Positions 1 to 64,000 of a stretch of DNA of 64,000 bases are shown here, in pieces; within the stretch, counting starts at the first letter, position 1, and each line of letters opens with the position of its first letter. The DNA comes from Carposina sasakii (lineage: Eukaryota > Arthropoda > Insecta > Lepidoptera > Carposinidae). The stretch spans positions 11,966,001 through 12,030,000 of the forward strand of contig CP053154.1 of NCBI GenBank assembly GCA_014607495.2, given 5' to 3'. Under the pieces are notes generated by a model. It saw only the letters and a program-made list of their open reading frames with translations. It did not search any database and was not told where the DNA came from. A program made the position numbers and the translations under genes.

Positions 1-654
1 TGAGTCATTATCATAAGTAGTTCAATGGAGTAAAAGAGGTATTATATACTTCCTACCATCAGTCGCTCGATTTTCATACTATCATAGATTCTATTGAACC
101 TACTAGGTAGCGCGGTTCTTCTAATTTTTATTTCATCGTCATCATGCCATAATGTTATTGGTGTTTAGCTGCTGTACGTTAACGCGAACGTGTTTGATTT
201 GTCAACTTGTTCTAGTAGGTCCTACTTAGGTACCTACTCTACTTAGCAGCAAAGGTAATCAATAAGCAAAAGAAGCTCGCGCCGGATTTTTTTGTGACGG
301 ACGATTGGACTTGCAGTGGGGCGTTAGAAATCTGCGTGTTAATACCAACACTGTCGTCACCTTGGTTACATTGTCTAAGTTTTCGGACCACCCTGTATGG
401 TGATGTTATCGTAGTGTATTCAATAACAAATGCCAGACGCCAAGTGGACAGTATTTACTGATTACTTAGTTGTTAAACAATGCATGTTTTGTTGACACGC
501 AATGGCAAACTTTTTATCGCCTATTCGTAGAAATCCAACAGTGATCATTGAACAGCTAAAATGTAAGTAGATATAGTAACTTAACCGAACCTACTTTTGG
601 GAAAGGCCTTTGTTCAGCAGTGGACTTTTTATGTATACTTACATAATAAAAATC

Positions 655-812
655 CGGTCACCGCCTGCCCAGCGTGGTGACTATGGGCAAATACCCCCCA
701 TGGTAGGCGTGCCCTGGGATAGGCCTACGTCCAGCAGTGGACTGCAATAGGCTGATGATGATGATGATGACGATGATGATGATGATGATGACGATGATGA
801 TGATGATGATGA
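655..812 (+). repeat. RTE-type LINE 3' tail with (GAT)n
   Basis: The sequence reads GCCCTGGGATAGGCCTACG then CCAGCAGTGGACTGCAATAG, followed by GCTGATGATG and a GAT/GAC trinucleotide tract (about 751-812). The same block recurs in this window at 2104-2222, 15155-15300 (reverse), 17318-17360 (reverse), 55466-55585 and 60490-60560 (reverse). In the two longest copies it lies directly after a reverse-transcriptase C-terminal coding remnant, which identifies it as a 5'-truncated LINE tail. Confidence 0.75.
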
Positions 813-835
813 TGACATAATAAAAATAGAAACGG

Positions 836-1015
836 CTGTGTTCCCGAAATGGGATAGCGAGAACTGCAGTTACATAAAGGAAATCCGGCAGCTACGTTTA
901 GTATTGCGTGGACAGATTTGAATGAGCAATGACAAGTTGCTAGCTTATCGCCTGAGAGAATGCACGACTTCTTAAGTCGACTCTTAGGAAGGAGTTGCGA
1001 CTGAAGTATTCTAGT
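836..1015 (+). repeat. Short interspersed repeat, family D
   Basis: This block holds GGGATAGCGAGAACTGCAG and GTTGCTAGCTTATCGCCTGA. Related copies occur at 30070-30250 (same strand) and 36124-36290 (reverse, in an intron of a defensin-like gene), with a shorter match near 5605-5660. No coding frame is conserved between copies. It is probably a SINE or MITE; the class is unresolved. Confidence 0.5.
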
Positions 1016-2100
1016 GAAGCATCACACAGGACTTTTTATGGCTGAAATGGTAACCTACCTTAGATAACATACCGATTTTACTCTGCCTATAGATTGCCTA
1101 GCTTTTATTAGAGTCTGAATTGGTTGGACTAGGTAGACCGTTAGATTGGTAGGTAAGTACCTAAGGTAAAATCCGTATGATATGGTCTCACATTCGACTA
1201 AGTTTCCGACCCCTTCTTTTATCTCATCCGTGATGTAGATCAGTAGACTACTATACTTCTATTTACTTACTATATACTTTTCTATATCATTGTATCTTAT
1301 TTTAGGTTTCCAACAATCTCACTTAAAGCTTAAGCATAAAAAGGCACCTACCTGCCTAAGTGGTAGGTAACTAGTCCCAAAGAAAAAGGGTCCGTTACTG
1401 TAGCGTAAGTTCTATTACAGCGAAGGGCGAGGGTCTTAGCAACCGTTGAATTTACATGACCTTGGACCTTGCCGAAGAGGTTTTATCATGCATCGCACAC
1501 AGCCCGCTGACAGCCGGACCCATGGAGGACGTATTGAGAAGAGGTGCTACACCATAAATGTTGACATGCATTCAAAAGGTCTATTTCACTATGATCGCCC
1601 AGGTGATATCACCTGGCGACAACATTGGCGACTCGTTAGTGTCCTTCCTTCCTAGGTGATCAGATGCGGCTCCGATAAAAATATATATACCTATTTTGGT
1701 ATCCTAAAACCACCTGTTAGTCCCCTTTGGGGCACAGATTGGAAAATAGTATGATTCTACCCCCTGTCTCCATACATGTTATTTTTAGAGATCTGTTCCC
1801 GAATAATCCCTGTTTGCGACGATACTATTCCATGAACAGAGCATTGTCAAGCCACCTCCTCTGTTGTCTTGGCTCATGGCTAGGCCTTTCGCACCCCGGT
1901 ACATTTTAATTTGGGCAGGCATGAGAAGGGTTCGCGCAAACGTCATTTATGATAGGTATAGGACTGGCCTACTGGGGGATATGTTTACGTAGATAGTAGA
2001 TAAATGCTATAGTTGTTGGTTTATGCCAACATTCTATGTGCTTATTTTTGTCTGGATAATGGATAGAAAATGTGGTAATATAATTAGATACTATGTATAC
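1016..2100. other. No gene recognised
   Basis: Short open frames here lack homology I can recognise, splice context or signal sequences. An 18-bp perfect palindrome, CCAGGTGATATCACCTGG, lies at 1599-1616. Nothing else stands out. Confidence 0.5.
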
Positions 2101-2103
2101 TTA

Positions 2104-2222
2104 GTAACCTTACTCGGTCACCAACCCGCCTGCCCAGCGTAGTGACTATGAGCAAAAACCCCCCTATGACAGTAGCCTTGTGCGTGCCGTGACAGTGAAC
2201 TGCAATAGGCTGAAGACGACAC
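2104..2222 (+). repeat. RTE-type LINE 3' tail, degraded copy
   Basis: The stretch contains GCCTGCCCAGCGTAGTGACT and a shortened ACAGTGAACTGCAATAGGCTG end, matching the copy at 655-812 but with more changes. It is only the noncoding tail. Confidence 0.6.
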
Positions 2223-2292
2223 TTAGTAAGAGTCTAGCTACAAAATGTTTGAAATATCTGTCAATATTAGACAAGGTTTAGGTTAACCTCTA

Positions 2293-2420
2293 TTCTATTC
2301 TTTATTGTACACAGACATTTTATATGGAAAAACATTTTACATTGACAATGTACAAAGGCGTGCTTATCCCTATAAGACCTCTATTTCATTCTTTTTGAAA
2401 CAGCTCATTTCTATATTTTC
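2293..2420. repeat. Interspersed repeat (TTCTTTATTGTACAC family)
   Basis: The block starts TTCTTTATTGTACAC and contains AATGTACAAAGGCG followed by GCTTATCCCT. The same order is seen at 43338-43470. I believe this is the noncoding end of a lepidopteran retroelement, but only the two-copy similarity is visible here. Confidence 0.5.
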
Positions 2421-2799
2421 TAGAAAAGTTGAACGGACATTTGTGTTATACAGGTCGAGGAATGTACTCGTAATACGACACTTAAAACCGTTAAACATTG
2501 AGCATAGCTAGAACAACGAAAGTTTTTTATGCTAAAACTCTACTCATTTGTTTGGAACTAAATAAAATATATCTGTGAAACAATATAATTACTAGGACAC
2601 TAGCGCCCGTGATAGGAGACTTAGTTACTGAACCGAATAATACCAGCTAAAACTTAATGCAAGGTTGACAACCACCGTTTCAGCATGCTAATTTTAAATT
2701 CATTCTGTTCATTAAGTTATCAAGGAGCACTCGTTCCCACTCCCGACACATAGACTTATAATAGACTTAGATTATACCTAGGACTTAGACTACCTAGAG

Positions 2800-3920
2800 A
2801 TGAAGCTGACTCTAGTCCTGGTAGCTGCTTTGCTGTGTGTTATGAAGGCTGATTCTACAGCATTACGTCAATATGGAATCCAGTATCAGTGGACCAATGA
2901 TGTTGAAAACCATGGTGAGTAACAACCCTTTTTGGTGTGTGATAATAATCGTTGCCTTTAGGAAAGGAAACGTTGCACGTTGATCAAAAGAAATTTTGAA
3001 CTATATTTGTACGTACATATACAAGAGTGTATGAGATCAAGTGCCCTGGAGACAATGAGGCATAATTTTTCGTATTCATATTCTTCTATGCTGCTCTGGG
3101 AGTAAAAAAACCTATAATACTACAGCTGCTTCTCTCCTCGGGCATACTGTACAAGTCAGTAGAGGGACAAGAGGGTCTTGGTGATTTGTAGACGATAGGC
3201 TGACCACCTGTCACTACTAACCGAACTTGTACATCTCAACTATACCCTTAAAATTGGTCAGAAGTGGCACCATGTGGTTCTATCGGCCCTTGGTGCTCTG
3301 CCTACCCCGTAAGGGATAAAGGCGTGATTATATGTATGTATAGGTATGTATATTCCCTGTGCTAATGCAGGGCTTCAATAGAATACATCAGCTGCACTGA
3401 ATCTCCTTCCGAAAGTGTCGTAGGATTACTGCAGTTCTGGCTACCCCATTTTCGAACCCACAGCCGTGTGTATCTATGTATGTATTTTGATAACGCAGAG
3501 ATGGATGGAATAGTAACGGTCTGCCGTGTGAGTATGGGAATCGTTACATATTTTCCTGAATTTTACCATCGCAATAAGAAAATTTCTTATTCTTACCCAT
3601 GCTTTATTGTACCTAACGTTTTTACAAATAAAGTTTATGACAAGAAAGATATACAAAGTTACTTAATGAGATTCCATACCTACATATTTTAGTATATTTG
3701 GCGAACCAACTGCTTATCTGTTTCGTATTTTTAAGTAATTCTTATCATTGTTTCAGATTACAAGAATGCCCGGTCAATGAGATTGGAAGCAGATCAGATG
3801 TCTCCACTCATTGTGATGGCGACTTTCCGGTCCTGTGACAATGGTTCCTGCGCCTTCTGGTGTGCCTTGTTTGGACTGAAGGGGTCCTGTGTCAGTGTAT
3901 CCACATGCCAGTGCTATTAA
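2800..3920 (+). CDS. Defensin-like CS-alpha-beta peptide gene (two exons)
   Basis: This gene encodes a predicted secreted peptide of 92 residues with a CS-alpha-beta (defensin) cysteine pattern. Exon 1 is 2800-2914 and exon 2 is 3757-3920, joined by a GTGAGT...TTTCAG intron in phase 1 (G|AT, an Asp). Residues 1-19 form a signal peptide (MKLTLVLVAALLCVMKADS). An R-S-M-R site near residues 45-48 could release a mature peptide. The C-terminal core has six cysteines spaced C-x4-C-x3-C-x8-C-x5-C-x-C, with a GSC gamma-core and a CQCY end. By family knowledge, such peptides act extracellularly in immunity, usually on bacterial or fungal membranes; activity here is inferred. The core is hydrophobic and weakly charged, unlike a classic cationic defensin. 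The intron holds a SINE copy. A TATA-like TATAATAG at 2757 would give only a very short leader, so the promoter is uncertain. Confidence 0.82.
3079..3347 (-). repeat. SINE-like repeat (TTATCCCTTACGGGG family), long copy
   Basis: Read on -, the block contains TTTATCCCTTACGGGGTAGG, then a GGTGCCACTTCTGACCA stretch, then CCTCTACTGACTTGTACAGT, and ends near a CAGAGCAGCATAGAAG motif. Other copies in the window are at 21900-22020, 41571-41925 (interrupted), 45591-45862, 46888-47008 and 55078-55200. This copy lies in the single intron of the defensin-like gene at 2800-3920. Confidence 0.75.
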
Positions 3921-4244
3921 AATGATAAGAGATTAGTACACATTTTCCGCAAAAAATTTTCTGGAAAATCTTTAATTGAAAAGGTCTTTTAATTGTACCT
4001 ATAGCAACATATGTATGAGAAACAACTTATAACTAGATAACTTTGGACTACCATTCTGCTAAGCCGGCTTACGGTATTCATACCATTAGGTAGCTACCTG
4101 GAATTCGGAAACAATATTTTAAAAAAATATGTCGTGTTTTCATGGTCACACTTGCGGAAATGTTCTTAATTACTTATTTGGTTTGTTTGTGTGCTTACTT
4201 GGCTAAGGTTTGTATGTATCTAGAAGTAACTTTTGTGGATCTGA

Positions 4245-4250
4245 AATAAA
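4245..4250 (+). terminator. Candidate poly(A) signal AATAAA
   Basis: This is the first canonical AATAAA after the stop codon at 3920, about 325 bp downstream. It would close the defensin-like gene at 2800-3920 if no weaker signal is used earlier. Confidence 0.4.
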
Positions 4251-4639
4251 TAATGAATATTATTTTGATGCTTTTACTTATTGTACTTATACACACACAG
4301 TTTAATTTGAGAGATATTCCATGAATTTTGTTGTCAAAAGTTATCTAAAACTAGGATATAACTTTAAGCGCTCTTTATATGCAGTAGTTCATGTACAGAT
4401 TTTAATGTTGCAAAATTGTCACTTAGCTCGTGCCTCGGAAAGCACGTAAAACCGTTGGTCCTCTATCCAGGTCCACTTATTCTGTTATCTCTCTCCGGTC
4501 GTGTCGGCTTTCCGTCACATCGGAAAATAAATAACATCACATTTCACTATGAGATAAAACAATAAATACACAATCAAATTTTCATATTTTTTTACATGAG
4601 AGTAACAGATTGTAGGTAAAAGTAGTTGGAATAGAGAGT

Positions 4640-4760
4640 GCATCTGTGTTTGCGCACACACTTGTGCACTATAATATCTCCTGCGTACCTGGCCAATCTC
4701 CGTAGAGATTGGTCGTCTTGGCCGAAATACGGTCGGAGATCATCATATGCACTAGCACGA
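4640..4760. repeat. Interspersed repeat shared with 14893-15010
   Basis: Both stretches contain GTTTGCGCACA, then GCACTATAATATCTC, then a TTGGCC/GTGGCC AAATA(C/T)G block. The order is kept and the spacing is similar. No coding potential is seen; the class is unknown. Confidence 0.45.
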
Positions 4761-4838
4761 GAGTAGCACAGTATGTGAGTCAGTCGAGACTAAGAGAGAC
4801 TGTCACTAAAAAAGAGAGTAAGTTTGTAATTACATAAA

Positions 4839-4990
4839 ACTAGCGACCCGCCCCGGCTTCTATAGGTGTATAATTTAGGTGCAAAGGTCAGACGGACGGA
4901 AGAAAAACGAGCAATGCTGATACTATACAGATATAAACCTTCCTCTTGAAACACTCTATCTAATGAAAAAAAAAAACCGCATCAAAATCC
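4839..4990 (-). repeat. Helitron-like repeat, short copy
   Basis: Read on -, the block ends in a GC-rich stretch and CTAGT (seen on + as ACTAGCGACCCGCCCCGG). It also has CGGATTTTGATGCGG. Copies with the same layout occur at 40640-40805 and 52575-52800. A GC-rich hairpin just before CTAGT resembles a Helitron 3' end (CTRRT); that class call is inference. Confidence 0.5.
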
Positions 4991-4996
4991 GTTGCA

Positions 4997-5065
4997 TGGC
5001 GGCGGCGGCGGCTGCGTTCCGTCGTTGTGTACTTAGGGAGTGGCGGCGCGCGGCGGCGGCAGTAG
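4997..5065. repeat. GGC-rich low-complexity tract
   Basis: The stretch consists largely of GGC repeats in an otherwise AT-rich neighbourhood. No reading frame spans it usefully. Confidence 0.5.
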
Positions 5066-5843
5066 ACAGCGGGAAGTAACTTTGTTGTAACTTTATGTTA
5101 TAATATAACAAAGGCGATTATAACTACGAGTATGATATTAAACTGTTCTTATTTTTAAGCTACATAGGTAGTTACATAGGAATTTATGTAGGGACAAGTG
5201 CTAAGATGAACATAATATACGTTACAAATCATGTTTACTGACTACGCGCAGCGTTTTATCGAATTGCTGACCTTGGTCGTACAAGGAGGCTACTAGGTAA
5301 GGGCACATTCATACTTGTACTGGGCTAGGTATACTCCAAATGTACTAAATGCTCAATATCATACTCAATACAGACAGAGTCAAATGATTAGATTTTATGT
5401 TCAATTCAGCGTTGTGTGCATTACCCTTTATTCCGTCAATGAGAAAAGATTTCTCAAGGTACCTACATATACATGGTGTAACGAAGGAGTGTGTTAGTTA
5501 AAGGACAAGCTATCCATTTCCATTTTTCATATTTACATAAGTACCAACCTAATTCTTATAAAAAAAGTCATAAGATTTTCCGTGCATGTCGTAAAAATCA
5601 ACTAAGAAACAGCGTTCTATCAGGTGATGAGTTAGCCACTTTTAAATCTGACCACGCTATGCTAGTGGCTCAAAGATCTCCTTCGTTACACTGCGGGTTT
5701 GGTTTTGAGGCAGACAAACTCGCAGTGTAACATGTATGTAAGAAACTAGAGGATGCTTCATGACGTCTCTCTATGATTGGTTGGCTATGTAGTCGCGCCT
5801 CTAGTGTTGTTTACCCGTCCCCAAAAACAACTCAGGCACTTAC

Positions 5844-5955
5844 ACTTGAGGCAGTGTTTGCTAGCTCCACGGTAAAAGGGTGCGAGCCACGGAAGAACTA
5901 AGATGAGGAGGAGTTTAAGCAGCATGGCATTGCAACAAAGTAGTGGAGGCCCCAT
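5844..5955 (-). CDS. Possible signal-peptide exon of a secreted cysteine-rich protein (orphan)
   Basis: On -, an ATG in a good context (ACCATGG, 5955-5953) opens 37 codons. These include a strong hydrophobic stretch, MLLKLLLILVLPWLAP, followed by a polar region ending in HCLK. The frame then meets a consensus donor, T|GTAAGT, in phase 1 (exon end 5844). The layout resembles the signal exons of the three defensin-fold genes in this window, although here a cysteine precedes the splice site. I could not find a matching second exon between 4600 and 5840. It could be the first exon of a gene whose rest is lost or lies outside, a pseudogene fragment, or chance. Confidence 0.22.
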
Positions 5956-6596
5956 GGTCCCAGATCTGAATATGAAATTTAGAAGTCTATATGGAGACTG
6001 CACGTTTGTGGAGGTTTTTGTGGCCCCGATTGCACCCACTTAAATCTCGGTCTAAAATTTGGTTTCCTACAATCTGAAGCATTAGTGCACCGAAAAGACG
6101 GCAGTCATTTTGTATTCGTACGGCCATTATAGGAACTTTTTGCTAGGAAACCAGGGCCCTCCTCGCCATCTCCTCCATGGTGGGAGCTATATTAAACTAG
6201 TCCCATAAAACAAGGTTAGGTAATGGTACTGCCACGTTGGACCTTCATCTCAACTGCCGAGAAATTAGATTGTTTTTTCCAGTAGGTATAATGGTAAATG
6301 GCTTGATGGATGGTTTTCTCTTGTGGTGATGATAGATTTGATGTTTAATGATTTGCAGAGCCTGTAACTGTACCTTATTCCTATCCTATCTTATCGTATC
6401 GTATCAAGTCCTATCGTATTACCGGTTACTTGGTCACTAAGCAACCCAGAGGCTGTGATAGACTTTGGTGATATGTACCAACTGTAGGTACTCTTATTTA
6501 ACGGTTTAAACCATGTGGGGTTGATCTGTAACCTTTGACAATAGTAGGGCAAGCCAGCCGTATAATTAATCTAATCTAAACATATAATAAAATTGT

Positions 6597-6695
6597 AATG
6601 GATTTTTTTTCCAGGATAATTTCTACATTTTGTTTTATGTGCAGTCCACGCGGACGGAGTCGCAGGCGTCCACCAGTGAATAGTAAAGCCTATGC
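6597..6695 (+). repeat. Helitron-like repeat fragment
   Basis: It contains GGATAATTTCTACATTTTG and GTCCACGCGGACGGAGTCGC, both found again in the longer copy at 26590-26865. The 135-codon open frame that begins here is created by this repeat and is not a gene. Confidence 0.55.
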
Positions 6696-7667
6696 ATCAA
6701 CGTCATACCTACCCGTAGTTTTAGGATATAAAATCCAAGAAATAAGCACAACCATTATATATAATTTAATCACGGATTTCCTCCTTTTTTATGAAAATGA
6801 ACTCGGTAAAAGGGAGACCGAAAATAGTTGGCAAGAATCCCATTTTCGCAGTGGACGCAGTAAAATAATAGAGCTAACTGCATTCTTTACTGGGCCGAGG
6901 GATTGTCGCCATAAAACATGCTTTGTTCGGTTTCGGGCTTATTTATGTAGGGGACTATTAGTCCCGTCCCGGACACTCCCTATTCATGAATTGATGGGAC
7001 CTTGAAAAAGACTGAATTCTTTTTCTGTTTTATCAGAAGGTGGATGGCTTTATACTACCGCAGAGGGAATAACTAACTACTACGTTTCACGCAGGAGTTG
7101 CATGAGGTGGATGACCAAAGAATATACTCGTACTTACTCTATAACGAACGACATAGACGTCAAATCTCCATACCGCAATATTAAAAAATCGACGTAATAA
7201 GTAGTGCTTAAACTGACGAATTTTTCTAAATTTCATTTAGTTAAAAAGCATCTTTTAAAATACATTATTCTATACGGTACTATTTTACCTAAATCTTGTG
7301 TAAAGTTGTGAGTGCACCACATTTGACATCAAAATATATCGAATACCTGTCAAATTAAACACTGATTAGGCTAAACAATAGTTTTATTAATGGGCTCATA
7401 GTAATATATTTCGACAGCTAAATCTAAAATTAGGGATTTAAAACTTAGATCAACTTCATCAAAACTAATAATATAAACGCCGTCAATCGAATTTATTAGT
7501 TGCTTAGAATAGTTATCAAAATTAGGACAGCTTAGCTTAGGAAGTTAATTAATCATGATACTTAATACGTACTAAGTGCGTTGAAAAATATGTTCTAGCA
7601 TTATCTATTATCATCCACTTATTCTGTTATCTTTATTAATCTATTGCCTTTTTATTTTTAACCAACT

Positions 7668-8273
7668 TCCAAAAAATGAGACGATATCATTTTTATGGTT
7701 CTGTACCTACCTCAAAAGGTAAAAACGGAACCCTTATAGGAATACTTTGTTGTCCGTCCGTCCGTCTGTCTGTCAAGACCCTTTTTCTCGGGAACGCGTG
7801 GAGGTACGAGTATTTGTGTGTATGTATATGTATCTATGTATGTGTGTATGTATGTGTTATATGTATATATATACTTGACTGTAAGGATGACTGTACAAGA
7901 CTCCACAGTCAAACTATAAAAATAGTTTTGTGGAGCTAAGACTAGTAAGAGGAGTAATCCTTTTATAACAATAAATAAATAAATAAAAAATAAGCTGAAA
8001 TTTCAGGTCTACTGTCCCTAGGAGCTGTGAAAAAATCAAACTTCTAAGCCAACGCAATCTAAAGATACAGCCGTTTATATCGCAAATTTTCGACACCTAC
8101 AGGGTACTTCTCGTGAACTCAGGATCTTGAAATTTGGTATGAAGCAACGTCATATAGCATAGATATAGTAAAATTGCAAAAACCGTAAATTTTTAGTTAC
8201 GCCATATAATAAAACAGGTCTGTACGGAACCCTTGCTGCGCGAGTCCGACTCGCACTTGGCCGGTTTTTTTAC
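7668..8273 (+). repeat. Interspersed repeat ending CGCACTTGGCCGGTTTTTTT
   Basis: A roughly 600-bp noncoding repeat of a kind I recognise from lepidopteran introns. It opens near ACCAACTTCCAAAAAATGAG, contains a CCGTCCGTCCGTCTGTCTGT tract, a (TATG)n microsatellite (7818-7870) and an AATAAATAAATAAA tract. It finishes with a GCGCGAGTCCGACTCGC hairpin before CTTGGCCGG. Open frames in it on both strands are not conserved. The transposon class is not clear. Confidence 0.6.
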
Positions 8274-8444
8274 TACAAATATTACACCAATTAAACCAAT
8301 GTCTATAAGTAAAGTCACCATCTACTAGTATGTGGTAAACTTTTTACGGTGCACGAGATTAGTCCTTCGCCCAAAATGATCGCCTAGAAGACTTAGATAT
8401 GCTAGTCATTTAATAATGATATATTATTATAATTACCTACCTAC

Positions 8445-9540
8445 GCTGTCTCACTCGATATCCCCAAGGCATTTGATAGGGTATGGCACGACGCCCTTTT
8501 AAGCAAGCTCCCATCGTATGGTATCTCTGATAATCTTTGCATCTGGATTGCTGACTTTTTGAAGAAGCGCTCAATACGTGTGGTCCTTGACGGTCATTTG
8601 TCCGATCAAATAAAAAAAAAGATGACGCTGGAGTTCCGCAAGGGTCAGTACTATCTGCAACCCTTTTCCTATTACATATAAACGACCTGCTTGTGCCTGG
8701 TTCCTTTGGGTATGCAGATGACACCACTGTTGCAGATAGATACTTTTCGGGTGCAAGGGCTACCAGAGATCAAGTCCAGTCTTGTCGAGAGTCAATGATT
8801 GAGAGAGTTGATTTGGCACTACAGGCAGTCTCCGACTGGGGCGAAGCCAATTTAGTCCAATTTAATACCTCTAAAACGCAGACGTGTATATTTACCGCAA
8901 AACGGAGTAAGTTCGACCTCACTCCGACTTTCCAGGGTGTGTCCTTGGCAACGACTGACCATCTTCAACTCTTAGGCCTGGATATATCAGCAACGTCGAA
9001 TTTTGGCAAGTACATCGAGGCAAGTACATCCAAGTTAGGCGGTATTTTACTCCACAGCAACTATTGGCGCATAAAGTAAATGGATCAGCTAAATATCAGC
9101 TAGCCGCACTGGTCTCGGTGGAAAAAGCATGAAAAGCAAATTCGAAACTCCAGGACCTGACTTAACACCGTAAAATTGCTGCCTTGTCAGTGTTTTACAG
9201 GATACACTTTAGAGAGTGTGCGTGGGAACTTCACAATACAGTTCCACCAGCCCCTTTTCACCATCGGGATACTAGACGCAGACTAGCGTATCACCCTTAT
9301 GTTGTTGATATCCCACCCATCCGCACCAAACGTTATGCTAACTCGTTTGTAATGCGAACGGCTAAGGAGTGGAATGCACTTCCTGCCGATGTATTTCCCG
9401 AGCACTACAACATTGGTCTCTTCAAAGCTAGAGAGAATAGGCACTTTCTAGGCAAACATGTACCACCCTAGGCCGCATCTTGCTTAACATCAGGCACGAT
9501 GGCGGTCAAATGTTTGCCTAGCTAATTGTAAAAAAAAACC
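8445..9540 (+). pseudogene. Decayed non-LTR retrotransposon (LINE) reverse transcriptase, 3' half
   Basis: In + frames the sequence encodes an RT palm: a KAFDRVWH block (8467-8493), then after a frameshift in an A-run (about 8615) a PQGS-like stretch, a GYADDT catalytic motif at 8708-8725, and an open stretch to 9079. A further break precedes the typical LINE C-terminal segment (9184-9471) with RTKRYANSF...WNALP. It ends with a poly(A) run at 9530-9538. The endonuclease and first part of RT are missing (5' truncation). Frameshifts and a gap make it non-functional. The motif set suggests a Jockey/CR1-like clade; the exact clade is not certain. Confidence 0.85.
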
Positions 9541-11097
9541 TAATAACTAATATACAACGTAAGCTCCCATATTTATGGCAAACACCTCTCTTTTAAGCTC
9601 TCTATGAATTTTAGCTTACCTCATTTGGTCGATTCGTCTAAAATTATCCCGCTTCCTTAACTCCGATTAAATAAATAATATAAAGTATTCCCGATTAAAC
9701 TGTAAGCCAATGCTGTTGGTTTTAAACCAATTTTCTTTGATCAAATTCCAAGATGAAGGTTTAAGACGGAGTTGGTTTGTTTTGAATTTTATCGCTGATA
9801 TGATGGTTGAACAGAATTTGCCTTTATCAAAATACCTATGTATATAGATTGTAATAGAAGGGGTATGTCCAGTGAAATACTTTGAAAATATCCTATTATA
9901 GAGAAGAGAACCTATTCAATTAAAAACCCATTAAAAAAAAAAGGTTTTATATACTTAGCAGTTTTCACAGACCTCTTCATTTACACCCTGTATGGCTAGT
10001 ACAAAGCTAAATGTTTTTTATTTCTAATCTAACCGAATATAGAACTCAGTAAAAGCCGTTTCAATAACAATAAAGCCTTGTCAATGCGCCCTAATGGCCA
10101 AAGAAAATAAGCGAAGGTGAAGGTATAATGGGGTCGCAGTCGTGAGGAATGATGAATATTTCACATCAGATCCTCGATCACCAAAACGCGCAATATCGGC
10201 ATACCTGGAGGAGTGCCTGCCGGAGTGATCGAGTTATCGATATCGATGAATTATTATTTTTTCTGTCGATGGATTGCATGTAGTTTAGATATTCCATTTT
10301 CGAGATATTATTGATCAATTTCTTAAAACTATGATTGGTTTTGTTTTTATGAGATATACTGAATTTTTTTTGGCACATGAGAAGAATCTTTCAATTAATT
10401 AATATGTAGGTGATTAGAGGAAACTTAAATTACTTCCCGTTGTCGAATATTGAACATGTTTTTCTAGCATGATAGCTAGAAAGACCAGAATATCTCAAGG
10501 AAAGAGCAACTTCTTCACAAGCGACTAAATTGACTAAGTAAGTAAGTTTTTATTAATGAAAGGTTTCTTTAACTAGGTGTTTTAAAAAATTACACCTCTC
10601 GTATTAGAAATGTAGGTTTTAATAATTTGTAAAATATACAAAATATCAAAATGTAACTAAAGTCCATGTGATATGTTGCGATAACTATACATTCAAAATC
10701 ATCGGATATAAGTATTTACCTTACCCATATCGAAAATATGATGAAGACATAGCATCCCTAGTATACGCCCAGGCATCCGTTCAATAGTTCTGTATTAATA
10801 CCTACCTTAATTACACTACAGCTGCACTTCTGTATAGTTCCATATATAATACCTATATTATAAGAGGTATTTGTTGCATTATCTGTCTTACATCAAATTA
10901 CAATGGAATAGGCTTAACCATATTACCTTACATGCCTACAAATTAGTGGCAATATAATCTCGGGTAATTCCTTTGACAGTATCACTTGTATATAAATGTA
11001 GGTCCTATAGGTACCTTTGGACTTTGATTGATAGAATAATACCAGAACAAAGAGATTGGAGTACAGAAATCTTTCATATATACTTTCTTAGAGGACA
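9541..11097. other. No gene recognised
   Basis: AT-rich sequence without a supported gene. Small open frames (for example near 10178-10378 on -) have low-complexity composition and no splice or homology support. Confidence 0.5.
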
Positions 11098-11319
11098 CCC
11101 AGGAGGGCAATTGCGCAAAAGTTTGACGTATTTACCAAAGCTAAATAAACCACAACCAGAAACGTTACGTTATGTACATTTCGTATCGTGCTAAATTTTG
11201 ACAACGTCTAAAGCCATAGAAAAATGCCTGAAACGCTGTCAAATGAACACTACACCAAAGCTAAACCAAAACTAAATTGTAACCAAAACGTTGTCATTTT
11301 GCGTGATTGCCCTCCTGGG
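11098..11319. mobile_element. MITE with about 31-bp imperfect inverted ends
   Basis: The left end CCCAGGAGGGCAATTGCGCA is matched by the reverse complement of the right end (CCCAGGAGGGCAATCACGCA). Pairing continues with a few mismatches for about 31 bp. The element is 222 bp and noncoding. No clear target duplication is seen, so the superfamily is unassigned. The 73-codon frame that starts at 10973 runs into it and is spurious. Confidence 0.55.
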
Positions 11320-11571
11320 AACTTAGACAACGTAATATTTTTTCAGTTACAGCAAAATTGTTGAATCATTTCCACCAATATGGCGGTAAGACTTTAATAC
11401 GTCATTTAACGAAAGCGCTGAATGAACTTTTTGGATAACTCAGATAGATTTATATTGTAGGTTGTAGATAGGTAATCAAATGCATGTTCGTTCAACACAG
11501 TTGCAGAATGTTTAGGAGCAAGTACAAGTAGAGTTATGTCTATAGAGTTTTAGTAAGCCATCGTTTTTAGA

Positions 11572-11705
11572 GAAATTCATCACCGAAACTGCTACAGTCG
11601 GAAGCTTTCATTTTTGCGCATTCGTCTTAGTGGGAATGTAACGATAACGAACGTCAATGCGAAACGATGTTACATTATTTGAGCATTGTTAAAACTGTAG
11701 TAGTA
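11572..11705 (+). repeat. Repeat copy matching 22745-22890 in reverse
   Basis: It contains GAACGTCAATGCGAAACGAT and GTTACATT; the reverse complement is present at about 22785-22822, inside the last intron of the X-tox gene. It is a short dispersed element, probably a MITE. Confidence 0.45.
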
Positions 11706-13497
11706 GTCTCCAACGCATATATTCAGTGGATTCATTGGGAGACACTTTGTCACAGCTGTTTAAGTCTATTTTTGCAAATTGCAAAAAACGACGCAGCTAT
11801 CGATCAGGCGAGTGACAGACATACGACGGAGTGCTAAGGGCCTCCGGCTCACTGTACCCTAATAAATAAAATGGAAGAAAAATCGACGGACTGCGCCATA
11901 GATGTAGTAGGTTGCCGTAATATGTCTATTTACATATATTACGCAGGCCATTAAGCCTGACCTCTGTTCTACAGGGTTTTGTTGGCGAGTTACGTTGGTA
12001 ACGTCCACGTTTGCTCAGGTAAACCATGAATACTATGATGTTTGGTGCTTCTACATAGCCTTTTGTCTGTTACAGATGTAACATGAGTTCACCCTTAGAT
12101 AACTTTATTTAAAGAATAAGCAAATAATAAAATATGAATGAATATATCTATACAATACAGATGTAATAATGAAGAAATATTGAAAAATCGCTTCAGAAAG
12201 AAATGGACGGAAAGAAATGGACAGATATACCTACTATGGTATGAATGTCACTTGCCAAACTATCATCAGACACTGCCCCGAATATAAAGTTAGTATACTA
12301 GGGTATACCTACTAACGTTATGATCCTTAAAGATCAGCACAAATGCGGTAAAGTATCCGTAATGAAGTAGCCGGACGGACGGTAAGTAGGCTTAATTATC
12401 GATTGTTTTAATATAATGTTTCAAAAAGCTGCTGATTTCAAAATATAATATTTTGAATCATCAACAGTTACGTTCTCATTACATAAGTTCGCCTGACTTT
12501 GAATTATTCAAAAGGAACAGATCAAAGCGGTGATAGTCTCGAGTTTTATTTAATACAAAGTAATCCGTATTTACTTTGGTATTCACGTTGACGAATTGAG
12601 AAGTCTAATTCATCAGCTTATTATTTGTTTTGTTTTATTTCATATTTTAACTGTAAGTGCGTAAAATTAATTAGGTAGGTACCATCAACCGAATTCATAG
12701 TATTTATGGCCGGTATACTCATAGTGAGTACTCGTACGTTTCTGACAACATAATTAAAACTTTTTTGACAGGTCAACTATGTATGTATAGATAAGCTGTC
12801 AAAACAAATGCCACTTGGGTTATCCGGAAGTTAAAAGCAAATGGTGAAACTGGCCCTTAGATAAGTGTTAAAATATACCTACGTTGTCCTAACTAAAATT
12901 GAATATGTACTAGGTAAATATTTAATGAACGCTGTGGTAAAATCTAAGAAAAATATATACAAAATTGTAAATACTCTGCACCGACCGCTGGTAATGAGCC
13001 TTGAAGGGAGATAAATAAACTGTTTGTCTCTTTTATGACAAAACATCTAAATAAATTAAAGTCCGTGGACAGGTTCATGTTTTACGTAAAATACAACTCT
13101 ACCTAATTCAAGTAACTAACCGCTTCCAAGCTTTTTTTTACAAACAGAGACAATATAAACCGCTAATTTATGCTTCGAGGTGGAACGAAAGAACATTCGC
13201 TCAGCATACCCAGTACCTACCGCAAATAAAAAGTGCACTGCAAAGGAGACTAGACACTACCTATTAGAACACCAGAGCACTTAGACAAAGTACCTAAGTT
13301 AGTACATACATTATTTCTGGATCGAATAGAGGTTCGTCCTCAAAACACTTCCTCCAATAAGAAGCCTTCATTTGGTGCGTTCGTAAATTGATGTGATAAA
13401 GTCTAATAATTTTATTAGTGGAAATGTTGCTGTGACGTAACCAGCCGAACTACTATTATACATATAAATATATATTATACATATGGCTGAATTATAG
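11706..13497. other. No gene recognised
   Basis: I saw no coding, RNA or structured repeat feature in this stretch beyond AT-rich simple sequence. Confidence 0.45.
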
Positions 13498-13502
13498 GTT
13501 GC

Positions 13503-13960
13503 GTTTTTTTATTTATTTATTTATTTATTTATTAAGATTAGGCACACCAACATCACATGTATTAAAAAGTAGAATAATGATTATACATTGTAGCACAATA
13601 CTGATACATGCAACTATGACTGGCGCACACAAAACATGCATTAAAATCCTTACGGCCGCGCCGCCCAACAGTCCATCTCGCGACAGTTAAGTGATACAGA
13701 TATCCCTGCCTCGATCACGAGACAACTTTCGGGAGGCACAACTCGTAAGGTAAATACAATAATAATAAACATATGGCCTAGGCCCGTCAATATTGTAATA
13801 CCGGCAACAAAAGCCTAGTAGGGTTGATACAAGAACAAAACAATAATAATATACAATATATGTAGACACTTCAGAATATAGGCAAGCAATATAAATGATA
13901 CACAATCAGCTTAGCCTAGCTAAGTCGATATCTAAGCAGGCACAAATTTATCTATCATAT
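13503..13960 (-). repeat. (TTTA)n tract and adjoining retroelement-like tail
   Basis: A TTTATTTATTTATTTATT tract (about 13508-13535) adjoins roughly 400 bp of noncoding sequence. If read on -, an A-rich tail follows noncoding DNA, as in a LINE 3' UTR. No coding part is visible, so the assignment is tentative. Confidence 0.3.
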
Positions 13961-14221
13961 GTTTAAATTTGGATAGAGACACACAATGTTGCGTTATTTT
14001 TATTTTGCACGGACGAATTCATTAAAGAAAGTGCGTAGCATAGTAGTACCATCATAATATGCGACTGAAGAAAAGAGTACATAAAGCAGATTTACACGAA
14101 TTTTTCCTTAAAATTTCATTTCAAAACAACTCGGGATCATGGTCTCCTTACTCCACAATACTCCACGTACTTACATCATAGCTAGTTACTTTCTTGCTCA
14201 CTTTGACGTCTTCTATCTATA

Positions 14222-14460
14222 ATATCAAAATGAATCGCTGAATATGTTCCTAAGCGCAAATCTCGAGAACTGCTGAACCGATTTCGCTATTTTCTTTTTT
14301 TATTGTTCTTTGAAGTACGAGGATGGTTCCTACGGAGAGGAAAATATAAAAAAATTGCCTAAAAAGTCTAAAAGCAACACTTTTCTATAGCGGCCGCCCA
14401 CGACTTTGTCCACGTGAAAGGGCATTACACCCGTGCAAAGCCGGGGCGGATCCTTAGTTA
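14222..14460 (+). repeat. Helitron-like repeat copy
   Basis: It contains a CTGCTGAACCGATTTCGCTA block and a GC-rich end (GCAAAGCCGGGGCGGATCC then TTAGTT) comparable with the ends at 40770-40805 and 52575-52640. It is noncoding. Confidence 0.5.
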
Positions 14461-15154
14461 GGTATATAACCGTGTAACAATTCTGCTGCATAGCCATTAA
14501 CTCTCAAAGCAGGATAATTTCCATTGTGAAAGCACGATGGCGATATAAGCAATATTTTAGAATGAAAATAATACTATAGGTAGAAGAGCCATGGCATGGA
14601 CGTATAAAGAACAATGGACGGAGTGTTGTCACCACATAGAGTGAAGCATTTGTAGCTGTGTTTAAAACACAGTCGTAACGTGATAGAGCTACCGTGATCA
14701 TCTAGTGAGGTAGGTCCCTTATGGTTGTGTTGAACGAATCAATATTGATGAGCCGCCCACTGCCGCGGCCGCTCTGCGTGCAGCATTCTGTATTATGTGC
14801 TATACCTATTCTAGAACCTATCTTGGAATTATTAGCTAAGCTTTTTCAGCTTGTCTGTATATTAGCTATCTATATCTATTGATCTTTTCTTCCAGTATGT
14901 TTGCGCACATAGTTTGGGCACTATAATATCTCTCACGAAGATGGCTAATATCCGCAGACTGTGGTTGATGTCGTGGCCAAAATATGCCCAACGTCAAAAT
15001 GGCTAGTAGCATTTCGCTGTAATAGGTAATTGAATTTTTTTTTACATAATTGCTTATATTTGCTATATCATCGATTGAAAAATTTACAAGTACATACCTA
15101 TGATAGATTATATGGAATTCGAAGTTCTCTTTTAACTAGCCCTCCTGATATCAG

Positions 15155-15300
15155 GATACAGTCCACTGCTGGACGTAGGACTACCTCACTATGATTTTGT
15201 GAAGCCCTGCTGTCCACTTCCCGGGAACCCTTAATCGCTTCTTACCATACCCACGGGCAGATATATGGGTTGGTGCTGTTCAGGCGAAACCACACTGCAC
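15155..15300 (-). repeat. RTE-type LINE 3' tail, reverse copy
   Basis: On + it reads ATACAGTCCACTGCTGGACG, then CCACTTCCCGGGAACCCTTA and ATACCCACGGGCAGATAT. This is the reverse complement of the layout at 55466-55585. It is noncoding and 5'-truncated. Confidence 0.65.
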
Positions 15301-16258
15301 AATTAAGTACTTATTATAAAGTAGGTACGCGAAAATTTTCCCTTTGAGCAAAGTAATTTGATTGGACAACTAATTGGTTATTAAAATTCCAATAAACCTA
15401 AAACTTTCAGCAACTTTCATGCATTTATAATTTTAACCGTATAAATATTCATCTTGTTTTATTATTTTTAATGTAATTACTGCCCTTTTGAGGCAACGAA
15501 CGTTCAGCGTTTGTTGCATGTTGCTGTCAGCAGTTAATTTATAGTTAATTAAGTTATCGGTTTGTAATAAATGTCAATGTATAAAGCTAGAGAGTTTTGG
15601 TTGAACGGTCTAATCTCAGGAACTATGTCCTATTCGAAGATGAGAGATACTAAATCAAGTTACGGATCCAATGACGTCACATTCTCGCATTAGGTGGATA
15701 GGTACTATATCCCGTGGATTTGTAAATATTACACAATAAGTACTCCCTTATTAAATAGATTATTTAAAACTGATTAAATACAAGGGATTTGTATAAATCC
15801 TCTCGTTTTAATTAATTAAGTTTGAGCTACTCACGTTTTCTGGGATTCAGACGGTTTTATTGCGTCAATTTGTCCATGAATTGTTTGCTTTATATCAGCT
15901 TAGTGAAGCCATTGAGTTAGGATTATTATTAGAGATAAAAATAACAAAGTAAATGTTCAGTTATACTTCCCTACGTTTTTCAAAATTGTATGAACATTCA
16001 GGAGTTGTTTAGGAATTTTCCATAGGTACTATGGATATTTGGAAAAATGAGCATGTAATTTCGAGTTTGAAATTTTGGGGATAGGAATATTTTTATAGGT
16101 TTTCATTTAACATACCCCTTCTGTTATTATATCCTGTAATAATTAAAAATTTCTTTTATATTTTGTTTCTATTAATAATATCAGTGCCATACCTCAATAT
16201 ATTATAGTTTCAATATTCTAGTTTTTGGAAGTTGAAAGGTATCTTTTTTTTATTATTA

Positions 16259-16667
16259 CAAGCTTTTATTTAACTTGCAATGTATGTTTGTTCGGGTGAA
16301 ATCTTACAACTCAATTTTAAGGCACTTGCCCTCAACCGATTGGGCTGAAATTTGGTGAGCACGTTCAGTTCGGATGACAATGCATGATTAACAGTGTGAC
16401 GTCATTCTAAATCCAACATGGCGGCATACCCACAATGGCGGACCAATTATTTTTAATGCATTCCTACAATATGGGTATCAAATTAAAGGGCTAGCTGAGA
16501 GTAACTCGAAAAAAATGTGACGTCACTCTTAATCCAATATGGCGGACTTCTAAAACTTGAAAATCTATTTTGAAACAGATATTTTTAAGCAATTGAGTTG
16601 AAAATAATGATGCGTTGAATGAGATGAACAGACTTAGGAACTTACCAGGTGAAAACTAAAAAGTATA
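16259..16667. repeat. Interspersed repeat beginning ACAAGCTTTTATTTAA
   Basis: The block starts ACAAGCTTTTATTTAACTTG and includes CAACCGATTGGGCTGAAATT and two ATGGCGGAC segments. ACAAGCTTTTATTTAA recurs at 16704 and inverted at 17239-17256, so this block may be part of the same element as the adjacent foldback. It has no coding potential. Confidence 0.45.
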
Positions 16668-17288
16668 AAATAAAATTTAGGTAAAAAAACCTTTTTAAAA
16701 ACAAGCTTTTATTTAAATGCGCTAAAAAGAAAAAATAAACTTTTACACTAAAACTTTTACTGTTAATTTATAACGTCATTTCAAATTTAACACATTTGAC
16801 ACAATTTATATGTTATAAAAGCTTGTCGCGACATTTAAGTATTCGTATTTACTTTCTTAGTTTTAAATTTTTAATAAGTCAAGGTGAGGCCGTGCCGAGG
16901 ACTGAGTGGCATGATGACATGATGTCGTGAATATACCACCTCGGGGCACCGGGGTGAACCCTGTTGTATATTACTCTCTTACTCTTCTACACGAAGCTCT
17001 GGAAGGGTCGACGGATATTTCTTCGATATGCGTGGGAACAATATGGGAAAATCAGAAACATCAACACAAAGATGCTGCCTAATAAACATTTAAAAGTAAG
17101 AACGTAAATACGAGTACTTAAATGTCGCGACAAGCTTTTATAACATATAAATTGTGTCAAATGTGTTAAATTTGAAATGACGTTATAAATTAACAGTAAA
17201 AGTTTTAGTGTAAAAGTTTATTTTTTCTTTTTAGCGCATTTAAATAAAAGCTTGTTTTTAAAAAGGTTTTTTTACCTAAATTTTATTT
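16668..17288. mobile_element. Foldback element with 192-bp inverted arms
   Basis: The left arm (16668-16859) and right arm (17097-17288) are nearly perfect reverse complements of equal length, separated by a 237-bp spacer. Shared landmarks are AAAAACAAGCTTTTATTTAA on the left and its complement on the right, and GCTTGTCGCGACATTTAAGT near the inner ends. The arms are far more alike than old flanking repeats, which suggests recent origin or gene conversion. No protein is encoded. A transcript would fold into a long hairpin. Confidence 0.75.
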
Positions 17289-17317
17289 AAAGTTTATGTC
17301 CGTATAAGTTTTTATTC

Positions 17318-17622
17318 GTCGTCAGCCTATTGCAGTCTACTGCTGGACGTAGGCCTCGATCTCACGTTTTTACCATCCAGTCACTCCTCTTTAGGTCATC
17401 GGTCAATCTGGCCGGAGTGCACCCAACGCTACGCTTGCCGAGGCACGGTCTCCATTCGAGAACCCGCTTCCTCCACCATCCATCGGTTCTACGACAGATG
17501 TGGCCTGCCCACTGCCACTTCAGTCTGCTACATTTTGAGACTATGTCTGTCACTTTGGCCTTCTTCCGGATAATCTGGTTTTGGACGTTTAAGAAAACTG
17601 TAGTCGTAAATGACTTTGCCAA
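17318..17622 (-). pseudogene. RTE-type LINE fragment (ORF2 C-terminus)
   Basis: The - strand encodes an 86-residue open stretch containing KWQWAGHICRRTDGWW and GKRSVG, the hallmark C-terminal region of lepidopteran RTE-type endonuclease/reverse transcriptase proteins. It is followed by the CCAGCAGTAGACTGCAATAG tail and a short GACGAC tract. It is strongly 5'-truncated, and the related sequence at 60490-60847 keeps more of the C-terminus. It is a dead fragment. Confidence 0.8.
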
Positions 17623-17989
17623 ACTTTAGAGAAGAAATAGGCAATTCCTATACTAACTGTATATATGGAACTCGGCATAATGGTATTTGCAATAAAAAAA
17701 TCAAAGGGCACACCGAAATACTCCGGCCAAAGTCAAGAGCCATCCGACTCTTCTACCGTACAATTATTGTCAATAACACTCCAAGCTTTTTGTATCACGA
17801 ATAAAATAAAGATCAAAACAAGTTCTGAAGAAATATTTCAGTACTAATAACCCGCCCTCGCTTCAGCATTTGTTTTTATGCTTTGGTACTTATAGTCGAT
17901 CTCCCTTTCCTTTGGAGAGTCAATGTAATAAAGTATACTTATGTGCAGTTTACTGTGAAGTTGAAAATTATTATATCTACTTGTACTAA

Positions 17990-17992
17990 TAA
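17990..17992 (+). repeat. Target-site duplication TAA, left
   Basis: TAA directly precedes the left inverted end at 17993 and is repeated at 21391-21393 after the right end. A 3-bp TWA duplication is the insertion signature of PIF/Harbinger transposons. Confidence 0.85.
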
Positions 17993-18025
17993 GCGTCAGC
18001 GCACACCGAACTGCAAAATGCTCGC

Positions 18026-18061
18026 GCATGGTCGAGCAAACTTTTGATTGCTCGACCATGC
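18026..18061. repeat. Harbinger subterminal hairpin
   Basis: GCATGGTCGAGCAA (18026-18039) and its exact reverse complement (18048-18061) flank an 8-base loop. The core ATGGTCGAGCA recurs near the right end at about 21268-21278. A role as a protein-binding site is inferred from position and repetition. Confidence 0.6.
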
Positions 18062-18176
18062 AGGCGGCATGCTCGCCCATCCGTGAGCAAGCTCCGTTAA
18101 AAATGCTCTGGGTTGCCAGGCGGGCGTGTTAAGACCAGTTTGATGCCAAAATCCGACGTTGGCAGACGTGTTCAAA

Positions 18177-20556
18177 ATGGTCGATTGGGATTTAGTAATT
18201 ATTGCCCTTTTGGCAGAGGAAGAGGAAGATGAAGAATATCTAAATAAAATAAGACGTCATAAAATGAGAAGAACAGTGTGGATAGAAGAAACGTGGCAGG
18301 AAAGATGTACCTTAGGCGAATATTATACATTGTGTAAGAATTTACCATTAAGAGGTGTTCACTTTTATGACTATTATAAGTTAAACTACGAAAAATTTGA
18401 AATTTTAGTTAATTTGTTACGCCCGCATATCCAAAAACACAATACGAATTATCGACCTAGCATTTCTGTTGAGGAACGACTTACCATATGTTTAAGGTTA
18501 GTAAAAAAACTCTTAATTTACATAGTTATTATTTATTAAGTCATAGTGTTTTTTTTATTTAATCAAATATATATTTTTATTATAAAATAATTAGGAAAAA
18601 ATAGACTGATTTTGAGTTGTAATGTTAAATGTACGGTTTAGTTACTTGTTAAAAATTTGAAGTGTACAGATTAGGAGTAATTGTTGATGGCGTGAATGTA
18701 TCAGTTATTTCCTTAGAAGTATATTTTTTTGTTTGATCGGAAATTGTAACAAATTCCACTTGTGGACTGGGCTTAAATTTGAATGTGTTAGGAGTAATTG
18801 TTGATGGCGTGAATGTATCAGTTATTTCCTTAGAAGTATATTTTTTGTTTGATCGGAAATTGTAACAAATTCCACTTGTGGACTGGGCTTAAATTTGGAT
18901 GTGCTAGGAGTGATTGCTGATGGCGTGTATGTATACTGAGGAACCGATATATTAGAGGTCTGTTTTGATGGTATGTACGGAGAAAAGTTGCTGTCTTCAC
19001 TATCGTCTACGTCATTAGACGTTTGGATTAATTGATTTGAAGCACGTTCTCTAACATGTTCATCGTAATATTCGATTTCAGCATCGTTTATAATTTTGAA
19101 TACATCCCTTTTTATACGTGCTTGCATCCTCTCGGGGAGATTTTTCACAGTTGATGCCATTGTTTTAAAAAAGCTATCTACAGGATGCTCATGTTCCTTA
19201 CTCTGGATGTATTTTTCAAGAATCTCCGAAGCCCGTCCTGGCTTAGGCTGCGAATAATTGGACATTTGGGATGATGGCCTAGGAGATTCATTTTGTCGTG
19301 TCTCATCAGTGTCTGATGTTAACTGTAAATTTGAAGATTGTGTGTCTTCTGATGATGAGTCTAAATTTGACGTTTGTTGTCTGTGCTGAAGATGTGGTTT
19401 CAAAAACTCCATTAACTGTTCATATTTTATTGGGCGACGCCTACCGCCAGCAGAACCACTTTTGAATTTTCTTGTATTTATAGCCCTTCTAAAATTATCT
19501 CGAAGTAACTTCCAGCATCTTTGACAATCTGAAACTAATAAAAAATATCTATAAATTATGTATATAATAAATATATGAACATTTATTTAACGTAAGCTTT
19601 TTTTCTTCCAGATTTTTGACTGTCGGCAGTAGTTTTAAATCATTGGCTTTTAATTTCCGCATGGGTTTCAGTACAATCCGTAAAATAGTTCATGAAACGT
19701 GCGCTGTGATTTGGAAAGTATTGCAGCCTTTAGTGATGCCAAAGCCAACTTCGGAATCCTGGTCACAAATCGAAGAAGGTTTCAAAAATATTTGGAACTT
19801 CCCTAATTGCATCGGTGCCATTGACGGAAAACATGTAACTATACGGGCACCACACAATAGCGGAAGCCTATATTTCAATTATAAAAAGACATTTAGTACC
19901 GTATTATTGGCAGTTGTAGATGCAAACTACAAATTCGTTGTGGTTGATGTCGGTGCATACGGGCGCAATAGCGATGGCGGTATATTCTCAAATTCTCAGT
20001 TAGGGAACAAAATTCATAATGGGACGCTCAATATACCCCCGAACAAGTGCTTACCAGGTACAAATCAAGAAATGCCACACGTATTTGTGGCCGATGAAGC
20101 ATTTCCTTTATGCAAAAATATAATGCGGCCTTATCCTGGAAATGATATTAGGGGTGATCGAGAGAAAAAATATATAATTATAGACTTAGCAGAGCTCGAC
20201 AAATGGTAGAATGTACATTTGGGATAATGGTACAGAAATTTGAAATTTTTCAAAGACTGCAAAAAGTGCATCCTCATCACCTTGATATGATTATTTTGGC
20301 TTGTACTTGTTTGCATAATTTTCTCATCGATAAAGACCAGATTCCCTCAGCATCACAACGAATACTTTCGCATAACACTAGCCCCCTGCCACTCCCGCAA
20401 GATATTATTTTGGAACAGTTTCAATCACTGGATGAAAACAACTTATCATCAAGTATAACCACAAGTATGGGGATTCGAGATAAATTCAAAGAATATTTTA
20501 ATTCAGAAGCTGGATCAGTTAACTGGCAAGATAATATAATTAATCGATGTAATTAA
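18177..20556 (+). pseudogene. Harbinger transposase (DDE nuclease), two exons, one frameshift
   Basis: The gene encodes the nuclease that cuts and pastes the surrounding transposon. Exon 1 is 18177-18496 and exon 2 is 19612-20556, joined by a GTTAGT...CTTCCAG intron that restores an Arg codon (AG|A). I chose ATG 18177 (MVDWDLV), since the frame upstream has no ATG. The N-terminus is acidic (EEEEDEE), then a region with TICLR before the junction. Exon 2 shows CIGAIDGKHV (first Asp), FVADEAFPL (second Asp) and MVECTFG (the Glu), the catalytic triad order of Harbinger nucleases. One base is missing near 20166-20171 in an A-run: the frame stops at 20209, while the last segment from about 20172 is in the next frame. 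Total length, about 421 codons if counted through, is normal. The large intron contains the last exon of the antisense MADF gene. Confidence 0.9.
18671..18903. repeat. Tandem duplication, 117 + 116 bp
   Basis: Two adjacent copies (18671-18787 and 18788-18903) begin TTAGGAGTAATTGTTGATGG and differ by few bases, with a degenerate third start at 18904. The T-run has seven T in the first copy and six in the second. On - the second copy is the 3' end of the MADF gene, so the one-base difference decides where that protein stops. Confidence 0.85.
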
Positions 20557-21109
20557 ATTTAGAATGACGACGTAATCTCTAACAATTAGTCTTTTTTTGT
20601 CGTATCGACATGAGCTAATAGATACAGATCATGCCGTGTTGTAGAGACTAGTTAACAGTCAACAAAGATGTTAGCGAAGTTGACAGGTCCTGGGCACGCC
20701 GGACGTTTATAAGTTATCCAACTGTAAACAAAATTAATAAAAATATTGTATTGATTAAAAACAATAATTGTCCTAATTTGCCGTACCTACCTAGTACCTA
20801 GTCATTAATCTGTATTTTATTTTATACTGTACTGCACAAATAACTAAGCTAAAATATACAAAAAACATACACTTTAATTGATAACCTCCTCCTTTCTGTG
20901 AAGGCGGTTGAAAAGCAGCCGTAGGTATTTGTGCAAAAAGGGGTTAAATCTATTTTCAATAACACATCAAACTTACCTGGTTTCCCCATTTCTTGAGAAA
21001 CTTTTTCCCAAGCATTGACTTTTAACATCCGATCGCTGTATGTTGGGCTCGATATATTGTACAAACATTCAAAACGCTGCACCAAACTGATTAACTTTTC
21101 TTCGTCCAT
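18822..21109 (-). CDS. MADF-domain DNA-binding protein of the Harbinger element (two exons)
   Basis: This is the second Harbinger gene, encoding the Myb/SANT-like (MADF) partner thought to bind DNA and bring the transposase to the element ends. Exon 1 is 21109-20977 (MDEEKLISLVQRFECLY..., the first MADF helices) and ends CCAG|GTAAGT in phase 1. Exon 2 is 19528-18822 after TTAGTTTCAG and completes the domain with CQRCWKLLRDNFRR and KYEQLMEFLKPHL. A Ser/Thr-rich linker follows, then a BESS-like motif, DSFFKTMASTVKNLP...MQARIKRDVFKIIND, typical of MADF-BESS proteins. The joined frame is 840 nt, 279 residues, intact. Its intron spans the whole second exon of the transposase on the other strand. 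The C-terminus is set by a run-length change inside a tandem repeat, so the original protein may have been longer. Confidence 0.85.
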
Positions 21110-21390
21110 GATTTCCAACTGACGCCGGCGCGCCAAGTAGTAAACGCACGTCCAACACAGTCTTCTCGCTGCGGCACACTGAGCGCGCGGCAACGCGCGC
21201 CGGCGGCAGCTCGAGCACGCTCGCGCATGTAGAACGCATACTCGAACATTTACTAGAAAGCTCGAGCATGGTCGAGCATCAAGTTGGGACGTGTATTCAA
21301 TTTTGAAATGTATGGAATTATCATAAGATTAATTTTTCAATGATGTCACAATATGCTCTGCTCTGCTCTGCTCTTGGTGTGCGCTGACGC

Positions 21391-21393
21391 TAA
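21391..21393 (+). repeat. Target-site duplication TAA, right
   Basis: This is the match to 17990-17992, directly after the right inverted end. Confidence 0.85.
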
Positions 21394-21899
21394 AGGAGGA
21401 ATCTGAGTTAGTATAGATAGTGCGATTCGTGGTCTCTACTATTCTCTTATACCTACCTACTAATCGCGCCGGTGCTGCTGGTTTACTTTACAAAATCGCA
21501 TTCGTACCCAACTTACAATTAAAATAAAACTACGTCATCCAAAAAATACATTTATTTTCTTATAAGTACCACAGTTAAAAACTTAACACACATCGAATGT
21601 AATAAATCACATTTAAACAATAATTTTATTCATTATTTCAGTATCGAAACTGAAATGTTAAAAACTGAAATGTTAATACTGTCCTACGTTCTTTCAGAGT
21701 GCTGACCACTATTATTTTGACCCACTTATATTTTGCAAGTCTGTAATGTAAGTTTGTAATGGCCGATTTTTCCAATGGTCAGATAGCCTTTCTAAAAGAA
21801 AAGGTTGATGATGTCTTCCTCTATAACTTGATCTAGATATGTGACCATTGAGGAACCAGCCCATAAGAGTAAAATAAAATCAGAAAAAGTCTATACATT

Positions 21900-22020
21900 C
21901 ATACGGACATATAATCACACCTTTATCCCTTACGGGGTAGGCAGAACACCAAGAGCCGATAGAACCACATGGTGCCACTTCTGATCAAAGGGTATAGTTG
22001 AGATTTGATATGTACATTCA
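21900..22020 (+). repeat. SINE-like repeat (TTATCCCTTACGGGG family), short copy
   Basis: It contains ACCTTTATCCCTTACGGGGT and GGTGCCACTTCTGATC, and stops after the GGGTATAGTTGAGAT block, lacking the second half seen at 3079-3347. Confidence 0.7.
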
Positions 22021-22147
22021 TCTAAAGTACAAGTACAAAAAAAAGTATATCGCGGGAAAAATTATAAAACATAGTGGATCTGGATTCTTACGTTGGCTAC
22101 TTTTCAACTGTAAAACAAATTTGTGCGAAAGTATCAAAGTTGCTTAA

Positions 22148-22153
22148 TTTAAT
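22148..22153 (-). terminator. Candidate poly(A) signal ATTAAA for X-tox
   Basis: ATTAAA on -, about 42 bp beyond the TAA stop at 22197-22195. No AATAAA was seen nearer. The call rests on motif and position only. Confidence 0.35.
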
Positions 22154-22194
22154 GACGGGGAATATTGAACATTGGGCTATTATGATGAAATAAG

Positions 22195-22322
22195 TTAGTA
22201 GCAGTAGCAGGAGAGTCCCACGCAGTACCCGCCCATGTGGTTAAGTCTGCGACAGTATCTATTGCACTCATTGTTGTAACAGAGACCCAACTTTGCTGCT
22301 TCCAGGGGATTCATTGGTTTAT
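22195..22322 (-). CDS. X-tox: X-tox exon 9: terminal CS-alpha-beta module
   Basis: Acceptor CTTGTAG|AT. Encodes module 7 with CYNNEC, NRYC, a GGYC gamma-core and a CYCY end, then TAA. The 128-nt exon closes the frame. Ending right after the last cysteine pair is what a free-standing defensin does. Confidence 0.93.
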
Positions 22323-25300
22323 CTACAAGAAAAAATATTGAATTAGCATTTTACATATCAAAACTGTTAATTTTCAGCATTGTTTCACGTTTTAGAACTC
22401 TCTGAGGTTAAGTCTTTAGGATCGGTGCAATCCGTGCAATATTATTTACTAGTGGACGCCCGCGACTTCGTGGACTGCAGAAAAGACAAAATGTCGAAAT
22501 TATCCGGGATAAAAATATTTTCCCGGGATAAAAAGTAGCCTATAAGTTAATCCAGGGTGTCAGCTAATTCCATACCACAACATTTCATTAAAATCGCTCC
22601 AGCCGTTTTAAGTGAAAGAGTAACAAACATCCATCCATTCATAACTTTCGCGTTTATAATATTAGTAGGAGGAAGTAGGACTTATTTCTTTATTCAATTA
22701 CAAAATCTTAAAACTAGATACAACTGTGATTGGAAATACAACAACAGTAACCGAAGCTATCGTTATTATAACAGCGTGTTTAGACAATGTAACATCGTTT
22801 CGCATTGACGTTCGTTGTCGTAACAACGTCTTCCAATAGTGGTTTGACATCATCGCGTTATTTGACGAACGCGAAAGTGTAGGCTTTACAATGAAGCAAA
22901 CGTTCCCATGACAAACCTCTACCGATGCCTTCGAGATCAATTACTTTGTCTAAGGCCCCAATTAGTCAAAATTATTTTAAATGTACTTACCACTTGGTTT
23001 TCCATCATCTACTTCGTAAAGGTTTTTATTGATGTTCTCGGAAATGCTGTTGTCATTCATCACCGGTATAATGCGGACTTCCTCTGCAATAAATAAGTAA
23101 AAACTTTGAGTAACTTTAAAGATATAAATATAAAAACATATCTAATACTTTAATAGGTATATTATAATGATAATGGAAAAAGTAATTTTCAGTAGATAAA
23201 ACCGTAGAAACTAATTACCTAGTTGGTGCAATTCGTGCAATGGGCGGTCCCTAGTTCAGAAAAATGAAAATAACATAGGTACAAGTTTTTAATAGAAAAA
23301 TTCGTTAATATCTAAGTTTTTACACGAAGGAAAGTAATTACTGAAAAATGCAATTGTTGTGCTACATGAAACTATTTACTAACATATTGTAAAAAAAATT
23401 ACCGCATGCCATATAAGAAGATAATGAAATGCAGATCATGATGATCAGATGCTGAAAATATGTTTTTATATATGGAATGTATGAATAAATGAAACTCTAC
23501 AATAAACAGTCCCAATGATAGCATGCGTAACCCTCAGTAGACCAACCAACTACCTTCCAATCCTTGGAAGATATTGCATGTGCATTTGCCGTCCACACAT
23601 TTTCCACCAGGAAAATCTAGATTTCTGCATAATCTATCACACTCTGTCACGATACAAGAGTGCGGTTTCTTTGAATTTACTTCTACTGGAAATGCTGAAA
23701 TTTCTGAACATCGATATATAGATTTAGTAGATACTTGTTACATAATTCGGCGGGTAATTGATCAAGAAAGTTCATCAGCTCAGTAGCCCAGATAAAAATT
23801 CTTAATCACGTGTATTAATCAATACATTTCTCTGTATATTCTTGTTTTGTTCGTCTCTTATCTACCTAACCCTCATCTATGTTACATGACATTATGTTAT
23901 ATAACTCACCGGCTCTGAAGTTATCGCAATCACACTTGCCGTTGACACAGGCGCCTCCAGGAAAGCCCAGCCGGCGACACAGCTGGTCGCAGGCGTTGAG
24001 GTTGCAATCTCCAATAGCCTTGACTGCGGCTGCTTCATCATTGGAGAAAGATACTGCAGCTAAAAATTGAATCGAACATCATTTTTGATGCTTTGAAATA
24101 TACAAAAAAGTCGCAGGGTGTATGGAATAAATAATGAAATATCTAGTAAATACTGAAATGCTGACTTCAGAACATGATTCTGAAGTAAAAACCATTGTAT
24201 AATATCACCTGACATTTTCATTCCTTTTTCTTCACCAACCTATAATATGTGTCCGAGTAGGATCAGATAAGGCCTATTATGATTCACAGTTTGTAACAAT
24301 ACATTATACAAAATGGCATAATAACTTATCAACTATCTTAGAAAGTAATTTAGTTAATATTATATTACTTACCCTCTCTGAAGTTATCGCAGTCACACTT
24401 GCCGTTGACACAGGCGCCTCCAGGGAAGCCCAGCCGGCGACACAGCTGTTCGCAGGCGTTGAGGTTACAATCTCCAGTAGTCTTGGCTGCGACTGCTTCA
24501 ACATTGAAGGAAGATGCTGCAGATGAAAATTGAATCGAACATAATTTTTGATACTTTGATTGAAGAAGCCATAGGATCCTTACAAAGACTAATTAATTTG
24601 AAATTAGAAAAAAGATACAGGGTGTATGGATAAATCTAGTAAAGATTGAAATGCTGACTTCAGAACATAAACTCTGAAGTGAAAACTATTGAATAATCTA
24701 ACCTGACATTTTAATTCGTTTTTCTTCACCAACCTATAATATGTGTCCGAGTAGGATCAGATAAGGCCTATTATGATTCACAGTTTGTAACAATACATTA
24801 TACAAAATGGCATAATAACTTATCAACTATCTTAGTAATTTAGTTAATATTATATTACTTACCCTCTCTGAAGTTATCGCAGTCACACTTGCCGTTGACA
24901 CAGGCGCCTCCAGGGAAGCCCACCCGGCGACACAGCTGCTCGCAGGCGTTGAGGTTGCAATCTCCAATAGCCTTGACTGCGGCTGCTTCATCATTGGAGA
25001 AAGATACTGCAGCTAAAAATTGAATCGAACATCATTTTTGATGCTTTGAAATATACAAAAAAGTCGCAGGGTGTATGGAATAAATAATGAAATATCTAGT
25101 AAATACTGAAATGCTGACTTCAGAACATGATTCTGAAGTAAAAACCATTGTATAATATCACCTGACATTTTCATTCGTTTTTCTTTACCAACCTATAATA
25201 TGTGTCCGAGTAGGATCAGATAAGGCCTATTATGATTCACAGTTTGTAACAATACATTATACAAAATGGCATAATAACTTATCAACTCTCTTAGAAAGTA

Positions 25301-28300
25301 ATTTAGTTAATATTATATTACTTACCCTCTCTGAAGTTATCGCAGTCACACTTGCCGTTGACACAGGCACCTCCAGGGAAGCCCAGCCGGCGACACAGCT
25401 GCTCGCAGGCGTTGAGGTTACAATCTCCAGTAGTCTTGGCTGCGACTGCTTCAACATTGAAGGAAGATGCTGCAGATGAAAATTGAATCGAACATAATTT
25501 TTGATACTTTGATTGAAGAAGCCATAGAGTGATCCTTACAAAGACTAATTAATTTGAAATTAGAAAAAAGATACAGGGTGTATGGAGAAATCTAGTAAAT
25601 ACTGAAATGCAGACTTCAGAACATAAACTCTCAAGTGAAAACTATTGAATAATCTAACCTGACATATTATTACGTTTTTCATCACCAACCTATAATATGT
25701 GTCCGAGTATTAAATGCGACGAAATGTACAATGATTACACAGATTGATTAGGATTGCCACGCACAAACTTGACACTGTAGCTGCATTAGATAATAATCAT
25801 GGAATATATAAAAATATAAAAATGCCAAAATGTGTTGTAAAAATTGCAGGATAGTAAATAAATAAAGGTGGTGTTATCTACCATCGGCGGGGTGACTCGT
25901 AGGTATGCAAAAGAGCATGTCTGTTATTACTATCTTAACTGTTAGAGTATACATCCTACTATTCTAATTTTGAAGTCAAAGAACACACATAAGTAAAGTT
26001 TGAGAGATTATCTATATCTATCTATACATATAATAAAAATGTAACGGATCGCTGTCTGTACATGGAAGATATAAAAAAAGGCTTTCCATGATCTACGTAT
26101 ACAGTATAACAATGGATTCAGGATGCTGCTGCGGCTGCCTCGATTTTGTAGTGCCTCAGAGATTTTTGCGCATACCCGAACAGATGATTTCTTCGTAATC
26201 ATAAGGAAGAGAGCGGCTTCTCTGCTAGCAAGGATGCGTAGCAGTAGCAATGGCATCCTGAAAACATTGTCAGGCAAATGTGATTCGGCCATGCTTAATC
26301 ACATAAGGGACCAGTATCGGTGCATAATATTTTTATGATGGAATGGGTGCAACATTTGATTTATGATGTTTTATTTTATTTTTATTATTGATTTAATTTG
26401 TTTCATTTATTTAATTCCATTTGATTTAGTTTAATTTAAATTGATTTGTTTGAGTTACTTTTTAATATAATTTCATTAATTCAATTTAATTAATATCCGC
26501 AATTAGTTACTAACATAGATTAAGACTTTTACAAATATGGAAATCAATTTTCTGAAATAAAATTGATATTATTATTATTATAAGAAAAAATGTTATTGGA
26601 GACCTTTATCAACGCAATAGTACCCAAAAGAATGATTTTTGAAAATTTTGTCTGTTTGTTTGCCGATTTGTCTGTGCGTTTGTGCACGCTAATCTCAGAA
26701 ACGGCTAATCCGATTTCGATGCAGTTTTCAGGAATATATTGTGACAGGTCCCACTTAACATATAGGCTACTTTTTATCTCGGGAAAATGTTTTTATCCCG
26801 GATAATTTCGACATTTTGTTTTTACTGTAGTCCACGCGGACGGAGTCGCGGGCGTACACTAGTCTTGGAATATAAAGCTTTAAACATTGGTAATGTCGGA
26901 TCTTATATACTTACTGGACAGCTGTGCATAGTTGTTACACTTGCATCGATCTCCGATACACATGCCACCGCTGTATCCTTGCGCTCTGCATGACCGGCCA
27001 CATGCTAGGATGTCGCATCTCTGCAATTGACCATCCGAGTCAACTGTACTTATATCATCTGCAAGGAAACAAGGAGATTTGCTATTTACGGGTGAATAAC
27101 CAGGAATTGAGAAGAACGATTAAGAAATGCCAATAGTTTCTCAATGTACAGAATACTAAGTTTTAATGGCTGAGAATCTGATTTTGATACAGAGAGTAGG
27201 TACCTCTGAGAGTAAGAACTATGTATATCACAGGTTATTTACTCTTGAGAGCTCTCTTGAGCTACCGAAAGTTGCAAGCATGGACTTTTAAAATTTGATA
27301 TTAATAATTTTATAATATATAATATCTTGACTAAGATAAATTTATAAAAATATTTCTCCATTAATATAATCCGTTAGGATATGGTTGATCGTTTCATCTT
27401 TAAACATTGTGCTGAGGGATTCAGCTTTCGGGATGAAAAATAACGTTGCCAATATGTAATTTAGAAAAGAGATGGTAAAATTCGTCATCCGAGTAATTGA
27501 CCCGGTGGTTCAGTGGTTAGAGCAACTAGCACGGTATGCAGTGGTCGTGGGTTCGATTCCCACTCGGGTGATGAATTTTTTCCATTTCTTTATTAATAAT
27601 TTTGGTATTGGTTGTTTAAGTTCGGAAACGTTTTAGTAAAAATAATGATGTTACCTAAGTAATATGTGGCTGTCGGATCTTATTTGTGATTATTGCAGTT
27701 CGGTCTACCTTATCGACCTCATCTACCTTATCTACCTATATTTTGGTAACACAGTCTTGTGTAGGTACTAAACAATGTTTTTTTTCCTAACCCTCTCGCT
27801 GCGATGCATTGTGTTGATCAATTAGCGTATTGCACATTTCTTCATATCCACTAATTTTTTCGATATTGTCATAGACGAATAAGAAGACTTATTCCTCTAT
27901 GATATTGTATATGTAGATTGATAAAGAAGCCTGAGTGCTTACATTTTATTAATTTAATAGTAAAGCGATTTTTATTAAGACGAGTAGCCCCGTCAATATC
28001 AGAAATTGCGTATAAGAGTTACTCATATACCATTTGTGTCATAGGTTATTTAGATATTAGCATACTATCATGGATTAAATTTGCTACTACAACAGCTCCA
28101 GGAAGTATACGAATATACATTACTCCGATGTTTTTCAGACGCTTGCTACATAGCATTTGTAAGCAAACGGATCGATTTTTTCATTTAAAAATTGCCGAGG
28201 TCTATCCCGATTTTTATGGCCAAGGTCATTTAAGACTACAGTCTTCTTAATGGTGATGATATGTTACAGATATTTTTTAGCTTCACGAATAAATAGGTCA

Positions 28301-28661
28301 AGTACGTGTTTAAGCGTTATCTATTATATAAATACATACGCTATCTATTTCCTACATTATACATATTTATTGAGACTTTGATTCATAAATAACTATTAAT
28401 TTAGTGATTTAATTTGTACACACTAAATAGGAAGTCTGGGAGTGAAGGAAAAATAAATAATTGCATCTTATCCAGATACGGAATAGCAATTAAATTTATT
28501 TTTGTAATGAATTAAGCTATCTGACTATCTGCAATATAGAAAATTATAAACGAATAATTAACAAAAATATGCAACTTACCAACATCATAAATGTTAACGT
28601 TGACCACACTAGCGTTCACCAAACACAATGCTGACACAACAAACAGAGACCTGACCAACAT
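22195..28661 (-). CDS. X-tox: X-tox-type protein: signal peptide plus seven CS-alpha-beta (defensin-like) modules, nine exons
   Basis: The gene encodes a secreted immune-related 'defensin rosary' of the lepidopteran X-tox family. Exons on -: 28661-28580, 27058-26915, 25469-25326, 25006-24863, 24516-24373, 24053-23910, 23694-23554, 23083-22991 and 22322-22195. All junctions are GT-AG and all in phase 1; the joined frame is 1164 nt, 387 residues. Exon 1 gives a signal peptide (MLVRSLFVVSALCLVNA). Exons 2-7 and 9 each carry one six-cysteine module, C-x4-C-x3-C-x9-C-x4-C-x-C, with a GGxC gamma-core. Exon 8 is a cysteine-free acidic linker. Modules 3-6 are near-identical alternating pairs from a recent 953-bp duplication. 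Family knowledge: X-tox proteins are made by haemocytes or fat body after infection, and the one tested lacked antimicrobial activity; the role is unsettled. Repeats fill introns 1, 2 and 8. Other X-tox proteins differ mainly in module number. Confidence 0.93.
22444..22680 (-). repeat. Helitron-like repeat in X-tox intron 8
   Basis: Read on -, it ends in a GC-rich stretch and ACTAGT, with a TTATCCCGGGAAAATATTTT block also seen, in altered form, at 26780-26810. It is noncoding and lies between exons 8 and 9. Confidence 0.55.
22745..22890 (-). repeat. Repeat copy matching 11572-11705 in reverse
   Basis: It shares ATCGTTTCGCATTGACGTTC with the reverse complement of the earlier copy. It is noncoding and intronic. 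Confidence 0.45.
22991..23083 (-). CDS. X-tox: X-tox exon 8: cysteine-free linker
   Basis: A 93-nt phase-1/phase-1 exon (acceptor TTATTGCAG, donor GTAAGT). It encodes about 31 residues rich in Asn, Glu and Asp (NDNSISENINKNLYEVDDGK) and no cysteine. It separates module 6 from module 7 and could be skipped without changing the frame. Confidence 0.85.
23554..23694 (-). CDS. X-tox: X-tox exon 7: CS-alpha-beta module 6
   Basis: Acceptor AAATTTCAG|CA, donor G|GTAGTT, 141 nt. The module reads CIVTEC, DRLC, PGGKC, VDGKC, TC. Spacing matches the other modules, but sequence has diverged from exons 3-6, so it is an older copy. Confidence 0.9.
23910..24053 (-). CDS. X-tox: X-tox exon 6: CS-alpha-beta module 5 (type B)
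   Basis: Acceptor TTAGCTGCAG|TA, donor G|GTGAGT, 144 nt. It starts VSFSNDEAAAVKAIGDC and has the NLNAC, QLC, PGGAC, NGKC, DC cysteine frame. It is nearly identical to exon 4, exactly 953 bp away. Confidence 0.92.
24373..24516 (-). CDS. X-tox: X-tox exon 5: CS-alpha-beta module 4 (type A)
   Basis: Acceptor CATCTGCAG|CA, donor G|GTAAGT, 144 nt. It starts with the SSFNVEAVAAKTTGDC stretch and is nearly identical to exon 3, exactly 953 bp away. Confidence 0.92.
24863..25006 (-). CDS. X-tox: X-tox exon 4: CS-alpha-beta module 3 (type B)
   Basis: Acceptor TTAGCTGCAG|TA, donor G|GTAAGT, 144 nt. It is a type B module; compared with exon 6 it has a Leu-to-Val change after CRR and Glu for Asp before QLC. 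Confidence 0.92.
25326..25469 (-). CDS. X-tox: X-tox exon 3: CS-alpha-beta module 2 (type A)
   Basis: Acceptor CATCTGCAG|CA, donor G|GTAAGT, 144 nt. It is the upstream type A module; differences from exon 5 appear to be synonymous. Confidence 0.92.
26100..26560 (+). pseudogene. LINE C-terminal fragment and AT-rich 3' UTR in X-tox intron 2
   Basis: The + frame at 26123-26338 encodes RLPRFCSASEIFAHTRTDDF and RKRAASLLARMRSSSNGIL, a C-terminal motif I recognise from lepidopteran Jockey-type LINE reverse transcriptases. AT-rich noncoding DNA follows. It is short, 5'-truncated and non-functional. Confidence 0.6.
26590..26865 (+). repeat. Helitron-like repeat in X-tox intron 2
   Basis: It contains CAGAAACGGCTAATCCGATT, a TTTTATCTCGGGAAAATG block and an end with hairpin CGCGGACGGAGTCGCG eight bases before CTAGT. 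A hairpin followed by CTRRT is the Helitron 3' signature. It is short, noncoding and non-autonomous. Confidence 0.6.
26915..27058 (-). CDS. X-tox: X-tox exon 2: CS-alpha-beta module 1
   Basis: Acceptor TTTCCTTGCAG|AT, donor A|GTAAGT, 144 nt. The module reads CDILAC, GRSC, a GGMC gamma-core, IGDRC, KC, preceded by a short Asp-rich spacer (DDISTVDSDG). It is the module most like the free peptide encoded at 35979-36761 (CRAQGYSGG versus CRQKGYAGG). Confidence 0.93.
27500..27569 (+). repeat. tRNA-like sequence, probably a SINE head, in X-tox intron 1
   Basis: The stretch has an A-box-like TGGTTCAGTGGTTAGAGCA and B box GGGTTCGATTCCC with a perfect 5-bp T stem (27547-27551 with 27559-27563). The acceptor arms pair for about six bases. 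The anticodon arm does not fold into a normal 5-bp stem with 7-base loop, so a working tRNA is unlikely. Flanking GTCATCCGAG and CTCGGGTGATGA extend the end pairing. Confidence 0.55.
28580..28661 (-). CDS. X-tox: X-tox exon 1: signal peptide
   Basis: ATG at 28661 follows a CAAAA context and gives 27 codons plus one base before GTAAGT. The hydrophobic MLVRSLFVVSALCLVNA is a typical signal sequence. The phase-1 break rebuilds Asp (G|AT) as in the two defensin-like genes. Confidence 0.9.
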
Positions 28662-28724
28662 TTTTGATGCGTTCTATTGGCACGCAGATTTGATAATGAA
28701 TTCAACTTAGTTCCTGTAGCGTTT

Positions 28725-28732
28725 TTTATATA
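28725..28732 (-). promoter_or_regulatory. TATA box of X-tox
   Basis: TATATAAA on -, 64-71 bp upstream of the start codon. A TTCATT initiator-like motif lies about 30 bp downstream (near 28697), giving a leader of roughly 35 bases. Confidence 0.6.
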
Positions 28733-28880
28733 GTTAGAGTCCGTTTCATAGAATAACTCATATGCCTGATTTCGAAACTAACATTCTTTGTATGCAGTAA
28801 CACAGATAATGTGATCACAAACATAGTAACTAGCGTCATCCTTCAAAGGAACTGTTAGGTGAAACGCACTCTATTGAGCC

Positions 28881-28890
28881 GGGACTTCAC
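28881..28890 (+). promoter_or_regulatory. NF-kappaB-like site, one mismatch, upstream of X-tox
   Basis: GGGACTTCAC fits GGGRNNYYCC except at position nine. It lies about 220 bp upstream of the X-tox start. Induction through Toll/IMD is plausible for this family but the site is weak. Confidence 0.25.
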
Positions 28891-29246
28891 CGGGTGCGGT
28901 GGTCTGACTCAGGTAGGTATGTACTAATACTCACTTTCTGTTGGATTCTTAGGAAAAACCCGTAGATTGTTTAGTTTAGACGCATTGTACTTACTCTGGT
29001 CCTTATTTCTTGAATATTTAAAAAAGTTATTTTGTTAAATGTACTTATGACCTAATCTTTATTGGAACGTCTGGGCTTATATTTTTGATTATTTATTGAA
29101 ATATATAAGTATGAAACCTAATTTAACTTTTGAAATATCAATTTTCAACATAAAATTCTGTTTAAAAAATATTTTATAGTTTTAATTTTGTGGCCATGTT
29201 CAACCGTCGTTACCTAGGTTAGTAATCTGGGAAATCCGAATGTAAT

Positions 29247-29440
29247 GTTTGTAATGCGAACGGCTAAGGAGTGGAATGCACTTCCTGCCGATGTATTTCC
29301 CGAGCACTACAACATTGGTCTATTCAAAGCTAGAGTGAATAGGCACTTTCTAGGCAAACATGTACCACCCTAGGCCGCATCTTGCTTAACATCAGGCACG
29401 ATGGCGGTTTGCCTAGCTAATTGTAAAAAAAAACCTAGCG
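29247..29440 (+). repeat. LINE 3' end, second copy of the 9345-9538 segment
   Basis: It repeats the C-terminal coding and poly(A) end of the LINE at 8445-9540, starting GTTTGTAATGCGAACGGCTA and ending in a run of nine A. Compared with the first copy, a few bases after GATGGCGGT are missing. It is 5'-truncated to under 200 bp, typical of aborted LINE insertions. Confidence 0.85.
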
Positions 29441-29635
29441 AAAACGCGGCACAACCATCCTTCATTTTTGACCTCCTGTTCAATACTTTCTTCTCTCCTT
29501 ATTATGAAAACTTGCAAAAACTGTAACAATAAACGATATCATTTTATCTGAGTTTGTTAAGTACTTGAGAATCGCAACTAAGGGCCAATCATGTCTACAA
29601 ACAATGTTCTTATTGGTCATATTTTCACTTATTTC

Positions 29636-29664
29636 TATATATATATATTCTATATATATATATA
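29636..29664. repeat. TA-rich microsatellite
   Basis: A run of TATA dinucleotides interrupted once by TTC. Confidence 0.7.
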
Positions 29665-30069
29665 TGTCAAATAACGTTTCATAACGCCAACCCTTTCTCA
29701 CCGTTACATGATCGCATCTATATTGATATCCCAGTCGAGGTGTGTAGTGTGTACACGCATATTATAATGCTCAAGTGCCCCTTCAGACGCAGAGAGCGTC
29801 GCTAATATCCATCTCCATTAAGTTTCAGTACAATTTGCATACGACAACACGATTACACACTCGAGCAAACAGAGCGTTTGATTCACTGCAGTCTAAAGCT
29901 GTTAGTGATGTATTAGTTATTCCGAGGTACTAATGACACGTTTATTTGCGTTTTGGCTTAAACTCAACTTCTTAAGTTCGTTTTAAGAATAAAACTTGGC
30001 CATGCAAATCGGGATTGACGTTGGCATTTTTTAACGCTCCAAATCGATGTTTTTTGTTTGATCGATGAT

Positions 30070-30250
30070 TTACGTTATACGGGACAGCGAGAACTGCAGA
30101 ATCACAAAATAAATCCTACAGCCATGTTTAGTATAGCAGGGTCAGATGCAAGAAATCAATGACGTGTTTCTAGCTTATCGCCTGAGAGAACACTCCTAAA
30201 TTCCTCTAACTACTCTTACGGCTCTTTACTCAACTTGCCCTAAGGGAACA
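30070..30250 (+). repeat. Short interspersed repeat, family D, second copy
   Basis: It shares GGGACAGCGAGAACTGCAG and TAGCTTATCGCCTGAGAGAA with the copy at 836-1015. Confidence 0.5.
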
Positions 30251-33200
30251 CGGCCCATGGGATCAGTCGATCTAAAGAATTTTTGAATTGGTCAACTCGC
30301 CCTACTATCTGTATTTTTAATGTGGACAATCGCGACGAAAAGTTCTCAATTTCGTTATATATTTCTTTTTAATGGTCGGCAATAATTATTATTTTAGATA
30401 CATAGCTGGCGCGTTATATGGATTCCAAATGGAATAACTTGATAGCACTTAATTGCGTCAGTCATTAGACGATAGTAAAAGGAATGGTGTTAACAATTTT
30501 GATTTTCTTTACTTTCAAATGCGTGATAATCAAAAGACTGTAATTTTTTTAAATATATTCATATCATGAAGTCCTGTTGTTGCATTTATACTTATCTTAT
30601 CAGTTAGAACACGTCTGTCGAACAAGTCGGTATACACTTGAAATAAACAATAGTTTTTTTGCCCAAATAAAGAGTAGGGCCACCTAACTAAAGAAAATTA
30701 TTAAAATAAATTCGTCGACTAAAAACCCTTCTTACGACATGGACGGAACGAAATTCAGCTGATGTATTCTAGGTCATTTGGCGTAAGTATATTACGAAAA
30801 ACCAAAATCGACGATTCTAGAAAGTCATTCACGCAAGAGTGATTTGGCCCGTACTTAATTAATGGATAATTTATATGACCAAGTTTCAAACTTTATAGAA
30901 ACAGGTGTAAGTTTCAACGAATAGAAGAAAAGGCCTGAAACTTGCAGCAAGAATAGCAACGAGATACGTAATTAGGGAATGCCTGAGTGCTCAGGTACAG
31001 TCGACGTAGAAATAATAGTACCTCGGAAATACATACATACAGAAAAAGGTCGGTGAGGTCTTCCCCTTCCAACACATCCCTAGGAAATGATCGGAATTTA
31101 TCTAACGTACACTATGTATGTGCAAGTTTTACACAGGTCGCCGGAGTTTTGAAAACACTGTAACCATTCAATTAACTTTTACAATTGCCGAGGTAGCCAT
31201 TATAATTCAAAATGCGTGTAAAATTTCGCTACGTTACTTATTTGCGGTTTTTATTCTAAAATTGAGATAGCTGGACTTTAAAAACTAAAATATAGTGTTG
31301 AACGAGTAGTTCTGCCCTACAAACATAAAATCCTTAGATTCTAGAACTTTTAGAAATAAGGATCAGATCAGACTATATTTAGTTAAAACAACAACCTGCA
31401 TTTTATACACAACTTCGAAACCTGTAAAGCAGTTGTTCGTTGCAAAAAGTTATGTAATTCTATAAAGAAAAACAGGAAAAAATACGTGTATGCTATTGTC
31501 CGAGTGTACATGTAATTTAAGTGAGAACTACTCAGGAGTGGAACAACTTGGCTGTTAGCACGCATTTCTTACATTTATTCGACGAACTTTCGGGCTCAAT
31601 ATACGCTAGGAATATTTTATGTAATTTTCCTAAGTAGTAACTATTCCGGTCCGAAAAGGTATTGTGCTATATTATATGGACTGTGTTTTATGTCATCTAG
31701 AAGTGTATTTGTAGCAGTTGGGATCGGTATTTAAAATTGTCACATGGGTAATTGCGACGTCGATATGTGTGAAACTCATCAAACTTGTATAAAAGTAATT
31801 TGAAATCATCCCGTTCACCATACTGGCATTGAGCTATTTTCCAGTGGATTAGGTGGAGTAGATTTAAATACAAACTTTGACTAAGTAGGTGGTGTTGCTA
31901 TCGGGATCCAATAAGCGAAGCTGCTGACGGCTCCTAGTTGTATAAATAGCGTAAACAGGCAGGTGTAAAGTAAAGCATATTTAACAATTATATTCAAACC
32001 AAACTGCAATAATCACTTTAGTAGGCGCGGGTCGTATGTCTAAGCGTAATAATTTTCGCTTTTCTCTATTTGCATATCCCCTATTTGAACTATCCCAACA
32101 CTTCCTCGACCCACGTCAAGCGATATACATCTGTCTGTCTGTCCGCAGTAAGGACATGAGAGGTCACTTCATTCAGCTCGGGACGTTGTCATTTGCAGGA
32201 CATGATTACATCAAGTGCTCATATTTTAAGACCAGCTTATTCGTACGGTCGGCTATAATTCACATTATATTACTACTAGTACTTTCTTATCTAAACCCCA
32301 CAAAGTTCTTATGAGTACCTTAAGGCAGGCTATACGGTATATAGATACCGGCTTTCTTCCGAATTCCTTTTTATTTGGATGGTTGTCTCTCCAAGGCAGA
32401 ATTTAAGAATATCGAAGGCTCCAGTCAATCGATGGGGAAATCATATTCAATTGCTATATTGCTATTCAATTGCTATTCATAGCAATCAATTACATTTCTA
32501 TCATGAAATCACCTGACGACTTCTTGTCACGGCAAATTACAAATAAATATTGAAAAGGTTCAGGCTATATAAGACAGAAAATTAATATCGGAATTATAAT
32601 ATCCCTTAGGGATGGTAATCGAAGATATTGAGAGTAATGAGAGAAACTGAGGTGCCTAAAAAAATGGTATTCCGTAATTCTGCTAAAGCAATTCATTTTC
32701 TTACCAACACAGTTTTAATCTTAAGGGTATTTAGGCTATTCAGAATCCTGCAGATAAAACTGACGATTGAAATTATATGCCAAAATACTCATAATTTTTT
32801 TTTCATTATTCCCACATTCACGATACCCTTTTCTATAAGTTCGAGATTCATAGAAAAGATGTAATAATTATCAAATGTGATTCAATTCGTGATTCTTAAT
32901 ATGAATCATCTGAATTGGTCATTTTATATCCACAGAATAATTTGAAGGAAATTACGCGAATGAACGAAACAAGCCACAAAGGTAGAGTCGTCGCGGGAAT
33001 AATCAATCCCAAAAAATATTCATCTAGAAATTTGTTAAGGAAGAAAAAAATCGAAGTCTTGCTTCTCAAATTAATACATGACAAGCCGATTTGTTCGTTA
33101 TGAATTGTTTCGTGATTTGTCTTTTATAAAATTCAATATTCCATGACAAAATAAAATCGTAAGCTAAAAAAATCTTTGATGTAGGGCAGATTTTCCCAAT

Positions 33201-33330
33201 AGTATAAAGCCAATCTGATAAAGTTGATGTTGTATCTGTTGATATACTAGAGAAAGACAGCATAAAGATCTTCAAATAGGCTATCTGACCATTATTAAAA
33301 TTGTCCCTAAATAGGCCAGCTTAAATATTA
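30251..33330. other. No gene recognised
   Basis: AT-rich sequence with only short unsupported open frames (longest about 92 codons, 32036-32314 on +). A CTGTCTGTCTGTCCG tract near 32130 hints at an old repeat. No RNA gene or array was seen. Confidence 0.45.
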
Positions 33331-33590
33331 TTGAATTGTATCAGGCGTCACTATTCGGAAGTTCAAATCTCTATTGAGGGATCGCCCACCACCGGGCCCT
33401 ATACCCTCCGCTGACCCTCGGATCTGCCGACTCATGATCACGAACACAAGACACTACAATCGCAACGAGAAGCCAGATCCAAGCACCTAGTATGCAACCA
33501 TAAATACATAGCTGCTAATCCGAAAACCAATAAAAATTTTAATCGACATATGTTTCGCCAACACCCGTGGCATCATCAGGATTAGTTTTC
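33330..33590 (-). repeat. Interspersed repeat with hammerhead-like motif, copy 1
   Basis: Read on -, the block starts with a CTGATGA...GAAACATATGTC motif (33585-33539), then runs through GATCCGAGGGTCAGCGGAGG-like sequence and GGGCCCGGTGGTGGGC, ending near GAACTTCCGAATAGTGACGC. The same order is found on + at 41296-41570. It is noncoding. Confidence 0.7.
33539..33585 (-). ncRNA. Hammerhead-ribozyme-like motif, copy 1
   Basis: On -, CTGATGA is followed by a GCCA/TGGC helix, GAAA, a two-pair helix closing an ATAT loop (AC-ATAT-GT), and C at the expected cleavage position. The outer strands TAATC and GATTA pair for five bases. This is the order of a type I hammerhead with a very short helix III, as in Penelope-like retroelements. 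One extra T between CTGATGA and helix II departs from the canonical form, so self-cleavage is uncertain. Confidence 0.4.
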
Positions 33591-35704
33591 CATGTTAGTT
33601 CTATCTACCGAACCAACTAACTTAAATATTATGTTAAATCTTACTCCAACCTTAGGTAGGAAGATATTTGTGAAGAATCGCTTCAAGTACTTCGTTCAAG
33701 ACGTTCCCGTATTTAAAAAAAAAATCACACCAACGTTTAAGTAAGTTTAAGTCTGCGCAGATATTAAAATCTAGGGTAGGAGACCCTTTACGTAATGGAA
33801 TGAATTCCTCCGCACACTACCTGGTACGCAAGACTTCGCATTTGTACGTGACTGGGTCTTTTGCCTGATGGAGATGGGGAAAGACGTACGATTACGATTC
33901 CAGCCATCCATACTAATATAAACTCTGCTGTTCCTTGCTAGCTAGCATAAACTGTCGTTGATGATTGCAAATGAGCACGAATTTCGTTTACATTGTCAAT
34001 TTTAATCGGAATCGGAATTTTTGAATAAGATTTATTAATGCTAAAATATGTATAACAGTTAGAGACAAAACCAATATAGTAAAATTTATTATTGTAGTAC
34101 TCAGACATAGAATGTGACTAAAATAAGTTTTTGAAATATTATTTAACACAGTAGATACCTATTACATGATAATAATTAATCAATTAATTTCGGGGGTAAA
34201 ATGTGTAAAGTATTTTAAGACGTATTTTTACCAGTGTATTAGAACTTTTAATTAACATGGATCGAAATAACACTGATCAGCCTCGATCAAACAGCCAGCT
34301 CTAATATAAAACAAATATAACAACGTCCTAAAATATGATGGAGGTGAAATATTGGAACGGGGCAACCATTTTTCCGCCGGCAAAATGAGTGTTTTAGGTC
34401 AATATTGAGTGTAATTTATCGAGACCTTTGGCGAGTGAAGTGACTTGTGACAACCCGAGCTTTGTGTTAGATACCAAATTGGCATTTTCACGGTAAATTA
34501 CGCTGACGAGACACTTCATTTTGTTACCTACTTGAAAAGTTATGATCTTTGAGAATGTAAGGGTATTATGTTACACCTTATTAACATTATTATTATTATT
34601 TACACAAATTATTATTATATTAGATAACATTAGTGGCATGTAATGTTATATATGGTTAAGAATAATTTTAGCATTAATATCTTTGATATTTACTTTTAGG
34701 CTAATTTATACCTGATCCGTTATGCCTTTAAAAAAAACTAACAGATGTAACAGGTTGTTAACATAGAACCTTACCTACTATTTTTTTCGTAGAATATTAA
34801 AATTTTGGAATCAAGTAATATTTGGATATAATTATATTATAACTAAAACATTGATGTTAAATATAAAGCTTTATGTCAATTTGCAGTAATATGATGATCG
34901 ATCTGTGCTATTACAAAACTGCGTCTAAAACTAGACACTGTTTAAAAATGTGATTTGAAAGCAAAATATATGGATTTATCTGTAAAAATTGGTTTCGTTT
35001 AAACAAAGTTATTTTTTCTAAAATAACACGGGATATGTCCAGTCTAAGTACGAGTATGCCATTCCACAAAGTGAGAACTAAAGAGAAACGACTAAGAACT
35101 CTGAACTAGCCCTGGATAGTATCACCATACTTTTTTGTATTTTCTTATCCAGTTAGACCTAGTTGTTAGATCAATATTTGTTAAACTTAACTATTGGTTA
35201 ATAAACTTCGAAAATACTATAGTTTGCTAAATATTTTAAAGTAATAGTTAGTGTAACTTCATAGATCAATCAATTGGCTCTGCAAAGTAGGTATATCATT
35301 ATATTTCCACAAAGTATATGTATAAATTATCTCATATATTCCAATAAGTAATGAAATATTAACCTACGTACTCATATCATTCGGTACGCTTGATTAATTT
35401 TGCCAAGTTCAGATTTATTTGTAGCATGAATTTCATAATGTTCAAAATAATTCAGCTAACAATTTATAATCACGAAATTAATGTACAGTTGCCGATGATT
35501 TGTGTACATTATATTTAATGAGGGAATCGTATTTTATTACTATTTCTCGTTTATGTACTTAACTACTATCTCTTAACCAAACATGATATTTACTATACAG
35601 AAAGTGCTTAAAGGAATTTCAACTCTATCTATTTCTAATGATAAGACCTCAAATGGATGCAAAGCAATTTGCATTCTATATTAGAGAATTTAACGCAGGC
35701 ATCA
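33591..35704. other. No gene recognised
   Basis: AT-rich sequence without a supported gene or clear repeat. A GATA motif (TGATAAG, 35639-35645) lies at its right end, upstream of the defensin-like gene. Confidence 0.45.
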
Positions 35705-35714
35705 GGGAGTTCCC
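35705..35714 (+). promoter_or_regulatory. Consensus NF-kappaB site
   Basis: GGGAGTTCCC fits GGGRNNYYCC fully. It lies about 210 bp upstream of the TATA box of the defensin-like gene at 35979, with a GATA motif (TGATAAG) 60 bp further upstream. NF-kappaB plus GATA sites are the usual control of insect antimicrobial peptide genes; function here is inferred. Confidence 0.5.
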
Positions 35715-35916
35715 CGGCACCCAATATTTACATTGAACTTAATGTGTCATAACTGATAATTTCGCAAAATGTAGGTTTTGGTTTCATTGCTTTGTTTCTC
35801 AATACTGTTGCTGCAAGCTACAAGGTAAAGAAGCAATCTGTACTCTGCAATTGTATGTTACACTTTAGATCGTATGAAGAAAGTTAGTATAATACAGGTG
35901 TATAGAGGGTTTATAA

Positions 35917-35925
35917 TATAAATAG
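35917..35925 (+). promoter_or_regulatory. TATA box TATAAATAG
   Basis: It lies 30 bp before the A of the TCAGT initiator and 62 bp before the ATG at 35979. The spacing is that of a standard insect core promoter. Confidence 0.7.
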
Positions 35926-35944
35926 AAAGGAGTACGATGAGACG

Positions 35945-35949
35945 TCAGT
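35945..35949 (+). promoter_or_regulatory. Arthropod initiator TCAGT
   Basis: TCAGT is the arthropod Inr consensus. With transcription starting at A 35947, the 5' leader would be 32 bases. Confidence 0.6.
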
Positions 35950-35978
35950 TCACATTAGGTTGTTGAAGAAACTTAAAT

Positions 35979-36761
35979 ATGAAAACATTTGCACTGTTCG
36001 GTGCGCTTTTAACCATTGCCTTCCTAGCGTTATTTGTTCGAGATGTCGGTATGTATTTTATTTAACGTTTTTGGTATTTGACCGATTTATCCACAATGTA
36101 CCTAACTTGAATTTAACGTTTCACTAGAATACATCAGCTGCATCTCCTTTCTTGCATGAGTCGACTAAGGACCTCGGGCATTCTCTCAGGCGATGAGCTA
36201 GCAACTTGTCACCGACCATTTACATCTGTCCCCGCAATGCTAAACGTGGCTGTGGGATCTACGTTAATATACTCTAGGGCTACATAGAGGACGCATACAT
36301 ACGTAGGCATCCAGCGTTTCGACTATCGAAAGGATATGAGAAATAATTGCAAATGCGAATTAATTATTTATTTTTAAAAAAAGATACATAATATCACATG
36401 TAAGAGATCATTATTCTGTGAATGACGTTACCACATTCATAAATCATACTAATAATGCGAAATCACTGAATCTTACTTAGAAAAGGCTATAAGAGCTTTC
36501 ATACAATTTAAACTCAAATATTGAGTAGTTTGGTCGCAGTGAAAATTGGTCACACGTATAATGAGTGCAATTTGGTCACAACTGAATTGATAATTGACAC
36601 TTTTTCCCGCAGATTCATTACCATCATACCAGAGAACGACGATTCGAGGACCCACTTTCCCTAACAGCTGCGTGTTCTATGAGTGCATCGCTAGTTGCAG
36701 ACAGAAGGGGTACGCCGGCGGCGGTTATTGCACGATTAGGGGATGCCAGTGCCTGCGGTAG
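35979..36761 (+). CDS. Defensin-like CS-alpha-beta peptide gene (two exons)
   Basis: This gene encodes a predicted secreted 72-residue precursor with a defensin-fold core. Exon 1 is 35979-36048; exon 2 is 36613-36761; the intron is G|GTATGT...TTCCCGCAG in phase 1, rebuilding Asp. Residues 1-22 form a signal peptide (MKTFALFGALLTIAFLALFV). A short basic stretch (YQRTTIRGPTFPNS) precedes the core. Six cysteines are spaced C-x4-C-x3-C-x10-C-x4-C-x-C, with a GYC gamma-core and C-terminal CLR. The spacing is that of the X-tox modules except for one extra residue, and CRQKGYAGG resembles X-tox module 1, so the two genes probably share ancestry. A core promoter and an NF-kappaB consensus site suggest infection-induced expression. 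By family knowledge the mature cationic peptide would be antimicrobial; this is not shown here. The intron holds a repeat copy (36124-36290). Confidence 0.87.
36124..36290 (-). repeat. Short interspersed repeat, family D, intronic copy
   Basis: It contains TTCTCTCAGGCGATGAGCTA and AGCAACTTGTC, the reverse complement of the layout at 836-1015. It lies in the intron of the defensin-like gene. Its left part, AGAATACATCAGCTGCA, is also present near 3380. Confidence 0.5.
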
Positions 36762-36809
36762 TCAAGGATTACATACATAGCGATGTATATCTGTGGGCAT
36801 TGATAAAAT

Positions 36810-36815
36810 AATAAA
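36810..36815 (+). terminator. Poly(A) signal AATAAA
   Basis: AATAAA 49 bp after the TAG at 36761, followed by a T/G-rich stretch (CTGTGTTTTAT). It is the likely 3' end of the defensin-like gene. Confidence 0.65.
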
Positions 36816-36829
36816 AATGGATGGAATCT

Positions 36830-39800
36830 GTGTTTTATATCATGCCATATTTACTTATATATACCGACATACATTGCGCCGACCTCAAATGAATGGTAGG
36901 GCACATCACATACACACCACATGCTAGTTTTAAATTTTATTTTGTAAACGCTGTTATCGAACCTTCGCCTATTATTATAACGCATACACTACAGTTTGTT
37001 GGTGATGTATACATAGGTACCTAGGTTAATGTGATCTGTGTTATTTTTCTAAATAAATACTTTTTGTATTTTATGTATTGTACAGAAGATGATAATGATA
37101 CAGACATACAAAGTTTTGTTGCTTAGGGTTACTAAACAGTATAAATATTATGTATGCTTGAGGTGATCCAGCACACCTGCATATTTAGTGAGGAACCACG
37201 TCAGAGGAGAGTGTTTTTAAATACATATGTGTTATGGATGGATGTTTCCTTTTCTTCCATAAAGCAATAGACTTATTACTTACTTAGGGCTACAGACTCC
37301 AATATCTAGAGAAACCAATAATATACATCTAAATATACGTTAATCTACGTTTTTAAAAACTCTAAACGATATTAAAATATTTCAGAGAATGTTCGTAGGG
37401 ACAGGTAGGTTCGTACCTGTCATGTTTAATGCATTATGATATTGAACTCTACTCATATTATTAAACTTTCTTTTTAGGTTCTGTGAATGAATACAACATA
37501 TACAGCAGTATTTCTCTTTCCAACAGACGTCGCGAGACTTAATTTATCAACGACTAGTTACGATCCATTCTCAAGGGCGGTTCGTTCTAGAACTCTACTC
37601 GTATTTCCGCATCCTTCGACATATCTCTATATTAGATTATAGCAAACAAACAATCGAAGTTTACCTACCTATAATATTAGTAAGTATAGATTATAAGTAT
37701 AGTTTATTTCTCACTCCGGTGATTTTTTTTTCATTTTCTTATTAATATTCAAAATTTAAAATCATTTATTCAACATGAAAGCATTAACAACTTATTTGTC
37801 GATTGTCTAAATATATGTTACTTTCTATGTTCGCACCCCAAAATGAAACCGCTACCAAACAAAAAAGGAGGTGCATTAAACAACCAAAAAAAAAAAAAAC
37901 GCAAAGCTTTTGCTTTGGCAACGGTCACCACCCCAAGTTGCGATTTGTTACGGTCTGTCAGGCATAAGTTAGCGATTCGGGGCTTAATAGCCACCAACGT
38001 GGAGCTAATAAGAGTTAAGGTCGCCTAAAGACGAAATCCAGGAGAGCTGCTACACAGTTCTCATTTATGGCTATATATGTATATTATATACTTAGCTTAA
38101 TTCAAAATGCTTAAAATAGCCGCAAGTGATTACGATAGAGCAGCAGTTGACATCGACAAAATCTCTGTGTAGCAAACGTGCTGCCAACATTTGATAATGT
38201 TTCAGGAGCAGTGCATGGAGATGAATCAGTAGAGGTGCAGGAGGTACTAAACTACTACACAACAACACTAAAAAATAACCTGAGTTTCTTATGCATGTTT
38301 ACAGACTTTAAACAGGACTTTATTCTTATGTTACAATTATGATTAAAAGCTTAAAGCTTAGTTAGACTGAATTAAGCCTAATCAAGCTAATCCTTTTGTC
38401 TTGTAGTACGTATATTTTACATTCAGTCACGATGCAATATCGAAGGCTAAAGTGATCAGACCCCAAGCTCATCTATTCTCGGTTTGTACAGTTCCAACTC
38501 AATGTTCTTTGAGCAGATAGTTTTGCAGCAGTATTGCCTTTAGAAGTAGATATGGCAAGAAAAACGTCTGCAAGATAAATAGAAACGGGAAGCTTTGTGT
38601 TCCAGTTAGACGGTTCTTTGTTTTATATCACATTTCTATATTTTCTGATCAGTGAGAATTTGTATGATTTCTGATTAGATCTGACTGAGGTTTTATTTTG
38701 TAATTTAAAGTTTTTATTGTATTTAGATTTTTTTTATATCTAAATAAGATACTTAGTCTTATAAGGGTTTAACATAAGCCTAATTGCTTCAAACTAATGT
38801 TTATTTTTTAAATTATTGATGAGACTGAACGATGCACTTTTTATAGGGACTTTATAAATACGCTAAATTAGTGTCATTTAATTGAAGACGTTTGTAAACT
38901 ATGGCTTAAAAGCACAGATTGAAACCGGTCAGCCTTTTTTGACATTAACAAAGAGTCACGACTTTTGTAATAGAAGTTATTTAGTTCTCGAAGATCAGGG
39001 ACTTGATGTAAGTGGAACATTAATGTTGTCTCAAGCCGCAAGTAGATAAAGATTTTTTAGAGCTAGAAAAGTTCTCCCTGTTTTTAAAATATAGATGCCT
39101 AAGTACCAATTTCTATTAGATTATTTCTCTCACTATGTACTACCACATTTTGAAGATAAAAAACCAACTATATTTTAACCCAAACACCGTGAAATTCCAT
39201 TTCGGGTCTCATTTCAGAAACAAACAGAAGGACAATTCCGGTTCGTCAACAGAGCTGTGTTTGTTGCTTTAGTGGTGCACCTAAACGGGCGGAATTTTTG
39301 CGGGTATAACGAAAATATAAATTTTTTTTTTTAAATTCGATAACTCTAAGCAGGTGTATGTGCTATTTGTTTATAAAATAGTTCAATGTGTAAAGGTAAA
39401 GTTGAGATTTTTCTAATTATTAATTTAAATTTTATTCCTCCGTAGTTACCACTAAGAGCCTCTTAAAAATATTATTGTAATTTTTTTATATATTTTTTTA
39501 AATGAAACATTCATAATCATCAGCTATTTCATCACTTCACTCATCACAAATAAAAAACTAAAGTTCATTCTAGAAAATTAAACTTCCTCTTCTAACATTA
39601 CCTGTTTACCTATTGTTATTCGTCTTGCCTACTAATCTCTTCCGGACGGAAATTGTGTTTAAGTTTCATTCGAACTTTACTTGTGCAAAATTACAAGTTT
39701 CTAAATCCAATAAATTAATATTTAACTTTAGCCCGCATAGAATCATCATAATTTAAAAGGAAATTTCTCTAGTGACAGGTGGATGAATTAATGTTCCGAC

Positions 39801-40639
39801 CTAGATTTACCTACGGCGAAATCCTAAAAAAGAAAGAAGGCGAAACTTTCAGAGAAAGAAGTCAGGATGCGTAATTAAAGGGAGTGCCGGTGATTTAGAG
39901 AACGATGCCTATTACAGGAGGGGGCAGGCCGGAGGGGGGACACAAGTTGTGAACAAGTTCTGATGACCTCATCAGTTTCCTTTGCAAATGAGTGAAGCGA
40001 GGGCTGCGTGTAATGTGCGTAGGTAGCGCTTTAAAAAGAATTTTCTCCGCCTATTTCACAAGAAAAGTTTATAAAAACATCAAGATGGACAGACTTAAGA
40101 AGCCTTACATCCGAATTTTCCTCACAATAAATGAGAAGGAAAAAAATGTTATGAAATAAAGCACGGAAATGTAAAAACAAAAGATGATCTCGCTAGGCCG
40201 CCGAAACGTGCCCAAACCGAGAACACGATTAAATTTCAAATTTTCGATCGCGTCAACTGTCGCTTTCGGCAGTTGAGCAATTTATCATGAGTAATTCCGG
40301 CGTGGAAAGGCAGAGGGCGTGCGGTGACAACCAAAGAAATGTTTCCCGTAATATCGGCGGCTCTGCGCTGCGACAAAAAGGCAATCGATCACGACTCCTC
40401 CACCTGGCCAACGAGACGGCAATCCGAGGCCCACTTGCAGTAACTAACGCTCAAATTCCCAGTCGTATTTTAGCCTTTGTGAAAGTACCCCCTAGGAGGT
40501 GTTACTTAACCTAAAGGTTATTTCAATGGTTGAGGAGGATTCCAGTTTGAATTAATGACGTAACCAAGGTAAATTTTAGATTTGGTTTAGCGCTAAGCAT
40601 ATCCATGTTTAGTTCCATCACTATCACTAAATATTATAC
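36830..40639. other. No gene recognised
   Basis: I saw no exon with splice sites, signal peptide or known domain. The open frames at 37843-38028 and 40287-40514 are of biased composition (Lys-rich, Arg-rich) and unsupported. The 39880-40500 stretch is locally less AT-rich but has no recognisable product. Confidence 0.4.
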
Positions 40640-40805
40640 AACAAAGTGGTCCCGCTGTCAGTCTGTCCCTATGTATGCTTACATCTTTTAAACTACGCAA
40701 CGGATTTTGATGCGGTTTAATAGATAAAGTGATCTAAGAGGAAAGTTTATACAATGTATATTATTAGCATTGCACCCGTGCGAATCCGGGGCGGGTCGCT
40801 AGTTC
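40640..40805 (+). repeat. Helitron-like repeat copy
   Basis: It contains CAACGGATTTTGATGCGG and ends GCGAATCCGGGGCGGGTCGC followed by TAGT. It is the counterpart of 4839-4990 (opposite strand). Noncoding. Confidence 0.55.
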
Positions 40806-41295
40806 TCTATAAACTGAAATATGTACGTACCTAAGCTAAGAAGAATAAATTATCCCAGATTAAGGTAGCTGGTGCAAGCGGGCCCAAATGCGTGATACGC
40901 GTTAACTACAGACAAATCGACAGCGAACTCGCCCAATTATCAGTCCTAAGGTCTTTGAAACAGGGTACAGTATACGCCGCTTTTGCTAAATAAACCTAAA
41001 TTTTATACGATTCGTTTTGTCTGGATCGTTCCGAGTAATGGTTCCTGTGATATAGGTGTGTAATATTTATCAGTGATAGCGTACGATGTCAGTATGTAAA
41101 ACGATGTTGATTTTGCTTTAAAGTTATCTAGTTGTTTTCTAATAAGCTGCAGCTGCTACTTTCAAGGTATCTTTATGAACTGTTTACATACATACATAAT
41201 AATACAATATAATAATACATAATAATACATACATACATAAATACGTAGTAATGTGTTGGGTTTTAGAGGTTCATAATAATTAGTGGTTTACTAAT

Positions 41296-41570
41296 TTACT
41301 AATTTCTATAATCCTGAGGATGCCACGGTTGTTGGCGAAACATATGTAGATTATTTATCTAGTTTTTTATTTCGGAATAGTGCAATGTATCGTCTTGCAT
41401 GCTGGGTGCTCGGGTCTGGTTTCTCATGGCGATTGTAGTTAGTGCAAGTGCCTGTTGTCGCAATTATGAGTTATCAGATCCGAGGGTCAGTGGAGGGTGT
41501 AGGGCCCGGTGGTGGGCACACCCATAGTGAATGTTTGAACTTCCGAATTGTAACGCCTAATACAATTTCA
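41296..41570 (+). repeat. Interspersed repeat with hammerhead-like motif, copy 2
   Basis: The same order as 33330-33590 on the other strand: hammerhead-like head, GATCCGAGGGTCAGTGGAGG, GGGCCCGGTGGTGGGCACAC, and GAACTTCCGAATTGTAACGC. It ends where a TACATACATA-led SINE copy starts. Confidence 0.7.
41308..41354 (+). ncRNA. Hammerhead-ribozyme-like motif, copy 2
   Basis: Core CTGAGGA (41314-41320), helix II GCCA/TGGC, GAAA (41337-41340), C-ATAT-G with A-T closing pair, and A at the cleavage position. Outer strands ATAATC and GATTAT pair perfectly for six bases. Compared with copy 1 the outer helix has changed on both strands in a compensating way (T-A gained at the outer end). The extra T after the core is present here too. 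Confidence 0.4.
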
Positions 41571-41925
41571 TTTATACATACATATAATCACGCCTTTAAG
41601 GTTCGAGCACACCGGATGCGTAAGCGTGCACGTAAGCGTAGACGTACACGTACTTCTGAGTTTAATATATAGAACTGTCACCGCTTGACGTCTATGCTTA
41701 CGTCTACGCATACGCATCCGGTCTGCCCGTGCCTATACAGTTCCATAAATTACAACTCAGAGGTACGTATACGTCTACGCTTACGTGCACGCACACGCAT
41801 CCGGTGTGCTCGAGCCTTTATCCCTTACGGGGTAGGCAGAGCACCGAGGGCTGATAGAACCAATGGTGCCACTTCTGACCAATTTCGAGGGTATAGTTGA
41901 GATGTACAAGTTCGGTTAGTGTGAA
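41571..41925 (+). repeat. SINE-like repeat interrupted by a MITE
   Basis: The SINE head (to 41598, ATAATCACGCCTTTA) continues at 41821 with TCCCTTACGGGGTAGGCAGA after the insertion. The uninterrupted form is seen at 46888-47008, which serves as the empty site. Confidence 0.85.
41599..41817. mobile_element. MITE, 219 bp, TTA target duplication (Harbinger-like)
   Basis: Inverted ends AGGTTCGAGCACACCGG and AGGCTCGAGCACACCGG (right end, complemented) are flanked by TTA at 41596-41598 and 41818-41820. Pairing continues inward through GCGTAAGCGTGCACGTAAGC-like sequence. A TTA duplication and the AGCACACC end string recall the Harbinger in this window (end AGCGCACACC). Related copies are at 58896-59075 and 59892-60123. 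Confidence 0.8.
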
Positions 41926-43337
41926 CTGTTTATGAATGTAATTTTATTTACCTAAGTATGTAGGTAAGTAGAAATTAATTATAAGTGCCAAAATTGTTTC
42001 TAAAAGGTTATTATCTAAATTTTATCTTGATAATAAGAGTTGGAAGACCACACTGGATTTTTTCTCTACTAAATGTCTAGAAATTTTAGTGAAGTAAAGA
42101 ACTAGGCAACAGTAACTACCCTAAACCTATGAGAGTATCTACGTACATACAGGAAGGTCGATGAAGTGAAAGAGATATATCAGAACCTGTAACAAACGGA
42201 CGTCCGTGATTCTGCATACCTCTCCTGAAATAAGACGGAGAGTTCACTGTTGTTCAATTATTGCCTAGTAAAAATTAAAAAACTGGGCTTAAAAGCCAAC
42301 CAAGAATGTGCTAAAGTAGGTAGACCTAATTTGGCGGTATGTGACTTTCGAGTAGGGTAAAGTCGAGTTGAGTTCGATACCCGACTCGAGTTCGACCTTG
42401 GCAGTTGGCTCACGTTAGGCCAAGTCCGTGCTAATCGCCCCAGTGTTTGCGAAGAAAATGAGTTTTCTGATATCAATACAAATTGTAAATATCCATCCAT
42501 TATTAACAAGTATTTTGCGGATTATCTGAATTACTGAGCTGTATTTGCTTTATTTCACTAATGAACTACTCCCAAGGTACTTAGTCATGTTTAATATGAA
42601 AATGCTCAAGTTATTTATTTTTTGTCTGCGCATTAACGTAGAGATGATGAGGGATAAAGTAAAAGTAATTCATGTTAATTGAACATCAATAATTGAATTG
42701 GTTATTTATGTTGAATATATTTGGGACATTTAATTTCTATAAATTTATAAATACTATAAAAACAAAATTTTTGAACTAAAAACTTTAATACAGGATGCAA
42801 CGTGATTATTGTTCATAGATTCATAGTGAGCTTTTATCATAGCATTTCATTTTGCCTTTTAACATAGGTGGTTAAACTAGTGGTTAAGCCTCAACATGAA
42901 TCAAGCTATTCCTACGACGACGTAAGCCAAATAAAAATTAACTTGCTAGTCTGTATAGCAAATAATAATTAGGTACCTTACATATTTCCTATTTCTTTTA
43001 TTACCTATTTCCAAAAAAATAACCATCTCACTAATGCTGTCTACCTAAAAAAATGGTAATGTAATTATACCAAAGTTATGGTTATTTTATTAGAGTAACG
43101 AGCAGAATGATAATGTGAAGATAAAAGGTAATGGACTATATTATAATATTTGCTGAGCTTTGGTAAGCTGTAGTAGGTACTAAATAAACACTAATCTAAT
43201 ATGCGAACAACCTAAATATGGCTACTGTTAGAATTAGTAGAACACTGTTTTTAGTAAGTACAAACTATGTTAATGTCTGATTACATATAAACATTTTTTT
43301 AAAATATGCACACACTTTAACAACACACTAAAGTAAT
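41926..43337. other. No gene recognised
   Basis: AT-rich. A stretch near 42340-42430 has short inverted GAGTCGAG/CTCGAC motifs but no gene. Confidence 0.4.
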
Positions 43338-43470
43338 CTTTCTTTATTCTTTATTGTACACGAAAATGGCTCAGCAGGTAAGTATACATATAACATAGAT
43401 AATGTACAAAGGCGAGCTTATCCCTTAAAGAGATTTCTTCCAGCAAACCAGTTGGGATAGAGAGAAAATA
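43338..43470. repeat. Interspersed repeat (TTCTTTATTGTACAC family), second copy
   Basis: TTCTTTATTGTACACGAAAA, then AATGTACAAAGGCGAGCTTA and TCCCTTAAAGAGATTTCTTC, matching 2293-2420 in order. Confidence 0.5.
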
Positions 43471-44804
43471 TATAAATAGGCGGATTGTATCCCACATTAA
43501 AATCGCTAAGCTTTTTGTCGTGGATAGGCATACATACATTGATAAATCATACAGACATATATATTGAAACAAAAATCGGTATTCATCAAATCAATCAATG
43601 TTAGGTGTTCACTACACTTCCAGAATTCGAATCCGGAACCTATGGTGTGTGTCGAGGAACACAAAAAAAAGGTTACTGAAAATTCCTGCAGGAACGGGTA
43701 AACGAAATTAGGACAGTTAAGACGACGAATTGGCAGTCGTAGCTATCTATTTTATGTTGTGCGCAGTTACAATGGTAAGTACTTGGCTGGATTTTTTTAC
43801 AAAATAAATGGAACAGTAAATGTTTTTCACTCTAATTTACTGCAAGGAACGAGTACGAGTAAATCATTCATGAACGTGAAAGTTGGACTTCTTCTATCAA
43901 TATATTTTAGGATGTGCTGTGATGTGAGTGATAAATGATATCCGAAAATATGTTCGCACTGAGACTAGCAAGATCTATCTTTATCAAGAATCACTCACGC
44001 AAATAAATCTTTTTTGCTAGATGTAGATATCAACATAGGAAAGTAGTATCAACAAGTATGTTCAGTCAAGTCACTGGCAGGATTTTTATAACCCGCCTCG
44101 CCATTTATAGTTTCAATGGTTTTTAGCAATTTCAGGTATAAATTTTAAAACTTGCTTCGTTCAAACAATCCCGCACCACACACACACAATCAGACAAAAT
44201 GCATTTCCTGTAACAGAAATACCCCTAAAATAGCGTAAGTACTCTACGAATTCTTATAAGAATACAGTGCTTCGCCGTTTCTGTACCGGATTATGACTTA
44301 GCGCAGTCAAAATATAAAACATAAAGTACCTTACACACCTACACAAAGTCTGGGTAGCAGCAGACGAATCTGTTGTGTAGAGCAACATCTCAGAAAATGT
44401 AATTCCGTGGAGCTGAAACATAAGTTTCGGTCGTAACTTTAAGCTGTATGTACCGTTAATTTATTTACGTGTACAACTCGAGACTGTACCTCACTTTGGA
44501 AAGCTTCCACTGCTTACAAAAAGCTAAAAGTTTGTCGTCCATGGACGTCGTATAGAGATTATATCATCATGAGATTGGTGAGAGCGACACATCTTACATT
44601 TAAACGTCAAATTGACAGAGTTATATAAAAAAGATACTTAATTTTATTGTATGTGTAAAAAGGGAGTTGGAAAGAAGAAAAGATGATCGTTCTAGATTCA
44701 GGACTGAATAGATTTTCACTAATAGAAATGTTATGCACTAGCTTTTTACATAAAATGTACATCTTCTTACTTTGTCGCTCACACCAATCTCAGGCTACCA
44801 GAGG

Positions 44805-44974
44805 GAGGGCTTAGTGTACCAACTCATTCGCGTTAATGTAAAGCAGCCAACCAATCACATTATGGCCACCAATCACGTGATGTAATAAAAGTGAGAACAA
44901 CGTCACTACGTGATTGGTTGAGTAGTTTACGTTAACGCGATCGAGTTCGAAGTGAAAACTCGCACGAAGCCCTC
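44805..44974. mobile_element. MITE, about 170 bp, with long imperfect inverted ends
   Basis: The left half GAGGGCTTAGTG...AACTCATTCGCGTTAA...CCAACCAATCAC pairs with the complement of the right half (GTGATTGGTTG...TTAACGCGATCGAGTT...CACGAAGCCCTC). Pairing covers about 60 bp with mismatches. No certain target duplication; superfamily unknown. Confidence 0.5.
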
Positions 44975-45590
44975 AGTGCAGGTCAAATCAGAGGTTATTG
45001 TGATTAGATTGTTAATTAAAAATTATATTATAAGCTCAGCTTCTTATTAATTAAATTAATTACCCACTTATAAATAAATATTCAAGTGTTTTATGTAAAT
45101 TACACAAAAACCACTGACTCACATTAATTTCAAACAATCACACTTAACTAAATAAATTGTATTGGTAAATAGATTATTCGTAGGTACATAATAATTACGA
45201 TGGCATTTTTAATAGTTGTAGAAAATGATGTTTTAAAATAAATCATAAACCTTGTACCTACTTACATAACATTGGATATTTTGTTGTCAGAAAAGGAATT
45301 ACAGGAAAACTACTGAATAGGATTTAATATAGATTTTACATTTTATAATATAGTCGAGGTTCATTTGGAAATTAAAACCAACGTTCTGTTGATTTGAAAC
45401 AGTTTTTTTTATTTACCATTTATTTGGTTGAATTTTTTATTTACCTTTTATTTTTTCGCAATGGTCAGATAGGAAGGATAAAGTTAATGCTCTATCTTGA
45501 TCAAGTTTTAAAGAAAGACAGCAACTATTCATCAGATACTACTATCTGCCTACTGAAAAATCAACCCATAACTGAAAAGTTTTTTTTAAT

Positions 45591-45862
45591 AGTCTTCTAT
45601 GCTGCTCTGGGAGTAAAAAAAAACGCATAATACTACAGCTGCTTCTCTTCCCGGGCATACTGTACAAGTCAGTAGAGGAACAAGAGGGTCTTGGTGTTTT
45701 GTAGGACATGGGCTGACCACCTGTCACTACTAATCGAACTTGTACATCTTAAATATACCCTTAAAATTGGTCAGAAGTGGCACCATGTGGTTCTATCGGC
45801 CCTTGGTGCTCTGCCTACCCCGTAAGGGATAAAGGCGTGATTATATGTATGTATGTATGTTC
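45591..45862 (-). repeat. SINE-like repeat (TTATCCCTTACGGGG family), long copy
   Basis: It has the same full layout as 3079-3347, from CTATGCTGCTCTGGGAGTAA to the (TATG)n end. Confidence 0.75.
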
Positions 45863-46887
45863 TAGATTTAAGGTTTTTTATCCATCCAAATGTATAAATC
45901 CAAATAAATTTAACTATTAACTTGTAATGTCTAAAATAAAGTGATCTCTGCAACGGACAACAAGCCTAACATTATACTGCACAGCTTTTTACAACTCCAC
46001 AAGAAAATATGAAAACTTCCGCAAAGAAACTGAAACCGATGAAAATTGAAACATCACATGATAAAATTCCTTTTCCCTTTTTAATCCTGCGAGTTTTTCT
46101 CTTACGGTAAGTAACAATCTGCAGGAGGGTTCAGTCAAGTGTGAATGAGATTCGCGCTTGTTGGATTTCCTTTTAACCATTGAAATGTTTTCAAGAATGG
46201 GATAGTCATGGAATAAAATATTTAATTCAGTTCAGTTTCTTTCCGAATAATTATTATATCAGTAGTGTACTGAACCAATAAATGATTATTTATCAATCAA
46301 TCAATTTATTTGTTTGCACCAGTTTGCACACATATGGGATCGACAAATGATATAGACAAATTCCTCTCCATGCAAAGGTTGGCATGCAAATATTAGTTTT
46401 CGTCTTGTGGGTATATTAATATTCCATTAAATATAAAAAGTTAATAATAAATTGACTATTGAATAGACTGTTATTTTGAAATTCCTATTGCAATATTTTT
46501 TTTAGTCATATTGTATACCAGAGATTAATTTTCGTAAAAATAGCATAAGTGTAATAATAAATTTTGTATTGACGATAATAATTTTTGACGTCCCAAAGGG
46601 CCAGGTCTACCGATTCCACTTATTGAAATTTCAGGTTTGATGATTCAATTTGAATGAACAGATTTTGTTGAATAATGATAGAAACGGGAAAATACCATTT
46701 TAATTTCGTCCCTTATTTTCAGGTTGAATTTAAAAAGAAATTATAAGACGTCAAAGCTTATTTTCAGTACTTTCTGAAGGTTGAATGACCACTATTACAT
46801 ATACAGTCACCACCATACCTAAAGACGTATTCTCTAATAAAATCAAATCAAGATAAGAAAAAAGCTACAAATCCAAAACTGTTCAAT

Positions 46888-47008
46888 ACATACATCACGC
46901 CTTTATCCCTTACGGGGTAGGCAGAGCATCAAGGGTCGATAGAACCACATGGTGCCACTTCTGACCAATTTTAAAGGTATAGTTGAGATCTACAGGTTCG
47001 GTTACGGT
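46888..47008 (+). repeat. SINE-like repeat (TTATCCCTTACGGGG family), short copy
   Basis: It reads CATCACGCCTTTATCCCTTA and runs to the GGTATAGTTGAGATCTACA block. It is the uninterrupted version of the MITE-split copy at 41571. Confidence 0.75.
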
Positions 47009-48109
47009 ACTGTTCAATATCTTTTTACAATTGCATACAAATTTGCAAACATAAAACAGAGAATAATATTGCTATTGCCGTGATAATATTGGACGAATAA
47101 TATAAAAAAAATAGAGGCAGCTTTTTATATAATCCATAAAAGGATTATCAGAATATCCAATTCAAACAATACAATAATTGGCCTGAGATAGCTCGAGTCA
47201 GCTCCGTGCTGTCATATTTCTTTTATATTCCGCTAGAGCGTTCCGTATTACTAATAATATTACAGTCTAATAATGTAATAGCAATTTCTTAGCTATTAAG
47301 CTAATATTGCTTATCCTGGATATGGAGACCGAAATCGTTGTGATATAATAATGGGATTGGTGTTGTGAAGCACAATCTTCCGGCATCATATTAGCCTTTT
47401 ATATGTATAACACAGTACCAACACAAGTAACAAGTACCATTGTTTTGATTTATACGACAGTGTTAATTACTCGCAGGAAATGTTTTTTTTTATTATTGAT
47501 TTGATTATTCTACAATGTATGCTTTCCGCCTCAATTGTATCCTGTGACTTGTTAAATGGGCTTATTGGTTATTGTGTGATACATTGCTGTATTTTGGATC
47601 ATCTTGTAACTCTCCTTTGGGGTTAGTCAGTTAATAGAACTTTTTGAGCGCAACGTTATTTTGAAAAATCATAGATCGGTTATAATTTTGTTTTTAAGTC
47701 ATTATCTAAGCCTTAAAATTCCAATGTTCTTTTTAATTTTTTCAGGATAAAATGTGTAGTTCGTTTAAATAGGCCTTAGAATCTAAAATAATAAAATTTG
47801 GAATTTTCCTACCAAAATTTTCAGTTGTTTTCGCCTCTAATTTGCCTGGCTGTCATTTTAAACGTAGAGTAGGTACTCGGGGTAAAATATTGCATATTGA
47901 TTTCTGGAAAGAAACACGATTTATTTTTTAACTTAGATAGATACTGACTTCCAGCTGTCCCAAGGCCAATGTCGATGTACATTAGTTATTGTAGTGTACT
48001 GCATAATGTAGAATCCAGAGGTACGTAACTATACAGCCACGGGACTGCAGTACTGAAATTATTTCATATGCGGATTTAGATAAATTTTAATAAATAGATA
48101 AATTTTAAT
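47009..48109. other. No gene recognised
   Basis: AT-rich sequence without a supported gene. Confidence 0.4.
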
Positions 48110-48688
48110 AAATAAACTGACTTTTTTTAAAAAAATTAACCGACTTCAAACTTTAACTAAAAAGCGATAAATAACGTAACTAATTTATCTACTTAATACA
48201 TATTAAATATCTCAAATTATTTAAATATTAACAACTTAATACCTAATACTGTAACAAAGTCATCTTTAACTATTTAAATATTTATAATTATCACTTATTT
48301 TTTGAAGTCGGTGCCAGCCTAGGTAACGTAGTCTGTTGTGTTGATGGACGCGCGTGGCGGGCAAAGCCACACACACGGCAAAATACAATATGGTGTAGTA
48401 GGCAGCGTTAATGCAATTTCCTATTCTTGGTTTTACTATTTAGTGTGGGTCAGTTTTCTTAATTACATTGATTTGTTTGGCTGGCACCGACTCCAAAAAA
48501 TAAGTGATAATTATAAATATTTAAATAGTTAAAGATGACTTTGTTACAGTATTAGGTATTAAGTTGTTAATATTTAAATAATTTGAGATATTTAATATGT
48601 ATTAAGTAGATAAATTAGTTACGTTATTTATCGCTTTTTAGTTAAAGTTTGAAGTCGGTTAATTTTTTTAAAAAAAGTCAGTTTATTT
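48110..48688. mobile_element. Foldback module with about 210-bp inverted arms
   Basis: The arms 48110-48320 and 48479-48688 are near-perfect reverse complements (AAATAAACTGAC outside, GGTGCCAGCC inside), with a spacer of about 158 bp. ACCGACTTCAAA near the outer end matches the GAAGTCGGT at 50656-50664 in inverse orientation, so it may be the left part of a larger element running to about 50668. Confidence 0.8.
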
Positions 48689-48744
48689 CTCGATTTTTAG
48701 TTGTGTTAATGCGTTGTGGACTTAAATAGATGCTAGTTTATACA

Positions 48745-49110
48745 TGGTGATTTTTGGTCGTTAACGTTCCTGAAAACTACGTAATCTCCTCATCATCACG
48801 ATCATTTTTCTCCTTGGAAGCATACCTGGGAAGTGTCTGGTTTTCAAAATATTAGGGTCCAAAGTTGAGTAAATAGACTGCGTTTTTCTGCATGAATGTA
48901 CATAGATGCGCGTAGCAAGATTTTTCACGAGAAATAATTAATATCTTTCTATGAAAAAACTAGCATAAACACTATACACTATAAATTTTGCCAGATCAAG
49001 TAAAAAAAAAAAAAAAAAAATCCAAGCACATTTTTGGCATAAACTTACTTTATTTGATGTATAGAGTACTTACCCTTCGTTAATGGAGGCCACAAAAAAC
49101 ACCCTGTATA
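48745..49110 (+). repeat. Interspersed repeat ending ACACCCTGTATA, copy 1
   Basis: It contains CATCATCACGATCATTTTTC, GCATACCTGGGAAGTGTCTG and GTTGAGTAAATAGACTGCGT, all present in order at 58152-58437. This copy has extra DNA including a poly(A) tract (about 49002-49020). Confidence 0.7.
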
Positions 49111-50394
49111 GTTTCCATCGACCAATTGCAGTACTGTCCCCTAACTCCTAACCGTTAAGGAGTTCTGTAGCTTGACCATCAGCACAGCAGCATCAGATGT
49201 TGATTCAAGTAACACGTTAGCCCTGCATACTACTAAATAGTTTCCATCGACCAATTGCAGTACTGTCTCCCAACTCCTAACCGTTAAGGAGTTCTGTAGC
49301 TTCATCATCAGCACAGCAGCATCAGATATTGATTCAAGTAACACGTTAGCCCTGCATACTACTAAATAATTTCCATCGACCAATTGCAGTACTGTCTCCC
49401 AACTCCTAACCGTTAAGGAGTTCTGTAGCTTCATCATCAGCACAGCAGCATCAGATATTGATTCAAGTAACACGTCAGCCCTACACACTACTAAATAGTT
49501 TTCATCGACCAATTGCTGTACTGTCTCCGAACTCCTAACCGTTAAGGAGTTCTGTAGCTTCATCATCAGCACAGAAGCATCAGATGTTGATTCAAGTAAC
49601 ACGTTAGCCCTACATACTACTAAATAGTTTCCATTGACCAATTGCAGTACTGTATCCCAACTCCTAACCGCTAAGGAGTTCTGTAGCTTAACCATCATCA
49701 CAGCAGCATCAGATGTTGATTCAAGTATACCTCACAAGCAACAAGTTAGCCCTACATACCACTATATAGTTTCCATCGACCAATTGCAGTACTGTCTCCC
49801 AACTCCTAACCGTTAAGGAGTTCTGTAGCTTAACCATCATCACAGCAGCATCAGATGTTGATTCAAGTATACCTCACAAGCAACAAGTTAGCCCTACATA
49901 CCACTATACAGTTTCCATCGACCAATTGCAGTACTGTCTCCCAACTCCTAACCGTTAAGGAGTTCTGTAGCTTCATCATCAGCACAGCAGCATCAGATAT
50001 TGATTCAAGTAACACGTTAGCCCTGCATACTACTAAATAGTTTCCATCGACCAATTGCAGTACTGTCTCCCAACTCCTAACCGTTAAGGAGTTCTGTAGC
50101 TTCATCATCAGCACAGCAGCATCAGATGTTGATTGAAGTAACACGTCAGCCCTACACACTACTAAATAGTTTTCATCGACCCATTGCTGTACTGTCTCCC
50201 AACTCCTAATCGTCAAGGAGTTCTATAGCTTCATCATCAGCACAGAAGCATCAGATGTTGATTCAAGTAACACGTTAGCCCTACATACAACTTAATAGTT
50301 TCCATTGACCAATTGCAGTACTGTATCCCAACTCCTAACCGTTAAGGAGTTCTGTAGCTTCATCATCAGCACAGCAGCATTAGATGTTGACACC
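49111..50394 (-). repeat. 129-bp tandem repeat array, ten units
   Basis: Units start at 49111, 49240, 49369, 49498, 49627, 49769, 49911, 50040, 50169 and 50298. Most are 129 bp and two are 142 bp with an extra TACCTCACAAGC segment. Each holds CTCCTAACCGTTAAGGAGTT, a small inverted repeat. Because 129 is a multiple of three, - frames stay open as a 43-residue repeat (LQNSLTVRSWETVLQLVDGN). I find no start context, splice site or known domain, and the 142-bp units break the frame, so I treat it as a minisatellite. Confidence 0.9.
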
Positions 50395-50668
50395 CTGAAG
50401 CATATACCTGAGTAGGACATGATTACGTAACAAAAGCACCATACGAGCATACAATTTTCGGTGGTTGCCCTAGATTTCTCCTGGATCCCATCATCAGATC
50501 CTGACCTGGTGAAAATGGGACCACCTCAGAAGTGAACTCTATCCAACCAAAAAAAAATTTTTGAAATCCGTTTATAACTGACGGAAATATCGGTGAACAT
50601 ACATAAAAAAAAAATATTATACATACAGACGAATTGAGAACCTCCTCCTTTTTTTGAAGTCGGTAATA
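50395..50668. repeat. Shared tail of composite element 1
   Basis: It runs from CCTGAAGCATATACCTGAGT through GATTTCTCCTGGATCCCATC to TTTTTTTGAAGTCGGT. The same tail follows the second array (54631-54900). Its end is the inverse of the ACCGACTTCAAA start near 48141. Confidence 0.75.
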
Positions 50669-52574
50669 AAACCAAAAGCATCGCTACCTTGGCAATGGCG
50701 CTATTGCGCCGACCTCAAAATTATGAGTAAGTAAATAATTAAAATCTAAATAACTACAAGTAAATAAGGAAGATCTTAAATAGTGATAGAGTTTTTAAAA
50801 AACACAAGTTATTTATATAGAAAAAATATCGTTAATAAATAGAAATATAACCTATAGAACGTTAGTCCCGAAGGACAATTTGAGGAATATTTATGGGTGC
50901 CGTTCGGTGCTAATCGCGGCTCTGTCATTCAGTGCTCAGCGGTCAGTGGCCACGAGTGTATGTCAACGTAAAGGACTTACCATGACGAAATATGTGCTGA
51001 ATAGAAATTAGGTTATATTTCTATTCATTAATACAAAAACAGATAGGAGAGCTGTTGAAACCTTCCAAACTGACCAAAATACACGTTCATGTTCATGACC
51101 TACACGTGCCGCAACAAAAACTTTCTCGACAAAATTTTGAAGTCAGTAATTTCAACTAGTTTTTCTTTTTATATCCTCTAGAATATTGCCTCTTAACTAT
51201 ATGCTATAGTAAAGGATAAAGTTTTTTCTCTCTTGCTTTTGGAAAAATCGGCCCTTATTCACTTAATAGACTCCTTATAGATTACCTTATAGTTATTATA
51301 TACCTATACATTCAGTTAAATTAAGTTAACATAATCTCATCATGAATTCGCCACATAAATTAACTGAGAAATGAAAATGCATAGTCCAGAGAATCAGCTT
51401 AACCGGGGTTACGTGCATCGGTTGAGGTAACATTGCTTTTCATTGAAGATAATACTTATAGCACTGGAGAAAATTTAACGCTAATATTCTCTCTAGAAAT
51501 TTAAATCGAGCTACCCTTGGCAACAATATTAAGAGTAGGTACCTATACCTATATTAATTTGTTTTTAGACTTGTGACATGTACGTATGAATTGTTAGTCG
51601 GAGAAAAATAGTCGACTGGGAGCAAAAGGATGTTTTTTCATGTGCCTTTCATTGCCCAACTTGGCAGGGGTATCGTGATACAAGATAGATTAAACAGACC
51701 CCAATAATTTTTAATCAAATTAAATAATTTTTTAATTTTCCCGAACGAACCTTGAACAAGCCCAAAGTATTTTTAAGGGTATCAATAAATGCCCCATTTA
51801 TCAATTTCCACTAAATCGGGAAGCAGTGGACCCAACCACCTCATAATTCAAGCTCGGAGATTAAGCAGCGAGTCAACTTAATCGCCTTACCCCACCTTAC
51901 GTACCCGGGTACCGTCGACACAGTTCTCCGGAGAATATTAAACTCTCATATACTTACATGCGTGAAACTTTAGCGATATTCAAGGTATCTCTTTCAGACA
52001 ATACGAGTTACGTGAAAGAAAAAGCGAGATGTGAGAACTTTTCAACACATTTCCGCCAGTCTCGGTACACATTCGTCGCTGATTGCTTTCCTGTTCCTTA
52101 AGAAAACTTGTTCCGTATTGTTTGTCTACTATCTAAAATCTCGTTGAATGATTCTTGCAGAGTCGACGTTTGTGCTAAAGTTATATTAACCGTAAAAGCG
52201 GTGGAATATTGCGTCTGATCTGAAACTGTAGGAAATTAGAAAGATTTTTGATATCATGAATTTTGTGTATGAAGTACCTAAATACGCAAAGTAGAACATG
52301 CATACTTATGTAGGTAGTCTTACTGTGGCATCGAATAATTTTAACGAATACGTATCCTTACTTGTAATGAAAACTTGTAACTTCGTTATTACCGAATATC
52401 CAATTCAAAATTTCTAGATACTGCTTAGCAAATTGGCGCTCTAGTTCTGGTTAAACTTTCTAACAAAAAATACACTACATATATAACGCTATACGTAGCC
52501 GTAGGATGACCTTCGGGATCCCCCAGTTCTGGCTACGCAAATTCGGAAGGATAGTCATAGTATGTATTATGTGT
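50669..52574. other. No gene recognised
   Basis: No supported coding or RNA feature was seen. Confidence 0.4.
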
Positions 52575-52800
52575 ATGTACTAGCGGCCGCCCACGGCTTC
52601 GCCCGCGTGAGAGTGCATTACTCCCGTGGAAAGGCGGGGTGGGTCCCTAGTTATACATTATAAACCTTTCTCGTGAATCACTCTATCTATTAAAAAAACC
52701 GCATCAAAATCCGTTCCCTAGAAAAGATCCCTATGAAAGATCTAAGCATACATAGGGACGGACAGACAGCAGAAAGCGACTTTGTTTTATAATATGTATT
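52575..52800 (-). repeat. Helitron-like repeat copy
   Basis: Read on -, it ends in GGCCGC and TAGT after a GC-rich stretch, with ACGGATTTTGATGCGGTTTT upstream, like 4839-4990. Confidence 0.5.
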
Positions 52801-53231
52801 GAAGTGAAGTAATTGTCCCATAACTTACTTGTTAGTTTCATCGATTGTTCGGATATAAAGAGCGTTCGCTACCCCCTTAGAGGTACTCGTGGCAATGATT
52901 TCCGTCGTATACAAATTGCCAACGGTAGGCAGATTCTTAGTAACGTGGGTGATTTCAATTTATCCATTCTCCTTTGTAAAATTACGTTGGGTGGGTACAA
53001 TAAAGTTCCATTAAATAATTTCAAAATTTCACCCATTCTAAGTATAAATTGACACTTGTTAAGTTTCAATTTGAGTCACATCAATAAAAGACGACTCGAG
53101 AGTAGAATCCATTGCAATATTTCCGGCCCCCTTATTACCTAACTAGCAAAAGCAAAGCGATAGAGAAAATTGTACAAAAATCGCTGATTGCTTGTCAAAT
53201 TCGTATTACGTAAAACTGACTTTTAGAAAAA

Positions 53232-53465
53232 AAAAATCGACTTCAAAAAACACAAACGACAAAAACTTTTAACTAAAAAGCGATAAATAACGTAACTAAT
53301 TTATCTACTTAATACATTTAAATATTTACAACTTAATACTTTAACAAAGTCATCTTTAACTATTTAAATATTTATAATTATTTATTATATATATATATAT
53401 ATATATTATTATAATTTATCGCATTAGGGGAACCTGTAATGATAAACATTAGTTATATGTGTGTG

Positions 53466-53498
<33 letters not shown>

Positions 53499-53850
53499 AT
53501 CACTTATTTTTTGGAGTCGGTGCCAGCCTAGGTAACGTAGTCTGTTGTATTGATGGACGCGCGCGGCTGGCAAAGCCACACAACGGCAAAATACAATACG
53601 GTGTAATAGGCAGGGCACGCGGTAATGCAATTTCCTATTCTTAGTTTTACTTTGAATTTTAGTATCGGTCAGTTTTCTTAATTACATTTATTTGTTTGGC
53701 TGGCACCGACTCAAAAATAAGTGATAATTATAAATATTTAAATAGTTAAAGATGACTTTAGGTATTAAGTTGTAAATATTTAAATGTAATAAGTAGATAA
53801 ATTAGTTATGTTATTTATCGCTTTTTAGTTAAAGTTTTTGTCGTTTGTGT
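53232..53850. mobile_element. Foldback module, second copy with insertion
   Basis: It matches 48110-48688 in arms and spacer (TAACGTAGTCTGTTGT, GGTGCCAGCC and GGCTGGCACCGACTC). The left arm is interrupted by a TA microsatellite and a TAAA tract (about 53386-53494). Confidence 0.75.
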
Positions 53851-53907
53851 TACTACTTTACTTACCCGTATAAGTATCACGTTAGCCCTACATATAATCG
53901 ACCAAAT

Positions 53908-54630
53908 TGCAGTACCTAATGTCCCCTAACTCCTAACCGTTAAGAAGTTCTGTAGCTTGACCATCAGCACAGCAACATCAGATGTTGATTCAAGTATACC
54001 TCACAAGCAACACGTTAGCCCTACATACTACTATATAGTTTCCATCGACCAATTGCAGTACTGGTTCCCAACTCCTAACCGTTAAGGAGTTCTGTAGCTT
54101 CATCATCAGCACAGCAGCATCAGATGTTGATTCTAGTAACACGTTAGCCCTACATACTACTAAATAGTTTCCATCGACCAATTGCCGTACTGTCTCCCAA
54201 CTCCTAACCGTTAAGGAGTTCTGTAGCTTCATTATCAGCACAGCAGCATCAGATGTTGATTCGAGTTACATGTTAGCCCTACATACTACTAAATAGTTTC
54301 CATCGACCAATTGCAGTACTGTGGAGTTCTGTAGCTTCATCATCAGCACAGCAGCATCAGATGTAGATTCAAGTAACACGTCAGCCCTACATACTACTAA
54401 ATAGTTTCCATCGACCAATTTCCGTACTGTCTCCGAACTCCTAACCGTTAAGGAGTTCTGTAGCTTCATCATCAGCACAGCAGCATTAGATATTGATTCA
54501 AGTAACACGTTAGCCCTTCATACTACTAAATAGTTTCCATCGACCAATTGCACTACTGTACTGTCTCCCAATTCTTAACCGTTAAGGAGTTCTGTAGCTT
54601 CATCATCAGCACAGCAACATCAAATATTTA
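53908..54630 (-). repeat. 129-bp tandem repeat array, second copy, about six units
   Basis: Unit starts are seen at 54038, 54167, 54296, 54404 and 54533, plus a degenerate first unit at about 53908. One unit has lost 21 bp. The sequence is the same as in the array at 49111-50394 with a few percent differences. Confidence 0.88.
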
Positions 54631-54900
54631 TACCCTGAAGCATATACCTGAGACATGATTACGTAACAAAAGCACCATACGAGCATACAATTTTCGGTGG
54701 TTGCCCTAGATTTCTCCTGGATCCCATCATCAGATCCTGACCTGGTGAAAATGGGACCACCTCAGAAGTGAACTCTATCCAACAAAAAAAAAAAAATTGA
54801 AATCCGTCTATATTTGACGGAAATATCGGTGATAATACATTTTAAAAAATTATACATACAGACGAATTTAGAACGACCTCGTTTTTTTTAAGTCGGTTAA
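54631..54900. repeat. Shared tail of composite element 2
   Basis: CCTGAAGCATATACCTGAG through GAAAATGGGACCACCTCAGA to TTTTTTTTAAGTCGGTTAA, matching 50395-50668. Confidence 0.75.
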
Positions 54901-55077
54901 AAATGAATTTCAAAGGAACTTTGACATTTCAAGGCGAATATTGTACAATTTTCGCTATCGCTTTGCTTCGGCTTTGTTATTGCTTTAACGTAATCAGGGG
55001 CCGGTTTCCATTAGTTTGCGTAATTTAGTTAGGCTAAGTACATAGTATGAAACAATTACACGTGAACTGGGTTAGCC

Positions 55078-55200
55078 CATCGCCTACAAAACACCAAGAC
55101 CCTCTTGTCCCTCTACTGACTTGTACAGTATGCCCGGGAAGAGAAGCTACAGCAGTATATACGTTTTTTTTTCACTTCCAGAGCAGCATAGAAGCTGCTC
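55078..55200 (+). repeat. SINE-like repeat, second half only
   Basis: AACACCAAGACCCTCTTGTC through CCAGAGCAGCATAGAAG, the complement of the start of 3079-3347. The front half is missing. Confidence 0.65.
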
Positions 55201-55465
55201 TTTACCATATACCTATAGTTATTACCATATATGTAACTACTAACTATAGGTAAAACTATCAATGATAAAGATTTAGCATTTGATGCTATTTTCAACCTTG
55301 CAAGTGGACCTAATTAGTCAAAACTTAATTTATTTTATTTATTTATAATGCTAGAAGATGGAGAAAACTTAGAAAAATTTAGTGTTACTCAAGTTTTCAA
55401 GTCGATCAATCCTACACATAACCAAACCTTAAATAACCTTAAATAAGCAGAAAAGAATTCGTACC

Positions 55466-55585
55466 AGCCCATGTCTGCCCGTGAGTATCGTACGAGGCGA
55501 TTAAGGGTTCCCGGGAGGAGGTTCTGGCGTGCCCTGGGGGAGGCCTACGTCCAGCAGTGGACTGCAATAGGCTGATGATGAATGC
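55466..55585 (+). repeat. RTE-type LINE 3' tail
   Basis: CAGCCCATGTCTGCCCGTGA, GCGATTAAGGGTTCCCGGGA, then GGCCTACGTCCAGCAGTGGA and GGCTGATGATGA. It is the most complete noncoding tail of this family in the window. Confidence 0.75.
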
Positions 55586-55904
55586 ATGTACACGGATGTA
55601 CGGAAATGTTCCGGTGATAATATTAAAAGAAACAACACATATTATACGTCAGTGTCCTTCAGCTCCATTAAAGTAAAGTTATCTATATTCGTTACAGTTA
55701 TAGAAAGCAGACTACTCGTAGTTGGAAAGAGGAGCACCATGATTCGAGTTAGTATATTTCTTCGCAATTACCCGAGTTTCTTTTATTGAGGAAGAACAAG
55801 TAGGAGATGCGATCGTCAATGTAAACTACGTAGCGAGTGCGGACTAATAACAGGCTACTTTTGCCTGGTATCATAACGTTATATTACGTCCGTCGCATAC
55901 TTAG

Positions 55905-56065
55905 TCCTATTAGCGACTGATTGGCATAGTAGCGATCCTATCCGTCGTGCCATAGGCCCTGTGTTTGAATCCCGGCAGGTACAAATATCGATATGATGAG
56001 AACCGATGTTTGTTTCAGTCAGGGCAAGATTTAGAGTACTGTAATTTGCAGAACATACCATCTAT
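55905..56065 (+). repeat. tRNA-derived SINE
   Basis: An A-box-like TTGGCATAGTAGCGA (55921-55935) and a B-box-like GTGTTTGAATCCC (55961-55973) are spaced as in a tRNA gene, followed by a body with GAACCGATGTTTGTTTCAG. I recognise this layout from lepidopteran tRNA SINEs. Confidence 0.6.
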
Positions 56066-57979
56066 GTACTAACAATAAATATTCTTATTACACGCTAAAT
56101 CATAGACGCTAAAGCTTAGAGATCGTAGTGTTGAACTAGGTTAATGTTTTGTAAGGTAACTTATTAATTGTTTGAAATAATTATTTAAAATGCTAGAAAT
56201 GGTGACAATATTTTCCATCAACAAATGTTGCTAGGCCATCTCTTCTTCGCATTTAATTCATAGTTCCTTTGCTTGTTAGTTCGAAACTACCCCTATCCAT
56301 ACAAATGGCCCCTAACTGAGCAGCAAACAGTATAGTACAAATAGTAACGTTCACAATGAGAACTATATTGATTTCAGAATTCCTGATAAATAATTAATGC
56401 CGAGAGAATGATGATGATGATGAAGGAAAGCCCAAGAAAAAAAAATCTATTTCAATTTCGGTTTTTTATTTTCTATTATTCCAAATTCAGTACTTTGCTT
56501 CGGCTAGCCTTTTTTCGTAAGTTTCTCTATTTTATTTTCTATTCTAGTAATGGAGCAGATTTTTATACGAGTTTGAAAAAATAATGATTTTAAAAATAAA
56601 TGTGTCATGCATGAAAAACTTTTTTTAACCGGACAGGTAACATGCATTATTATGTATAACTGGATTTATTGTACAATTTCTGTTATATTATACAATTTCT
56701 AATGTAAAAGAAAGGCTACTGTTTAAAGCAAAATATATTTACTCTCGGATATTCACAACTTTTCATGGTCAGTGTTTTAATAAAATTGCTAATATTTTTT
56801 TAGGTAAGTAGATGTACAAAGTACGTAAGTAAAAAATGTAATGTAAGTAAGTGTAAGTAGAAAATATTTTGTACGCGTGGCATGGATTTATAGTTTTTAT
56901 TCCCTTCTGTGAATTTTCGCGAAGCGAAGTGTATCTTTTTATTTGAATTTCAATTATATTTTACACGTTCTTTGAACACGTGGAGGATTTACGAACCTTC
57001 GCATTACCATCAAGCACGAGCACAACAAAAGTTAAAACAAAAAGTAGAGACCGTCTAACTGAACTAACTTGGTACATAATTAGACAGATGGAGTGGAGCA
57101 ACCAAAATTTCAGTAATTACCCCTTTTGGAACTCCAGGAAAATATATTTGCAGGAACTGTATTTCAGAGGGATTAAGAGTTGATTAAGTTGAGGTTAATT
57201 TAGTTCATCATGATTAGGGGTATTAATTTGTACTTTTTGATTTATTGTAAAAGTTATTTGCATTTCGTAAATAAGAAACAAGAATTCTCCTTTTTTAAAC
57301 TACACCTATTGTCAAATCGATTTCTGTTTACAATCAATAGGTAAGTTATTAAACAAGGTAGGTAGATAGTTTTCTTCCAAGGCACGCGTACATATACTTG
57401 GTATTGTTACCTACTATAATTTAAAGTTTAGGAATAGCAGCTAACCATACAATTTATAAAACTTGTAATAAGGTAATACTTAAATGGGCATTAATATGCT
57501 ACTATTTATTTCCGAAAAATATAATTTTCTGGAAAAATCACACGATTTTGCACATTTCACCGAAGCCAGTAGGTGTCTATAAAAACAAAAACAGGCTTAG
57601 TTAATCGCGTGTAAAACATCCGCAGTTTCACCATCTTATCTGTAAGCCGAAGAGAGCGACACTGTCGCCTCTGTTATACCAATTACACTGACAATTTAAC
57701 AGCATTTTAATATGGCGGCTGTAGTTCCTCTTTCAACCACCGCACAGATAAATTGGTAGGTCTGTACTTCCACGTTCGTTAAACTGTTCCCTAGACGAAG
57801 GAGTTTGTATGCGACAACAGGTGCTCGCGATAAATACAACGGGTTATGCATTTGTTATGAGTACATAATGTTACGGCGTGAAAGATAATGGCGCATATTT
57901 AAACACATTATTTCTACTAGCTGTTACTCGCGACTCTGTCTGCAGGGATAATGGCGGCAGCTATTGTAGTAAACAGATG
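56066..57979. other. No gene recognised
   Basis: No supported gene. The open frame at 56980-57183 has no splice or signal context. Confidence 0.4.
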
Positions 57980-58106
57980 CTATGCTACGTTGCTACGGGT
58001 TCGTGAGATATCGACAAATCACATTCATTGGTCAATGTGGGTCAATGATGTCAAAGAACTTGATTGCGTGGTGGATATCTAACACATTCTTAGCAACGTA
58101 GCATAG
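57980..58106. mobile_element. Small MITE, 127 bp
   Basis: Perfect 16-bp inverted ends CTATGCTACGTTGCTA (57980-57995) and complement (58091-58106), with pairing resuming at AGATATC/GATATCT further in. No clear target duplication. Confidence 0.65.
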
Positions 58107-58151
58107 AGGAAAAATGACCTAAATCTAATTTTACCATAATTCTAATCATGA

Positions 58152-58437
58152 TATGTGATTTTTGGTCGTCAACGTTCCCGAAAACTAAGGAATCTCCCCA
58201 TCATCACGATCATTTTTCTCCATAGAAGCATACCTGGGAAGTGTCTGGTTTCCAAAATATTAGGGTCCAAAGTTGAGTAAATAGACTGCGTTTTTCTGCA
58301 TAAATTGTCTATGAAAAAACTAGCATAAACACTGGAATACACACTATAAATTTCGCCCGATCAAGTAATTAAATTTTTTTATCACCGTACCCTTCGTTAA
58401 GGGTGGCAACGAAAAAACATCCTGTATATTACTCATA
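58152..58437 (+). repeat. Interspersed repeat ending ACATCCTGTATA, copy 2
   Basis: Same order of blocks as 48745-49110 without the inserted DNA; this is the more intact copy of about 290 bp. Confidence 0.7.
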
Positions 58438-58895
58438 TGAAAACTCTACTTCATAAGCTACTTTCATATTATCATATAACGTTGATCGTCAGATGTAGGG
58501 CTTTTAGAATAAGAATGACCAGAGTGGTTCAATTTATTACAACTTCTGTGAGTCATGTTGGAATAATACTCACTGTGTTTTGCTATAGCCGATGAAAACA
58601 TAAATAATGCTCCATCAAGCCATTTCCTGCTGGAAGAGTTGGCAGCTTTTGCATTAGTAATGTGCTTCTGAGTGGAATAACGTCATGGCACGTCGATTAG
58701 CGACACGGGCGATATGCTGGCACCTTGTATTTAGGAAAAAAATACTCGCAATACTAAGGTATAGAAGAGAGTAGTTTTTCCTTTCTTTCAAATAATATAG
58801 TAGCGTCATGCTTTTAGCTTATGTTTCCAGTATATTTTCCCCGATATTTTCAAGTAATAGAAATATTGAATTACGCAAAGTCATGTCATGATTAA

Positions 58896-59075
58896 AGCCC
58901 CGAGCACACCGGGTGCATATGCATACACGTAAGCGTAGAGGTTTGTGTTAACGTGCACGTACCATTAGTTGTAATGTATGGAACGTTAAAGGCTCGGGCA
59001 GACCGGATGTGTATGCATAGACGTAAGCGTAGACGTCAAGCGGTGTGGCCTGTCTTATACAGTTCAATACTTTAT
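58896..59075. mobile_element. Rearranged Harbinger-like MITE copy
   Basis: It starts after TTA with AGCCCCGAGCACACCGGGTG and contains ACACGTAAGCGTAGAGG. A second CTCGGGCAGACCGGATG start lies at 58994, so it is probably two partial copies or a deleted one. Confidence 0.55.
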
Positions 59076-59547
59076 AGTAGACATGGGTAACTCCGGACAC
59101 AACTATATCCTCGGATATATATCCAGAGGAGGATATGAATCAACTCCTTCACTTTAAAGAAAGTTGCCATATCCTATATCCGACCCACTCCGACCTACCG
59201 AATAATGCCGAAGATAAGAATAAGTGAGCGAGACGGAATGCGAACGCGCCGGAACGCGCGGTACTATCGCAGTAGACGCATGAGCGCGAATGTAACGACA
59301 TTACACGAGTATATACGAATACTCACGAGCGACAGGCATGCCGTTTAGTATAAATATTTGTTTTCGTAATTATAATTTTCAAAATTTCTATTTATTCCGT
59401 TTTATATTTGATCTTAAGTATTTTGTTTTTAATGTAAATAAAAGCTGTTTGGATTTGGAATTATTTTTAGGACAACAGTTTTAGTGTACCTATTTAGTGA
59501 TTTTTAAATACGCCTCAAATATTCTAATTATTATTTGGATAGATCAT

Positions 59548-59820
59548 CCCAATCATATCTCGGTTCGCTTAATCTCTTCATTCCCGGATATGTACGCGGA
59601 GTTGGATCTGTTAAAAGGACACCTACAACAACCTAACCAAACCAATCCCAGTCATATCTCGCTCCACTTAATCTCTTCGTTCCCGGACATGCACGCGGAG
59701 TTGGATCTGTTAAAAGGACACCTACAACAACCTAACCAAACCAATCCCAGTCATATCTCGCTCCACTTAATCTCTTCGTTCCCGGACATGCACGCGGAGT
59801 TGGATATGTTAAAAGGATAT
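59548..59820. repeat. 99-bp tandem repeat, nearly three units
   Basis: Units start at 59548, 59647 and 59746 (CCCAGTCATATCTCGC). The period, 99, is a multiple of three, so the + frame stays open as a 33-residue repeat (HLISSFPDMHAELDLLKGHL). The open frame continues into the following MITE, which argues against a real gene. Confidence 0.8.
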
Positions 59821-59891
59821 ATATCCATAGTCGGAGTGATTTGCTACATGTTCAATCCTTTCCCGGATATGACTAGCCCATGCCTACTTTA

Positions 59892-60123
59892 TAGCCTCGA
59901 GCACACCAGATGCGTATGCGTGCACGTAAGCGTAGACGTACACGTACCTCTGAGTTTAATATATGGAACTGTCACCGCTTGACGTCTATGCTTACGTCTA
60001 CGCATACGCATCCGGTCTGCCCGTGCCTATATAGTTCCATACATTACAACTCAGAGGTCTCAGAGTACTCAGAGGTACGTCTACGCTTACGTGCACGCAC
60101 ACGCATCCGGTCTGCTCGAGCCT
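59892..60123. mobile_element. Harbinger-like MITE copy, 232 bp
   Basis: TTA (59889-59891) precedes TAGCCTCGAGCACACCAGAT and TTA (60124-60126) follows CTGCTCGAGCCT. The interior matches 41599-41817, including CACCGCTTGACGTCTATGCT, with a short local duplication (CTCAGAG) added. Confidence 0.75.
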
Positions 60124-60489
60124 TTAAATTGTTGTTTTGCCTAATTTGGTATCACTCGAGTTTCCTATTCAATTTATCTGTGAAATACAAAATACATAAC
60201 CGTGGATGCACTCAATCACATTACGGATTAACCGAATACGTACAACCTGTCATCTATTTAATTTCGATCATAGTTAAATAATAATGCGCGCTTCTGGATG
60301 GCAGAAAGCTGAATAGCTTCTTGATACCCATTGAAGTGTCTCATGAACAATGCCAATCCTATTTAACTAACAAGTAATTCTATTCATATCCATTCAAAAT
60401 TACATTTACAAATCAAACCAAGTTGCATTGGTTAACGACACAATGTATCACAAAAATCGTTTTAATTTCTATGAAAAAAAGTAAGCTGC

Positions 60490-60847
60490 ATCATCATTTA
60501 CAGCCCTGAGAAGTCCACTGTTGGACATAGGCCTCCCCCAACAACCTCCACTCCGACCGGTCGGAAGCAGCCTGCATCCAACCGACGCCCGCAACCTTGG
60601 CCAGGTCATCCGTCCACCTCGCGGGTGGCCTTCCTACGCTGCGCTTGCCGATACGTGGTATCCACTCTAGAACTTTCCGACTCCATCGGCCATCAGTTCT
60701 TCGAGCTATGTGTCCTGCCCATTGCCACTTCAGCTTGCTGGACCGTTGAGCTATGTCGGTGATCTTTGTACGTCTGCGGATCTCCTCATTTCTGATTCGA
60801 TCACGTAGAGAGATCCCAAGCATATGAGATTTTAAAATCAGATGCAA
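60490..60847 (-). pseudogene. RTE-type LINE fragment (ORF2 C-terminus and tail)
   Basis: The - strand encodes 117 residues including KWQWAGHIARRTDGRW, GKRSVGRPPARWTDDLAKVA and WRLLGEAYVQQWTSQGCK, the C-terminal end of RTE-type endonuclease/reverse transcriptase proteins. The noncoding tail, GCCTATGTCCAACAGTGGAC, follows directly. It is 5'-truncated, otherwise little decayed. Confidence 0.85.
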
Positions 60848-61771
60848 TACACCTCACGAAAAAATTTTTCGTCTAGCTAGACAGACGGGTGGACCCCTTC
60901 ACACTAAAACCCTTGCCTCCCAGAGGACTTAATACACGCGCGGTAGGGAAAAAAAGACGTCATTACAAAAGACGCCAACTTTTCCCATTTCCCCTAATCG
61001 CTCCCAACGATACACGCCGCGGCCCTTAATATACTTACGACTTACGTAATATTATATAGGTAAGCCATGTACAGGTAAGACGTAATGTAAACGAACACTT
61101 TAACTTAGGGCGAAGTTGTTTTTTATCGCTCAGGTATGGCCGAGTTATTGAATGAACTGTTTTGGACACGATTTAATAAACTTAATTTGATGCTGAATGC
61201 TGCATGAAATTTTTACATAGTACATACAATTTGTGATACAAGCTTTTCTTCTATTTTTACTCTCTATTTGCATATTCGATATGGCAGGCATTTTTGTACT
61301 TTTTGTTTTAGTTTGTTTTAATAAATTTACTCGCTGGCTTGGTTTCCAATGCAGACTAGCTATGACGTATATCTACCTATATATAATATAATGTAAGATT
61401 AGTGTTGGATGTCTTGCAGTCCTAGTTAAACAACAAACTTGTTACTTAGCTGTAGGATTGTATAGCATCCATAGGCTGCTTGGAGCGCAAATGACAAAGT
61501 CCATGAGTTTTATATCTCCGTTTTATTTCACTTAGAAGCATACACAAGACGCCATTACAAAACCGACGCCGTAACAGGAATAGAAAAAAAGTGTTGCCAC
61601 ATACAGAACTATTTAACTTAATACTAACATGTTGGAGTTGCCAACATTAGCTATGAATAAAAGGAATATAAAAGCTAGTTTTTCTGAAGTGTCTTACTTT
61701 TTTTTTTTATTTTTTATTTTATTTTATTTTACAATTTTCGGAAGACCAACAGCGATACAAAAAGAGTAAAG
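60848..61771. other. No gene recognised
   Basis: No supported coding feature. A T-rich stretch (about 61697-61730) adjoins the end of the LINE that follows. Confidence 0.4.
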
Positions 61772-61790
61772 TTTTTTTTTTTTTTTTTTT
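61772..61790 (-). repeat. Poly(A) tail of the LINE at the window end
   Basis: Nineteen T on + (A on -) directly after the noncoding 3' end of the LINE on -. It marks the 3' boundary of the insertion. Confidence 0.8.
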
Positions 61791-62096
61791 AATAATAAAA
61801 TTTATTTAATATCAAACATTTGGTATACATACATTAAAAATCTTAAAATTTAAATAGGTAGTATATAAAATTTACCTAAACTAGGCTGAGCCTGTGCTTT
61901 AGGTTTGCGAAAACTCATGATTATGAAAAGTAAATTAATAAATACATGCATAAAAGATTCTTACATTTTGATCTATATAACTATTTCTTTACATAAAAAT
62001 TAAAACTAAATAAACACATGTAAAAAAGAGTGTTACATTTTGATATACTATATAACTTTTTTTTTCACATAAAAATAATTTAAAACTATATATTTA

Positions 62097-64000
62097 CTAT
62101 TTATCTACCGTAAGCAAGTTCTCGGTTTCGTCATAGGACAGCTCCTGCAGACATTTGTAAACTTGTTTCTTACAATCAAAGTAATTGAGGTTATATATGT
62201 AATAAACTTTATTTATTCTATTGTATAACAAGGGTCCCATATAGGCAAAAAATCTATTTGTAAAAGCAAACGGTGTTGAGGAAACAGTACAAACAATATC
62301 TTTTCGTCTTTTGTTAGTCACGTCATGATCATAAGCAAGCACTTTGTGCTGTTTTAAAACAGTGTGCATTATAAAAAGCTGGCGGACGGTTAGCACCTTG
62401 CAAGAATTATAAAGTAGGGAAGTTGGAAATAGGAAGGGACGAAACGTAGCCACCTTAAGTATTGCGCGTTGAGCTCGCTCGAGAGATAGTATGATGGTTT
62501 TATGTGTTCCACCCCATGAGCTGATACAGTACTGAATTATGGATTGACCAAGGACCTGATAAACTTGTTTAATTAATTTTGAATCAGCAATAAGCCGTAG
62601 TTTTTTGAATACATATAGTAACTTCCGTACTCTACTAACTACTTCTTGTATATGTGCTCGAAAAGAGAGGGTTTCATCGAGTGTAACCCCAAGATACTTG
62701 ATACTTGTAGTTTTTTGGATATGTGGACAATTACAGGAGAGATCAGAAAGACATAAATGGGCATAGATATGAGGATATAAAACAATATGATGGGTTTGGC
62801 GCATGGTAAAATGGATGTACTTAGTTTTATCAGCGTTTAGTGTTAGTAAATTATATTGAAGCCAGTTATTTACAGTATTAAACCTTGTTGTGCATAATTA
62901 AAAAGCTCCGTATTGGTGTTAGCTGAGAAAATTAAAGCAGTATCATCAGCATAGGAAATTATCTTGCCTTGTTCCAGATTTAGGTTACACAAGTCGTTAA
63001 TGTAAATTAAAAAACAGGGTAGGACCCAGGATACTTCCCTGAGGGACTCCAAAGCTGGTGTTTTGCTGGTCATCACTGATAAAGTTTTCTATTTTGACAC
63101 ATTGGTATCTGTTGTCTAAGTAGTCTGCTAGTAATTTATGTTGAGTGCCTCTTATACCTAAGGAGTCTAACTTTTTTAAAAGGATGGGTACAGATACCGT
63201 GTCAAAAGCTTTTGCTAAGTCCAGGAAAACAGCCAGAGTCTGTTTTCCCTTACCCAATTCTTGTGAAACATAGTTGGTCAGACAATGGACCGCATCATCC
63301 GTCGAAAGCCTAGTTCTAAAACCAAATTGGTTAGGTGACAGAAGATGGTTTTTCTCAAGATAGTTGACTAGTCTGATGTTAATGATCTTTTCTAAAATTT
63401 TTGAAATTGATGGGAGTAAGGATATTGGTCTATAGTTATTCACTCTGTCTTTACTTCCTGCTTTGTGAATTGGTATCACTACTGCCTTTTTAAGACATTT
63501 TGGGAATATTCCTTTAGATAAGCATAGTCGGAAAATATGTGTTAGGGGAGGAACCAGAATATGTTTAAATTGCTTAAGTATTTTATTACTTATATTATCC
63601 CAGCCCACGGCGCAGTCATCTTTTAGACCTGAGATGATGCGTGTGACTTCATTTTCATCTGTGTCCAATAAAACAAAAGATTTGGTAGTCAACACAGAAG
63701 TATAAGTTTGTAGCAAGGGAATATTAGATCGTGTGCCGGAATTTTCCGAAATCTGTTCAGCGAGATTCTTTCCTATATTTACAAAGAACTTATTGACCTC
63801 ATTAGCCGCTCGAAGTGGCGTAGAACAGGACGTTAGTAAATTCGAACATGATTTGTGCTCTTTAGCTGTATATGTGACATTTTTAATAAATTTCCAAACT
63901 TGCTTACTGTTGCTACCAGCCCTTTGTAAAATGCTTTTCTCATACGTGATTTTAATTTTCTTTAGGAGATTATTGCAAAAATTTCGGTACCTTTTATAAG
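62097..64000 (-). pseudogene. Non-LTR retrotransposon (LINE) ORF2, reverse transcriptase, partial, two frameshifts
   Basis: The - strand encodes the RT of a LINE from the window edge (64000) to a stop at 62097; the endonuclease part lies beyond the window. From the edge comes the linker between endonuclease and RT (NSKQVWKFIKNV), then RT blocks WDNISNKILK, PIHKAGSKDRVNNYRPISLL, NQFGFR, FLDLAKAFDTV and PQGSILGP. At about 63009-63014 an A-run carries one extra base and shifts the frame; YINDL and the catalytic YADDT follow (63076-62870). A second shift at about 62875 leads into the thumb and C-terminal part (KYLGVTLDETLSFRAHI...). The clade is Jockey/CR1-like by motif, not settled. A 3' UTR (62096-61791) and poly(A) follow. 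Few lesions suggest a fairly young copy. Confidence 0.9.

What the first reader, a model, noticed from the sequence alone, without database searches (positions are those of the whole stretch)
22195..28661. Seven-module X-tox (defensin rosary) gene, complete with signal exon and terminal module
All nine exons can be placed with GT-AG sites and phase-1 junctions, and the joined frame is intact (387 codons plus stop). Seven exons each encode one module with the fixed spacing C-x4-C-x3-C-x9-C-x4-C-x-C. X-tox genes are known only from Lepidoptera as far as I know, and differ by module number, so a seven-module form with a cysteine-free linker before the last module may be a new member. The small exons are easily missed by automated prediction.
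Basis: partly seen in the sequence, partly recalled or inferred. Interest (0 to 1): 0.88.

Follow-up and report, generated by a model that had tools for sequence, protein, structure and literature searches.

The report
Seven-module X-tox moth immune gene
This is an intact gene of a known moth and butterfly immune family, a secreted chain of seven defensin-like beads in which a two-bead block was recently copied; it is a good new example of a known family rather than something new in kind.

Summary
Nine minus-strand exons (22195-28661) with GT-AG sites and phase-1 junctions give 387 codons plus a stop. Seven of seven modules have the spacing C-x4-C-x3-C-x9-C-x4-C-x-C; 0 of 60 shuffled windows held one. 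The protein search listed 42 relatives at E<=1 with 4-12 modules each; 41 of 42 carry a lepidopteran name and three are named X-tox or Heli-5/7-tox. So X-tox is right, but the suggested novelty is weak: 5 of 42 also have seven modules, Heli-7-tox among them, and 3 of 42 (all S. exigua) have a longer cysteine-free stretch before the last module. All 128 of 128 combinations of internal-exon skipping stay in frame. Two two-exon defensin-like genes flank it, one gallerimycin-like, and genome searches show one X-tox locus. Likely product (inferred): a secreted haemocyte protein of defensin-fold beads, probably not microbicidal, its length set by module copying and splicing. Expression was not tested.

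The parts
28580..28661 (-). exon 1: start codon and signal-like N-terminus (27 codons + 1 base)
   Evidence: strongest hydrophobic stretch of the protein at residues 5-15; relatives P0005, P0019, P0020 begin alike
26915..27058 (-). exon 2: module 1
25326..25469 (-). exon 3: module 2, type A of the duplicated block
24863..25006 (-). exon 4: module 3, type B (possible alternative acceptor 6 bases upstream)
24373..24516 (-). exon 5: module 4, type A copy (same protein as exon 3 in the 47 codons compared, two silent changes)
23910..24053 (-). exon 6: module 5, type B copy (three amino-acid and two silent codon changes against exon 4)
23554..23694 (-). exon 7: module 6
22991..23083 (-). exon 8: cysteine-free linker
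   Evidence: 52 cysteine-free residues between modules 6 and 7
22195..22322 (-). exon 9: module 7 and stop codon
23889..25709 (.). tandem block, approximate ends: two-exon unit of about 953-956 bp in two copies, each made of two older one-exon units (spacings 463, 490, 463)
28726..28732 (-). TATA-like sequence starting 71 bases before the ATG (consensus match only)
22148..22153 (-). ATTAAA polyadenylation-signal-like sequence 42 bases after the stop (consensus match only)
35979..36048 (+). flanking gallerimycin-like gene, exon 1 (signal-like), phase-1 donor
36613..36761 (+). flanking gallerimycin-like gene, exon 2 (CS-alpha-beta part, spacing 4-3-10-4-1) and stop
   Evidence: the only match of this part in the genome at E<=10
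2800..2914 (+). flanking defensin-like gene A, exon 1 (signal-like), phase-1 donor
3757..3920 (+). flanking defensin-like gene A, exon 2 (one six-cysteine module, spacing 4-3-8-5-1) and stop
   Evidence: no protein relative found

Best explanation
An intact, single-locus lepidopteran X-tox gene. Shown from sequence: an exon with a signal-like N-terminus, seven exons each coding one defensin-like module, a linker exon, and a tandem copy of a two-module block. Inferred: after infection, haemocytes make and secrete a chain of seven separately folded, disulfide-locked CS-alpha-beta beads on flexible acidic linkers. By analogy with Spod-11-tox it is not turned into active defensins and does not kill microbes directly; it more likely acts as a multivalent binding or scaffold protein in haemolymph. 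Because every internal exon is symmetrical (phase 1-1), unequal crossing-over between the near-identical blocks and exon skipping can both change module number without breaking the frame.
For: Gene model, eight of eight GT-AG phase-1 introns, intact frame. 42 listed relatives at E<=1, best 2.3e-173 (Pieris brassicae, 40% identity, 98% of the query covered), three of them named X-tox, Heli-7-tox and Heli-5-tox. Pfam Toxin_2 in seven stretches, E 4.1e-19. Helix-strand-strand order in a predicted model of one module, mean pLDDT 70.4, resembling scorpion toxins and insect defensins (1r1g, rmsd 0.6 over 27 columns; drosomycin; ARD1), though 0 of 94 matches reached E<=0.001. In the relative Heli-7-tox, seven helix-strand-strand beads are predicted with low-confidence linkers between them. 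Repeat block: intron 3 v 5 316/319, exon 3 v 5 142/144, exon 4 v 6 138/144 identical. 128 of 128 exon-skipping combinations in frame without internal stop. Several relatives are listed as numbered isoforms. Infection-induced haemocyte expression, secretion and absence of antimicrobial activity of Spod-11-tox: PMC2728511, abstract, introduction and discussion read. Motif number said to vary between S. frugiperda individuals: PMC4436361, passages read.
Against: No RNA evidence was available: splicing, expression and induction are untested. Upstream of this gene only a loose kappa-B-like site was found (28881-28890); the strict pattern was absent in 1 kb, while the gallerimycin-like gene has one. 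The scaffold role is inference; the papers read show no positive function. Both structure models are modest: one module pTM 0.47, Heli-7-tox mean pLDDT 57.3, pTM 0.19. An assembly error in the block is not excluded.
Confidence: 0.87

Rival explanations
1. A reservoir: the chain is cut in haemolymph into seven free, active defensins.
For: Modules with intact cysteines and local net charges of 0 to +2. Spod-11-tox is reported to be processed into smaller products in haemocytes (PMC2728511 discussion).
Against: Of six dibasic pairs five lie inside modules and one in the spacer before module 6, so no regular cleavage site between modules is visible. The chain after residue 18 has net charge about -9, and 41 of 42 relatives are also negative by that count. 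Spod-11-tox immunoreactivity was separated from antimicrobial activity on purification.
Confidence: 0.07
2. A decaying locus, or a cluster of separate small defensin genes read as one.
For: Repeat insertions in the introns (inverted copies 22469-22550 and 26755-26836; a tRNA-like element in intron 1).
Against: One signal-like exon, intact frame, GT-AG at all eight introns, all 42 module cysteines present; relatives that align over up to 100% of the protein.
Confidence: 0.04
3. The two near-identical blocks are an assembly artefact, and the real gene has five modules.
For: The compared intron copies are 316/319 identical.
Against: The copies differ at 8 of 288 exon positions; a plain assembly duplication would be identical, unless two alleles were joined. 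Motif-number change within a species is reported for X-tox (passage).
Confidence: 0.07

Closest known systems
Heli-7-tox of Helicoverpa armigera (P0021)
   Same: Signal-like start, seven modules, all with spacing 4-3-9-4-1
   Different: 35% identity over 81% of the query; 26 residues before the last module against 52 here; 1 pair of modules at least 90% identical against 6 here
Spod-11-tox of Spodoptera frugiperda
   Same: X-tox rosary; published consensus C-x4-C-x3-C-x7-G-x-C-x3-K/R-C-x-C (PMC2728511 introduction)
   Different: 11 modules; protein studied experimentally. No listed hit bears its name and its sequence was not compared here
X-tox of Spodoptera exigua (P0020)
   Same: Similar N-terminus; 7 of 8 modules with the same spacing; 61 cysteine-free residues before the last module
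   Different: 8 modules, 36% identity
Gallerimycin of Trichoplusia ni (P0043), relative of the neighbouring gene
   Same: The gene at 35979-36761 is 61% identical to it with 100% of the query covered; that gene has the same phase-1 intron before its module as the X-tox exons
   Different: Single module, spacing 4-3-10-4-1 rather than 4-3-9-4-1

Membership tests
X-tox | One protein with several tandem CS-alpha-beta motifs of the C-x4-C-x3-C-x9-C-x4-C-x-C type | tested here: met
   7 of 7 modules; 264 of 291 modules counted in 42 relatives have the same spacing
X-tox | N-terminal signal peptide | tested here: inconclusive
   Strongest hydrophobic stretch at residues 5-15 (mean hydropathy 2.68 against at most 0.99 after residue 30) and a start like that of relatives; no signal-peptide program was run
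X-tox | Homology to named X-tox proteins | tested here: met
   P0020 E 3.1e-58, P0021 E 7.9e-58, P0028 E 2.7e-46
X-tox | Lepidopteran genome | tested here: inconclusive
41 of 42 relatives carry a lepidopteran name, one has no name (order of the species recalled); both gallerimycin hits of the neighbour gene are from moths
X-tox | Infection-induced expression in haemocytes and secretion | not testable with these tools
   No RNA or protein data
X-tox | No antimicrobial activity | not testable with these tools
   Reported for Spod-11-tox
Arthropod defensin (single peptide) | One mature CS-alpha-beta peptide per gene | tested here: not met
   Seven modules in one frame behind one signal-like exon
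Scorpion short toxin (Pfam Toxin_2) | Profile match | tested here: met
   E 4.1e-19, 69 bits against a cut-off of 25.1, seven stretches; I read this as shared fold and cysteine pattern, not venom function (inference)
Tenascin (database label of 18 of 42 relatives) | EGF repeats, fibronectin type III and fibrinogen domains (recalled) | tested here: not met
   Pfam at E<=10 listed five families, none fibronectin or fibrinogen; EGF_Tenascin only at E 7, 7.3 bits against a cut-off of 25

The most novel reading that the evidence does not exclude
The gene is caught in the act of growing: a two-module exon block that itself arose by one-exon copying has been copied again recently, so module number may still vary between individuals. 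Together with fully symmetrical exons this would let one locus, beside a gallerimycin-like neighbour, produce a population-wide and splice-level repertoire of bead lengths, with diversity placed in the linkers rather than the beads (exon 3 v 4: 7 amino-acid-changing and 0 silent codon differences in codons 2-13, then 1 and 2 in the rest).
Probability: 0.4. Interest if true: 0.45.

Novelty: new member of a known kind. Interest (0 to 1): 0.3.

Why it matters
X-tox proteins are described as a lepidopteran product of defensin evolution (PMC2728511), with no positive function shown in the papers read here. A clean gene with nested block copies, beside a gallerimycin-like gene of the same intron phase, is a convenient case for testing how such chains grow and whether module number varies within a species. 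It also shows that the common database name "tenascin-like" is misleading for this family.

Tried and rejected
Search for an eighth or decayed module with a module HMM: none. Test of whether terminal modules of this gene match terminal modules of relatives: not supported; modules 1 and 7 score on average no better against last modules than against first or internal ones, so I do not assign position groups. Neither flanking defensin is shown to be the parent of any module: its identity to modules 1-7 is 10-12 of 27 (gallerimycin-like) and 6-11 of 27 (gene A). Flanking gene A: no protein relative found; in the genome its two exons and a weak C3 hit, E 1.41. Two hits on contig C10 proved to be one defensin-like module and a second copy; the second has no signal exon that I could see by eye; other contig, left out. 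A C25 hit (E 0.043) held no CS-alpha-beta pattern in the 9 kb fetched. Copy number of the tRNA-like element in intron 1: not found. The paper on X-tox gene history (d'Alencon et al. 2013) is not held; I saw only its title in reference lists and a citing passage. That it reports defensin genes near X-tox genes and alternative splicing beyond what its title says is recalled. A workshop volume (PMC2999431) was listed for X-tox, but the text held is 1,439 characters with no hit.
Full report
Observation. The gene lies on the minus strand. Nine exons (see parts) join to 1,164 nucleotides, 387 codons plus stop; all eight introns are GT-AG and phase 1. An earlier try with the exon 8 donor one base off broke the frame. 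The seven modules all have spacing 4-3-9-4-1. The strict motif occurs seven times in the window and in 0 of 60 shuffled windows. A looser pattern found two further six-cysteine stretches, both on the plus strand; these belong to the neighbouring defensin-like genes.

Family. The protein search scored the 7,994 candidates that share most words with the query and listed 42 at E<=1. 41 of 42 carry a lepidopteran name; P0039 has none. Three bear X-tox type names (S. exigua X-tox, Heli-7-tox, Heli-5-tox) and 18 of 42 are called tenascin or tenascin-like. Local identity is 28-46%, over 32-100% of the query. By a motif count the 42 hold 4 to 12 modules, 291 in all, 264 with the strict spacing; some rows are isoforms of one gene and so not independent. 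Five of 42 have seven modules (P0010, P0013, P0018, P0021, P0031). The 52-residue cysteine-free stretch before the last module is exceeded in 3 of 42 (61, 61 and 65 residues, all S. exigua), and 7 of 42 reach 41 or more. Pfam gives Toxin_2 at 4.1e-19, Gamma-thionin at 1.8e-10 and Defensin at 2e-07, all above their cut-offs; these share the cysteine pattern. PDB sequence matches are weak, best 0.0062, the top rows scorpion potassium-channel toxins.

Fold. A model of the exon 3 module, with the six other X-tox modules and the two flanking-gene modules as alignment, has helix-strand-strand order and mean pLDDT 70.4; residues 21-40 average 84-87, the N-terminal linker is below 50. Foldseek against the PDB gave 94 matches at E<=10 and 0 at E<=0.001; the 50 rows shown are mostly defensins and scorpion toxins. 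For Heli-7-tox, with 24 sequences, seven helix-strand-strand beads are separated by stretches below pLDDT 50. This supports a beads-on-a-string protein with moderate confidence; the window's own full chain was not modelled.

Growth of the gene. Repeats at spacings 463, 490 and 463 bp and a longer match at offset 953-956 over 23889-24761 suggest two layers: first one exon was copied (types A and B; exon 3 v 4 133/144 identical), then the A-B block. Block copies: exon 3 v 5 142/144, exon 4 v 6 138/144, intron 3 v 5 316/319. Other intron pairs: intron 4 v 3 286/304 with 57 gap columns, intron 4 v the adjoining part of intron 2 293/322 with 48, intron 4 v 6 162/209 with 143; I take the last as lying past the end of the copy. 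Between A and B, changes crowd in the linker part: 7 amino-acid-changing and 0 silent codons in codons 2-13, against 1 and 2 in the rest; exon 5 v 6 gives 7 and 0, then 2 and 3, but shares the same history. Numbers are small, and gene conversion of the module part is an equally good account. All 128 of 128 subsets of the seven internal exons keep the frame. In print, motif number is said to vary between S. frugiperda individuals (PMC4436361, passages).

Surroundings. Two two-exon genes on the plus strand flank it, at 2800-3920 (92 aa) and 35979-36761 (72 aa), each with a phase-1 intron before its module. The second is gallerimycin-like: two hits, T. ni 61% and Samia ricini 53% identity, both with 100% of the query covered; it has a strict kappa-B-like site at 35705-35714 and a TATA-like site 62 bases before its ATG (consensus matches only). 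The first has no relative in the protein search. The flanking modules are no closer to the X-tox modules than X-tox modules 1 and 7 are to the internal ones, so common origin with this neighbour rests on shared intron phase and position, not on sequence. The genome (399,040,036 bases, 31 contigs) searched with a two-module query gave 10 matches at E<=10: the seven modules of this gene, two on C10 and one on C25. The terminal module gave five matches, all in this gene. One X-tox locus at this sensitivity.

Function. For Spod-11-tox, infection-induced haemocyte expression, secretion and lack of antimicrobial activity are published (PMC2728511; abstract, introduction and discussion read). X-tox up-regulation after microbial challenge is reported in Heliothis virescens haemocytes and, for two bacteria, in Pieris napi (PMC4553588 and PMC7838647, passages read). 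For this gene I infer the same. The protein has 43 cysteines, 42 in modules, and a calculated pI of 5.07. Of six dibasic pairs five fall inside modules and one in the spacer before module 6, so no regular processing site is visible. I consider a multivalent, non-killing role most likely; what it binds is unknown.

Verdict. The gene is a new member of a known kind. The nested block copy, the splicing symmetry and the gallerimycin-like neighbour are what a specialist would note. On checking, I changed the signal-peptide row to inconclusive, corrected the end of the block to 25709 and the HMM E-value to 4.5e-10, and moved the odds of the best explanation from 0.88 to 0.87 and of the assembly-artefact rival from 0.06 to 0.07.

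Noticed in passing
window 27499-27571 (+ strand, in X-tox intron 1): tRNA-like sequence, Rfam RF00005 at 37.1 bits, not called by ARAGORN with the bacterial code; by eye flanked by short inverted sequences, perhaps a tRNA-derived repeat. No second copy in the window; genome copy number not determined.
   Followed up: partly
window 22469-22550 and 26755-26836: Inverted 82-bp copies, 93% complementary, in introns 8 and 2 of the X-tox gene; a related piece at 6604-6677. Probably an interspersed repeat.
   Followed up: partly
window 49108-50390 and 54009-54627: Tandem arrays of a 129-bp unit (43 codons), the first with 9.7 copies and a 186-codon open frame on the minus strand; three Pfam matches without any stretch that passes on its own, probably spurious.
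   Followed up: partly
window 19616-20206 and 63000-63716: Transposon-type frames: DDE_Tnp_4 endonuclease (E 1.5e-18) and RVT_1 reverse transcriptase (E 3.8e-23).
   Followed up: no
L012 4967-5047 and 5437-5517 (contig C10): A defensin-like module with the exact X-tox spacing and a copy 470 bp downstream, 92% identical over 184 nt; by eye the first lies behind a signal-like exon near 4430.
   Followed up: partly
proteins P0001-P0042: 18 of 42 listed X-tox relatives are named tenascin or tenascin-like in public databases.
   Followed up: yes
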